From assembly GCA_916610825.1 (NCBI GenBank), contig OU744448.1, positions 23,663,032-23,727,031 on the forward strand: DNA of 64,000 bases, read 5' to 3'. The position numbers were made by a program, and so were the translations under genes. Under the pieces are notes generated by a model. The model saw only the letters and a list, made by a program, of their open reading frames with translations. It did no database searches and was not told the origin of the DNA. Positions 1 to 64,000 of the stretch are shown here, piece after piece. Position 1 is the first letter of the stretch. Every line of letters starts with the position of its first letter. The stretch is from Haliclystus octoradiatus (Eukaryota; Cnidaria; Staurozoa; Stauromedusae; Haliclystidae).

Positions 1-3000
1 TAAATTTTCAGTAACGTTGCATACAAATGTAGGATCAATATCGGGCTCCGTTGGTAGAACAAACTGAATGGATTTCGGTGAAGAAATAATTTTAGCAGGA
101 GCAGAAACAATAACATTGGTACCATTAGATTCACCCCAACCAATAACCGTTCTTGCATCACAACTGTATACTCCACCAGACATTTCAGTAGTTTTTATAT
201 TCAGTTGGCTTGAATTTGATACTAAAATTACTTTTCGATGAAGTTTCCAACGGTAAACAACGCTTGGCAAATCGGAAATAACCTTACAATCTAGATCCAA
301 TGCTTTACCAGCTATCAGTGTGATACTTTCAGTTTTATCAATGGAAACCTTTGGTGGCTTAGAGCAATGAAGACTTTGTTGCATTGTTGTGTTAAGCGAT
401 GACTGGAAGCTGTTAATATCTGAAGATATTTGATTGAAGGTTGTAAAGCTTTCTGGTGTAAGCAAGCTAAGAATTTTTGATTCGGTTTCATTTACATGTG
501 TTAAATACGTACCACGGTCTACTTTTAATATTGAAGGTAAATTTCTCAACGAATCAAATGCAACCTCAATGCAATCTTGAAGATCAAGACAGAATGTATA
601 ATTATTAGCAACTGTATATATTTCTGCGTTCTGAAGCCATTCCGATATAACAGTTGATGGCTTGCTTTCATTTACTAGGATTGACATGGATGATATCACT
701 GAGTTCATCAATGAAGATTCAGCATTTAGTATTAGTATTGTATCATTGTTTTTTGTTGTATTATATGAAGATGCTTTGAATGGTAAAGAGTTTTGTGATT
801 TCTCAATCATATCCGCAAACATGTTAGCTTGTGTTGCTAACTCATCTAACTCCGTGCCAAGACCTTTCAAGAAGCTTTCTACTTTCTTCAATGTAACACA
901 GCTTTGTTGTACAACTGTAGTATTTAAACCTTCATCGATATACCAAGAGGTAAATATCGTTTCAGCATTAGTTTTGCCCTCCAAAGACCGGCGGTTTCGA
1001 GATGAAGAACATAATACATTTGAAATTATTTCCTTTCCAAATCCAATCAACGATAGCTCTATGTCTTGTAAATCCATTCTCAGTGGAATCGATACACTAT
1101 TTCCAGTGGCTTTGTTTTTCACTTCAGCTTGCATTGAAACTCCATCTGCAACTGGAAAGGATGTTTTGAATACAAGTTCCATAATTGTCAGATGTGTTTT
1201 GATGTCTTCGGATGTTTTGAAATGTGACAAGACACATCGCTGTAATGGGATGTATGAAATAAGATTTGTATAAGTGTCATTTGCTAGCTTGGACTCTTGA
1301 GCTTTTGTCTTCAGTGCAATTATGGCTAACTCGAGGGATTTTTTATCAAATTTAGTTTGACTCTCCCATTGGACCATAGCTACTCTGGATACTCTGACGT
1401 TGTCTATTAATTGCTGAGCTTTGTCAAAGATTTCCGAATATGCTTTAGGAACCTTGGACCAACCTTTTAGGAATATAGCTCGTTGCTTCAGACATGCTGT
1501 ATTTTCAATGACACATGCTGGCTCAGTGACTTTAGAAACACAAGGGTTTGTTTTACAATTACATCGTTTTGGGCTAGAGTAATCCGTTAGGACTTCTTTC
1601 TTAACATTGAAGCATTCAGAGACAGTCCTCTCTATGGTTACAATATTAACTTTAGTCAACGTGCATGGTTCGTACACAACAAATGTTTTCGTATAGACTT
1701 CATAGGATTTATGGCATGAGGAAAAGAGACTTCCAAGAAAGCCTACAATTGCGCCAATAACAGAGCCAAGTGCTGTCCCTAACACAGGAATTATTGATCC
1801 AACAGCTGCTCCAACGGCTGATCCAGTTGCAACAAGATTCCGTTGCAATTGAGCATCTCTTTGTGCTGCCATTCCTGGATCTTCAGGGCATGTACCAGTG
1901 TAGACAGGAATAAAAACATACTTTGTCAATGCACATGATGAAGTATACGTTCCCAATTGACTAGTCCTGATTTTCTCAACAACAGGTGTACATTTTAGAG
2001 TATCAACATCAGCTTTAATTGGGTCTTGACATACTTCACACTCGGGCATGCTAACACATCTTTTTGGACATATTTTCAATAGGCATACAATATCAAGAGA
2101 CTTTTTGATAAAAGTATCAGAAACTGATGTAACATATGACTGCAGTGTTTTCAGAAAGACATCAAAAGACATTAACTGGCGACGATAATCATTTGTTGCT
2201 GCACGCAATGAGGATGTAGACTGTAAGAGACGTTGACGTTTCTCATCTACGGTATCACTTTTTATCACAACGTCATCTGATTTTTTCAGAACCCTTGCCA
2301 TTGTAGTGGCAAGACGAGATCTAGTTTTTCCACCAGTCGCTTTGAACCAGTCTTGAGCATTTTTAGTGAGTGTCTTGACTGCTTCAGAGTTACTACTTTC
2401 AATACCATCAATGTTTCTCACTAAATCTTTCCAGTTAGCTTCAGAGACTTTAATTTTATTCTTTGCTGTAAACAGTAAGTTACCAAGTCTTACGCCTGCT
2501 GCTTCCAACGAGATAAATTGTTCATTTAGACTGATATTGGCTTTGTATGATTGGCCAAAAAATTGAACAGTTGATTCAAAATTCAAGTTAAAGGTAGGAG
2601 CTGTTTTATCAATTGTTAAAGTTATGCGAGTACTCTCATCCACAATTAATTCTTCGTTAAGCATTAGCTTTCCTTTCGGCTTAATCAAAACCGTTAATTT
2701 TGATGATTTGATATCTGCTCTATCACGATTCTGACAAGACCCACAAGATTTATCAAACGCTTTTTCAACATCATAGATAGTGACATCTGAATTTTTGATG
2801 CAGAGCTGATGAAAACACACTGATCCAGAGTAAGAAACAACAGCTCCATTAGAGTTATCTTGAAGTTTTGAGGTTGATGGCTGGACGATAAATTGAGATA
2901 CTTGCTCCAATCGTTTTTGTAGAAAATTCAGTTTATCTTTAATAGCCCTTGCTTGAGGATACGAGCCAAGCCTTGATGAAAAGTATTTAACACTTGTAAG

Positions 3001-3410
3001 GACATCCAATGCTGATGATTTCAATTCGATAAGCTTTTCATAAATATCTGTGTAAATTGGGATAGGTATTGATAATGCTGTTTTGACTGTAGAAATCTTC
3101 TCAACTAATAATTTCGCGTATGCTGATAATATTCGATAATCTTCGGCATATGCCAAAGGTAAATTTGCTTTCAATCCAATGATCAAATTTTCAACATTTT
3201 CGAGAGAACGAATACGTAATAGCAGTGAAGCACTGTTAGACACATTGGAAATTGACCCACCAGTAATGTCGTACGGTAGAGAAATATGCATTTGGGAAGA
3301 AGAGGGTATGAACCTCACTGCTGAACTTGAATATATGAACTTAGCTCGACTGTCCTTCATTGTGATGTGAATACCACGGTTTAGGCAGAAGGGACATGTT
3401 GATGGTACGC
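1..3410 (-). CDS. Large 3' exon of the EMI/EGF/sushi gene: unassigned region, glycine zipper and Ig-like domains
   Basis: The minus strand is open from an acceptor (ttttag at 3411-3416) to the window edge, 1,136 codons without a stop, entered in phase 1 from the exon at 4180-4321. The first two thirds are helical and cysteine-poor and match no family I recognise. Near 1860-2040 is a Cys-rich stretch, then a hydrophobic glycine-zipper segment at about 1717-1839 (GTALGSVIGAIVGFLG and flanks), then more Cys pairs. From about 360 down to 91 the protein reads as an Ig-like domain, with first Cys in LDLDCKV, Trp in YRWKL and second Cys in GGVYSCDA. A second Ig-like domain starts near 96 and is cut by the window. 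The exon is certain as coding sequence. Function is inferred only from context (secreted or surface protein). Confidence 0.88.
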
Positions 3411-4179
3411 CTAAAAGTGTAAAAAAACTGTTAGTTACTGTAAAAATGGAGAATTATTAAACCTACCTATTGAAGATATTTGAATGTTGTGAATTGTGTG
3501 TGGCTCATATCTGCGATTGTATTCGGTGTGTTTAGCCTCAACTTTAATTGAGGCTCAATATTTTTGGCACTGCAAAACTAATCCCGAAATGATTACAAAA
3601 ACGGTGCAACGTCCACACACCCAATGTTTATTTGCTTATCGGAGAGATGATACAATGCTGTATCAATCCACTTGGTATTTTGGCGTAATTAGTCTTGTAT
3701 TCTCGTTACATCTATAAAAACAAAACTTCTGTATTTGCAGCACCTTTGCAACTACAGGGGAACGTTAAAAATTGAAAACAGTTATTTTCGAATTCTGTAT
3801 TTCTGAATGTCAACAATCAAACTTTCACAGAGGAGATATGAATGCTCCTGTGAAACGAAAAATAAAAAAAACATTTTCTTATTTCGTAAACTGTTGTTTT
3901 CTGAATTTGATAAGTGTTGTAGATGAGGTCAACGGAGAATTATTTTTGACAAGAATCTTAGTGATGTCGCCAAATACCTGTAATCCGTCTTTCGTTTGAT
4001 TTATCAATGTATATATGTATGTAATATACAGCTCCTTGGTATAATTTAGTTGGGTTACTTACGCAAAGGCACAATGATACTGTGATCTCTTTAAAACACA
4101 TGAGCTGAGAGATGAACTACTTTCAAGCGTTCCAATTGTGTAGCATAAATGAAGCATTGACATATTACTGTTCTCTTAC
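3411..4179. other. Intron, nothing recognised
   Basis: AT-rich intron between the exons at 4180-4321 and 1-3410. Short open frames on the plus strand have no recognisable content. I see no repeat or RNA gene. Confidence 0.6.
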
Positions 4180-4321
4180 CTCCAAAGTGAATGAGACTTT
4201 CACTCACTTTATCACTTCCTTTCAAAATAAGGACACCACTAAACATAGCCATGTTTACTTGAATTGACAATTTCCCACGAAACAATATTCGAACTTCATC
4301 ATCAAATTTCCGAAGAAGAGC
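4180..4321 (-). CDS. Internal exon, 142 bp, unassigned domain
   Basis: It is bounded by an acceptor (aaatag) at 4322-4323 and a donor (gtaaga) starting at 4179. It enters in phase 0 from the exon at 5190-6526 and leaves in phase 1 into the exon at 1-3410, and both junctions keep the frame. The 47 residues alternate hydrophobic and charged positions (for example KLSIQVNMAMFSGVLILKGS), which suggests a beta-rich continuation of the unassigned domain that starts in the preceding exon. No cysteine and no family is recognised. Confidence 0.8.
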
Positions 4322-5189
4322 CTATTTAAAAAGTTTATGATTAATTAAAACAAACGCAATCTATCTATGGTTGTTAATATGGTTATACACTATACGGATG
4401 ACAGCTTAAAATTTTTTTTTAAACTTTCAGTTATACGCCTTGGCCGCATGAATAGCTAGGACGTTAAATTATTTCTATTTATTCATAGTCATTGAAATAT
4501 TTTTATCAAAAACATGAAACAATAACAGAATTATCTAATGTCTATATACGCCTACAAGAGCATGATGATTATACAAGTCACCTGTGCGAATAGATACATC
4601 ATATAATAAAACATGAATACCTAGCTAGACTTGGCAGAATTATGTATTAACGTGCTTCGCTGGGCTAATTTTGACTAAATGAAGAGTACATTTGACGTTG
4701 TTTGGTTGTGAAGACAAGCAAATAATTATGGAGAAAATAATGACGAGAATTTCCAAATGAAATCGGAAAACATGCGAATTTCTATATCAAACAATAAAAA
4801 GGCGATGCAACGAAGCATGTCGTATCACGGCGACTCCAAAATGCAAAACAAAATCAAGCATCAGAGTATTGAACAAAATTGAACAAATTTTTCAAAGAAG
4901 GTAACATTTCGAAACTTTTAGGTGTAAATCAAAACTTCACCTAAAGTAAGAGTTGATAGCTATACAAATGAAAATAACAAGAAAAACAAAACACGAATAT
5001 TAAATTTCCAAATATAATGCTTTTAGTGGTTTGAATAGAGTAAAAAGAAGTTGATGCGACAACTTTCATTATTTTTCAAAAGTTTACCCTAATATTTTGA
5101 TAGTATAATTCTATAAAATGTAACTTCAAACTGTCAAACGTTTTCTGAACCTATAATCAACTTGCAAAGTTAAACTCATCAGTACTAAC
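4322..5189. other. Intron, nothing recognised
   Basis: AT-rich intron of 868 bp. I see no coding, repeat or RNA feature in it. Confidence 0.6.
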
Positions 5190-6526
5190 CTTATCAATAT
5201 CTTTGCCTTCAGCCATAATATCCCCTTCGAACATGACTTCAGATGATTTGTTAATTTTCAATGATCCTTTCATAATGACGTTCGCATGGAGGCAGGTTTC
5301 AGACGTATGTGGATGTACAATCGATAAGCAATATTTTGGTCCTGATTTGTGCACAGTAAATGCTTTGATATTTAAATCTACACCAGTTAATCCTAAATCA
5401 ATTAGATCATTGCTGATGCTTAATGTTCTTTCTGCAGGCATCTCTAATGAAGCACTGTATCCACATGCATCAATTGCGACACAGAAGGCGTCGTTACTAT
5501 CGATATGTGCACTTGACGAGAGAATATTTAAATTGGCGTCAGTTTTTGGTCTGTAAAGGCCATACATATTGCCAGGATAGAAATTAATGGCAGGACAAAG
5601 TTTTCTATCATTCAATTGACTGCCTATACCATAAACAGCCTTCAAATTTTCAGCATTAAAGCTATTTGAGGATAGAGTCGAAGAGAGCTGGACACCTTTG
5701 GGCATTTTTGAATTAAATAGATCAAAATATGTTCGCATAAACAAGTTACCAGACGTAATGTAATCTACTGAATCCATATTCATTTGGTGACCCTTGCAAG
5801 AAGATGATTTAGGACACGATGGAACTCTGCTACTTTTGAGATACTCAAGCGTTTCACGGATTGGATCGACAATTTCTCGCTTGTATATTGCATCAACTGT
5901 CGATGATCTCAGGCCAGTAACTGACAAAGGCAACCGTTGTGAATTATATCGTACTGCGACGAATCCAGAAGTGTCAGGATTCCATGTGCACGTTGATATG
6001 AAATCCAAAGGTCCACTGCTTGGTCCAGCACATCGACCAGCGTAGCGAGTCTTACAAGCAGAAGATAGAAAATCTGTATCAATCATCACAGGTTTTGTAT
6101 TCGGGCGCAAAACTCGTGAATATAAAACGTCAGATGATGGTTCTTCGAAGGATCTAGCATCCAATCCAGTCAAGATGTACTTAATATTTGATGATCCAGC
6201 TTTTTTTGTTTTAACTTTAAATACTGCCTCATTGTCAGGATGTCTAATTGTTACAGTTGAAGGATCGAATGCAATTGTTTTGTCATCAGATGCAAAAGAA
6301 ATCATTACATAGTTTTCAGGTCGTGCTCTGAGTATCAACTCTACTGAAAATGTATTTACTTTCAATAATGGCAATGTTGGTGTCTCCAGAATACCGATGT
6401 GACATCGTTCCCCTCTGTAAAGGGTTGTTTCACAGTTGCAAGTGAATACATTGGCATTGTTTGAAGAATCACTCTCTTGACAATAACCACCATGCAGGCA
6501 AGGATTAGGATTACAAGCTGTGTTTG
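5190..6526 (-). CDS. Exon encoding an EGF domain followed by a large unassigned extracellular region
   Basis: 1,337-bp exon with acceptor (gtttcag) just above 6526 and donor (gttagt) just below 5190, entering in phase 1 and leaving in phase 0. Residues 1 to about 45 form an EGF with six cysteines (NPCLHGGYCQ, then FTCNCE, then GERCHIG), without the calcium-binding start seen in the upstream EGFs. The remaining 400 residues contain about ten further cysteines (around SACKTRYAGRCAG, STCTWN, PSCPKSSSCKG, KLCPAIN and CVAIDACGYS). They look like a globular beta-rich ectodomain that I do not recognise. The same frame gives a 463-codon reading that begins upstream at an in-frame ATG lying in the intron, so that ATG is not the start. 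It follows the two sushi exons and precedes the exon at 4180. Confidence 0.9.
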
Positions 6527-7481
6527 CTGAAACGAAAAAGATATCCATCTAAATTCCCTGCAGTGAATAACAATAAGGAAACAAAAGCATACTATGACAT
6601 GTACGCAATAAAACAATCACATATGATCATGCATCTGTGTTACCAAGTTCAAAGTATTTAATTAATGTCATAAGCAACTATCAAAATATTGCCATTATTA
6701 TAGATCGAGTTTAATGCATGAGATATTCATAAGTAGAAAAAAGCAGGGATAACGAGCCACCTCACGTATGTCAACTCGCAAGCAACAAGGATCAGCTCAG
6801 AAAAGTAATTTCGACCTGTCGAGTCTCGTCACATCTCTAAAGGTTTTCATAAATTTTAACTTTTTTTAAAATTGCAAAGATATATTTGAAATTTTTAATA
6901 CGTATAAATAATTGGTTTAATGAAGTAGCTGGCACATTTCCACGGAGGGTATAGTAAATTACTGATTTAAAAACATTAGACTGAGAATGAAGAGCATTCT
7001 ATGTCTTTTTGGCTTTTAATAAATATCTATATCAGGAAAATTTTGAACAGATTTGTAGGAAATCGATCGTCAATCCAAACCTTCACCCTTGGAATTGGTG
7101 GAGATGTATCTTTTCCGTGTGTTTGTTGAATGTTAAGAATGATATATTGGCTGATCACATTCGGTAACAAAATCTGGGAATTTTATGAAATTCTACATTG
7201 TAATCAATATGCTTCCAAATCCACAAGAATAACCATTAGAATGGAGTATTAAAGATTAAAAGTCATACTAAAATGAATTTAATATAATTTGATTGATCAC
7301 GGACCTATTGAACTGCCGCGTGCTTTCTTCCTGATTCAAAATATAACAAGGGAAGTCATCTTACTAATGATCACGCAATCATGATAAAACCCTATGATTG
7401 GATCAGCTAAAATCTCAATATTTACGTTACAGTTTAAATTTTATTATATACTTGCTTACAAAGTATCCTAGTTGGACCTAC
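6527..7481. other. Intron, nothing recognised
   Basis: 955-bp AT-rich intron between the second sushi exon and the EGF/unassigned exon. No clear repeat or coding remnant. Confidence 0.6.
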
Positions 7482-7667
7482 CTTTGCATGTAACGTTGCT
7501 TCCTGTCCATATTGTTTGAGAGGTTGGCATAACACAATTGACAATACGATTTCCAGATAAGTAGTAACCGCTATTGCATTTGAACAAACAATTTGATGCG
7601 AATTCTTCGATACAAGGGAGTACAACCAAACCATGTTCAGGTGGGATGATGTCTGGACATGATTTTG
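7482..7667 (-). CDS. Sushi/CCP domain exon 2 (six-cysteine, selectin-like)
   Basis: 186-bp symmetric phase 1-1 exon with acceptor (taatag) at 7668 and donor (gtaggt) below 7482. It encodes one complement-control-protein (sushi) module: KSCPDIIPPEHGLVV, a Cys-rich middle (LPC, SNC, LFKCNSGYYLSGN), then VNC and a Trp before the last Cys (TIWTGSNVTC). It has six cysteines instead of the usual four, the arrangement known from selectin sushi modules. Sushi modules bind proteins or glycans in secreted and surface proteins. The ligand is unknown here. Confidence 0.9.
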
Positions 7668-8576
7668 CTATTAGAAAATAGAAATTTATTCAATGATTGT
7701 AATCAAACAAACTATTCAACTTATCAAAATAAAATGTTTTTCAAATTCAAGTTAATGACTCTAACAACCAATCTGAACGTGTTCTGGTAAGGGATCGCTC
7801 AAAAAGTTTATTCTCTTAAATGTTATAAAGTTTCGATAGTTTCAAGAAACCTTGTTTGAAATCAAATACTTCTTGTCAATTTTATTCTACTTTTCTTTTA
7901 TTCTTTCTATTATGATATTATTATCGTTCTATTTAAATTTATCCTTATTGCATTAAATAAACTCATATAAAAGCTGTAAAAATTTAACTTAAAAATGATT
8001 GCATGAAGCTATCGAGACTTTGTTTCTATATGAATAAAAGTCTCCAATTGCATTGGATGAATTTTCTGATCGAATCTTGAGCTTGAGAGAAAGATCTGGC
8101 TACTATTGATGGGAGCACAACGGGACACTGTGGTCATTAAACTTCCTCTAATCTATTGTTCTCCAGGGAATTAAACAGTATTTATCTCACGTGAAAATAT
8201 GTGCAGATTTCATCTCTCAGTTTTTCCTTGGGAAATAAGACAATACGAAATATGAAATAAGAAAAACTCTGAGAGAGATTACTGATAGGTGGAACATTGA
8301 TCGATGTATACGAATACGAATGAGCACCAGCATTCTTCAAGAGAATGTATGCAGCAGCTACGATATGAAAATTATATTGATGCTAAGCTTCATAGGACAT
8401 ATGAAGTATTAAAGCTTGGTAGTTCGCAAGGATAAAACATGCTCTATAGCTTCATTCAAATTATTCAAATGACCAGAATGTAATGCGCTATTCAAATGGA
8501 AAATTGAGCTTGAATAAAGGACACTAACTATAGACGCAGCCTTTACAAAAATAACATATGTTTGCCTGGTCCTCAC
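7668..8576. other. Intron with one short hairpin
   Basis: 909-bp intron. An imperfect inverted repeat at about 8217-8276 (ctcagtttttcctt against aagaaaaactctgag) could form a hairpin. Nothing else is recognised. Confidence 0.5.
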
Positions 8577-8750
8577 GTTTGCATTGCGTTTGTTCCCCTG
8601 ACCATGATGTTGATGCAAGACATGTCCTATTGGCAGAACCAAAGAGATTGTAGCCATGGTTGCATTGAAAATCACATATTTCATCTGTCACTAGCCCAGA
8701 GCATTTGATTTGACCAAAAGTAGCAGCTTTAATATCAACGCAAGGTAAGG
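8577..8750 (-). CDS. Sushi/CCP domain exon 1 (six-cysteine, selectin-like)
   Basis: 174-bp symmetric phase 1-1 exon with acceptor (tttttag) above 8750 and donor (gtgagg) below 8577. It reads LPCVDIKAATFG, then QIKCSGLVTDEICDFQCNHG, YNLFGSANRTC and a Trp before the final Cys (SWSGEQTQCK). This is a sushi module with six cysteines, like the next exon in the protein (7482-7667). The pair follows seven calcium-binding EGF domains, an EGF-then-sushi order also seen in selectins and other adhesion proteins. The general family resemblance is knowledge. The role here is inference. Confidence 0.9.
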
Positions 8751-9822
8751 CTAAAAACAATATATATATGTTATTTTCTATAAAATTTCATGTAGACAAT
8801 TTCAAATGTAGATTCTAATCTATAGAAGCGACATTCAAAAAACATTCGTATCATTAAAATGCATCATTGTTTTCTGTATGTTTGGACTGTATATAGAAGC
8901 GGGTATGCATCAGGGCTCCGATTGAACAGTACGAGGTTCAAATAATTTCGATGGTCAATCCAGCCTCTATTTTATGTCATCTTTTATCACAGGGAGAGAA
9001 CGGAAGCACATTACGTACTGGCTACAAATTGTGGACTGAGCCCTTAAAGTGCACATGACACACAAAAAATTAATACAGATTCGGGTAGCTGAAGCTAAAC
9101 GATGGAGTATGATGACAATGAGTTCTTAGTTTGAACGCGTATGAGGGGAGATTTTTAATGTTGAATATACCCTATATACGATCATTCACTTCTTTCCAAA
9201 CTCGTGAATAGAAAAAAGGTGAAGTCAGAATTATAAAAAATCGTATCTCCTGTCGCTCGAAATCAAAGGCTTCTAACGTCCAAGTCAGCTATGCCCACAC
9301 CTCTGGGACACCTTTTCTGCTTGAAATAAATATAATTTATTAAGAATTACATGAAATACAAGGGGTTTAGTTGTTGGATTTACCTTTTCTACAGAAAAAC
9401 GCTATTTCAACTGCTAAATGTCCTTGTATCTCATGTGTTTTGTCGTTCCAAGTTTGGAAAAAGTGACTGATCAAAATAGGGTAGATTCAGCTTTAAATAT
9501 CTCTGCTTATACGCGTTCAAATTAGGAAATCATTGTCCCCACTCTTCATTATTTAGCTTCAGCTTCTCGAATCTGTGACAAAATTTTTCTTGTGTCATGT
9601 GCACTTTATTTAAACCAAAATGAAAAGATAACGCGAGAAGTTAATCAGAGTTTGTCGTCTTTCAAGCGTGAAACTATGAAGCTCTCGGTTTAAATATTAT
9701 GGACGATATCTAGAGAATGTCTTTGCAACAAGATCAACTGGTCATGGAACATCATTAATATATATTGTTGCTACTGTATACTGTAGCTTGCATACCAGTG
9801 CATGGATTTTATTTGATGTTAC
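8751..9822. other. Intron containing a foldback element
   Basis: 1,072-bp intron. About half is the foldback element at 9047-9606. The flanks hold nothing recognisable. Confidence 0.6.
9047..9606. mobile_element. Foldback/MITE-like element, copy 1, TA target duplication
   Basis: The two ends are long inverted repeats. The left end begins aagtgcacatgacaca and the right end finishes tgtcatgtgcactt, and similarity continues inward for about 200 bp on each side (tagctgaagctaaa against tttagcttcagct). The element is flanked by TA on both sides (9045-9046 and 9607-9608). It has no coding capacity. Related sequences lie at 33545-33802, 36215-36290, 39535-39573 plus 44603-44758, and 51143-52286. The TA duplication fits a Tc1/mariner-type non-autonomous element, but the superfamily is not proven. 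Confidence 0.75.
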
Positions 9823-9945
9823 CTTTACACGATTTTCTATCAGCCTCCAATATGTAGCCAGGACGACAGCTACACGAATAAGCTCCAACATTGCTATGAC
9901 AACGATGTGCACACGTGGATGTTCCTTCTTTGCATTCATCAATAT
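9823..9945 (-). CDS. Calcium-binding EGF exon 7
   Basis: 123-bp phase 1-1 exon with acceptor (tttctag) above 9945 and donor (gtaaca) below 9823. It encodes DIDECKEGTSTC, AHRCHSNVGAYSC, SCRPGYILEADRKSC: six cysteines and the D-I-D-E-C start expected for calcium binding. The residue two after the third cysteine is Ser instead of the Asp/Asn that is hydroxylated in the consensus site, so this module probably lacks that modification. It is the last of the EGF array and is followed directly by the sushi exons. Confidence 0.93.
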
Positions 9946-10853
9946 CTAGAAACAGAAATATATTCATATTTATAGTAACTATTTCTAGCTTTGAAGTGGA
10001 TTGGACTATAGATGGTAGGGTATTTCTCCTGATAAACAACCAGACACGAAATTACATGCATTATAGGCTGTTGATTTATGTGTGTATATATTCATAAACT
10101 GTATGCCTATTATTAATGCATGCTACATAATTCATACGGCATGCCCTTCGAAGATTTTACTGTAAGTGACGTATCTGCATCATTATGCATTCCCCATAAA
10201 TTCATTGGGTACTTGCAGCTGATTTAAAAATCTTGAACATCTTTACTTCTTACTTACTGACATCAACAAATAATTTATGTTTAAAAATAAACTCATATTA
10301 ATTATTTAATATAATGTAATATGAGGTAAACAAATGTATGTGAGAGTGCTAAATGTTTGGTAAAACAGAGCACTTTGGAAAAACATCGAAGATGAGGCAG
10401 GGAGCCTTTTTCGTAATTCGGAGTTTCAACATTTGAAACTCTGAGTTACAAAAATACGCTTGCCTCATCGTCGCTTCAATTCTACAATGATTATTAATTC
10501 GAACACAATGGCATACTGCAGAAATACCCCTAACAATATGTTGCCATAGACTAAATTGGAAGCGTTTTGAAGGACAAAAATTTCATTTGCATTTGGTCTC
10601 GCAAGGGTTTCTCACAATTTATGGATACACTTTTCATGGTTGACTGCATCATAAATAAACAAGAGCTTGCTGTGCATTATAAATCCGATCTTTGGAAGGA
10701 AAAGTCAAACTACAAGTAGCAACTTTGGACATCTGATTGCTCAGTGTACTGAACAGTATGTATTCTCACACGTGTTGCCGGGCGTGTTGCATTTATCAAA
10801 TTCAAATCATGGGCTCGTTTACTATATACCTTGTTACTGCTATTTATACATAC
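9946..10853. other. Intron with a hairpin repeat
   Basis: 908-bp intron with an inverted repeat at about 10393-10468. No other feature is seen. Confidence 0.55.
10393..10468. repeat. Short inverted repeat (hairpin)
   Basis: Two arms of about 36 bp (gatgaggcag...ggagtttcaa and ttgaaactct...ttgcctcatc) are nearly perfect reverse complements with almost no loop. It could be a tiny miniature transposon or a palindromic insertion. No coding content. Confidence 0.7.
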
Positions 10854-10979
10854 CATCGCAAGACTGTTTGTCCGATGCTAGTCGGTATCCGTTGCGGCAG
10901 CTGCAGTCGTATGAGCCAGGTTTGTTCGTGCATAATTGCTGGCAGGCATTAGTAGTATTCGAAGCACATTCGTCGTAGT
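10854..10979 (-). CDS. Calcium-binding EGF exon 6
   Basis: 126-bp phase 1-1 exon with acceptor (gttcacag) above 10979 and donor (gtatgt) below 10854. It reads DYDECASNTTNAC, QQLCTNKPGSYDC, SCRNGYRLASDKQSC, with six cysteines and the Asn/Tyr pattern (C-x-N-x4-Y-x-C) for Asp/Asn hydroxylation. Base composition of this exon is visibly richer in G+C than the flanking introns. Confidence 0.93.
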
Positions 10980-11667
10980 CTGTGAACAAATAGGTAAAAA
11001 CAAGAGGATTACGTTAATAGATTTTACTTCGGAAGATGTGACATGGCACTTGTTTCAATTTGATAATATTAAGTAAAGTCTATTACAATACCAGTTACAC
11101 GCAATGCGTGTTGTAGAGGCTACATGCATATTAGCTACATGCATGGGGGGCTATAACTTCACTTAATACATTATTCAAAGATTATTGATCGATGTATGAG
11201 GACATATGATTAAAACAGTAAAATCTATATACATTCAAGCCATGCTAGGTCTACATAATTTGAATAAGAAACACAAATATCATAAAACTGATTAATAAGT
11301 TGTTATTATTGTTGTTATTTATCACGTTTAAAACATTAATTCAATTAGAATTGTACGCTTCTCAATATCCACACAATTTATTACGTTCAATAAAATTAGC
11401 GCCATAGAAATACGACTTTTCATTAATATGCAACTTTTTTAAATCCACCACACACGCCATCCCATTACGTTTATTTTCACCACGCCATTAAAATACAACT
11501 TTCCTTATATCCACGCAACTCGTGGAATGCGGAAAATTTTTATTTATACTCTAAACAATAGACTTTCGGATAACAATAGAAAGTTTACATAGTGTTATAA
11601 ATCACTAAAGCGTGATATGCATACCAAGCATTCCTTTACTAGCGTGGAAATAGCCACTCCGCATTGA

Positions 11668-11915
11668 TTATTGATATTTCTTCTTCTCAACACAATCTTG
11701 AGTACTTTTTGCGCAGCTCGCTACTTGTACTGTACTACCGTCATAAAACTTAAACTTGTCACATTTCATGTGTGTGTTAGTAAATGTGTGAACTTTCGCT
11801 CCACTTAGCACTATGCTTGTAGACATAAATAATCGCCATAGATCATTGAAATTTGACACTGAGAAGTAAATAGACGGTTGATTGTCAAGTCCAGTTAAAT
11901 TAAAAAACTTGGATT
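11668..11915 (-). other. Possible exon remnant of unknown origin, partly duplicated at 14198-14275
   Basis: An open frame of about 80 codons on the minus strand, ending at a TAA near 11668, has gene-like composition (LTGLDNQPSIYFSVSNF, later HMKCDKFKFYDGSTVQ and three cysteines). It is cut at its 5' side by the LINE tail at 11917. A decayed copy of about 80 bp of it is found at 14198-14275, also on the minus strand and on the other side of the LINE. I cannot assign it to the surrounding gene: the phase 1-1 junction between 14743 and 10979 does not need it. Confidence 0.3.
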
Positions 11916-11916
11916 C

Positions 11917-14040
11917 ATTGATTGATTGATTGTTTATTAAGTCAAATTTTTGCAGCCGCATAAGGCTGAATTACAATTTACTTTACATTTATTTAAGGGC
12001 CATTTACACTGCAGCAAGAAAGGCACGGTACTCGTCAATTAACACTCGAGGTGTTAACAAGAATGCGGCCCGTGCTGTTTTTTTTCAGGGTTTACACAGC
12101 TTATTAAAAACTGTTTTCAAGATCGCCCGTGCCTATTTTTACGCGGGCCGAGATTGAAAACTTACAAACTGAATTATAGGTTTCTCGTTATTTAATGGTT
12201 TTACAGGGGAAATTCGATAAATTGAGATTCAATTATGTTAAATAACTTGTAAGGATTCCGTTGAACTGAAAATCACTATGTTTTTCATCAATTATGATAT
12301 TTAAATTTTTGTTACATTCCTATCTCCATTGAGCAAAATTCAAATACATTTGGGTTAGTCTTTCACCTCCTGAACATGCTACCACGCCAGATCAGTATTT
12401 CTGTGACAAAAGACACATCTAAATTTACGCTCCGCACTCGTAGTTACAATTTGCATAATTAAACCTTATACTACAGAAACTTCATTAATTTTCAAAAGAA
12501 ATACGTAACAAAATATGCTCAATGTGCTTATCTAGCTTTGGTAATCTTTAGTCTGTTACTGATTTTATTAGAAAACCTCAGAATTCCACTGTAAAGAGAA
12601 GCAACTTCTACGATGACGTCATAATTACTGCAAAACGGCACGGTGCCCACTTTTTGAGCGGGCCGAGACTACCTCGAGAAATGATCTCGGCCCGATCAAA
12701 ATAGTAGGCACGGTGCAGCTTTTCAATGTCTGAAAAAGCCGTTTAGACAGTGTTTTTGCTTGGCCCGTGCTCAAAAACACTTGACACCTTCACACCTTTG
12801 ATGTGTTAATTGACGAGTACCGTGCCTATTTTGCTGCAGTGTAAATGGCCCTTTAATATTTACATTATAGACAAGATAAGGATTGAATTTACAATTTCAG
12901 TTGTAGGACTTTAAATTTGATACTTAAAATAATAGTAAAATATATGTGCTAAAAATAATGTTAAAAATTATTCCTGATTTATATTTATATATACAATTAA
13001 TCATTTTGTTTTAAAATTGGAGCTCTGGTGAATGATAAAAGTCTGTGAATGTCTCTTGGTGTTACATTTTAACAAATTAAAGTAGTGTTTATTACGAGTA
13101 TTCACCGTGCTGTTGTTTCTAGGTGGTAATATGTTATGTAGCTTATGGCTTTCGTTTTCTATGATGTCAAGAAAGAGCTTCTCACATATTGCTCCTCTAC
13201 GCTCTGAAAGTTTTTCCAAGGATAACAGAGTGAGTGCTTCGCTATATCTCAAATCTGGCCTTATAATCTTCATTGCTCTTTTTTGAAGTTTTTCTATGTC
13301 ATTTGACAGATATTCAGTTAAAGCGTTATAGAAAAGAGCACATGCGTACTCAGCAACTGGGCGGATGCATGTTTTGTAGAAAATTATTAAATCATTGGTC
13401 GATAGACCAGCTCTTTTGAGTTGTCTAAAGAAATATAGACGTTTAGCTACTTTCTTACAGATGTTTTCTACATGAGCGTTCCATTTTAAGTCATGTGATA
13501 CCGTAACTCCAAGTAATTTACATGTAGAGACAGTTTCTACCTCTTTATTATTGATGGTGATAGGTAGTATAGCTTGTTGGTTTCTACTAAAAGATATCTT
13601 CATTTCGCTACATTTCTTCTCGTTCAGCTGAAAACCATTTGCGTCCACCTTTTGAACAAGCTCATTCACAAACTGCTGCATCTGGCTTTGATCACTCTTC
13701 TTCACTGACTCTGATAATGTGGTGTCTTCCACATACTTCCACTAGGATGCATTGCTAACTGTAAGGTCGTTGATCATTATGAGGAATAGCCATGGCCCCA
13801 GTTTGGTCCCTTGTGGAACGCCTGCTGGCACGTATCCCCACTCAGAAATGCAATAATTTCCAAATTTTACTCTTTGTTTTCGATTTTTCAAGAAATCCAA
13901 GATCCAATTTTTCATAATAAACTCCTGAACAATAAGTCCACTGTAGCTGTGCAATTTATAAGCATTTTAATTAACATTTTATTATTTCCAAGGGCCTTTA
14001 TAAAAATACATCCATGTCATTCTAAACCTGTTTACATTAA
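11917..14040 (-). mobile_element. 5'-truncated, degenerate LINE with an (AATC)n tail, split by a MITE
   Basis: The minus strand carries the C-terminal part of a non-LTR reverse transcriptase in two pieces. The upstream piece (about 13742-14040) contains the finger/palm motif AGVPQGTKLGPWLF. The downstream piece (13001-13732) contains the thumb and C-terminal region (LLGVTVSHDLKWNAHVENI, then FYKTCIRPVAEYACALF). A stop codon separates them, and the catalytic box reads YVED instead of YxDD, so it is dead. The 3' end is the direct repeat (ATTG)n on the plus strand at 11917-11932, preceded by a small stem-loop (gcagccgcataaggctg). The MITE at 11996-12852 interrupts its 3' untranslated region. Confidence 0.8.
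11996..12852. mobile_element. MITE with 50-bp terminal inverted repeats and TTA duplication (PIF/Harbinger-like)
   Basis: The ends are near-perfect inverted repeats over about 50 bp (AGGGCCATTTACACTGCAGC at each end), flanked by TTA on both sides (11993-11995 and 12853-12855). A 3-bp TWA duplication is typical of PIF/Harbinger elements. Internal copies of gcacggt/accgtgc and cggcccg/cgggccg in both orientations look like transposase-binding repeats. It has no transposase gene. It is inserted in the 3' part of the LINE at 11917-14040, so it is the younger of the two. Confidence 0.8.
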
Positions 14041-14742
14041 AATAATAGCAGCGGCGACGATCGTCGGAACACCATGACAACAGAGAAACGGACACCTACT
14101 TGACAAAAAGAACGACACTGGCGTTGTAAATATCCTACTTTTTTGTAGATAATCGTTAATATTTCTTAATACAATAAAAATCCAGGATAAATATTGGCGC
14201 AGCTCGCTGTTTGGATGATGACGATCATTTTAAGCTATAGTTTGTCACATTTCATAGATTAATAAATGCGTGAAAAGAACACATACATACGCACAGGCAC
14301 GCACGGATCTCTATTTGAATATAGATTGAAGTAAAGTCTATTACAAGTTTAAAAGCTCTAGTTTAGAGACATGCTGATTTTTCTTTAAGATAAGGAGCGG
14401 TACAAGCACTATGGACGACATTGTATTAGCATTCACAAGAGCGATGCGCATACGAGGCGAATGAAAGCGAAAAATTATAAGGCAGATTTCAGCCGTTTTA
14501 TACCTTATACAGCCCTAATCAGATCACATGAAGTGGCGTTATAAAGCTCCAGAAATGCATCACATATCACGACTTGATCAACTCGGCCCGGGGCTCGGCC
14601 GGTGATTTCAGACTTTTTGATGTCTAGTTCATTATGTCCCATAATGCAAAACTCCTCTTTACATGAATCGGAACATGACATCATATTGCATAGAAATTGT
14701 TTGATATTTTCTATAATTAAGTTTGATTTTGAAGCCTCTTAC
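14041..14742. other. Intron stretch between the LINE and the EGF exon
   Basis: About 700 bp with the decayed duplicate of the 11.7-kb sequence at 14198-14275. Otherwise no recognised feature. Confidence 0.5.
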
Positions 14743-14871
14743 CAACGCATGTCTTTCCGTCAGCCTGTAGGCTGTATCCTTGATTACATGAACATTTGTA
14801 GCTTCCTATATTATTCGTGCAAATTCCAACTGAGTTATCACAAGGTTTGAGCTCAGTACATTCGTTGATAT
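14743..14871 (-). CDS. Calcium-binding EGF exon 5
   Basis: 129-bp phase 1-1 exon with acceptor (atcatag) above 14871 and donor (gtaaga) below 14743. It reads [42 protein letters not shown]: six cysteines, a calcium-binding start and a complete hydroxylation consensus. It is the most canonical member of the array. Confidence 0.94.
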
Positions 14872-15069
14872 CTATGATTAAAAATGAAATAAAAATTATT
14901 TTTTTAGCTGAAAACATTGCACACACAAATTACTAAATGACACGTTATAATTGCTGGGATTATTAAATCTATATAAAATTCAGCCCAGTCAGATTGCTTA
15001 TTTTTAACAGCCGTAGTCATCATTAATCAATTTTCTAAAAATATGACTTCGTAATCGAACGTAGTCCTG

Positions 15070-16362
15070 CAATTTGATTGCTTCAATGTTTTCACTTACT
15101 AAAATATCCTTGGATCAAATTTAAACTTCAAAACGTTCCACACTTCACTCATGTCTTCCAGCATTCCTCGTGTAGTACATTTAAATACAAACACGGAAAG
15201 TATGATGTTAACCTTTTTTCTAAAAGATGACGCGTAATCGAACGTAATGCCACGGCCAAATGAAGCCAACATTTTCACATCATTTAATACAATTTCGCAT
15301 CAATTTTGTGAAAATGCTGGCTTCATTTGGTCATCCAAACCAGCATTTTTCCAGCAATTTTACAACATCGATCGCGATGTTGTGAAAGTGCTGGCAAAAT
15401 GCTGGCTAGGAGGGCAAAGGAAGCCAACATTTTTACGCGTATTCGAACGTAAAGCCCCGGCCAAATGAAGCCAACATTTTGACATCATCAATCGCCGGTG
15501 CTGGCTAAATGCTGGCAAAATGCTGGCTGGGGTGGCCGAATGAAGCCAGCATTTTCAAAACATCCGGAGGCTGAAAGAAATTTCTGAAAGGAGAAATCAT
15601 CTTCGACGTCATTTGACTTAGATTTTTGATTTATTCAAATTGTTCTCGTTCAATAATATATTTCTTTTTGGTTGTCCTTCCTTGCTCTTCTTCGTGGGCA
15701 ATTTTAAGTTAAACCTCATTACATTTTCTTAATCAGTCTCTGTTGAATAACATCTTTCTTTGTCATTTTAAAAACTGTGTCTTCCATCGCAGAAATATTA
15801 AAATCACTTGAGAATTTCGAGTAAAGAGCGAAAAATGCTACAGAAAACGTCAAACTTTAGTATTTATATTTTTCGACTCTACTAAATGATAAATCAAATT
15901 TTCATGGCAAGACTTTTGCGCCAAACTGTTGTCATTACGGGACTAACTAAAAGCATTACGTAATCATCAGGCTCTATGTTGTGAAAATGCTGGGCAAATG
16001 CTGGCTGGGGTCGCCAAATGAAGCCAACATTTTTCACAACATCGAAGTTGTGAAAAAGCTGGAAAAATGTTGGCTTCATTTAGCCGGGGCTTGATCCTGA
16101 AATTTGATTGGTTGGTCCATCTGTTTGGAAATACATGGTAAACATTTTTTTGGAAACTCCTGTCAAAATTTGTCAATAAAATTCTGTCAGATTCTCAAAC
16201 TTGAAGAAAAAATGGGAAACTGCAATGTATTACTAAAGAAATAATATCAAAAAGCTATCTTTCAAGAAAGACTATAACGCTTTGAAGGTTAAATTAGATC
16301 CAAGGATATTTTAGTAAGTGAAAACATTGAATTTAAATTGAATTTTAAATCATTAATTCATG
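15070..16362. mobile_element. Inverted-repeat element with an internal array of palindromic motifs, copy 1
   Basis: The ends at about 15084-15136 and 16276-16329 are inverted repeats (caatgttttcacttactaaa against tttagtaagtgaaaacattg). A partial second copy at 38835-39112 matches the right 280 bp in reverse orientation, including gatggaccaaccaatcaaat. The interior (15250-15560 and 15970-16090) is built from many copies, in both orientations, of gaagccaacatttt, aatgctggct and acaacatcga, so almost any segment can pair with another. Short open frames here are by-products of that repetition. Family not identified. Confidence 0.65.
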
Positions 16363-17197
16363 ATTCGAGCGACCTTCCGCAATATAAACAAACTTGATTG
16401 TGAAATTTGTTTTATTTTAGAAAAGGGTTACCACATATTTACAACAGGAAATGGCGAAATACACGAGTGCTTCCAATACCTCCCGACTCCCGAGTGTCAC
16501 TGGACAGAGTAAATGTAACTTGATGTAACTAAATATAAAAAGATATAGTATAGATAGATAAACCAAAGGCAGCTTGGCATCGAAAACAGGAAAATGTGCT
16601 GAATTTTGGTCACTCGCGGAGACTGAGCAGTTAATTTGAAAATATGGCGAAGACTTGGTAACACCCTTGGTAATACGATATATATTGGTTAATCAGTCCA
16701 AAGGGAATTCATACCATAATTAAAACTGTTGCAGAGTTTACAAACTGAGCATTCTTACATTCAAAATGGATGAATTTGTGTTTACTTATTGATGCACAGA
16801 TACTTATGAAATAATGAGAGGAAGCCCAGAAATCATTCGAATCAATTACAATGATATTGATATAGTAAGCTTCCCGGGGGTGACTTCCATTGTGCTTCGA
16901 CGGGGTTGTTCAAATGGAATCGTTTAGGGACGAATCACCATAAAAAATTCACCTCATGAAAAAGATATCACAGATATATTTTTACGAATGACAGTTCAAT
17001 CAGAAAAAAAAATTGAAAAAAAAATAGTAAAATTTGTTATGCAAGACATAAATATTGCAAGGGCGTCTAAAGGATACCTCAAAAATGTTTCATGACGAAG
17101 CATACTCTAAATTTTTTCTGGATTTAAACTCCTATTTCAATTGTAAGATGTATGTATAAGAAGACGTATCAAGATGTATTCTCTCATTTCAACATAC
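16363..17197. other. Intron stretch, nothing firm
   Basis: AT-rich. A motif at about 16398-16440 (attttagaaaagggttacca) recurs inverted near 37503-37550, suggesting another dispersed repeat, but I could not define its ends. Confidence 0.4.
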
Positions 17198-17320
17198 CGT
17201 CACAAGTTCTTTTATTTACATTCAATCTGAAACCATTTTTACAGGAACAAGAGAATGAACCAGGTCGATTGTTACAGTTTTGTTCACAGCCACCATTCAG
17301 TGTTGAACATTCATTGATAT
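17198..17320 (-). CDS. Calcium-binding EGF exon 4
   Basis: 123-bp phase 1-1 exon with acceptor (aacatcag) above 17320 and donor (gtatgt) below 17198. It reads [40 protein letters not shown]. Six cysteines, with the calcium-binding and hydroxylation consensus complete. Confidence 0.94.
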
Positions 17321-17859
17321 CTGATGTTTAAACGACATATTTTTTATGATTTATAAGATAGACTATATATTCGGGCGGGTCATTATAGTTATGCTGGAAT
17401 GTACTACATTTTGAAGCATGGAGATATTCAGTGTTCTGTAGGAGTTTAAAAACATATATAGAGATAGTCATTGATACGATCAATTTCTGTGACGGCTCCT
17501 GTCAGAATCGACATTTCAAAAAATTATTGGAATTCGTTTATTATCTAATGTAGAATTTTATTATCTTTTCAAATATTTAATTTATTTTTTTATATTTTGA
17601 GACCATATCTAATTTTCTTTATTAACACACATTAAAACGTTCAATAATTTCGTACTTTTTGCTGCCATACTGAACAGTTGCATTTTGCCACGATTGTTGA
17701 TTCTGGCATGAACCTTGTCATATATTAAATTTCAGTGGTCAAAAACTGCAGTGCAACACATAGATCAAAACAGTCAATGATGAATATTTACAATTAATTA
17801 TTCGTCTTGGCAAGTGACACATACGAATACGGATTGAAACAAAATTAGGCGACACATAC
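17321..17859. other. Intron, nothing recognised
   Basis: 539-bp AT-rich intron between two EGF exons. Confidence 0.6.
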
Positions 17860-17985
17860 CTTTGCAAGTTTTTTTATTTGAAGCTATAACATATCCAGAA
17901 TTACATGCACAAGCAAAACTACCAAGGCTATTCAAGCATCTTTGTTTGCATCCATTTAATGCAGGAACTGCACATTCATCAACAT
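17860..17985 (-). CDS. Calcium-binding EGF exon 3
   Basis: 126-bp phase 1-1 exon with acceptor (cctttgcag) above 17985 and donor (gtatgt) below 17860. It reads DVDECAVPALNGC, KQRCLNSLGSFAC, ACNSGYVIASNKKTC. Six cysteines, with the calcium-binding and hydroxylation consensus complete. Confidence 0.94.
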
Positions 17986-18597
17986 CTGCAAAGGAAGATA
18001 TGCATGTATAATAAATATGAAACAAGCTACAATAAAAAATATAATTATAAATGGATAAAGGAGTTCACCTATAGGCATTCCTGCCCGAAAGCCTTTAGGA
18101 GGATTTTGCTCGTGGCAGAGCAACCGTACTTCAGATTTGATCAACTTTGGTTCATACCAGTAAATGCCAACTCCGGACTTTATATTATTATCCAAAGGCA
18201 TGGCTTTATTTGAGCATCAAACATGAGTGTACTCCTCTGATGGCAGATAGAATGGTCCAGAGGAAATTGTATTGTCAAGCGTCGGTGTTCCGCTGCTTAT
18301 TGATAATCAAGGCCTATCTACCATGAAATCTGTGGAAATTTATCTGAAGAGTCGTGGTTTGGATCAGTAATGAGTATTTAAAATTATTGCACTTAATGAA
18401 AAGAGTCACTCCCGTCTACAAATAGAAGACTAGGAGAATGGTATGGGTGCCTTCGGTAGGGTGATACCATCACAATTATATTCAATTTGAGACATTAATT
18501 TTCGATGGATTAATGCAATTACAGTAGCTACATTATTGGTTTAGGCATGCAGTGTATGTGTGCAGAATACAGAACAAAATTAAACTTGCAAAATTAC
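17986..18597. other. Intron, nothing recognised
   Basis: 612-bp intron with no repeat or coding remnant that I can identify. Confidence 0.6.
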
Positions 18598-18741
18598 CTT
18601 CACATATTCGATCTCCTGAAGCTAAGGAATAACCATTGTTACACGTACAAGAAAAGCTTCCTGCAGAATTTGTGCATGTGGCACGACACGTAGAGCTTTG
18701 AGTTGCGCATTTACAAGGAGTAACATCACATTCATTGATAT
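18598..18741 (-). CDS. Calcium-binding EGF exon 2, with two extra cysteines
   Basis: 144-bp phase 1-1 exon with acceptor (tcattag) above 18741 and donor (gtaatt) below 18598. It reads DINECDVTPCKCATQSSTC, RATCTNSAGSFSC, TCNNGYSLASGDRIC. There are eight cysteines instead of six: the segment between Cys1 and Cys3 of the normal module is lengthened and carries an additional Cys pair (CKC, then STC). The extra pair may form a disulfide inside the loop. The calcium-binding and hydroxylation patterns are intact. Confidence 0.92.
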
Positions 18742-19064
18742 CTAATGAAAAACATCGAACAATCTTATTAAAAATTGGTTAGATGTCTCATAAGTGATTA
18801 ATTGGGAGCAACTGCAGGTAAATATTTATGAAAAAGCATTTAAAAAATTTTCACTGTAACAAGAATACAATTCATATAGCTAATGTGTACAAGTTTATAT
18901 ATTCATTCTTGATTCAAGAAACTTAAAAATCAGAGATTTCCAATTTAATAGTAAAATCAGGAATTGCTTCTGAAATACTCTCAAATCAGTCACTAGTTTA
19001 ATTCCTTGCACAAATCCTCGAAATGTATAGTTTAATATTGCCGTATTACCATTGTTGCTATTAC
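18742..19064. other. Intron, nothing recognised
   Basis: 323-bp intron between EGF exon 2 and the mucin-repeat exon. Confidence 0.6.
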
Positions 19065-21647
19065 CTATGCATTCTTCGTGTGTTGTTACATTGAATGTAG
19101 TTGGATGTGTTGCTATATTGGATGTAGCTGGATATGTTGTTACATCGGATGTAGTTGGATGTGTTGTTGCATTGGATGTAGTTGAATATGTTGCTACATC
19201 GGATGTAGTTGGATGTGTTGTTACATTGGATATAGTTGGATATGTTGCTACATCGGATATGGTTGGATGTGTTGTTAGATTGGATGTAGTTGGATATGTT
19301 GCTACATTGGATGAAGTTGGATATGTTGTTACATTGGATGTAGTTGGATATGTTGCTACATTGGATGAAGTTGGATATGTTGTTACATTGGATGTAGTTG
19401 GATATGTTGTTACATCGGATGTAGTAGGATATGTTGTTACATTGGATGAAGTTGGATATGTTGTTACATTGGATGAAGTTGGATATGTTGTTACATTGGA
19501 TGTAGTTGGATATGTTGCTACATCGGATATGGTTGGATGTGTTGTTAGATTGGATGTAGTTGGATGTGTTGTTACATTGGATGAAGTTGGATATGTTGTT
19601 ACATCGGATGTAGTAGGATATGTTGTTACATCGGATGTAGTTGGATGTGTTGTTGCATTGGATGTAGTTGGATATGTTGTTACATCGGATGTAGTTGGAT
19701 GTGTTGTTATATTGGATGTAGTTGGATATATTGCTAAATTGGATGTAGTTGGATATGTTGTTACATCGGATGTAGTAGGATATGTTGCTACATTGGATGA
19801 AGTTGGATATGTTGTTACATCGGATGTAGTTGGATATGTTGTTACATCGGATGTAGTAGGATATGTTGCTACATTGGATGAAGTTGGATATGTTGTTGCA
19901 TCGGATGTAGTTGGATATGTTGCTACATTGGATGAAGTTGGATATGTTGTTACATCGGATGTAGTTGGATGTGTTGTTACATTGGATATAGTTGGATATG
20001 TTGCTACATCGGATATGGTTGGATGTGTTGTTAGATTGGATGTAGTTGGATATGTTGCTACATTGGATGAAGTTGGATATGTTGTTACATTGGATGTAGT
20101 TGGATATGTTGCTACATTGGATGAAGTTGGATATGTTGTTACATTGGATGTAGTTGGATATGTTGTTACATTGGATGTAGTTGGATATGTTGTTACATTG
20201 GATGAAGTTGGATATGTTGTTACATTGGATGAAGTTGGATATGTTGTTACATTGGATGAAGTTGGATATGTTGTTACATTGGATGTAGTTGGATATGTTG
20301 CTACATCGGATATGGTTGGATGTGTTGTTAGATTGGATGTAGTTGGATGTGTTGTTACATTGGATGAAGTTGGATATGTTGTTACATCGGATGTAGTAGG
20401 ATATGTTGCTACATTGGATGAAGTTGGATATGTTGTTGCATCGGATGTAGTTGGATATGTTGCTACATTGGATGAAGTTGGATATGTTGTTACATCGGAT
20501 GTAGTTGGATGTGTTGTTACATTGGATATAGTTGGATATGTTGCTACATCGGATATGGTTGGATGTGTTGTTAGATTGGATGTAGTTGGATATGTTGCTA
20601 CATTGGATGAAGTTGGATATGTTGTTACATTGGATGTAGTTGGATATGTTGCTACATTGGATGAAGTTGGATATGTTGTTAGATTGGATGTAGTTGGATA
20701 TGTTGCTACATTGGATGAAGTTGGATATGTTGTTACATTGGATGTAGTTGGATATGTTGCTACATTGGATGAAGTTGGATATGTTGTTACATTGGATATA
20801 GTTGGATATGTTGCTACATCGGATATGGTTGGATGTGTTGTTAGATTGGATGTAGTTGGATGTGTTGTTACATTGGATGAAGTTGGATATGTTGTTACAT
20901 TGGATGAAGTTGGATATGTTGTTACATTGGATGTAGTTGGATATGTTGCTACATCGGATATGGTTGGATGTGTTGTTAGATTGGATGTAGTTGGATATGT
21001 TGCTACATTGGATGAAGTTGGATATGTTGTTACATTGGATGAAGTTGGATATGTTGCTACATCGGATATGGTTGGATGTGTTGTTAGATTGGATGTAGTT
21101 GGATGTGTTGTTACATTGGATGAAGTTGGATATGTTGTTACATTGGATGAAGTTGGATATGTTGTTACATTGGATGTAGTTGGATATGTTGCTACATCGG
21201 ATATGGTTGGATGTGTTGTTAGATTGGATGTAGTTGGATATGTTGCTACATTGGATGAAGTTGGATATGTTGTTACATTGGATGTAGTTGGATATGTTGC
21301 TACATTGGATGAAGTTGGATATGTTGTTACATTGGATGTAGTTGGATATGTTGTTACATTGGATGTAGTTGGATATGTTGTTACATTGGATGAAGTTGGA
21401 TATGTTGTTACATTGGATGAAGTTGGATATGTTGTTACATTGGATGTAGTTGGATATGTTGCTACATCGGATATGGTTGGATGTGTTGTTAGATTGGATG
21501 TAGTTGGACCTGTTGCTACATTGGATGTAGCTGGATGTGTCGTTATATTTGATGTCTTCTTGTACCCAATGCTGCACCCACATGAATATGTGCCTGGTAG
21601 ATTTGTACAAACTTGTTGACAAGGCTTACTAGCACATTCATCAATAT
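19065..21647 (-). CDS. Calcium-binding EGF exon 1 with about 90 Thr/Ser/Pro (mucin-like) repeats inserted before Cys6
   Basis: A single 2,583-bp phase 1-1 exon, with acceptor (atttcag) above 21647 and donor (gtaata) below 19065. Its first residues are DIDECASKPCQQVC, TNLPGTYSCGC, SIGYKKTSN, which supply Cys1-Cys5 of a calcium-binding EGF with a hydroxylation consensus. The frame then runs without a stop through about 90 nine-residue units, consensus TSNVTTYPT, with variants such as SSNVATYPT, TSDVTTYPT and TSNLTTHPT. It ends HEEC plus the usual phase-1 splice after Cys6. The repeat is therefore inside the Cys5-Cys6 loop. Thr/Ser/Pro density suggests O-glycosylation, and N-V-T or N-L-T makes many units N-glycosylation sequons. 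Two other frames are also open through the array but are not continuous with the EGF and lack the mucin composition. Confidence 0.92.
19085..21535. repeat. Tandem repeat, 27-bp unit, about 90 copies
   Basis: The unit on the plus strand is a variant of gttggatatgttgttaca plus ttggatgta. Variation is concentrated at a few positions (gtagtt/gaagtt, ttacat/ctacat, ttggat/tcggat, atatg/atgtg). A higher-order period is visible: at least 280 bp from 19861 are identical to those from 20401, a shift of 540 bp or exactly 20 units. This is the sign of recent unequal exchange. All changes keep the 27-bp length, so the coding frame is preserved. Confidence 0.97.
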
Positions 21648-22735
21648 CTGAAATTATTTTGGAACAAGTTAATAAACTAAATTAAATAATAATTACTAAT
21701 AACTTGTATCTATTTTGTAGTACCACATTCTAAAATTTGATTCGATAATATGCAATCTGTTTGGTTGCTCGACAATTCTGCATCCTCTAGCATCTTTGTA
21801 ATACAGCTGGCTGTTTATAATGTTAAGTTACATAAAACTAAATTTGTTTGTTTCTTTTTCGTCTGTTACTTATAGTCAATTAGACATCTCAATTGTCAAA
21901 AAATACAGATAATCCGCTACCTGGGAAATATCCATATTCGCTTATAATTCAACTTCTCGAATGAAACATCTGACAGCAGAAAAACATGTTTATGATTGCT
22001 ATTGCAGAACAATGTATTTTTAATTACCCATCCGCACAGTCATTAAAATACAATGATTTGTAATTTTCAATGATCATCTGCAAATTATTCTCAAAATTGG
22101 TCTTGGAATATTGGAACTAAATGTAATGAATAACCAGATTATCATTGTGATTTGGGCAGTGAATGATTAAATTTCATAAATTATATCAGTAACAATTCAT
22201 CAATTCATGTAATAATATCATAAGAGAACTTTACGGCTTATAGCTTATTCAATTCAATATAAATTAAGATTCTTATAAAACCAATGAATAGTGTTGGTTT
22301 ACATGAGCTAAAATGTGATATGTAGAACACTACATTAATATAAATGTTTCATCACGGCGGTAAATCTTTCCTCTTAATTTCTAATATATTTTATACCATT
22401 TATTATACATATAATCATCAGTGGTATACAAGGCTTCAAGACTTTCATCGATTGAGAATAGCCTCATTCGAAATAGTTTTTATTTCACAAGCAAACATAT
22501 CATTAATTTACACATGAAAATACGGCTTTTAATCAAACAGTCAGTTCCATTTGTTGCCGTGACAACATAATGTTTCCAAATTAATGCACAATAAGTTTCA
22601 AAATGCAAATTTAAAATCGGTGGAAAGATTTCAAGTACACATGAGAAAAGGATTTTTCAATTTGGCCGCCTGTAAACGGATATATTTCAAGTTTAATGTA
22701 CCCTATTTTCGATCATTCACTGTTTTACCACTAAA
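21648..22735. other. First part of a 15.1-kb intron, nothing recognised
   Basis: AT-rich, no exon with EGF-type cysteine spacing, no clear repeat. A piece at about 22690-22722 (taccctattttcgatcattc) resembles the interior of the foldback family. Confidence 0.5.
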
Positions 22736-22911
22736 CAAATAGTTTCCGTGAACTATGTTCTGATTGCACCACTCGAGTCACTTCAGGAGAAAACTCGAAG
22801 GCGAAACTTACTTGCCGAGGCGGCTCGTAATTTTCTGATGCCTTCTCGTTTTCTCCTTACGTGCCTCTTGTTGTGCTATCAGAGCATAGTTTACTGAAAG
22901 TAAAAACTATT
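22736..22911. repeat. Long hairpin (inverted repeat, about 65-bp arms)
   Basis: The arms at 22736-22800 and 22838-22911 are imperfect reverse complements (for example aggagaaaactcgaaggc against gccttctcgttttctcct, and aactatgttctga against tcagagcatagtt). It is most likely a palindromic miniature transposon. No coding content. Confidence 0.65.
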
Positions 22912-24240
22912 TGGTTTAGAACATAGCCAGCCCCGATTTATGACTGTTTGGTTCGCTTTTTCAGTGCATTTTCTGATCTTACAATCCATGATCAAGTATG
23001 TAATTCTCCTATTTTCGTGACGTCACATGAAGAAGGCTGAGTCGAGAAATGTACACTTGCCTTTTTTAAATCAACTAAAAGCTGCCAGGAAAAATTGATA
23101 TCGAGAAATTTATAATTCTCTTCTTGAAATTAAAAGAATGGATGCTTAACATCGCTTTCTTACATAATCATGGATTCTTATCTTTAAGCAACATTTTCTA
23201 TGATTGTGTATTACTCATTATGGAAAACTGACTGGGAACACTTGCAAAGGAAAGAAAACGTTTCTTACCTATAATTTGAAGAATTTCGTAAAAAGCCTTG
23301 AACGCGAAGAAAGAAATGAAACAAAGAAAGATTTATTGATTACACCTTTGCCAATTGCCTATTCAAAGGTGCAGATTATTGAATTTATGATAACTTTTTA
23401 GAATGTTGCTAACTTTCATTAGGAGAAATGGTTTAATTATTTGAAATTTTAGCGGTTGATTTTGGTTAGCCTATGTTTTGGTTTTGGTAGTTTATCGAAA
23501 GATTTCCTTTCTATGCCAGGAATTTAGCTTTTATACTTATATCTACGAACTTGCAAAAATTGGCCATAAAAGGATGAGGGGATGTATTCATGAAATGAAG
23601 TTATGTTATGTTATGTTTTCACAATTATCAATACAGTAAAAGTTAGGCAAATTGTTTCTGAATTGTTAATTTCTGCAAAACATTTCTATACATTTTGAAC
23701 ATGCTTGTTTACTGGCTCAGATATTTCTTCTGCACGCCATTTGCTTTATTTTGAACAACTGAAAAAACTGCATGAAACAGTAACTCAATGAAATTGTATA
23801 TATGACTCTACAAATATTGTATTTGCTTTTTACCATGATTAGATTATTATCGATTGTTTGGTATTACATATATTTCTTGAAATCGACGGGGTCAAGCTCG
23901 GCTATTGTGAAATGGCGTTATTGACGTTAACCAATCAAATTGCAAGAACAAATCGGTGCAGATCCTTAGTAGTAGGTAATATGAGAGAGTTAGAACACAC
24001 ATATTTTGAGGGTTGGAAATCTAACACAAGGGATTTTGCTTAGACAATGGGTTAGGATAACACAATGGATTTGGATCGGGATTGAAGATTGGTGTGTTAG
24101 TTTTTTGGCTTAGGAATAATAATGCTAACACAATGGATTAGGATTACATAATAGATTGGGATTGAAGTTTGGTGGGTTAGGATTTTGGATACTAAAGACT
24201 TGAAGTTTGATGGTATCAATTTTCAAAACTGAATCAAGTC
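22912..24240. other. Intron stretch with a small direct repeat
   Basis: Mostly featureless AT-rich DNA. At 24057-24190 two imperfect copies of a segment starting acacaatgga and containing gggattgaag follow each other, rich in ttagga. This is a local duplication next to the polymerase fragment. Confidence 0.5.
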
Positions 24241-24255
24241 TCAAAGTTTGAGAAG

Positions 24256-25635
24256 ATGAATGAGTTATGTGTGAATGTGTTTGCCTATGAAGATAAAGTT
24301 GTATTTCCTGTAAGAGTATCAACCCCTGTACCCGATCGAAAGAGAGTAGACCTACTGATATTGCTGGATGATGAAGACAAGGAAAAGATGCATTATGTAA
24401 CCATTCGTTCAATGAGCAAATTAATTGCGCAGCAGATTACACCTAAAAGAATTGGAGCAAGATTCTTTTGCTCGTATTGTCTTCACGCTGCCACGAGTGA
24501 AAATATTCTACAGAGGCACATTCAAGTTTGTACAACAAAGGAGGCCCAATTTGTAACTTTACCGTGAAAGGGAAATAAAAAAGGAAAGGATAAAGTACGA
24601 TTCAAAAAATAGAAGGTCAACTGAGAATACCGTTTATCGTCTACGTAGACTTTGATTGATTCTGGAGAAAGAGGATGCGTGTCTTCAGAATCATACTCAA
24701 CCGTTCACTCAAGTATTTCAAAAACATAAGGCTTGCTCATTCGCATATGTTCTTATTTCTGATCATCCGAAATACCAAACTGACCCTGTTTTATACAGAG
24801 GGGAAAACGCTGCTGAATCATTTTTGAACAACCTTCAAGCGATAGCAAAAAAAGTTGAACGTCTACTTCGAAAAGTTGAAATTATGGATACAATTACTGA
24901 ACAACAACAATTTGATTTTGACACTAGTGATAAGTGCCATATTTGTGGAGGTGCATTTGACCCGGAGAAAGATGAGAACCCTAATATCATATCAAAACAT
25001 TTGACAGAATACGGTATAAGTAGAGTTAAAGATCATTGTCATTAAACTGGCATATACAGAGGACCCGCACATAACCATTGTAATCTACAATACCGTTATG
25101 CTACCAACAACATTAAGTTAAAGGTTGTCCTTAATGGAGGACCTCATCATGACTTCAAGCTCATCTTCTCTGCAGTAAAACCACATCATGGGAAAGTTGA
25201 AGTTATTGCATGCAACTGTGAAAATTTTATTAATCTGAAAATTGGGAACATAGAATTTATCGACTCATTCCAGTTCATGAATACTAGTCTTTCTAATCTC
25301 GTCAATGCTTTGAATGATAATCAATTTGATTGTACCCAACAGTATCTGGAGCGTTGTGCAAGTTTCGATGTATTACCACACAATCATCTCTATTCTACGA
25401 AAGAAACGAAAGACTTAGCCGCCAAGTCATCTAAAACAATTTCACCCACACCAAGAGAGACGGTAAGATATCATTTATCCATGATGAGGAGAAAGGGATA
25501 TTTTCCCTACGACTTTTTAGATTCAATGGAAAAATTCAAATTTATTGGTCTACCTCCGAGAGAGGAGTTTTACAACAGACTTAATGAAGACGGGTTGAAC
25601 GAAGAGGAGTACCGCTCAGCTCAATATATTTTCCA
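24256..25635 (+). pseudogene. Fragment of a Polinton/Maverick-type protein-primed DNA polymerase B
   Basis: Three plus-strand open segments (24256-24567, 24656-25045, 25046-25635) read as the exonuclease-side half of a family B polymerase of the organellar/viral type carried by Polinton/Maverick elements and related endogenous virus-like elements. Visible marks are a C-x2-C...H...C zinc-finger-like segment (FFCSYCLHAATS), an exonuclease-type acidic motif near 24640, a second Cys/His cluster (KCHICGGAF, later DHCH) and GYFPYDFLDSMEKF. A frameshift lies near 24600-24656, and an in-frame stop at 25043-25045 is the only break between the last two segments. The polymerase catalytic half is missing: at about 25635 homology stops and a LINE in the opposite orientation begins. 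No capsid, integrase or inverted terminal repeat was seen. Confidence 0.8.
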
Positions 25636-27990
25636 ATTTGGTGTTTTTGGTTGCTGTTTGAAAAATGGTTATTTAAAAAATCTAAAACACAATGCATTGT
25701 GCTATGCCTATTTTGAAACCCGAATTGAAATCTTGAAAGAAAATTGCGATTAAAATAAAAATACACTTGATTACTCTTTCTAATATTTTAGAAAACTTGG
25801 AAGAATTGAAATAGGGCGATAGTTTGAAAATTGGTTCACATCTCCCGATTCAAAAAGTGGAAGAACTTTGACGCATTTGTATGATGGGGTATGTATCCAG
25901 TTTTCAGTGATAGATTAATAAGATAAGTGAGTCAGTAGTGATTATTTGAGTTGTTTCAGGCATTTAATGGATACTGAGTCAAAACAGGAACTGGTTTTGC
26001 TTTTTAATTTTGAGGTAAAACTAAACATGACACATATCGAATGTGGAAAAAAAATGAAAACTAACCTTCAAGGCAGCATTTTCTAGTAAAAAGCTAAGAA
26101 GTTCATTAGTCGTTGTGTGTTGATTTGAAAGATCAAGACCAACACTGGAAAATTAATTGTTATCGCTTCTATATGCTTGTTTTTCACTGAAAAATATGAA
26201 CGTGAACGATTTTTTCTTTTTGGCTTGACCAAGCAAATCATGGTGGCGTCCCAAAAGTTTTGAATGCTATGTTGGCTTGTGTTATAAAGACTTCGCCAGT
26301 ATAATGTTTTCATTTGTCTGATAAGCTTATTATAGATATTGCCAAACTTGATATATTTGATTTTTATACTTTCAACACGATTGGAATTAAATAGTTTGTT
26401 TAATTTCATTTTGAAAGCCTAAATACAAGTAGCCTCTTAGTCATCCATGGTTCTTTTCTGTGGCAATTTGTATAAAATGCCTTTTTACAAGAGGGCAGGC
26501 AATATCTATGCTTTATGCAACTGTATTGTTAAATTGTTTGAAAGCAGTTTCAGTTTCATCTAGTAAAAACCATTCGTGTGCAGAGAGAATTTCTTCTAGC
26601 CGAATGAGATTTTCCTTGCTCATGCAACGGTAAGAAATCATGTTTCCTGTTTCATCAATGATATTAAGAAAAAACGTATCCAGCATGAATATTTTGAATA
26701 TTTTCCTTGAAATATGGGACAATATTATCAATTAAAGTATAATACTTACAGGTGATCCTAGTTGGGCTAATAATAAATGGGGTTAGCTTAAAAGGTAAAA
26801 TATTATCTATCAGCAAACGGGATTCTGTTGAAGAAATTAGAAGATCGATGTTAAAATCTCCAGCATTGAATACAGCTTTAATTTTCAATTCTTGCAAAAC
26901 TGATTTTAAATGGGTTAGTGTAATTATTAATGCCGCTTTTGATGGGATGTAAATTGAGAAAAAATACAACCGTTTGATATTCACGTCAAGTAATTCACTG
27001 TCGTAGTTCATAATCATGAATGAAGGCATGTGGAAAAATCAATAGAATCATGAATGTTGATAGCAACTCCTCCTCCTTTCTTGTCCTAACCTTCATTTTT
27101 AATTAATTGATGATTAGGAAAAACAGAAACTGAGTTTTGCCAAATTTCCTGCAGGGCAATGACTTTGAAATTTGTTAATGAGATGAAATCCGCTACAGAC
27201 TCATGATGTTTAATTAAGTAGGCTGCGCACATTTTAAGAAGCCATTGAAAAATTATTTTTATTAACTGATGTTGGATCAACATATCCAATCCTGGTAATG
27301 TTGTCGAGATCTGCTTCGTTATCGTCTATGTCGTTAGTCATAATTGTAAATATAGTTTAAAGAAAAGTAAAGAAAAATAAAATAAAAATACTCAAACTCA
27401 TCGATCTGTTCAATTGCATACTTCCAAATCATTGATGTTTGATATCTTGATAATAGCATGAGAATTAGATTTGTTGTAAACTGATAAGTCATTTGTCCAA
27501 GCAGCTTGAACCTTTGTTTTTTCTCAGTTGGCGACATAACATAAATAACTTTGTGAAGTATCAGGATCAAGGTCTTCTGAAAGGACTAATCCAGACCTTC
27601 TTTTTTCCATTAAAAACCATACGCCTGGTCCAGAAGATACTAAAAATGATGAGAATCGTTTCAGGAATATCCTTATTATTTTGCCGCGCGTTGGTTTCCG
27701 TTGCTGTTGTTGCGTTACAGTTGTTGCGTAAAACATCGTTTTAAGATAAAGATGGCGCTTCTGAACTTTTTCGAAATAACCTTCACGCATTGAATTCCAT
27801 AGTTTCTAGATCTATGTCAAGATGTTGTTTGGCCATATTTATAATCGCTTAAGTGACGTCTTAATCTGATTCTGCATCATCCAAATGCAGGTTCGTCAAT
27901 TTTCGCGTTTTATCTGATATTTTGGCTGCAATATTGAGTTTTTTACTTTCCAATCGTTTGGCATTCAATTTGTTTTCTATTTCAACAGCA
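25635..27990 (-). mobile_element. Degenerate LINE, minus strand
   Basis: On the minus strand, going from high to low coordinates: a lysine-rich possible first-ORF tail (about 27870-27985, low confidence); an endonuclease N-terminus (VIALQEIWQ, about 27170); the endonuclease core with AGDFNIDLL and a Thr-Leu-Ile-Asp-Asn motif (26664-27029); a linker (26083-26409); and the start of a reverse transcriptase (FGFQNRHSTMHCVLDFLN, about 25650-25720). All are broken by stops and frameshifts. The RT catalytic core is absent because the element ends abruptly at the polymerase fragment near 25635. Confidence 0.7.
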
Positions 27991-28420
27991 TGGTCATGTT
28001 GATATGTATAATTTTAATAATAACAATAGCAATAACAATAGCAAATGAATTTAATAGTTACTTTTTAGAAATACCTAGCAAGTTAGCCTCATTAATTCCA
28101 TCTTTAGATAACCACAACCCAATTACCTTAGCAAACTTTTTAAAATTCTGTATCATATGTAAACACTCTAGCAAATCAAATCTAATTTAATTTCGAACTC
28201 AGACATGGAACACTTAATTTTTAAACTTCCCCAAAAACAGTCGGTTGGTATTGACCAAATCGAAACGCGCATTTTGAAACTATCGGCTCACAGTCTTGCA
28301 CCGTCCTTAACAAAAAAATTTAACCTTTCTCTCAATAGTGGCATCTTCCCGGAGGCACTCAAAACTGCTAAGGTTTCCTTTGCACAAGGGAGATACCATC
28401 ACTGAGAGAACAAACTATCG
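27990..28420 (+). mobile_element. LINE B, first part (interrupted by LINE A)
   Basis: The plus strand encodes the region before the reverse transcriptase and its first motif (ANEFNSYFLEIPSKL; GIDQIETRILKL; SLNSGIFPEALKTAKV), with one frameshift. It then reads to a T-N-Y-R motif at 28420, where the sequence switches to the tail of LINE A. The reading resumes at about 32025 with T-Y-H-P-I-S-V-L-P. The two parts are one element split by a later insertion. Confidence 0.8.
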
Positions 28421-31400
28421 TTTGTTTGTTTGTTAACTTTAATTTGTATCGAGAAATGACAGGTAGGCGCACTAACGGCACCTGTTTTACACTGCATTCG
28501 ATTTACATAACTATGGTATAATAAATTTAATATATCTATATGAAATAACGATTTTTTAACAAATAAGAATTAAAAAAAAAAAAAAAATTAAAAAATAATT
28601 AATAAGAAAACCGGTTAAAAAATGATTTTAATACAAATATATCTATTTAAAGGGTGCTTATAAAATGGTTTCTAACGTTGCTATAAAATGAAGTCTTACT
28701 GATTTTAATAGATCTAACATCACTAGGTAAATTGTTCCAGACCTTTGATCCATAAAAAGAAAATGCAGCTTGTCCATAATTAGTTTTGCGTAGTGGTAGT
28801 GTTAGCAGATTTTGCTTCTTTCCTTTGGTAGAATTTTCAGTTGGATTTATTTTTGTATTTAAATATTCTCCAGTTTCTTTCTGCAGGCATTTATAAATTA
28901 AGCAGCAAAGTTCCAAATCTATTTGTTGTTGGACTGGTAACCAGCCCATACTTAAAACTAAGTCATTAAAATTAATAATACTATTTTTACCATAAACTAA
29001 TCGACCTGCTCGTGCCATTAAACGATTTATTCGTTGTTTTTGTGCGTCATTAGTTAGAGGTCCCCATGCTGGCAAACAGTATATTATGTGTGGCCAAAAG
29101 TATGTTTTCAATAACATCTTTGTTATATTAGGTGTTATATATTTACTAGCATTTTGTATAAAAAACAGGGCAGTAGATAACTTGTGGCATTGATTATTTA
29201 CGCATTGCTCAACATTGTTAATTCTCGATGTTAATTTGATTCCTAATAGTTTTATACTTGTTGATTGATTGATGCCTTGATCTTTGATTATTAATGAGAT
29301 GGGAGTTGGCTGCTTACGATGAGTGGTAGTTGCTAGCATAACATTTGTTTTATTGGCATTGAGCTGCATTCTATTTTCATGACACCAGATTGATGCAGCA
29401 TCTAGACAGTTCTGTAATTTTTCTTCTATAATAGATGTAGACTTATCAGCTAAATATAAAGTAGTGTCATCTGCGTACATATGACAATGACACGAGTGTG
29501 GTAGACAATCAGGTAGGTCGTTGATTAAACAGCAAAATAATAAGGGTCCAAGAACTGACCCCTGTGGTACACCAGCTGCGATTGGCATTGAATCAGATAA
29601 TTCGCCATCAAAATAAACTCGTTGATTGCGTCCAGACAAATATGATTTAAACCATTCAATTGGAACTCCGTATGACTCTAATTTAGTTAAAAGTAACTCA
29701 TGGTGTACTTTATCAAAAGCTTTGGCAAAATCCAGTAATACTATCCCTTCGTACAGACCACGATCTAGATCTACGAGCCAATCGTCGAGCATACTAGTGA
29801 GACAAGTACATGTTGAATGCTGCTGGCGAAAACCACTTTGCCATTTAGATAAAATGTTATTATTTTGCAAGTGTTCATATAAATATATGGAAAAGTGTCT
29901 TTCCAAAATTTTACTGATTATCGGTAATACAGAAATAGGCCTGTAATTTGTTGTGAGCCTTTTGTCACCTTTTTTAAACAATGCCGAAATCTTTGCAGAC
30001 TTGAAAGATAGGGGATAACATTTCGAGCAAATAGAAATGTTGAATATTTCAGTAAGTGGGCGTGATATGATTGGTGCTGCTAGCTTCAGTGCTTTTCCAC
30101 TGATACCATCAAGGCCAACTGCCTTATGTTCTTTTAGTTTTATTAGCTGTTCATAAGTCCATTCAATAGTTACAAGAGGTATTGTAAGGTTTAAATCATC
30201 AGATAAAAGACATTCTCGTTGCTCAATGGGCGGGCCATCAATTGGTGTGCACGTCTTCGAAAAATGAGCATTGAATTCGTTTGCAATCTCCTTTTTATCG
30301 ATAACTAATTTATCTCTAACCAATAATTCTGTTGGCTTTACATTTATTGTTTGTGGCAAAAATCGTTTAATCTCTTTCCAGGCAGAACGAGGAGAATTTC
30401 TTAAAGATTGAGTTATTAATTTTGTATAATATGAAGCTTTTGCATATTTAACTAATTTTTTCACATGGTTTCTAGTTTTACGAAAGCTATTATGATCCAA
30501 GCTTGATTGTCTTTTTCTAAATTTTTTATAATTGTAATCTCTTTCGTGAATTGCTTCAATTATGTCGCCATTTATCCACGGTGCAGTCATTTTTCGAAAG
30601 CGTTTAGAACGTATTGGCGCATGCTTGTTGAGGATAGTTATAAAAGTATCTGTGAATGATTGTAGGCATGCATCTACGTTACCAGCATAGGGTGACTGCC
30701 CTATAGACGATTCTGATAAATCCTTGCAAAACTGTTCAGGGTCAAGCTTTCTATAGCTGCGATATTTGACCCAACTTGATGAATTGTACTTTGAGGTTTC
30801 ACGATAATTACGGCGTACTGTATAAATCAAGTCATGATCACTCAAGCAAGAAGGAATTACGCCACTTTGTTGAAAATGTTTTGGCTCGTTTACATAAATA
30901 TGATCAATTAATGTTTGACTGCTTTTGTTAGTCTTATTATTGAATGCCAATCTAGTAGGATCTTTTATGAGTTGTTTGAAATTCATATCATTTATTAAAA
31001 AAGAAACTTTCTTTTTATCAGTACGATCGTTCAAATTAATATTAAAGTCTCTACAAATTAATGTTTCTACGCTGGACGATGTAGCAGTTGAGATGCAATC
31101 AGCCAATATATTAATGTCAGCATCAGGTGGGCGATAACATATGCCAATCAATCGTGGTTTTGCAGACTTGAAAATTAATTCTATCCATAATAGTTCAGAA
31201 ATCTCACTTTGTAAAATGTTTAAATCGTCTCTTACTTTTACTTCAATCCTCGAAGAAATATAAACTGCAATCCCACCACCTTTTCTGCCATCATTTCGAT
31301 CTTTGCGGTACAATGTATATCCAGGTATATCTAATAATGAAGAATCCATTTTTGGAGACAACCATGTTTCTGTTATAGCAAATATATCCACTTTCGACAT

Positions 31401-32015
31401 ATGCAGAGCTAGTGATATTTCAGATTGTTTAAAATCACTGTTTAGACCTTGAATGTTCAAATGGCAGGTAACAAATCCTCGCGGAAGATTATTAAGATGT
31501 TCTTTTGAAGGTGTTAAGCTAGATAATCCATTCAATTTCTCACCCATTCTATTTTTCGAATTGGAAATTCGAATTCGAAACAATAGAACGCCAAAGATAA
31601 AAAATGTTCTGAGATTTCAAATGTTCAAGAAAAATTCTAATTTTTAACAAAAATAATAGTTATAATCTCCAATATTTATAACCAATAATAAATCTTTTAT
31701 AAATTTTAGACCAGTATTTCCAATACAACCATTTAAGGATAAGGATGACAGTCATATAACAAGTAATTCCAAATCGGTAAAGTGTTGAAAATGCTTTATT
31801 ACTTGGATGACTCAAAGTGGTTACTCTTTGTCAATGAAAAGGAAGTGCAAAAAACAATATAAAATCCGTAACTTTTTCAAAATAAAAATATCTAAAACAG
31901 TTTGCAAAATAATATACTAATTGAAAATAATATATTAAAGATAGTTAATATAAAAATAAACTTGATAATAATCACTTTGGTAGGAGCTGTGTAAAACACG
32001 TCCGCACTCAATGCC
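28421..32015 (-). mobile_element. LINE A, near full-length Jockey/CR1-type non-LTR retrotransposon
   Basis: A minus-strand element of about 3.6 kb. Its 3' end is an (AAAC)n tail (tttgtttgtttg on the plus strand at 28421-28432), it has a 3' untranslated region to 28646, an intact ORF (28647-31583) and a probable 5' untranslated region to about 32015. It is inserted in LINE B. The target sequence acaaactatcg left of the insertion seems to recur in diverged form on the right (tcacctaccat), as expected for a target-site duplication. Confidence 0.8.
28647..31583 (-). CDS. LINE ORF2: endonuclease plus reverse transcriptase, 978 codons, intact
   Basis: It encodes the enzyme pair that nicks DNA and copies the element's RNA at the target site. 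Residues about 35-250 form an apurinic-type endonuclease (HLNIQGL, TETWLS, CYRPPD, DFNINL, LIDHIYV, SDHDLI). The usual Gly before DFN is Arg here (CRDFN), a possible weakening. Residues about 470-740 form the reverse transcriptase (AVGLDGISGKAL, YRPISVLPIISKILER, DFAKAFDKVHH, AAGVPQGSVLGPLLF) with catalytic MYADDT at 29463-29480. The C-terminal part carries the usual LLGIKL and HIIYCLPAWG. No stop or frameshift is present. The first Met (residue 1) precedes a basic stretch, and a later Met at residue 13 is an alternative. The clade is not settled beyond Jockey/CR1-like. Confidence 0.93.
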   Translation of the reverse strand: MFRIRISNSKNRMGEKLNGLSSLTPSKEHLNNLPRGFVTCHLNIQGLNSDFKQSEISLALHMSKVDIFAITETWLSPKMDSSLLDIPGYTLYRKDRNDGRKGGGIAVYISSRIEVKVRDDLNILQSEISELLWIELIFKSAKPRLIGICYRPPDADINILADCISTATSSSVETLICRDFNINLNDRTDKKKVSFLINDMNFKQLIKDPTRLAFNNKTNKSSQTLIDHIYVNEPKHFQQSGVIPSCLSDHDLIYTVRRNYRETSKYNSSSWVKYRSYRKLDPEQFCKDLSESSIGQSPYAGNVDACLQSFTDTFITILNKHAPIRSKRFRKMTAPWINGDIIEAIHERDYNYKKFRKRQSSLDHNSFRKTRNHVKKLVKYAKASYYTKLITQSLRNSPRSAWKEIKRFLPQTINVKPTELLVRDKLVIDKKEIANEFNAHFSKTCTPIDGPPIEQRECLLSDDLNLTIPLVTIEWTYEQLIKLKEHKAVGLDGISGKALKLAAPIISRPLTEIFNISICSKCYPLSFKSAKISALFKKGDKRLTTNYRPISVLPIISKILERHFSIYLYEHLQNNNILSKWQSGFRQQHSTCTCLTSMLDDWLVDLDRGLYEGIVLLDFAKAFDKVHHELLLTKLESYGVPIEWFKSYLSGRNQRVYFDGELSDSMPIAAGVPQGSVLGPLLFCCLINDLPDCLPHSCHCHMYADDTTLYLADKSTSIIEEKLQNCLDAASIWCHENRMQLNANKTNVMLATTTHRKQPTPISLIIKDQGINQSTSIKLLGIKLTSRINNVEQCVNNQCHKLSTALFFIQNASKYITPNITKMLLKTYFWPHIIYCLPAWGPLTNDAQKQRINRLMARAGRLVYGKNSIINFNDLVLSMGWLPVQQQIDLELCCLIYKCLQKETGEYLNTKINPTENSTKGKKQNLLTLPLRKTNYGQAAFSFYGSKVWNNLPSDVRSIKISKTSFYSNVRNHFISTL

Positions 32016-32024
32016 GCATTCGAA

Positions 32025-33358
32025 TCACCTACCATCCGATCTCCGTACTCCCTGTTATCTCGAAACTTCTAGAAAAAGTTGTATATATGCAATTTAACCA
32101 TTATCATTCTCTTCATAATTTACTCACAACATTTCAATCTGGTTTTCATAAAAATCACGCAATAGATACTAGCACTTTAAACTTTTCGGAGTATTGTTAC
32201 GATGATATTTTTAATCCTAAACTAATAGGTGTAGTCAGCATTTACTTTTAAAAAGCTTTTGATACTGTTAATTTCTATATTTTATTAGACCAATTACAAT
32301 TATACGGTAGTGATGAAAATAACTTAAATTTTTTAGATCATATTTAATAAATAGAAAAGAAATTGTAAATATAAATAATACTAATTCTAATTGAGGTACA
32401 ATAAAACATGGCGTTCCTCAAGGATCGATCCCTTGGCCACTACTATTTTTAATTTATATAAATGATAATTCTGCTTCCGTTCATAATTGTAAGATTAATT
32501 TACATGCACTTTATTCGATGTCGCAAATAAAAATGTAAATATTATTGAACATTCCTTAATAACTGACTTGAGCCAAATTTACGGCTGGCTATGTTCTAAT
32601 AAACTAACTTCAAATGTCGTTAAAACAAATTGTATGATAATAGGCACTAAACCAAACTTCGAAATGATTTTCAAGTGAAGTTGAATGACGAAACTGTTAA
32701 GCGTGTGCATTTATTGAAGTATTTAGGTGTCTTAATCGATGAAAACCTGCTATTTGATGACTATGTTGATTGCATAATTAAGGAAATCAATAGAGGGCTG
32801 GGTGTCCCCAAATTCATAAGACGTTTCATTCCGCAAGAATCAGCTCAATTAATTTACAACTCTATTGTTTTGCCACACTTTGATTACTGCGCTGTCGCTT
32901 GGGGGAATTGCAAAGTCCAACATGTTGACCGCCTCCAGAGATTACAAAACAGATGAATGAGGGCAGTTTAATCTAGCTCCTCCTCTGCTCTCTCATATAT
33001 TTCAACATTCAAATACGACCAAGACAAGATCTCACATCCATAATGACATATAAATCAAGTCAAGCCATCGCCAATCATTTCAATATGCTGGTGCTAAAAA
33101 GTGCAATGATCTACCGTTTACAATAAAGGAGATTTCAGAAAGGAAAAGTCTCGTTGAGAAGCATTTAAATATCAATAAAATTACAGCATCTTAACTGTTA
33201 AGTTCGTATTTAATTAACCTTAAGGCTGTATTATATCTATGTATTATTGTAATCAATTGTTTTATGTTTATTCCTAGTTTATTACGTAAATCAGTCCTGT
33301 GAAAAAAAGTTATTGCAAAATTTATCAGGTTTCTGAATAAATGATGATGATGATGATG
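32025..33358 (+). mobile_element. LINE B, second part, with (GAT)n tail
   Basis: Continuation of the element broken at 28420. The reverse-transcriptase core from V-L-P-V-I-S-K-L-L-E-K (about 32045) through FQSGFHKNH and KAFDTV carries several stops. The better-kept C-terminal part at 32675-32956 reads KYLGVLIDENLLFDDYVDCI and VLPHFDYCAVAWG. The 3' end is aataaatgatgatgatgatg at about 33339-33358. Confidence 0.8.
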
Positions 33359-33544
33359 CTAAACCTTATTCAGCCGATCAATATCCCCAAAAAGTGACTT
33401 AGTAACATCTTTCACATCATTAACATCAGTGATTTGAAGTCTTCTGAAATAAAGGCATCTATCATGGCGAAATATTTGGCTTCTTGGTCTCCTTCGTTGT
33501 ATTTCTGGTCACTTTTGACATGATGGTTTACTGGAACTGTTATT
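33359..33544. other. Short intron stretch, nothing recognised
   Basis: Sequence between the LINE B tail and the foldback fragment. No feature. Confidence 0.4.
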
Positions 33545-33802
33545 GAACTCGTTTCAAGTAGAAAAGGTGTCCTACAGGTTTTTGAAGTTTTCAATTGCCC
33601 TTAGTTCTATAGCAAGCCTTCTTGTCATTCGGACTATCCTTTCGAGTTTGGAAAAAGTGACTGATCGAATTTGTGTAGATTCAATATTAAATATCTATGC
33701 TTATACGCGTTCAAACTAACAAATAATTATCACCGTTCTTAATCATTTAGCTGCAGCTACACGAATACGTGTTAAAATTTGTTTGTGTCATATGTGCACA
33801 TA
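33545..33802. mobile_element. Foldback element, copy 2 (right half only)
   Basis: It matches the right arm of the foldback family: gtttcaagtagaaaaggtgtcc, gtttggaaaaagtgactgatcg, atacgcgttcaaac, and the terminal tgtgtcat...gtgcaca. The left half is missing. Confidence 0.65.
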
Positions 33803-36758
33803 TGCTTACGTTTGTCAAATTCGAGTCTCCATCAATTCTCGAAATTTGGTATTTTTTGTTATCAAATTCTGCTCACAAATAGCTCACAATCGCTCAATAG
33901 TAAAATAATGTACTCACGCATAACTAGCGATGTAACTACCAATACCAAGTTGGGCAACAGTTTAACATAAACCCCATACCCTCGAAATTTCACTATTGTT
34001 TTGGTTTTGGCTTAGTGGTCAAGAAGTTTGATTGCGCAATACGTTTCCTGGAATCACTACTTAGCAATTTCGAGAATCATCAAGCTGCGTTTCTTCGTAG
34101 GAAATTAGATCACAATTAGCTCCAAATCACGCAGTTACTATAAAATTTGCTCATGCATTAATTATTGTGTTTGCCCAGATACAAGGAATTCTGCAACAGT
34201 ATTGATTAGAATATCACTTCCACGTGCCAATCAAAAGCTACGATAGACAACAGAAATCCGATAATGTAGCTAATGGAGATAATCCTAGAGTTATGTAGTT
34301 GATTCAATTCGCACAGGCGGTATGAAGGCCATGCGGATCAAATGGCCTTCAGGAACAGATGTAAACATACCAAGAACGTTACTTAAATGAAAAGCTATAG
34401 CTAAAGTGAATATGAAACTTATATATCTGAGAAAGAATCACATCCATATGAGACGCAATTAACCACGGAGATACGGGAATATCATTTGGAGTTTAAAACT
34501 ACTTAGAACTTCATACTTTTCAATAAAGATGTTCAATGCATAATTCTAAAAAATGGCATATAATCGTCAGAGTTACAAGCCGGATGGAGAAATATTTATA
34601 CTGTGGCAAATTTGTAAAGAAATCTGCAATTTATATTATCTCATAATTTCAACTTGATATATAGAGGAACTGTTAGAGGAGCCGGGTTGCAAATTATAGT
34701 TCTTAGCTAATAATGAAAATAATTATGAACTGATAATTGGGTTCATCAAGTACTGAAATAATTAATAAGTACAAACAAAGCAGAAAATTATTATGTTTAC
34801 ATTTGTTCCTGATGGTCTTTTTATTCACACTAGATTTCGAGTTGCATGCAAATGCATGCTTATATTGAGTTGTGAATCATCTGGCTCGACTGTTTCAAAT
34901 AAATACATGAAGAAATCTATGTAGAAAAGATGATTGAAATTTAATTCAGAAATTATTTAATTTTATATTTTGCTGTTCAAAGAATTAAAAAGTTGAGAAG
35001 TGAAAAGTGGAACGCACAGGATTTGTTTACGGTATTAGGATACTATTTTAGTTTACCCAAAGCAAGTTGAAGTGAAGTAGCCATACACCCCCCAAAAAAA
35101 TTCAAAGAAACATTTCTAGCCCGAGTGTCATTTATAAAGCTGCAAGGTAACAATTTTTGGGGGTTTGTCTAAATTTTATTATGTTCCACCTAACAGCACT
35201 GGCACGTCATCCCGAAAAATTTGATTGATTATTTTTTATTCATAACGTGGTTATTCAACATTTGATTCAAGTGACTTCTGAAAAAGTATAGAATGAGAAA
35301 CTATTTATCATCTTTTTTTCTTATTTTATTAATTACTGTCATGCACTTTCTTTTATATTTTATTTTATTTGTTGTCACTGATGAAATGGAAGTTGGTATT
35401 GCAATTGTTTCTATATTTTAATTAAATTTCATTGCAGTACTGTACAATTTAACACTGGCTGTAATAATCAGGAAATATTTTTATTTTGTATCTTCGTAAT
35501 TTAATTTCCAAAAATGCGGGTTTGTTTACAAATTTCATAACCTTCTATTCCAAGTCATTATTCAATAATAATTTATAATCAATCATTAAATAATTTCCAA
35601 CTGAAGATAAGATGATGACACATCTTATTTGTTTCACTTTCATATAAATATACGTGTTGTTTTAGTTTGTTTACGTTTGAATTTCATTCTGAGAATTACT
35701 ACGATGAAAATACACAAATTATCTGTCACATCGCAACAAAGGATTGTGTTGTTTTGTTTTTGCGGGACAATAGAAAGTCAATCAAATGCGAAACTGCTTA
35801 GTTAGCGCTTCAGTCTGAGAAAGCATTGTTGTTGAAAAAGGATTCAGTTTTCATTGGTTTTTATCAACTTCGATGTATTTATTTAAGAAATGAAGCCGGC
35901 CATGTACGCCTCTGGTTAATAACGAATCCATTGATATGTGTTTCAAGTCAATTGCATCAAAAATGTCATCGTGAATCCTCGCCTTACATACGGACATACA
36001 ACTGGAAATAGCGTAAATTTAAAAGTAGATGACCTTCATATCGCCCGTGTGAATTAAATGGTTTACATCATTCTAGGATCCTCCCCTCCATTACCTATAG
36101 TATTGGATTTATATTTTTTACGCAATTTGTGTTGACATGTGGAAGTGAGATTCTAAACAATAGCAACATTCCTTGAAACAGGAAATCCAGATGAAGCCAA
36201 AACTGCTGCGTGAGCAAATATTTTCATCATTCTTCATTATTTAGCTTCAGCTAAGCGATTATTAACATCTTCTCGTGCCATGTGCACTTTAAATTTGCTT
36301 TTTAAATTGGTTCTCATTTACTATCGATATTGCTGTTCTGTTAATTCCAAATACTTCTTTGATATATGTTAGCTATTTAGTGTTATGTCAGTACTGGTGT
36401 CCTGCTGTAAAAATTGTGCAGTTTTGTGATTTGACATTAGATTTGCAACTGTGTACTATTTAGATCTTTTTTCTTGGGTTTACAATTACAAACTTTTACT
36501 GCTGTCAGCCGACCCAACAGCGACCCCCGTAGACCCTGACTGCCAACTTCTGGTTTATGCTATTCAAGAATTATGGCTTATGAAAATAAAACAATCAAAA
36601 CGTTTAGAAGAGAGCAAGGTTTTGCTACAAATAATTCTTGCAAACTGATTGGTTAACGCCTATGAAGCTATGTCACGGCATCAAAGCGGTAATAACTGTT
36701 TGTTTAATATTATAGTAAAAGGTAAAATTTATATAGTAAATCAAGTTCACAGCCTTAC
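33803..36758. other. Intron stretch, mostly featureless
   Basis: AT-rich, no exon or long open frame with recognisable content. It contains a foldback tail fragment at 36215-36290 (cattatttagcttcagct...catgtgcacttta). An inverted pair of C-rich/A-rich tracts (cccccaaaaaaattc at about 35091 and aatttttggggg at 35152) could form a weak hairpin. Confidence 0.5.
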
Positions 36759-36851
36759 CATTTTGGCAATACTTCCCTCGAAATCCAGATCGGCATTTGC
36801 ATTGGTTTGGTTTTACACAGTCACCATTCTTGCAGGGTGGGCGACAGATTG
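36759..36851 (-). CDS. Short EGF exon immediately after EMI in the protein
   Basis: 93-bp phase 1-1 exon with acceptor (atattacag) above 36851 and donor (gtaagg) below 36759. It reads ICRPPCKNGDCVKP, then NQCKCRSGFRGKYC, with six cysteines in a compact spacing and no calcium-binding start. The segment A-I-C-R-P-P-C directly after an EMI domain is the arrangement known from EMI/EGF proteins such as the EGFL7 group. Here the first Ala codon is completed across the splice from the EMI exon, which supports joining the two although 15.5 kb separate them. Confidence 0.9.
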
Positions 36852-38834
36852 CTGTAATATATTGAATAGAATGTATATAGGATATATATAACTCAAGGTT
36901 TAAAACAATAAAATATGCAAACCGCACAAAGTTGTCCAAACACATTTGGAAACTCGAAGAAAAACATATACCAATTACAAAATAAAATGGCCAATACTAG
37001 CTACAGCGGCTGCATACAGTAATAAAACTGAAAAATGTAATCTATACTAACGGAGAAATTCCACATAATTTATTCCTCACTGCACTCTGGTATGACACAG
37101 ATGTTTTTTTTGATGTGGTGAATTTTCACCACATTTACCAACTCATCTTGACCTAGGTATATACCGAAGTCACTTCCTTGTTCGCTTACTGAGCAGTACT
37201 GATGAAGGCTAATGGCCAGAAACATGTACTTGTCTGCTGCTAACTTGATGTTTATATATTTCTTTCTAACTCCTTTTAGTGGGGTATCAATCCTTTTGCT
37301 GGATTTTTATTTTTCATTAAATAGATAGAAAGATATACGTTTTATTTTCCGCATTTTTGCAACTACTGTGGACACTGTTAATCGAGAATAGTTTCTTTCT
37401 GATGAGATTATAAATGAATCAAGAATGTAAAAAGTAAGAATACAGTATAATAATAAAAGGTTACCACACATTTCCGCCATTTCCAAGTGGAGTAAATGTG
37501 AATACTGACACGGCAAAGTATATTGTAACCCTTTTCTAAAATAAAACGAATTTCATAATCCAATAGCAGTAATATAATCGTGGGGAAGCACCCTTACGGG
37601 TTCTTCCATAGGAAAATATCTAAATCCATAGTCCAGTTTCGAAGCATATCACTCTATTCAACACTATTTTTTAAATTCAATTTGCGGTTTCGTACAGAAA
37701 AATCAGTGACGTGAGTTCATCATAAGAATGTCACACTGCAATATATGCCCACAATATGGCGTGACCTGATGGGAAAGGGGATGTAAAGATAAATGTGGAA
37801 TGTTTACCAAAACAACTGTTTGCAGATTGGGTAGACCTGATAGCTTGATTGAAGGGAACACAATGTATCTATTGATGCAGATCACACGCTCTCTGGAATG
37901 CTATCTGGTGATGTTCGTGTTGCCTAATCTTATCAGCCCCATCACCCCCATAGAATGATGATCTTTTCAGAGAGGCTTTAAGCAGGATTGTCAAAAATAA
38001 AATTAAAGCTGAATTAAACAAACGCAACGAAAGAAAAAAATCAGCACAGATATTTTCCAATGTGCCAGGAAGCTCTTCAAATCCCAGAACGTATTTTACA
38101 GTCAATAGTTGGTGTCAAACATGCAGGCCGGTAGGCAAAACTTTCTTGTGAAAAGCCCATTTCCTCATAAGCTCATTTGCAGCTAAAAATCATTATCGGC
38201 CAAAATGATTCCATACTTAGGCAGAAACAATCTCGAATTATGATGATTGAGCGCACTACTTCCTTGTGCATAAAATGATTAAATTGGACAAATTTAACAG
38301 AGCATAAAACAGTAAATAAGAAACAACAATAGGTGCAATCTGCAAGAAATCATAATAGCGGCACGAACGACCATTCACGAATACAACCTTAAATAGGACA
38401 ACAATGAGGATAACAGTTAACAACCATGTGTAAACGTTGCAGTGTTACAATTAGGTGTCCTGAAGCACAACACACCAGCGAGCAGGCAAAATCGAAAGAC
38501 CAGGTGACTGTAAAAAATTGTAAAAGACAAAAGAGTAGAACAAAGGGTATCACAGAAAGGTCGAGTTTAAAAATTCATATTTAATAAAATACTTGATCGA
38601 TCTTGATCAACTGAACCACAATGCTAATAACTAGTGGAACATTCTTGCGACACAGACAGCATCTTTGTAGAGCGCGCAGGAGAAACTGTCGGCTGAAAAA
38701 TGGGTCTCCAATATCCTTGGACGAATTTTGAATCCGTATGCGCGAATCTGGGCTTGCAGTCACGGCCGCTTTCCTGAGCTCGGGGCTACAGCCCTCGTTT
38801 CGCACGGACCTCAAATTTGTTTATGTTGCAGACG
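36852..38834. other. Start of a 15.5-kb intron, no firm feature
   Basis: AT-rich. A small hairpin (tgtggtgaattttcaccaca) lies near 37116-37135. A repeat piece near 37503-37550 is shared with 16398-16440. Open frames on the minus strand at 37869-38105 and 38581-38814 show no recognisable domain. Confidence 0.45.
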
Positions 38835-39112
38835 GGCGCTCGAGTCTTGAATTAATGATTTAAAATTCAATTAAAATTCAATGTTATCACTTACTAAAAT
38901 GTCCTTTGATCAAATTTAAACTTCAAAACGTTAGTCTTTCTTCAATAAGATAGCTTTGTTGATATTGTTTCTTTAGTAATAAATTGCTGTTTCTATTCTA
39001 TTTCAGCTTTGAGAATCTGACAAAGTTTTTTCGGTAAATTTCGACGGGAATTAGAAAAACATTTCATCTTGAATCTCCAAACACATGGACCAACCAATCA
39101 AATTTCAGAATT
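38835..39112. mobile_element. Inverted-repeat element, copy 2 (one end only)
   Basis: It matches the reverse complement of 16083-16362 over most of its length: gaattaatgatttaaaattcaa, cacttactaaaat, tttctttagtaat, ttgagaatctgaca, and gaccaaccaatcaaatttca. Only one end of the element is present. Confidence 0.7.
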
Positions 39113-39534
39113 ACTTTCGAATATGACATCATAATTTCGAAAGCCATTTGAAAAGTAATCATAGTGAGCTGAACTATCTCGTCTATCTAGTCTACTACAT
39201 ATAAGAGCCGGATAAGATCTAATAATTGAAGAGGCTCAGAGCAGTACAGAAATTTCTGTCTCTTGAATTTTTTTTAATTTTCAGAAGCGTTTTGCCGCTT
39301 TTTAAGTACTCAATACCTTGCTCCATGGTACGCGTTAATCCAGTGTTTTAACACGTTGTTGGAAGAAAAACTCCATCGAAGTCTAATAACACCTTTTTAC
39401 ACAATACAATTCACGTTCAATTTCAGTCATATATGACCAACAATGTGTCCCAAAGTATATATGTTCTGAGAAGTGGACAATTTCTTTTTCGCGCGAAAAA
39501 AGCTACGATGTTTTGAAGTCTAGACTTTGTTATT

Positions 39535-39573
39535 TTTCCATAGTGGGCTCTCTTGGCATTTCAACATGAGTTC
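39535..39573. mobile_element. Foldback element, copy 3, left piece interrupted by the gypsy insertion
   Basis: The bases before the 5' LTR (ccatagtgggctctcttggc) correspond to ctgtagtgagccctcttgtc in the copy at 51143-52286. The matching right part of the same copy continues at 44603-44758, beyond the 3' LTR. Confidence 0.6.
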
Positions 39574-39747
39574 TGTAGCGAGGCTATCCTCGTTTTGGTT
39601 TGAAGCCAACGCCCTTTATTAATTTTCTTGCTGTTTGCTGTATTTCAAGTTAGTTAGTTTTTGCTATGACTCAGAACAGTTGTTGTTACCATGTGACTTG
39701 TTGTCTTGGTTTATTTTACTGTTGTTTTTTGTGTGGCACACACCACA
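39574..39747 (+). repeat. 5' LTR of a Ty3/gypsy element
   Basis: A 174-bp direct repeat, starting TG and ending CA, identical base for base to 44429-44602. The host bases gttc precede it (39570-39573) and recur after the 3' LTR (44603-44606), giving a 4-bp target duplication, or 5 bp if the adjoining A is shared. I see no convincing tRNA primer-binding site just downstream. Confidence 0.95.
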
Positions 39748-39829
39748 AAGTTAACTTTAGCGGTTGTCTGTTCGACACTGTGGATGTTTATTTGGTTTAG
39801 TTGAAACCTGTTGAATTTAATATTTAATC

Positions 39830-40765
39830 ATGGGTGAAGAAGAAACTACTCAGGAGAGGCTGTTATTCTTGCCAATTACGGCACCCAGATTAAATAGTGC
39901 TGATCGAGAAGATGTTGCTCTTTTTATGAGAAAATATCATCAGTATGAAAGTCTTGTTAGAGAAAGAACGGATAGCGGAGCGGAGAGAGTTATTCCGTTG
40001 ACGATAAAAGCATGCATCGAGCCTCTGCTTTTGAAAGCTATAGCGAAATACGAGTTGAACGTTGCACTTGAAGATTTAAGTGAAAATGCTATTAAAGATT
40101 TTTTGACAAGCAAATTGAATGTAGCTGATAATGGCAGTTTACCCGATGTTGAAGCTATATTAAAAAGGGAGTTGAAAATGGACCTTAGTATCAGGGACAG
40201 TGACGCGCGTGTGCTGAAATTATTTCGTGATGCCGATAATATTTTGGAGTTACACGGAATTGAATCTTTATTTGAAAAGGCATCGAATAAGAAACTTATG
40301 GTAGAATGTATTGTCTATGCTGTTCAACCAGCGCCATTGAGAAACACTCTGAAGTCAGAATTAAAATTACGTCATTCAGAAGCGAAAAAGGACACTGGTA
40401 AGTTGTTTGCTTTATTGAAGGATTTAGCAGCAAAGTTTGACTTATTTAATTTTGACAAAACGCCATCCAACAAAAAGGGAAATGACTCACCCACTACAGT
40501 TAAGGGAGTGGTTGTGAAAACGTCAACCAAAACCTGTTGGCATTGTAAAGGAAATCACTTAAGGTCTGATTGTCCGAATATTAAGCAAAATAACAATACT
40601 CAATCTGACACTAACACTGCTAAAAAGGGACCTCGAGATGGTTGTTTAAAATGTAAGGGAGATCATTGGTTGAACAAATGCCCTGATGCCTCTGAAGTTG
40701 AAAAAAAGGAACTTTTAAGTGCGTTTACTAAGCCTTCTACAACACGCCAGGGAACAACTTATTAA
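39830..40765 (+). CDS. gag: gag of the Ty3/gypsy element, 311 codons
   Basis: It encodes the structural nucleocapsid/capsid-like protein of the retrotransposon. The N-terminal 200 residues are helical and charged without an obvious landmark. The C-terminal part has two zinc knuckles of the C-x2-C-x4-H-x4-C type (CWHCKGNHLRSDC and CLKCKGDHWLNKC). The start ATG at 39830 lies 82 bp after the 5' LTR. The reading frame is closed by a TAA at 40763-40765, and the protease region continues in the same frame directly after it, so this stop is either a programmed gag/pol boundary or a mutation. Confidence 0.88.
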   Translation: MGEEETTQERLLFLPITAPRLNSADREDVALFMRKYHQYESLVRERTDSGAERVIPLTIKACIEPLLLKAIAKYELNVALEDLSENAIKDFLTSKLNVADNGSLPDVEAILKRELKMDLSIRDSDARVLKLFRDADNILELHGIESLFEKASNKKLMVECIVYAVQPAPLRNTLKSELKLRHSEAKKDTGKLFALLKDLAAKFDLFNFDKTPSNKKGNDSPTTVKGVVVKTSTKTCWHCKGNHLRSDCPNIKQNNNTQSDTNTAKKGPRDGCLKCKGDHWLNKCPDASEVEKKELLSAFTKPSTTRQGTTY

Positions 40766-43238
40766 AATTCAAATGTTGAAAATGTTAACGCTAAGAAAAT
40801 TGATGTTAAGGGCCAACAAAATCGAGACCAAAACGTTTTAATAAATGGTCAGATAAGTGCCAAATATGTGTTAGACACTGGAGCGGAAGAAACGTTTATC
40901 TCTGAAGAATTAGCAAATGATATTTCAAAGAATACTTCGGCTTTTTTTTGAGCCTTTATAAAAGCCGCTAAGTGTGCTGTACGCTAAGAAAGGATCTAAT
41001 ATAATTGCCGACAAAAAGATATGTGTTGATTTGGAGCTTACAACAAATGCCGGCTTATTAATTGTTAGAAAAGTTAATTGCATTATTCTAAATGATATGT
41101 TAGATGAGATTTTATTGGGAAAGCCTTTGTTGCAAACATTTGGCATTGACGTAGATGCTAAGATTGCCGCCTTAGCAACGCAACAAAGCACCGTTTCTCA
41201 AACTGAATTGAAATCAATACATTATGTTTCACCTGTTAATGATAATGAGGTGAATGATTATAATGAGACAAAGAATATTTGTATTGGTCCTAATTGCCAA
41301 GACGAGGCATTGAAAACAGTTTTAAATAATTTACCTGAAGGCTTGACCGCAAACAACAGGTCGGCCTTATCAGATCTTGTTACAAAGTACGGTGACTTAT
41401 GGAGGGTAAATTTAGGCCCGGACGAGCCAGCCCTAGTTACACCGATGACTGTAGATATACCTGATGTGGAGCCAATTAGATGTCGTCAACGTCGTTACGC
41501 ACCGAGTCATCAAGATTATCTTCATGATCATGTCAAGAAACTGGAGGCTTATGGTCTTGTTAGAAGGAACACCAAAGCAAAATGGGCGTCACCTGCGTTT
41601 GTTGCATCCTCTGGAAATGGAAAACCTCGCATGGTTGTTGACCTCCGGGCAGTAAACAATGTCACTAAGAGAACTGTTTGGCCTATGCCGAATATTGAAG
41701 TACTGCTACAACAGTTACAAGGTATGAATGTATTTGCAAGTCTAGATTTGTTTAAAGGATATTGGCAAAGTCCATTAGATGTCAGTTCACAAGAATACCA
41801 TTCTTTTATGACACATGAAGGGGTTTACACACCCACTAGAGTAATAATGGGAGCTACGGATAGTGTACAATACTTTCAGTCCATGATGCAGTCTATTATT
41901 GATGAGAGTCCCTACGCTGATTACATTTTGGTATGGGTAGATGATATACTAATATTTGCACCTGATTTTGATACATTACTGAGAGTTCTGGACTCGCTAT
42001 TTGGTTTGTTAGAAAAGTTCAAATTAAAAGTCAATGCAATGAAAAGCTGTTTGTAAAAAACGTCAATCCGTTGGTGCGGTCGCATCATATCTTCAGAAGG
42101 GATTAAATTTGATCCTTCTCGCATTGATGCGTTAATAAATTTGAGTTTACCACGCACTGCTGCACAACTGCAGCAATTTTTTTGTGCACTAAATTGGATG
42201 AGAACCAGTCTCCCTAATTTTGCTGAGCTGGTATCTCCTTTGAGAGCGCTATTGGAGAAAGCATTTACTTTATGTGGATCTCGTACTAAGAGAAGTGCAG
42301 CTACAATTTTACTAGATGACTTGGGATGGGATGAAAACGCTAGCAAGTCGTTTGAAAAATGTAAAAAGTTGTTAGAACAAGCCGTAACATTAGCTCATTT
42401 GGATTCTGAGAAGGAATTATGCTTATTTACCGATTCTAGTATTGATTTTTGGTCGATTGTTGCTACTCAAGTACCACATGGACAGTTGTCCTTACCAGTT
42501 GATCAACAAGAGCATGAACCGTTGGTGTTTATGAGTGGTAAGTTTACTGGATCTTCTTCTCGTTGGTCTATTGTTGAAAAGGAGGCGTTTCCTATTATTG
42601 AAGCAGTTGACCGCCTTGATTACCTGTTATTGTGACCACAGGGATTTCGGATTTTTACGGATCATCGTAACTTGATGTACATTTTTGATCCTTTTACCGT
42701 AAATGCTACTATTAAACGTCACGTTGCTGATCGATTACAACGCTGGGCGTTGAGTTTGATGTGTTACAATTACAGAATTGAGCATATACCTGGAGAATTA
42801 AATGTATGATCGGATTTGTTAACCCGCTGGGGAGTTGACTGTATTACAGATACTGTTACTGTAAAAGCTGTTATTTGTACGCCTGATGCTACTAAGTCTT
42901 TGTTTGAGCCAGAGACATGGCCTTCATTGGCAGAACTTGTTGACTTACACGACAATGGCACTCCTGACTCAACATTTGCGAGAGATGGCGGAGGATTGTA
43001 CCGAAATCACAACAATGCAATATGGATTCCCGAGGACCATGATATTCGCTATCGGTTATTGGTTATTGCTCATGCTGGTGCCAGTGGTCATAGACGCAGT
43101 GAAGCTATGATGTCAATACTGAAGAGCCGGTTTGCATGGAAAGGTATGAAACATGACGTATCTATGTTTTGTGAGTCTTGCTTGCATTGTTTATTGGCTG
43201 ATGGTCAGACTATTATCCCGAGACCTTTTGGTGATTAA
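40766..43238 (+). pseudogene. pol: pol of the gypsy element: protease, reverse transcriptase, RNase H, integrase N-terminus (broken)
   Basis: Order seen: an aspartic protease (DTGAEETFIS near 40875); reverse transcriptase with VDLRAVNNVT, LDLFKGYWQSPLD, MGATDSVQYF and the catalytic VWVDDIL at about 41932-41952; RNase H (LFTDSS near 42425, IFTDHRNL near 42655); and the integrase zinc-binding module (HAGASGH, then CESCLHC). Lesions visible: a frameshift at an eight-T run near 40942-40949; in-frame stops at 40959-40961, 42054-42056, 42633-42635 and about 42807-42809; and a one-base frameshift near 43236. The catalytic box is V-D-D preceded by Trp instead of the usual Tyr-x-D-D. As it stands the polyprotein cannot be made. 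Confidence 0.88.
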
Positions 43239-43261
43239 TTCATGCAGATGCACCAAACGAA

Positions 43262-44392
43262 GTGATTCATTTTGATTATCTGTTTATGAGGAAACGTGAT
43301 GAACATTGTCCATATTCTTATGCTTTGGTTCTTAAAGATGATTTCTCTGGATTTGTTGAACTGATACCAACAGCAACAGCTGATTCTCAACCAGTTGTAC
43401 ACTCCCTCATTGATTGGTTTAAAAGGTATGGAATTGTTAAAATGTGGGTATCTGATCAAGGGACTCATTTTCTGAATGCTGTAATGGAAGAATTGAGAAG
43501 ATTGATGCACGCTCAGCATCATTATGTTACGGCTTATTCGCCATGGGCAAACGGTACTGTCGAAAGAGTGAACAGAGACATATTGTTTATTGTTCGATGT
43601 ATTTTATCAGAGTTGAGATTGACTGAAACTACTTGGCCTGATGTACTACCTTTGGTCCAGTCTGCTATCAATCACAGTCCATCTCGTTACCTTGGAAACC
43701 GAGCACCTGTTACTGCTTTTACTGGGTTGCCAGCAAGTTCACCCCTTGATTGTATTTATGTACCTCGATTAGAGACATCTTTACAGCTACCAACTACTGA
43801 TGCTATTAAAGCAAAAATTGATGAATTGAAGGATTCTTTACAAGCCATGCATAGTGAGATTACTGCGTGTAAAGATAAACGTCGACAAGAAAATGCTCAG
43901 CTACGATCAAACAGTAAAGCTGTGAAACCCGTGAATTTCCGTGAAGGAGATTTTGTTTTGGCGTCACGAGTCTTAAATAAATCTGGCGGAAAATTGAGAG
44001 TAAAATGGCAAGGTCCAATGCGTATTACGGAAGTTGTGAATCCGTATGTCTACGTAGTCGAGAGTCTGATTAACGGAGAAAAAAAGACCTGCCATTCGAG
44101 TCGTCTTAAGTATTATCATGACGATTCATCAAATGTTACAGAAGAGTTAAAAGAGCAAATCGCACATGATGACATAGGATTTATTGTAGAGGAAATCTTA
44201 CGTGTAAGATTCAATGAAGACTACGATCGATGGGAATTGTATATCCAATGGCAGGGATTTGAAAGTGGAGAAAATTCATGGGAGCCATTCAGCACCCTAT
44301 GGCTTGATGTGCCAAAGTTGATTGAAAACTATATAAACAAGAGTTGCGATAACTTAAAGTTTAAAAATTATGTTAAAGGACTGCTATCATAA
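43262..44392 (+). CDS. Integrase core and C-terminal chromodomain of the gypsy element
   Basis: 376 open codons. The catalytic D, D, E of the retroviral-type integrase core are visible: HFDYLF at the start, VSDQGTHF, and NGTVERVNRDI about 35 residues on. A basic linker and an SH3-like segment (EGDFVLASRVLNKSGGK, then VKWQGPMRI) follow. The last 80 residues resemble a chromodomain (FIVEEILRVRF, WELYIQWQGF, NSWEPFSTL), which in chromoviruses directs integration to marked chromatin. The frame is one base out from the upstream part of pol, so the natural start is inside the polyprotein and not at 43262. Confidence 0.85.
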   Translation: MIHFDYLFMRKRDEHCPYSYALVLKDDFSGFVELIPTATADSQPVVHSLIDWFKRYGIVKMWVSDQGTHFLNAVMEELRRLMHAQHHYVTAYSPWANGTVERVNRDILFIVRCILSELRLTETTWPDVLPLVQSAINHSPSRYLGNRAPVTAFTGLPASSPLDCIYVPRLETSLQLPTTDAIKAKIDELKDSLQAMHSEITACKDKRRQENAQLRSNSKAVKPVNFREGDFVLASRVLNKSGGKLRVKWQGPMRITEVVNPYVYVVESLINGEKKTCHSSRLKYYHDDSSNVTEELKEQIAHDDIGFIVEEILRVRFNEDYDRWELYIQWQGFESGENSWEPFSTLWLDVPKLIENYINKSCDNLKFKNYVKGLLS

Positions 44393-44414
44393 ATAATCTG
44401 CTGTAACCTTAGTT

Positions 44415-44428
44415 TTAGAGGAGGGAAA
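44415..44428 (+). promoter_or_regulatory. Polypurine tract of the gypsy element
   Basis: The purine run agaggagggaaa lies directly before the 3' LTR. It is the expected plus-strand primer site. Confidence 0.8.
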
Positions 44429-44602
44429 TGTAGCGAGGCTATCCTCGTTTTGGTTTGAAGCCAACGCCCTTTATTAATTTTCTTGCTGTTTGCTGTATTT
44501 CAAGTTAGTTAGTTTTTGCTATGACTCAGAACAGTTGTTGTTACCATGTGACTTGTTGTCTTGGTTTATTTTACTGTTGTTTTTTGTGTGGCACACACCA
44601 CA
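44429..44602 (+). repeat. 3' LTR of the Ty3/gypsy element
   Basis: Identical to the 5' LTR at 39574-39747 over all 174 positions. It is followed by gttc, the target duplication. Confidence 0.95.
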
Positions 44603-44758
44603 GTTCCGATTTTCGAAGGAGCACTATTTCTGGAATATTTTCAATATTAAATAACTCAGCTTAGAAGAGTCCAAATCGAAATATTATTGTCACCATTCCT
44701 ATTTATTTTTCATAGGCTACTCGATTCCGGAAAACATTTTTAGTGTCATGTGCACTTT
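44603..44758. mobile_element. Foldback element, copy 3, right piece
   Basis: It continues the copy broken at 39573: ttattgtcaccattccta, ggctactcgattcc, and the terminal tgtcatgtgcacttta match the right arm at 52215-52288. Confidence 0.65.
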
Positions 44759-46493
44759 AATATTAGATATTATTAGTATAAGAAGTCATACGGTTTCGAG
44801 CTCAATTCGTAATTACTTTGCACCGAGAGGGCTTTTCAAAAATTTTCAACATTTCACAAACCGTAGGGTGGGTGCAATTTGAAACTTTTTGAAAATGCCC
44901 GCTGTGCAATCCATTACGAAGTGAAAGAAAAACCAATTGATTTCCTTTCAATAGCATGCCTGAATGAATGTCAAAGGAATAAGTCAAGTTTTGTGAGAAG
45001 ACTCAGGAATATACACGTCATCAAATAAATTATTTATTTCGAACGCTGTAATCATTCACAAACTGAAAATAACTGGAACTATGAAACTACATTTAACCAT
45101 TAAAAATACCTTCATATAAAGTGATACAATGAACAATTAGAAACAAATTTACAAACTCTCCTTGCTTCTTACGTATTGAAGCATAAAGCCTCTCTAACAG
45201 TGCATTTAGTTCAGCCAGAGTTTTATCTTATATCACTCCTTGCAATCTTTTCTCATTACCCCAAGCCTTTAACACACTGAGCCATAACTTTGTACTTTTT
45301 TTGGTGTTGATATTTTTAGAATAGTTTTTCAATTGTTAAAAAGGTTTACCACAGATCTTTCTTCGTGGTTTGAGAACGAATTTCAATTTGACTTGAATCA
45401 GATTTAATTTTAAAACAAAACAGTTGGATCTTAATTTTGACTGCAGAAATACAATTGCACAAAATAGCAAGTTTACGCAAGGTAACTATTGCATACCTAC
45501 AGATATTGAGAACTACAACGAAACCAATACGTAATAAATACAATACAATATAGCTAAATTGTAAATTATTAACATAAATCTCATACGATACCCTGTATAT
45601 ACTGAGAGTTACTGGTTTGATCTTCAATAGAATTATTTTGTCTGAGGAGCGCGAACAAGCACGGAGCACAGAGTCGCGGTAAAACTTTACTAATCTTCAT
45701 TCCATTTATACATTTTTAAATCTATAACTATAAATGTGAATGCTTTTGCGTGTATGTGTTTGCGGTGATTTTTCGCGATATTTTCAGTCATTTCAAAGCC
45801 AAATGAATCTAATAACTCATCTTATCGCATGCGTACAGAGAATTCCACGCTAAAATTCGGTAACATAGAAGTGTAGAAGCATCGTATGCGGCAACTGATT
45901 GGACGTACGAAGTTTTTTCAGTAGTAAAATATGCATGCTATATGGAGAGTTACGGAAAGAAATTAAAAATTAAATTCGTCTGCTGCAAAATGGAAAGAAA
46001 TTAAAAAATTATAAAATTGCGTCACGTTGTGTGTTGCAGTTTGGTAGTGTTGACAGCTTCATCGAAGGACAAGGACGAGCTAAAAAATTGATATCAAAGT
46101 GCTTGTCAAGAAATAGTAGAATCATTAACAAATTCATGTGCATTTTCAAAACGAGATGTCAAAAAAAGTGAGGGAAATATTTTGTAGGATCTATCTGCCA
46201 ATCAAAATGCTTCGATCCAGCCACTACCGGAGTCAACAATTAATAAGATATTACTAACATCTGGCACATAGCCGAAATCTATGTATATTCTCTCCCATGA
46301 GTCAAATTTTAGCCATTCATGCTCTGGTTTAGCAGTCGAGGGACGAAAATCACAGCATATTTCAAAAGACTATACAGAGCAGTCTATGTAACGAGACATG
46401 GCTGCTCCCAAAGCACTTTTAGCGAGAAAACGTAGTGTGGAAATTATACCCTGATAGGTAGAATGGGCTTTTACAGTGATTGCCTGCGTCATG
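44759..46493. other. Intron stretch, nothing recognised
   Basis: AT-rich, with one 107-codon open frame on the minus strand (45346-45669) of unremarkable hydrophobic composition, not recognised and probably not coding. Confidence 0.5.
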
Positions 46494-46502
46494 ATTTAGG
46501 AA

Positions 46503-48062
46503 CAGGCCCGGATAGAGGGGGTCTCGTATGTCAATTGACAAACGTTCCTTTTCTCTCAATGACGTAATCATGACGTAATCTGGTTTTCTGCATTAATCAT
46601 GTCTATGAAGTAGGACCTTTTTAAATGAATGATCATTGCAAACGTCATCGCTCCCTATACTTATTCAATTGAAAAGCTTGCATCAATCAAATGATCTCAG
46701 TCCACTGTGATTGGGTAACGATCAGAGGCTTTAACAATTGACCTACTTTGATAACAATTGACATGATTTATGTTTGGCACCTGATTGGTTAAAGATAAAT
46801 TTTGATTCTCTTCGATAACAATTGACAAACTTTGTAACAATCGCGACATAGAAAATTTCAAACTGCAGATTGAGGCAAGTATTTGATTGGAAGAAAATCA
46901 AGCTTGTCCTTGCTTTACGCAATATGATTGGTTCTTAAACAATTGACAAGCTACTTCAATCTTGGGCATATTTGACAGAGAGATAATTTGAACAAGGGCA
47001 CATGATCGTTAAAGAAATTCAAAAACAACGAGCGGTAAAATTACTTGTTTTGACACACGGTCATTTTGTTGGAGTGCAGTCAGGAGCCATGACTGCTGTT
47101 TTGAACACTTACTCACTTATTATACAGTATATTCGAACATTTAAGCTATTATCTGAGCTTTGATACGTGGTGGAGGATTAACATAGAAGGACGTCAGACG
47201 GCGAACGTTATTTTATCTGCAGTTTTGGCCAAATCGTAAAATCGAATCAAGTTGTCATTTTCCCATATATGTGTCTTCGAGAATATGGAATTACCAATGG
47301 GACTGTTAACTTTGTGAAACAAAAATAATTGGTCTCGCTATTCATTTACATTATTGGTTTGCTTTACAAGTTTATCGCAGCTCAATGAATTGTTTACTAA
47401 GCTACACTTTTTTTTCTCTGGATGCCTAATTATGAACTGATATCCAGATTTAGCTAACTCAAAACTGGGTAAACATTAATTAAGAAAGAGATGTTGGCTT
47501 CTTTCCTAGATTATGAGCCTACTGTATCAATGCGAGATGAATATGATCACTGCTCAAATGATCTCATGTACGTTTGTTTTGTATTTGATTTACTGGATTG
47601 TGGAGAACCGTAGAACTGATTCCAGCGGCGATTAGCTACGATTAGTAGTCAAAGATCAGAAGGAACATCAGTGCTGTTTGTTGATGATGAATTTAACAAG
47701 CTAAATATACTATTTAATTTATATTTTATCACTATGCTTTTAAATTTGATTGAACAACGTACATAACATTTATTTACACTTTCGCCAAGATAGATTTCAG
47801 TTTTCACGCAGGCTAATATTGCCTTGATTTGGTAATTTAATGTAACGGTATCAAATTTAGAAATAGAAACAATAAAATATTCCCTTTTTATTAAACAAAA
47901 TAAATGATGAGGGGAGTTGCTGGTGCCGGGGGACTGTTAAATGACTATTTATTTCCTCTTCCAGGGCCATTGCAGCAGGGGGGGTTTCGTCTCCTAATAT
48001 GGGCGTGACGATATGATTATGTCATTTTGACAGGGGTATTCAAAATCCTGTATCCGGGCCTG
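46503..48062. mobile_element. Non-autonomous DNA transposon, 1.56 kb, 9-bp target duplication
   Basis: The ends are short inverted repeats: CAGGCCCGGATA on the left, TATCCGGGCCTG on the right. The 9-bp host sequence ATTTAGGAA is found on both sides (46494-46502 and 48063-48071). No transposase frame is present. In the left 450 bp the motif caattgac(a) occurs at least six times (about 46531, 46734, 46756, 46822, 46940), probably a subterminal binding site. The CAG-type end suggests hAT, whose duplications are 8 bp. A 9-bp duplication would suit Mutator-like elements. I leave the superfamily open. Confidence 0.8.
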
Positions 48063-48129
48063 ATTTAGGAATAAAAGCAAGAGAACCGAAATAGTATAAT
48101 TGATTGTGTTTATTGAGATTTTGGTTCAA

Positions 48130-50440
48130 ACGCGCGAAGGGCGTTTGGCTTTACTGGGACTAGTCCGATTCCAGGAAGTAATACGTCTTTTAAAAGATTT
48201 GGAGATTAATGTGGCACTTTGCATGTTGTATGTTTGACTTCAACAGACTCGAAAACGTCCTCTCCTGAAATAGTGCAAGAGATCGATAAGCGGTATAATA
48301 CATCAGTGGTAAGAATTTCATTTCCGGGCTAGTACTGAATGTTGGAAGCAAATGCCATTAACTTGACGGCCCAATGACATATATTCTGGCCGAGGCAGTT
48401 TTTGAAATTGATTGATCACCACCAAGCCAAGTAATTGAATGAAAGGCTTATGGTCTATAATTGGCATGAAATGGTAACCTAATAGCAATTGACGCAATCG
48501 CTCTACGCACCAAACACAATCGAGCGCCTCCCTTTCAGTAGCCGAATACTTCAGCTCAGCCGGGGTAAGGGATTTTCAGATAAAAGTTACTGGTTGACCA
48601 TTCTGCGTAAGAACACCTGCAATTCAATTATCTGACGCATCAGTAGTCAAGGTTGCTTCTTTAAGCAAATAACAAGGTTGAAAAATAGGTTGTCTTGCAA
48701 TTTCACTTTCAAAATTTTCAAAAGATCCAGCGCAATTATTGTTCCACTCTCTTTTTCAGGTTGGATTGCGGACGCGGATATATGGTATCCCAAAAACGAG
48801 ACCTTGGAGACGCGTTGAGAGGATTTTCCAATATTGATGTTAAGTCTGCCCGATTTAAAGCGTTCAATTACTGCATTGAGGTTTTTGTTGAAAGATTCCT
48901 CTGTTTTAGCAAAAAGGCATCCTGTTGATATGCAATTTGCCCTAAATGCCTGTAAGGGTACCTTCAATGACGTGTTGAAGAAGAGATGAGCTATTGCACA
49001 TACTCATTCGGAAATGCGTTACTCGATATAAGCCGTTATTAGTGTTATGATTGTTAAGTTTAGCCTGATTTCGTCGAGCTTCATCTGCCAGTAGGCGGAC
49101 CACAGACCGATTTTAACAAGGAAACAGGACACAGTGGCTTGCATTGGACGAGGCACAGGCTTAGCAGGAAAAAACACTGGCATAGCGCACCCTGTTTGTT
49201 TTTCAATGACGCTAAAACAACCGTAATGTAAGGGAGCGGCTTCGAATCATCATCATTTGCATAGTGAACCATCTGATTTTCAATATGAATAGACCCAACA
49301 TGCAATACTTCCTGTTTGATTCTACTACATAAAATTTTACTGCATGATTGTCATCATTATCTGTAACTATATTAAGCTTACAGCTACCAATTACTGATAA
49401 TTCATGGTCATCATAGCATTTCAGCTTACAGTTTCTGGGTGTAAGAGTAGGACAATCATCCCATACCATCCTGTAGAGAAAGGCACACAAGGTGCCGGTG
49501 TCTTTTTACATCTTCATTTTCAAGTTATAAATTGTAACTTTGTCAATGGATAACATTGAATTAACAACGTCATCAACACAGCATAATATGATTGCTACAT
49601 AATTAACATTCGCATTCGCACCACTGGTCACCGACACGTTATTGGTGCTAGAGGTGTCTTTCTTTTTTATAGCAACACTGTTCAAAGTTCCCATCTTTAT
49701 TGCAATAACTGCATCTTTTGTTGAATGCCGCACAAGTATATGGAGTTGACTGATACAAAAAAATGAAAGTCTGAAAGTTGAATTGCATTCTCGATTTTAT
49801 TGTTGTAGTGAGTAAGAATAAGTGAAAAATTTGAATTCACATTGGAAGCCATACATTCAAATGTATCACATTGAAACACAAGTTTTCAATATAGGTTATC
49901 ATCCAATAGACATTTAAATGCTTCAAGTAATATGTCTGAGAATTTTTCCTTCATAGACATAAAATACTATTCAAAAGTACTTTACTGAGATTTAATTATA
50001 TTTTTTGGAAATTTTTGAAAAAAAAATTTCCATTGACTTTGTGTGTTAATTTGTAGGGGCTTTGAGCGCCCATTCCTCATTAATTTGACTTTTTTATCCA
50101 TCAAAACAATAAAATGGAGATTGCAATTCAGCTTTCAAGCTTTCATATTTTCTTGGATCAGTCTAATGTGGAGGGTGTGTCTCATCACAATAGTGTGCAT
50201 TTTTATGCCCAAGTTTAAAGATCATTATTTGATTTAACAACATTAATGTTAATTTCTTTGTGTGTTGAGGCAAAGTTGCTCGTTGAGGGAATGTTTTTGT
50301 CGATTCGTATAGTCGAATACGTTCTAGTAAATCTTCAAATGACGTCGTAAGCAAGAGGCTTTAATAGTCTAGCAATTCTCCCGTAATTCTTCTTTCGTTA
50401 ACACAATTTATAAATGTTAACTTCTTCAGTTCTTCTAAAG
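48130..50440 (-). pseudogene. Degenerate antisense Ty3/gypsy-like element (gag to RNase H)
   Basis: On the minus strand, high to low: a gag segment (FEDLLERIRLYESTKT, about 50300); a zinc-knuckle-like Cys cluster (about 49690-49740); a protease C-terminal part (GSCKLNIVTDNDDNHAVKFYV, about 49300-49420); a reverse-transcriptase piece (CLFAKTEESFNKNLNAVI, then SFLGYHISA, 48760-48915); and RNase H-like sequence (about 48400-48650, with TTDAS and EREALDCVW). Every part is broken by stops and frameshifts. No LTR was recognised. It is much older than the gypsy element at 39574-44602 and not closely related to it. Confidence 0.65.
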
Positions 50441-51142
50441 GGTGAAATGCAATATCGCACATGTTTCTTTGATAATTGATACGTGAATAAACATATTCTA
50501 CTCATTCACCTCAATCAAAGTACATTCAGCGATGAGAAAACGTTATTTCAGCTCCAAATATCTACAAGCAGTAGCATATATATCCATAATTGGCTAAACC
50601 CTCTATTTTCTTTCGCGTCACTAACCTAGATAGTGCAATATAAGCCTATATGCACCACAAATTTCAATGGGCATATATGCTCCCGCACTTGTTTGAAATA
50701 TCCCCATCATTCCGCTTATCATAACGGCATTTAGCTATGAAGGCAGCAAACCATGCATTGGCTTTTTAAGCATCAGTTAGGATTAACACTCTACTTAACT
50801 CGCAGTACCAATTTGTCGTATGACAGTTAAGGTATGATACACGAAAACAGCGCGAAGCCAGATAGAATCTTATATTTTCATCTAAAATAGTCGATTATAT
50901 ATACTACACGAACGCTAGGCTAGTATGAAAAGGCTAATACATATTTGAGTAGTAGCTATGTAATACATCAAGAATAAATACCAACACATTATTACATTGT
51001 AAACAATAGTGTTGCATTGCACATTGTAAGTCAAAACAGGAAACATCAATACACATTGTTCACTCTTACTGAAGATAGCATAAAGCGTGAAACTCAGAGT
51101 AACAGAAGTGCATTGCCTTCATCCCGCCCTTATTGATTTTTA
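50441..51142. other. Intron stretch, nothing firm
   Basis: AT-rich, no gene or repeat with defined ends. Confidence 0.45.
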
Positions 51143-52286
51143 AATTGCACATGACAGGAAACAACTTTATCACTGGTGGGGTTGAAAGAGGTGATTTCCC
51201 CAACATCAATCACAATCACGGCTTTTGGTCAATTTAACTCTGCTGTTTCGTGATAGATTAATCAACTTGTTAACATTGTTTCGAGCTGTTTTGATACCCG
51301 TAACTTCGATCAAAGTTCACAGTACACAGAAGATACTTTCTTCATTCCATTTAAGGGCTAGGTAATGCAGAACATACGTGAATATTGCCTTAATTCGAAA
51401 TAAAAGAGTAACAACAGTTGCAAAGGCGAAGTTGATATTTCTCAGTCACCCCCTTTATCACAGATTCGAGTAGCTGAAGCTAAATGAGGAAGAATGGTGA
51501 CAATTATTTCTTAGTTTGGACCCGTTTGAAAGCAGAGATATTTAGTGTTGAGTATACCCTACTTTCGATCAGTCACTTTTCCCAAAGTCGGAACGATAGT
51601 AAGAATGAAAAGAGGGCTGGCGATAGGAAAAAGGACACTTGAAAACTTTAAAAAATCGTATCTCCATTCACGCGAAATTAAAAGTTTCTAGCGTCCAATT
51701 CATCTATGCCTACACCTTTGGGACACCATTTCTGCTTGAAACGAGTTCATTTTTTCCGAAAAACACATGAGATACAAGGACACTTAGTAGTTGAAATAGC
51801 GTTTTTCTGTAGAAAAAGGCTGAAACACCTGTCACAAATTTAGGTGATGTGTACCTAAATCAGCAAATCAAAATTTTTGACAGAAAAAAGTAAGTCCAGC
51901 AACTAAAAACCTTTGTATTTCATGTATTTCTTAATTAATTATATTTAGTTCAAGCAGAAATGGTGTCCAACAGGTTTGGGCATAGCTGACTTGAATGCCG
52001 GACAGGTTCGGGCTTGCACGTTAGAAACTTTTGATTTTGAGCGAAAGGAGATACGATTTTCTATAACTCTGACTTATAATTCACCTTTTTCTGTAGTGAG
52101 CCCTCTTGTCATTCCGACTATCTTTCCGAGTTTGGAAAGCAGTAATATGATCTTAAATAGGGTAGATTCAACATTAAAGATATCCGCTTATATGCGTTCA
52201 ATCTAAGAAGTTATTGTCACCATTCTCCATCATTAAGCTTCAGCTACCCAAATCTGTATTACAAATTTTTCATGTCATGTGCACTT
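51143..52286. mobile_element. Foldback element, copy 4 (longest), containing a nested insertion
   Basis: Inverted termini aattgcacatgaca and tgtcatgtgcactt are flanked by TA. Both arms are present nearly in full and pair with each other towards a palindromic centre at about 51844-51864 (tttaggtgatgtgtacctaaa). Paired blocks include gattcgagtagctgaagct against agcttcagctacccaaatc, and cgtatctcc against ggagatacg. A 279-bp insertion sits near the left end (51174-51452). No coding content. The plus-strand open frame at 51976-52206 is an accident of the arm sequence. Confidence 0.8.
51174..51452. mobile_element. Small insertion nested in the foldback element
   Basis: The sequence ctttatcac occurs at 51165-51173 and again at 51453-51461, exactly flanking a 279-bp segment absent from the other foldback copies. 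This is an 8- or 9-bp target duplication. The ends (tggtggggttga and tcagtcacccc) show only weak inverted similarity. Confidence 0.6.
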
Positions 52287-52392
52287 TAATAGCTATTTAT
52301 ACAAACGTTAAGTAAGTTTTCAAAAATCAAATTAACCACACCCGTATATAAACAAAAAATTGGGAAATCACATATAAGTAATGATCACTTAC

Positions 52393-52496
52393 CCTTTGAA
52401 CATGAATTTCCTCTAGGTACCCAACCGGAGCAACATGAAAAGCTTTTTTTATACTGAGATTGAAGGATTTTCTTGTAATAAGTAAACTTCCTTCGC
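52393..52496 (-). CDS. EMI domain, second-half exon
   Basis: 104-bp exon with acceptor (gttttcaag) above 52496 and donor (gtaagt) below 52393, entering in phase 2 and leaving in phase 1. In the frame required by the downstream EGF exon it reads RRKFTYYKKILQSQYKK, then SFSCCSGWVPRGNSCSK. The Tyr-rich strand followed by C-C-x-G-W and a last Cys is the signature of the C-terminal half of an EMI domain, a module of multimerising extracellular proteins that is normally near the N-terminus. A 78-codon open frame also covers this place but in a different frame that has no EMI pattern. The N-terminal half and the signal peptide must be on an exon further upstream that I did not find. Confidence 0.8.
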
Positions 52497-53344
52497 CTTG
52501 AAAACAAAGTAAAAACATACTTTGAATGAATGAACGAATGGACTTATTTGCGCATGACACCATCGTAAATGGAGACTACATGCAGAATAAATTAACAATA
52601 ACAAACATCTTAAATTAAAACGTTTTACGTAATTAAGAATTTGGTAAGATATTCTTTTTGGCTGCCTGACTTATAGACCCAACTGTGGTTCTATTCTAGT
52701 TCCTGTTGATGCTTTCATCGGCGAAATGGCGACGGACATCCTTCTGTGTGCTCTGGTATGAAGAGGAAGTGGAGCCATAAATCCGAACGTGCATGCTGTT
52801 TTTAAATATTCGTTTCGTCATTAAATACCATTCCATTTTTTTATTCCGTCGTTATCTGCGAAGCTATTTCGTGCGGAATCGGGATCAGTATCAGTAAGAG
52901 GATCATTACTGATCATACACTCTTCACTCATGGCTATTTGATGACTGTTGTATAAAAATGTTTGCAATTCTGAAAGTGACAGCTATATATGGATGACATA
53001 CCTCGTTCCGTAGCATCTATGAGTACAGAAACCCCAAACTTCCCTACAGCATGTGTTGAATTTTTCATAAGCATATCTTTCAGTTTTTATTACTTGATAC
53101 ACGTTGAAAGAGATATCTTTACTGCAGACATTAGCCCTGTAATTGTAATAATACCGTTAGATAGTAAACGATATCAGATGATTGTGATAAAATCTAGGAT
53201 CGTGTAAGGTTCCTCTCTCTTTCAAGTTATTTTCAACTTATGACATAACGGGATTTGTATTCTCCAATACCCATACGACACTGCTATATACTACCAACAT
53301 GCAGACATCGACATTCATGTCAAATTTATTGAATTGAGAACTAC
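52497..53344. other. Upstream intron/flank, nothing firm
   Basis: No exon that would complete the EMI domain could be recognised on the minus strand. Plus-strand open frames here are unremarkable. Confidence 0.4.
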
Positions 53345-54145
53345 AGCTTACATACGACTGTTTGCAATCAATATGGTTACTATCAATGAAACCAAAACGC
53401 ATTGCATTTCATTTGGTTCAGCTAAGTGTAAATGGTCATATATTAAACTTTGAAAACAGCATAAAGGTACTTGGAGTAATTTTTGATAATCAGCTTTCAA
53501 TGAAGGACTTTATAGCTGCCACATGCCGAAAAGTAAATAGCACATCATCCGCGTTATCAAAACTGAGGCATTTTATACCTCCAAAATCGATGGTAAGACT
53601 GATTAAATCCTTAATCTTACCACATACATATTCGATAATGTGCCACATTAACTACCACGATAGATAAGCATCTCCACAATCACCTAGAAAAATGCCTGGA
53701 AGCATCTGTTAAGCAAACTCTCGGCAATGTTATCTATGGGAAAGAACTGGAGTCAGTTGGTATATACATTTCGACCTTATCCACCATCAATCATTGACAT
53801 TCCTAATGTTGATGTCCCATGACGATTGCTCAAAACTACTAACTAGATATTTACAATCGTTATATACCATCGTGGAAGGAAGGACACGATCAGCAACAAC
53901 TAGAAGCTTCAAAGTAAAAGCATTTAAAAAGAAAATGGGGAAGCGCTCAATCACTCGCGTCGGAGTAATGTTTAACGAATTATTAAAAGCTAGCGATAAT
54001 GGCATCACTAATTATCTAGAACTTCAGAAACTCATTAAGGGAAAATGACCTTCCTAGCTTAGCTGAAAAGTACGTGTTCTGACGTGTTTACTCTTTATCT
54101 GTAACATAAACAAATAATAATAAAATTTAAAAAAAAAAGGAAAAA
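53345..54145 (+). mobile_element. 5'-truncated LINE fragment
   Basis: The plus strand encodes the C-terminal part of a non-LTR reverse transcriptase (SIKVLGVIFDNQLSMKDFI, LRHFIPPKSMVRLIKSLILP) with frameshifts after 53640 and a last open piece at 53794-54048 (NELLKASDNGITNYLELQKL). It ends in an A-rich tail (about 54105-54140). It resembles LINE B at 32675-33358 in this region. Confidence 0.75.
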
Positions 54146-54630
54146 AACATCTTACTATACATCTTCTATATAAACGTCGATGTATGTCTGTCTGTATTAG
54201 TAGTATTAGAGGTTCACGCTTCTCCAGGTAAACGTATCAAAACCAAACTCTCTGTGGGGATCATATAATTATTTGTCAAAACATAGGCTATTTTTCGTGT
54301 CCGTATTTTTATGTTCCTTTAATTGACGGCCCGAAACGTATTTATTTCGTAGAATTTTCTCTTGCGGCTCAATAGAAAGATTGAAATTACTCTCATGTTC
54401 GTCACGCTTCGTATTTCACACCCGACTGACATTCAATTCTATTGTTTATTTATCAATTCGGCTATTTCCTCTCATGCAGTTATCTTTGAATACAATGATT
54501 TGTTTATGATTGTATTTGTAGTAGATTATACTAAATACAATATAATAGAGAATAAAATTCAAAATGATTTTTTTATTCGAAAATTTATTAATTCAATGTT
54601 TTGATATCTTAATTCAAAGTTTATCACCCA
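54146..54630. other. Flank, nothing recognised
   Basis: AT-rich, no recognised feature. Confidence 0.4.
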
Positions 54631-54636
54631 GTACAG

Positions 54637-54806
54637 TCGCTCTGTTTTGGTTACTTCGTTTCGTAATTCAGAACGTTCGTCGCTCTGTTTTTCTACATCG
54701 TTTTGTAATTCAGAAGTTTTGTCGCTCTGTTTTGTCTACATCGTTTTGTAATTCAGAACGTTCGTAGCTCTGGTTTGTTTACATCGTTTTGTGATTCAAA
54801 ACCTAT
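54637..54806. repeat. Tandem repeat, about 43-bp unit, four copies
   Basis: Copies start with cgctctgttttg and contain acatcgttttgtaattcagaa. The last copy is diverged (agctctggtttg...gattcaaaacc). Confidence 0.85.
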
Positions 54807-55169
54807 TTTAAACTAACGTTTGAATCAAATCATTAGCCATGCAACTTGACACCTACATAATATACTCATTATCTATGACTATGTCTTGCCTCCTGATCTT
54901 ATGTTTCATTTGTTTGGATGGGAAACAATCGGAAAAATCCGATTAATCGATTGATTGTTATGACTGATCGGCAGCAAACTAATCAGCATCGAAAATCGGT
55001 AAATTTCATCATCGTCTCACCCCTAAAACAGATGTCTGCAATTATATAATAGACTGTTATACATTTTACTGGAGATATTAAATAAAAGTTATGAAACATA
55101 GCTTCCAGCTGTGTTTTTTAACTTTCTTTCAATAATTCAATGTAATTCAATGTACAATGTAAGAAATTG

Positions 55170-55250
55170 ACTTTGTCAATCAATTCTCAAATATTTATTT
55201 ACTGTATAAAATTTTCAACAATGAGAATGCCCAGAATAAATGATGATGAT
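55170..55250 (+). repeat. Possible LINE 3' end
   Basis: The segment ends in gaataaatgatgatgat, like the tail of LINE B at 33358, and may be a severely truncated copy. Confidence 0.3.
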
Positions 55251-57160
55251 AAAAATGCGTGTGCAGTGCGGTATGTACTTTATTCGCTAATACTATACCA
55301 TATTTATTCGTGACGCGGTATTGGCGGATATTTTGAGCGTGAATTCGTGAAAGGGTATTTTAATCGCGTTATTACGTGAATGAAAGTTTCTGCGTTATAC
55401 CAAATATAAAGCTATTTAAAAAGCTTTTGAGGATTTTTGAGTTATAGCGTAGAGTTTTTCACAAATTGTGACATCACATTTTGAAAAAATTTCCCGGAGG
55501 TGCACCCCTGCACCCCATTTGCTTGGACAATAACTTATTTTGCATACTTGCGATCATTTAAACCTTTAATTTCTGTAAAACACATTTCTTTCGGCCGTAC
55601 TAATTTCGCCACTGCAGCTCGAACATGCTTCAAATACGAATGGTCTAAATTAATCGTCATCAAGGGCTGTTGGCTGAATACTTGAGAATTGAAATTTTTA
55701 CTGCGTTATGCGTGAAATTGCGAAAATTTTACGTGCGTGTTTGCGTTATTGCCAGGGTATATAGGGGAGTTTCTATACAGTAAGATAAAAATTATTTATT
55801 TTACAGGATAGATATTTGAAGAACGATTTGATTTAACTAAATTATTGATTATGTTATTCAGCTATTTATGCAATTCAGAGAAAATTAGCAATTATATTGC
55901 TATTCATAAACCAACATAAATATTTTAAGGATATTTTAGATATTTCAGCAATTCATCAGATCTTATATATGACCGTCAGCGGTATTAGTATAATGAGCGT
56001 AGTCATATTCAATTTGTTTAAAAGTGGTCTATAAATGACTACATGGCCATGGCCTGAGTGATGCATGCATCGGAAAAGAAATTCAAATCTTAGTCAAACT
56101 TCTTCAAATCAGACCAATAAAAATTTGACATGTGTGGTTCACAATCCTTGGTGCTGTTAAGCTTATGGAACACTTTAAAGCCATATTTAGATGGAAATTT
56201 TGGAAAAAGTACTTTTATATTATCTATGTTATCTTCTTAATTTTGTTATTAAAAAGAATAATATAATCTCTATATAAATACTTCAGCTTTTATTCAAACA
56301 ATGATAGTTTCATGGTTCATGTCAACATGCAAATTAATTGTCAAGGCTACTATATCAATCACAATTCGAAGTACAAGTGCATTATTTTCAACTTCTAGCA
56401 ATTAAATGTTCTGTTTTTTTATATTTAAATTTCACCCAGCGGAGCGGGTACACTTCACTGGTGTAAATATATATATATACTAGCAATGAGTGTGGTCCAT
56501 AATGGACCTTGTATAACTTTCAGATCAATTATAATTAAACAATTTAATAAGCTGACTATCGCTGTATAATACGGAGTATGAACTCTGGAGGAGAACATGA
56601 GACACAATACGCATTGAAACGATGTAGCATTAATCAATACATCTTAATCATTCCTTTAATAAAAACTTAATTTATTTCATATCAATTGAGTCGACTGAAA
56701 TGTATAATTTAACGTAGCTATCTCTACATAGAAAAACTTTATTTTATGTGCTGAAAGGAAGCCAGAACACATTAATTATTATAAATTACAAATACTCAGT
56801 CAAATTTCGAAATCTGAAACTATCCATAAAAATCACTTCAAATCCGATCCGATCCGAAGACCTAAAATATTAAGCCGAATCTGACCCGATACGATCGGAT
56901 CGCGTTCGGTTCGGATTCATAAATCTTTATTGCAATATATACAACACTAATGTGATGTTCACAAAATAACGCCGTCAAAGTGTGGCCGGTTAAACTCGTG
57001 GCATTGCATGAAATATATTCAATATTAAATTAATTTAGCTTCAACAAGACACATGGTCCACTGATTTCTGTTATTAACATGATCAATAGATATCTTTTGT
57101 TAATTCACAATGATTTACTGCTTCATATTAAAAACAACAAGAAAAATCGTTGATAAAAAG
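55251..57160. other. Flank, nothing recognised
   Basis: AT-rich non-coding DNA with small open frames of no recognisable content. Confidence 0.45.
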
Positions 57161-57162
57161 TT

Positions 57163-57236
57163 GCCGAATGACGAATTTGAACTGACGACCTTGATATTGT
57201 GATACCAGAGTATTAACCAATGAGCCATTGCCTTAC
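57163..57236 (-). repeat. tRNA-like sequence, possible SINE head or tRNA pseudogene
   Basis: On the minus strand an A-box-like stretch (TGGCTCATTGGTTAATACTC) is followed 30 bases later by a B-box-like stretch (cagttcaaattcg), with T5 just after the end. The stems pair poorly, so a working tRNA is unlikely. Confidence 0.4.
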
Positions 57237-59485
57237 TTATTGTTATAGACGCTTTGACTGTACTAATCAACAAAACTACTGCTTCGACAACGTATTATTG
57301 AACAAGGCTGACCCACGCGCGACAGCGCGTGTTTTGAATTTCAAATTATCTATATAATCTGAAAATATTATGATATGATAATATATGAGGCTATATATTT
57401 TTGATCTTTGAAATCTCAGCAAGTATGCCTGTGATTTTCATGGCAGTCTATCAAAATACTAAGAGTTCGTTGAAAATAAAATTTTATAAGTACAAAAAAG
57501 ATCTGAAAAATTGGCCTGATAGTGGTTTTTGTTATCAAATTTTCCAGAATAATAGAATCAACATTCTTGTAAAAGGAAATAAAATTCTATAATAAATCGC
57601 CGCTATACTAATTCGATATTGATATTATGTTACATCTTCTTGTCAATATTTCTACGCGCTATTTATAATACATTACAGATGTCGAATGAAAGAAAAGACG
57701 ATTATGAATAAATTAGTTATTTTGATAGAAAAACGAAAAAATCTAATTTTGCCAGATTCGTGATATGCATATTTATTCAGAATTTATTGAATCGGATTCG
57801 GTGGTTTATAGAGTGAAAATGTTTAGTGAAGCTTCAAAGATATAAAGTACCATAGCCGATGGTAGTATTTAAATGCTCATGTTATGATGTCTGATGAAAA
57901 GGATTTACTTATATAGAAAATGAATCTACTTTACCTTACATTTGATCGCGATATGAAATGATCATTTTTGTCAGAATTATTTCGAATAAAAGACAATTTA
58001 TATTTTATTCTTATCGGGCTTACATTCTCCTTCGATAAAATATGGTTGTTAACTTATTATTGATTGGTGTATTAACTCAGAGAACCCGCTCTTATGTATC
58101 TAAATGTTGTTCGGAGATTATGCCGCTCGTATAGTTTTTTTTTGGATCTCATTTGGAAAATGGTAAGTTGTATTTAATAAATATTGTTTGCTATGATCGA
58201 TTACTTCATGAAAACTTTTTCGCTTTTTATTTTTGTAACACAAGGCTTGTTACACTCATCCAAACTGTATTAACTATTTAAAAATGTTTTTGAATTATGT
58301 TTTTGTGCTTTTAAATTCAAAGCAAAATTTTTGAACGCTGAAAATATTATAACTATTATTATTTATCACAAATCATACGATCAATTCAATTTAATTTTGT
58401 TGAATTTGATATACCTAAATTTAACTTTATTAAATGTTGATCGACGATGAGAACAAGACACAGCTTGTTTTTATTCTCGAAACTGTAGTAACATACTGTG
58501 TCTTATTCTTATAGCAAATCAATAAAATGGAAATTTTAATTTTAATCGATGTTTACAATTCCTTCGTTAATTATTGAAGCAAAATCTGAAAATAAAAGCC
58601 TGCCTTCTCATAACCAAATGATTCATTTTTTTATATTAAATAATAAATTATAGAAATACATTTGTGAAATGCCTTGATTGATTCTAAACTCTGTAATTTT
58701 AGACTGTAGACAGATAATCTCTTCGAACTTTGAATATTTTTTCGAATTAGTCGAACGCCAACTTCATTTTGAAAATTCTTGCAAGTTAATTTGTTTTTAT
58801 GCCCCGCGATAGATTATTCATTTCAAAACAGATTGTTTGCTCAGTGTTCTCACAAATTATATATCAAAATAGCCTTTTTAAAAGTGAAATGCTTGTATCT
58901 CGATTTTGAGAAAAGTAATGAACGGCATTTTGTTTCATTAATAAATTAATGACCTAAAGTCTTTTTGATTTTCATAGCGTTTGTGCCGCGCTATATGTAT
59001 TGCTGATATCACCACTACATGAAATAGGTCTACGTTTCTTTGATTTCAAAACATATTTTGTTTGGTCTAGTTATACAGGTAATTCAATGTAATTCATTAT
59101 TTCGTATTGTTCTAATCATCATAAAACTAATTCAATATCAAGTTTCACTTGTTCAAACATTTTACACGCAGCTTTTAAATTCAAAGCAAAATATTTTTGT
59201 TCTGGATATTTCAATTTGAATTCGATTTGGCTGCCCGCTAGATTATCGACCTATGAAATTTTTCAAAATCTCTGAATTTTTTAATACAATGATATCAAAT
59301 AAAATATCAGTTGAAGTATATTATTTTAAAACAACGTCATAGACCCATACTTTTCATACAACAAATTTGTTACTGTACACGGTTATCTCGACACAAATGT
59401 TTGCATAATTTCCCGACAACGGATTATCCGTATTATATCACCAGTAAGAAGTACATAAGTCGCGGACAGACACAGAAATATAGAA
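57237..59485. other. Flank, nothing recognised
   Basis: Very AT-rich non-coding DNA. A small G+C hairpin (cgcgcgacagcgcgtg) lies near 57316. Confidence 0.45.
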
Positions 59486-59489
59486 ATAG

Positions 59490-59692
59490 CGAAATATAGT
59501 GATATATAAACAGACAGTATTATGTATATAAGTGATAAGTGATAAGTGATAGAAATATTGCGATATATAAACAGACAGTATTATTAATATAAATAGATTG
59601 TGATATATAAACAGACAGTATTATTAATATAAGTAGATAAACAGACAGTATTATGTATATAAGTGATAAGTGATATATAAACAGACACAAAT
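59490..59692. repeat. Imperfect minisatellite
   Basis: About four copies of a block containing gatatataaacagacagtat plus tattaatataa or tatgtatataagtgataagt. Block length varies between about 45 and 60 bp. Confidence 0.8.
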
Positions 59693-62600
59693 TAAGTAAT
59701 AGTGATCACAACAATCAGCAGCTTGAATTAGTGCATTGAAAATCAACTTTTCTGTATCTTCCCCTTTTTTTGGTCATGAAGGGGATAATAATTATTTCCA
59801 AATAATTAGGTCCTAATTCTTTAGAAAGTAGTCGAATATTGTATCGGTTAAATCTGAAGAAGCTTCAGGTATGCAGATACATTCCAATTTATCTAATAGA
59901 ACAACACCATTCCCTTTATCCAGCTTTTATAACTTGAAATGGTCGCATATGATGATGTAGCCGAATCATTGTTAACTGATTAATTCATTACTGATAAATT
60001 ATCATAACTTCAAATTGGCTTGAAATTTCTTATCAAATCAGACGTCTACGTATCTCATTAATTCTTAAAAACTGTCGATAATTGTAACAACTTTTATTAT
60101 TGATCTTGTTTTGCCTGTTGCCTGGTCAAATAGTCAAAGGAGAAATTGGACCGGCCTGCTGGTATTATATCTGATAAGTACATTAGAAGTCCAGCCTAAA
60201 TTCATTTGCTTTTCAAATCATGCACGGCGCTATAAATCACATGTCTCCTACATAGGGTTAATGTGTTTTACCATTCACCCTTTCTGCCTGTCCAAATACG
60301 GTATTGTCCAATGCCGATATTATGGGGATATTTGATAGTGTAACTATTATTGCACTTCGCTTAAACAGCTGGCTTTTCAACCATTATATGGGATTACAAG
60401 GCTCCAGCATGATTAAAAGCCTCCTGTTGATATTTCGAATTACTAATTCAGCTGGACACTTGATCAAACAGACTATTTAATTCAGCAAACATTACTTAGA
60501 AACCATTAAAAAAAGTGTTTAAAGAGAATAAGGGTTATGTAATGATTGGTTTTGAGAGACTGTATCCAGTTATTTGGTATTTTGCTAACAAGAACACACT
60601 TAGGCTTAGGGAATTGAATTATCTACTGCGTACCTATATGTTTATCTTCTGGTAAAAGTCCACGTGCGGTAATAGTATGTAGGAAACTAAAACTGCTAAG
60701 ATGAAAATACGTAGCTGGTCAGCTGCGGGGTCAGCTGTGAAAGCTAAAACATGCCTTGACAGTCTTATACTTCATCTAATGCCTACTGTACTTTATAAAA
60801 TGCTAAATACTGTTTTATTTGACATTATATAAGACAGAATATTCAGCTATGGGCAGTACGGTACAGTGCATCGGATGTTGCATTATGTATTATAAATATC
60901 CGTCGATGGTATCAGGTGAATAAATAATGCGACATAAAAATTGTTTCATTGTAATAACATTTAGAAATGAGTTTGTTCCTATATCAATGCAATTGATGAT
61001 TGCAAATCCAATTGATATGGATGGCAGGTGAATTAGTCAATCCTTATCTCATACGAATAGGAGCAGCACTCGTGTGAGGGAGAGTAGTGAAGAAAATGTT
61101 TGTATTGAAATAGAAATTTAAACTAATTTTTCTCCTTAAAAACCATTTATTAATGTTGATATAATTTATGTGTGCTTCTATGCCAATATCAAGCCGCCGA
61201 GAAGTAGTGAGACCATAAAGAGCAAAATTATCTGGTCGAAAGAGAGCGGTTACGGCTTTTTGGAGCTGCTGGTATGTTAGTGAGTGCGAGAAAAATAAGA
61301 TATATTGCGAGATTAACAATCCAGAATCGTTCGACTTATAATGGCAATGTCGGAAGATATCTGATTGGAAATTATTAAGAGAGAGAAGTAGGGATAAACT
61401 TTAAGGGGATCAGGCAGAGAAAGGAATATGATGATTGAATAGCATGTTTGGTGTTTCGGTACTATAATCTACTCATGATATCTTTGATTGATAGTAAGTG
61501 TAGTGCATGCCAGATCATAGCAGGTCATATTCGTGTAGTCTAAATGCTAAATTGAACATCATTTAAAGCATTTCTGTGTCAACAATTTTCTGCCACAAGC
61601 AAGAAGACTCTGTAAGGAAGTTTATGAACGATCACAAAGAGAAATTATCCATTCTTTCATCATATACACATAATATCATGAATAATATAAAATTGAACAC
61701 TTTTCAAAATGTGAACTATCAGTTGAAAGTTATATATAAAATATCTCTTTTTATCGAAATACTCAATGGGAGCTTTTGAAATTCCCTCAACACTTATTTC
61801 GTTTATCCATTTGTTCACCAGCAACCATTACATAGCTTATTTAGATTAATTAATCACCTATATATGTACTTGAATCTCTGCTATTATTACCATTCTTAAG
61901 GTTAGCTTACTTTTGAAGCATCGATATCAACTCCTTCGTAATAATGCAACGAGCAGGCATTTCCTATTTTATCGATGAAGTAAACTATAATCAAACATCA
62001 GTCCCCCTTCAAGATTGCTGTATCGAAAATTTTGATCAAGGCTTGCATTAAACAATTCAATTATCTTACCCCGATGGTGACAACTGACTTTTAATCGACG
62101 GCAAAATTTGAGCTGCCATCATTATCAATAGTATAAATGAAACTCCATAGGCCATGATGAAATATATGCATCAAATAAATATGTTGCTGATTCAAGTAAC
62201 AGTCGATGGAGAAATGGAGAATTAATATGCAATACTCATTTCCACCTGGAACTAGAACAAACTGGGGTTCTCCCTATCCCAAGGTCATTCCCATGTGATT
62301 TGGAATAATATTGGTCCAGCCTTATAATTATGCAAACATCAATTTTTGACCCTTACAGAAGATATAGTCTTCCCTGATGGAAGAACTGAGCAAACCCCGA
62401 CTGGGGGTTGTAACTCCCCTGTCATTCCAGTGGTGCCAATCCTGCAAACGTGGGATGTAAATGAAAGGCAAAATGTAGAACTGGACTCCTTTCATCGATT
62501 CTTTTCCGTTGATAAGATTCTTACGACAGCAATATCATCGAGGTCGGTGAAAGCAATCACATGAACACATTTACCAAAAAATTTCATCATTCTATCTAGA

Positions 62601-63060
62601 GCACACTATTCGCCATGGGGGGTGAGGGGAAAATTGCCATACCGACTTACGAAACTATAAGTAAATGTAGTAAAGGAAAGGTAAGGAGAACTCAATTGAA
62701 CAGAGCTGGATGTAGTTAAGAAGGGAGATGAAAGAGGGACGCATGGATGAGGAGGATGCTAGCGACAGGAAGAAATGGAAATAGGCAAACAACAAAGCTC
62801 AATAATAAGAAGAACAGCAAGACAAATAACTTAGCAGCAAAAACATCTAACGAATTATGTACTATAGTGTGTGTGTGTGTATAATTTTATTTCGATTCGT
62901 AACCAAAATGAGCAAATGCTCGTTTATACATTGATACGAATTTAAAAGTAAGTTATTAATTATAATATTGTAAATTAGTAGAAATAATGATAAGGATAAT
63001 AGTATTAATAATATAATACAATTTTTATTTTTATTTTATTATTTTGTTATTTTTTTTTTT
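59693..63060. other. Flank, nothing firm
   Basis: Open frames at 60111-60335 (+), 61044-61319 (-) and 62346-62564 (+) have mixed composition without a domain I can name. A (GT)n run lies at 62870-62881 and AT-rich simple sequence at 62950-63070. No tRNA or other RNA gene seen. Confidence 0.4.
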
Positions 63061-64000
63061 TTTTTTCGTTTTTTGAATGAGACAAGTTCCATAATTATGC
63101 TAATTTTATTATATTTATGAGGAGAATACTAGTGTTTTTGATATATATAATATTATAATCTAACTATCGACAGCTGATTGACATAAACCAATAATTTATT
63201 TTCCATTCCAGGGATGTCAAATACGCAAGAGTTGACTCTTTGAATGTTCTTATTGCTTCCCCACGTATTACTTCCGGGATAAAGTTCCAGACTCTAGTAC
63301 CTACTGCTACAATCGACCATTTCATCAGGGTTGTTCTGCAAATGGGTGGGATGAGTTTGTTTGGACGGCAAGATGACGTATATTTAGTGTTGGATATCTT
63401 GAAGAGGGAGTGTAAAAGTTTTGGAGTTTCTGTTATGAGTGTTTTGTGGATCATATTGGTTAATTTTACTATTCTTCTGACGTGTAGAGATGGAAGATGA
63501 TATTCTTTACCAGTATTGGGTCGTGTTAGGTGTTTTAGTGATTTTTCTTGAATTCTTTCTAATTTTAGTCTATCCGTTTGATTAATTCCAAGAAGAAGTA
63601 GGCTACAATGTTCTAGGTGAGGACGGATGTATGTCTTGTAAAGTGTATTGGCAAGGTGTGGGTTTAGGGATTTCTTAACCTGTTTGATTTGATATAGGGA
63701 GAGATTGGCTTTTCTGATGCAATTGCGAAGATGACATCTCATGTTTAATCTACTGTCAATGTGAGCACCGAGTATCTTTATTATATTGAGCCAAGGTAAG
63801 GTTACATCATCGATTGTAATGTCTTTGTTATGTATTTGATTAGTACTTAGAAGATTTGCGCTCGTGACGTGAATGTCGGGTTCTGGAATGTGAGTGATTA
63901 GTAGGCATTGAGTTTTTGAGGGGTTCAGTTTTAGACAATTCAGCTGGAACCATTGGTGCACCTTTTCCAAGTCTTTGTTGAGGTGTTGGACAGCAGTGTT
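63060..64000 (-). mobile_element. LINE 3' part, minus strand, cut by the window edge
   Basis: The 268-codon open frame at 63164-63970 is the thumb and C-terminal region of a non-LTR reverse transcriptase (QLNCLKLNPSKTQCLLI, ILGAHIDSRLNMRCHL, YKTYIRPHLEHCSLLLLGI, VGTRVWNFIPEVIRG). The catalytic core would lie beyond 64000. A T-rich run on the plus strand at 63050-63068 may be its A-rich tail. It is open over the visible length, so the copy may be young. Confidence 0.8.

Follow-up and report, generated by a model that had tools for sequence, protein, structure and literature searches.

In a gene of Haliclystus octoradiatus, one exon encoding a calcium-binding EGF (cbEGF) domain, exon R, places 834 residues between the fifth and sixth cysteines. 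We consider it likely that exon R belongs to a large extracellular protein, that amplification within the exon took a segment of this loop from one copy to 92, and that the product would be a glycan-bearing side loop closed by Cys5 and Cys6. The exon is located in the window, i.e., the whole 64,000-nucleotide stretch of DNA analysed here (C4:23663032-23727031 of the 261.9-Mb, 33-contig genome), and the features of its gene are collected in Table 1.

Anatomy of exon R and its array

In the frame set by the acceptor TTTCAG/ATATTGATGAATGT (here and below the slash marks the splice site), exon R reads DIDEC-ASKPC-QQVC-TNLPGTYSC-GC-SIGYKK, followed by the array and HEEC-I, and ends at the donor TGC ATA G/GTAATA. 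The Cys5-Cys6 loop consists of SIGYKK (6 residues) and 92 x 9 residues of array; the final unit, TFNVTTHEE, adjoins Cys6, and with this unit counted the array is 2484 nt long, exactly 92 x 27 nt (TRF calls it at 19081-21555). The original prediction had placed Cys1-Cys5, about 90 units, HEEC and a phase-1 donor in one exon, which was correct, with exact coordinates and a unit count that comes to 92; its loop of more than 800 residues is the one counted here. The calcium consensus of cbEGF domains is D/N-x-D/N-E...N....Y, and exon R carries it in DIDEC and CTNLPGTYSC. All six cysteines are present, and Pfam EGF_CA (PF07645) matches the exon with 30.7 bits (cut-off 27) over profile positions 1-37 of 43. 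Exon R thus shares with a typical cbEGF the six cysteines, the DxDEC start and the consensus N and Y, and also the GY after Cys5, the phase 1-1 exon and the C6-x-D-x-N-E-C linker, which appears as C6-I-D-I-N-E-C when exons R and B are joined in silico.

What sets exon R apart is the length of the loop. In the 4645 cbEGF domains of the best 120 of 2358 relatives found with the spliced gene model, Cys5-Cys6 loops have 1-21 residues with a mode of 12, so that the usual length of about 10 assumed in the original prediction has to be corrected to mostly 12, and to 15 in exon R's own family. In the same genome, the window and 20 stretches chosen for their cbEGF matches, which cover part of the genome, contain 107 cbEGF-pattern matches, 106 with loops of 1-15 residues and one, exon R, with 834. 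A family search of the genome scored 150 of 431 candidates and did not return exon R itself, and would therefore miss other giant loops. A candidate for a second giant-loop cbEGF at 25.167 Mb of contig C6 (profile cut at position 31, open frame of 1358) was rejected, as it is a long exon with many ordinary EGFs and a membrane-like end, Crumbs-like by eye. No comparable EGF loop is described in the titles and abstract openings searched, a search outside which most of the subscription literature lies.

The 27-nt register is unbroken by indels across all 92 units. The 828 residues of the array include 412 Ser/Thr and 90 Pro but no Cys, Lys or Arg, and an NxS/T sequon is present in 49 units and missing from 43; being Ser/Thr-rich, containing Pro and lying in tandem, the units have the make-up of a PTS domain. 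Among the 91 full units counted there are 22 distinct types. The array contains recurring blocks of 11, 9 and 8 units, as expected from unequal exchange, and the mean pairwise difference between units is 0.108. The distinct variants comprise 4 synonymous and 14 nonsynonymous changes (23 and 56 single changes being possible, respectively), and these codon-level counts reveal no amino-acid constraint among the units. Public mucins were rejected as homologues: of 7985 candidates scored (0.55-1.75x length), four matched at E <= 0.001, two of them named mucins, and all four share Thr-rich composition by eye, without the EGF of exon R. Elsewhere in the genome, repeat tracts at C1:34777857-34778111 (48% identity over 85 residues) and C2:7455989-7463422 (28-34%, with stops) weakly match the array protein.

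Table 1. Features of the window gene (positions in the window)
Feature	Position	Strand	Remark
Probable N-terminal exon, CCSGW...C, ending CCSGWVPRGNSCSKG/GTAAGT	52393..52520	minus	5' end approximate
Exon A, EGF (EGF_2 24.0 bits, cut-off 22.1), phase 1-1	36759..36851	minus	next exon upstream of R
Exon R, cbEGF with giant Cys5-Cys6 loop	21647..19065	minus	2583 nt, phase 1-1; genome C4:23682096-23684678
EGF head of R, DIDEC...Cys5 SIGYKK	21556..21647	minus	translation and paralog comparison
Array of R, 92 in-register 27-nt units (828 aa)	19072..21555	minus	translation, unit count
End of R: Cys6 codon TGC, Ile codon ATA, phase-1 G, then donor GTAATA	19065..19071	minus	homologous to paralog
Exon B, next cbEGF	18598..18741	minus	domain scan, exon ends
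Exons C-G, five cbEGFs	17985-17860, 17320-17198, 14871-14743, 10979-10854, 9945-9823	minus	
Exons H and I, sushi domains (30.3 and 22.4 bits, cut-off 20.7)	8750-8577, 7667-7482	minus	
Exon J, EGF (21.0 bits, cut-off 21.5) and family-specific ectodomain	5190..6526	minus	3' end approximate
Exon K, family-specific ectodomain, Ig-like end by eye	1..3410	minus	gene continues past window

The gene, its paralogs and the origin of the array

A genome search with the 33-residue head of exon R found 21 places, of which ten loci (L009-L018, the window exon among them) were read. Three near paralogs (p1, p2 and p3) lie at C4 23.484, 23.537 and 23.608 Mb, with heads 82% identical to that of exon R; of the other loci read, four are copies at 32.8-33.0 Mb and two are more distant. 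The cluster (C4 23.484-23.634 Mb and the window) is made up of three near-identical plus-strand paralogs and the inverted window gene. In eight of the nine paralogous exons (L010-L017) the loop has 15 residues, namely six, with GYKK or GYRK at their end, and a single nine-residue segment; in L018 it has 12. The near paralogs read CGC-NTGYKK-TSTVPTHAG-C, with TSAVPTHAG in one of the three, and their exon ends TGC GCA G/GTAAGAGCAACGATG where that of the window ends TGC ATA G/GTAATAGCAACAATG, i.e., the paralog donor is GTAAGA and that of exon R is GTAATA. The first ~40 nt of the downstream intron are homologous to the paralog (score 31; best of 2000 shuffles 25), and past this point the R-B intron shows no alignment to it. 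Because the loop segment, the donor and the start of the intron match in this way, the single-unit state was most likely the ancestral one, and Cys6 is most likely the homologue of the relatives' Cys6. The placement of the array inside the Cys5-Cys6 loop, as originally predicted, is supported by this exon anatomy, above all by the eight paralogous exons.

The paralog segment is also the best match to the repeat unit. In register, the unit consensus agrees with the nine-codon segment of p2 and p3 at 19 of 27 nt, a value reached by 2 of 200000 shuffles, and with that of p1 at 18 (4 of 200000); for the last array unit the values are 20 (none of 200000) and 19 (1 of 200000). On the plus strand of the 10-kb paralog locus L036, the best ungapped site for the consensus is the loop segment, with 19 matches, the next site having 17. 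Since the best match is found at the same site and in the same register, the array appears to have arisen in place, by amplification of the nine codons that end the loop. The founder changes, on inspection, created an N-x-T sequon that is absent from the paralog segment. The idea that repeat DNA of foreign origin entered the loop was rejected on the same grounds, and it is also countered by the genome distribution of the 18-nt unit core (at most one mismatch), which has 71 matches, 70 of them in exon R (a reversed control pattern has 1).

Ka/Ks values against p1, p2 and p3, whose codon pairs with the window gene contain no stops, show that the EGF part of the gene is under purifying selection. 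They are 0.12, 0.12 and 0.12 for the head of exon R (32 codons; 9 synonymous and 6 nonsynonymous changes), 0.19, 0.19 and 0.21 for exons A, R and B together (109 codons), 0.26, 0.34 and 0.26 for exons C-I, 0.49, 0.41 and 0.55 for exon J, 0.27 and 0.31 for the covered part of exon K (222 and 364 codons; p1 and p2 only), and 0.31, 0.31 and 0.34 over all exons compared. The selection on the head may be older than the expansion. Ks is 0.31-0.34 in the N-terminal part and 0.05-0.06 in exons C-I, and this greater divergence of the N-terminal part suggests gene conversion in the remainder of the gene. Exons F to J are ~94% identical to p2, exons B-E and their surroundings ~85% and the sequence at the acceptor of exon R 75%, and such a mosaic is likewise suggestive of gene conversion. 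Exon A is 93.5-94.6% identical to its three paralogs, and the probable N-terminal exon 78% identical over 91 nt. The introns upstream of exon R differ in length: in p2 the A-R intron has 721 bp and that between the N-terminal exon and A less than 0.2 kb, whereas the window equivalents are both ~15 kb and both contain mobile-element ORFs, one at 28650-31616 (minus; RVT_1 and endonuclease) and one at 39821-44389 (plus; retroelement-like by eye). Another retroelement-like ORF, also judged by eye, is at 63167-64000 (minus), and a 43-bp tandem repeat of 3.9 copies is at 54636-54802.

The gene belongs to a family with distant homologues in bivalves. The 2358 matches of the spliced-model search are dominated by fibrillins, and among the best 120 of them and the four mucin-search matches only P0005, the uncharacterised Mercenaria protein LOC128552082, matched exon J in BLASTP below 1e-3; P0006, an uncharacterised 'EGF domain' protein of Mactra antiquata, was chosen by reading its architecture (EGF, cbEGFs, EGF, the shared ectodomain, Ig). 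The window gene carries the ectodomain common to these bivalve EGF/Ig proteins, in which P0005 begins. Against a profile of their matching region exons J and K score 41.2 bits (best of 500 shuffles 4.3), and local hhalign gives E 9e-7 (five shuffles 0.15-0.74, reversed sequence 0.19). Exon K alone aligns locally at E 9e-6; its global hhalign alignment to the bivalve profile did not succeed, and a protein search with it returned nothing at E <= 0.001. The bivalve proteins differ in having ordinary loops, many more cbEGFs past the Ig and then, by eye, a membrane segment, while the window gene, unlike them, has two sushi domains as well as Ephrin_rec_like and CBM_14 exons downstream on the same strand. 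The latter (L042:7394-8118, minus strand; CBM_14 is chitin-binding) are likely part of the window gene and perhaps its C-terminal end; an Ig-like piece (22.4 bits, below the cut-off of 30) is found just beyond the window in L042. Fibrillin-type TB (8-Cys) domains are absent among the cbEGFs in the exons scanned, the upstream exons being incompletely known. Exon J has 11 matches in the genome. One is the window itself, three match at 94%, four are distant copies with an open frame (25-35%), two are pieces of a single decayed copy, and the last is partial and contains stops. The decayed copy lies outside the window, at C4:23737710-23738386, and three TGA stops interrupt one of its two pieces.

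Splicing of exon R and alternative readings

An open frame alone is weak evidence for coding: the array is open in two of its other five frames. Two open frames besides that of exon R, each longer than 850 codons, cross it at 19031-21616 (plus) and 19064-21625 (minus) as a by-product of repetition. Matching exon ends are stronger evidence. Exons R and B-G all start in phase 1 with D-x-[DN]-E-C and end alike, with the Cys6 codon, one codon and G/GT, as the paralogous exons do, and the minus strand of the window has the pattern TGYNNNGGT at only 25 of its 63992 positions. Donors were scored with a matrix built from the eight other donors of the gene, each left out in turn, with general metazoan frequencies as pseudocounts; by these matrices, which are small and partly derived from such general frequencies, the exon R donor scores 1.6, the weakest of nine (the others 2.3-7.2), and the best internal donor -1.1, so that every donor inside the repeat scores lower than any assigned to the gene. 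Acceptor scores overlap (best internal -1.7, assigned -4.5 to 9.2) and do not discriminate. We infer that exon R is spliced whole; that the array is spliced out, or that Cys6 is supplied from elsewhere, seems unlikely. A missed EGF exon between A and R is also unlikely, given the short A-R intron of p2. Read from the sequence, an alternative phase-1 donor, AATG/GTAATA, lies 15 nt downstream of that of exon R; its use would lengthen the linker and retain Cys6.

The weak donor of exon R, together with internal acceptors on a par with some assigned ones, could nevertheless mean that a cryptic or facultative intron takes out all or most of the array, leaving an ordinary EGF in the mature protein. 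A pair that would keep both frame and Cys6 does exist, CAG/GTCCAA (21510) and GAAG/AATGC (19073), both in phase 1, but its scores are -8.3 and -12.6, far below those assigned, and the four repeat-borne donor types (73 copies) are in phase 0 while the two commonest acceptor types (26 copies) are in phase 1, so that they cannot be combined in frame. With the register also intact through all 92 units, we regard such removal as improbable. Less easily dismissed, though in our judgement still rather unlikely, is a neutral minisatellite that is translated and tolerated in a surface loop without a specific function. It would fit the lack of amino-acid constraint in the unit variants and the presence of the array in only one of four clustered copies, the other three of which could cover the function; it fits poorly with an array free of stops and frame shifts, with the constraint on the remainder of the gene and with the gain of the sequon in the founder unit.

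AlphaFold, run on exon R with a seven-row alignment including six cbEGFs of the window, gave a best model in which a three-residue strand appears 59 times along the array, which would be compatible with the nine-residue repeats forming a regular beta-solenoid and not a mucin-like brush. The mean pLDDT of this model is 50, however, values of 70-90 are reached by 92 of 860 residues and values of 90 or more by none, Cys6 is placed with low confidence, the other four models have means of 27-35, and regular strand patterns are a usual AlphaFold artefact for near-identical repeats; a solenoid is thus quite improbable. As to an assembly artefact, arrays are error-prone and repeats could have been collapsed or misplaced, but the array lies within a 35.9-Mb contig with correct exon sequence on both flanks, and its many distinct unit types and recurring blocks make this explanation very improbable.

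Proposed topology and its meaning

The reading that we prefer is therefore that of a cbEGF whose own loop has been expanded. In a large extracellular protein of many domains, a cbEGF close to the start would have had the last nine codons of its Cys5-Cys6 loop amplified in tandem, within the exon, by unequal exchange or slippage. With its abundance of Ser/Thr and Pro, its sequons and its lack of Cys, Lys and Arg, the array would be densely O-glycosylated, with some N-glycans, and would remain extended and unfolded. The disulfides of EGF domains are 1-3, 2-4 and 5-6, and if Cys5 and Cys6 still pair, the array would form a ring closed by one disulfide. As the expansion is confined to the loop, the EGF-EGF linker would be untouched, and the glycan loop would jut sideways from a calcium-rigid EGF rod with its C6-x-D-x-N-E-C1 linker and GY intact. 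At the extended-chain rise of 0.25 nm per residue, the 834-residue loop would extend roughly 100 nm outward before returning.

Partial parallels exist in known systems. EGF repeats of Drosophila Serrate, like exon R, hold insertions, which are tens of residues long and are not known to be tandem repeats. The insertion in the EMILIN1 gC1q domain is in a fold other than EGF and is not known to be a tandem repeat. It resembles exon R in being a disordered functional insertion in a folded extracellular domain, as named in a title that PMC13326518 cites. The MUC7 repeats are described as forming PTS domains that stand on their own, and like the array they are Thr/Ser/Pro-rich in-exon repeats with a length that is a multiple of three and a variable copy number; the unit of exon R, unlike that of MUC7 as presented there, is carved from a folded disulfide-rich domain with both ends tied to it (PMC4997351).

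On a rod in the extracellular matrix or at the cell surface, the loop would likely be a side branch that hydrates, acts as a spacer or presents ligands. More tentatively, and with somewhat less confidence than doubt, we propose that a PTS ring shut by Cys5-Cys6 of a cbEGF, standing as a side branch on a calcium-rigid rod and born of the domain itself, is functional in one of the four copies. If this is true, it would represent a new mucin topology, a glycan brush mounted sideways through one disulfide and openable by reduction. The exon itself shows that mucin-like repeats can arise from within a loop of a small disulfide-rich domain while its cysteine pattern is kept. The state before the expansion is preserved in neighbouring genes of the same genome, which makes for an unusually clear origin, and this set of paralogs makes it directly testable how and when a subexonic repeat arose and what effect it has.
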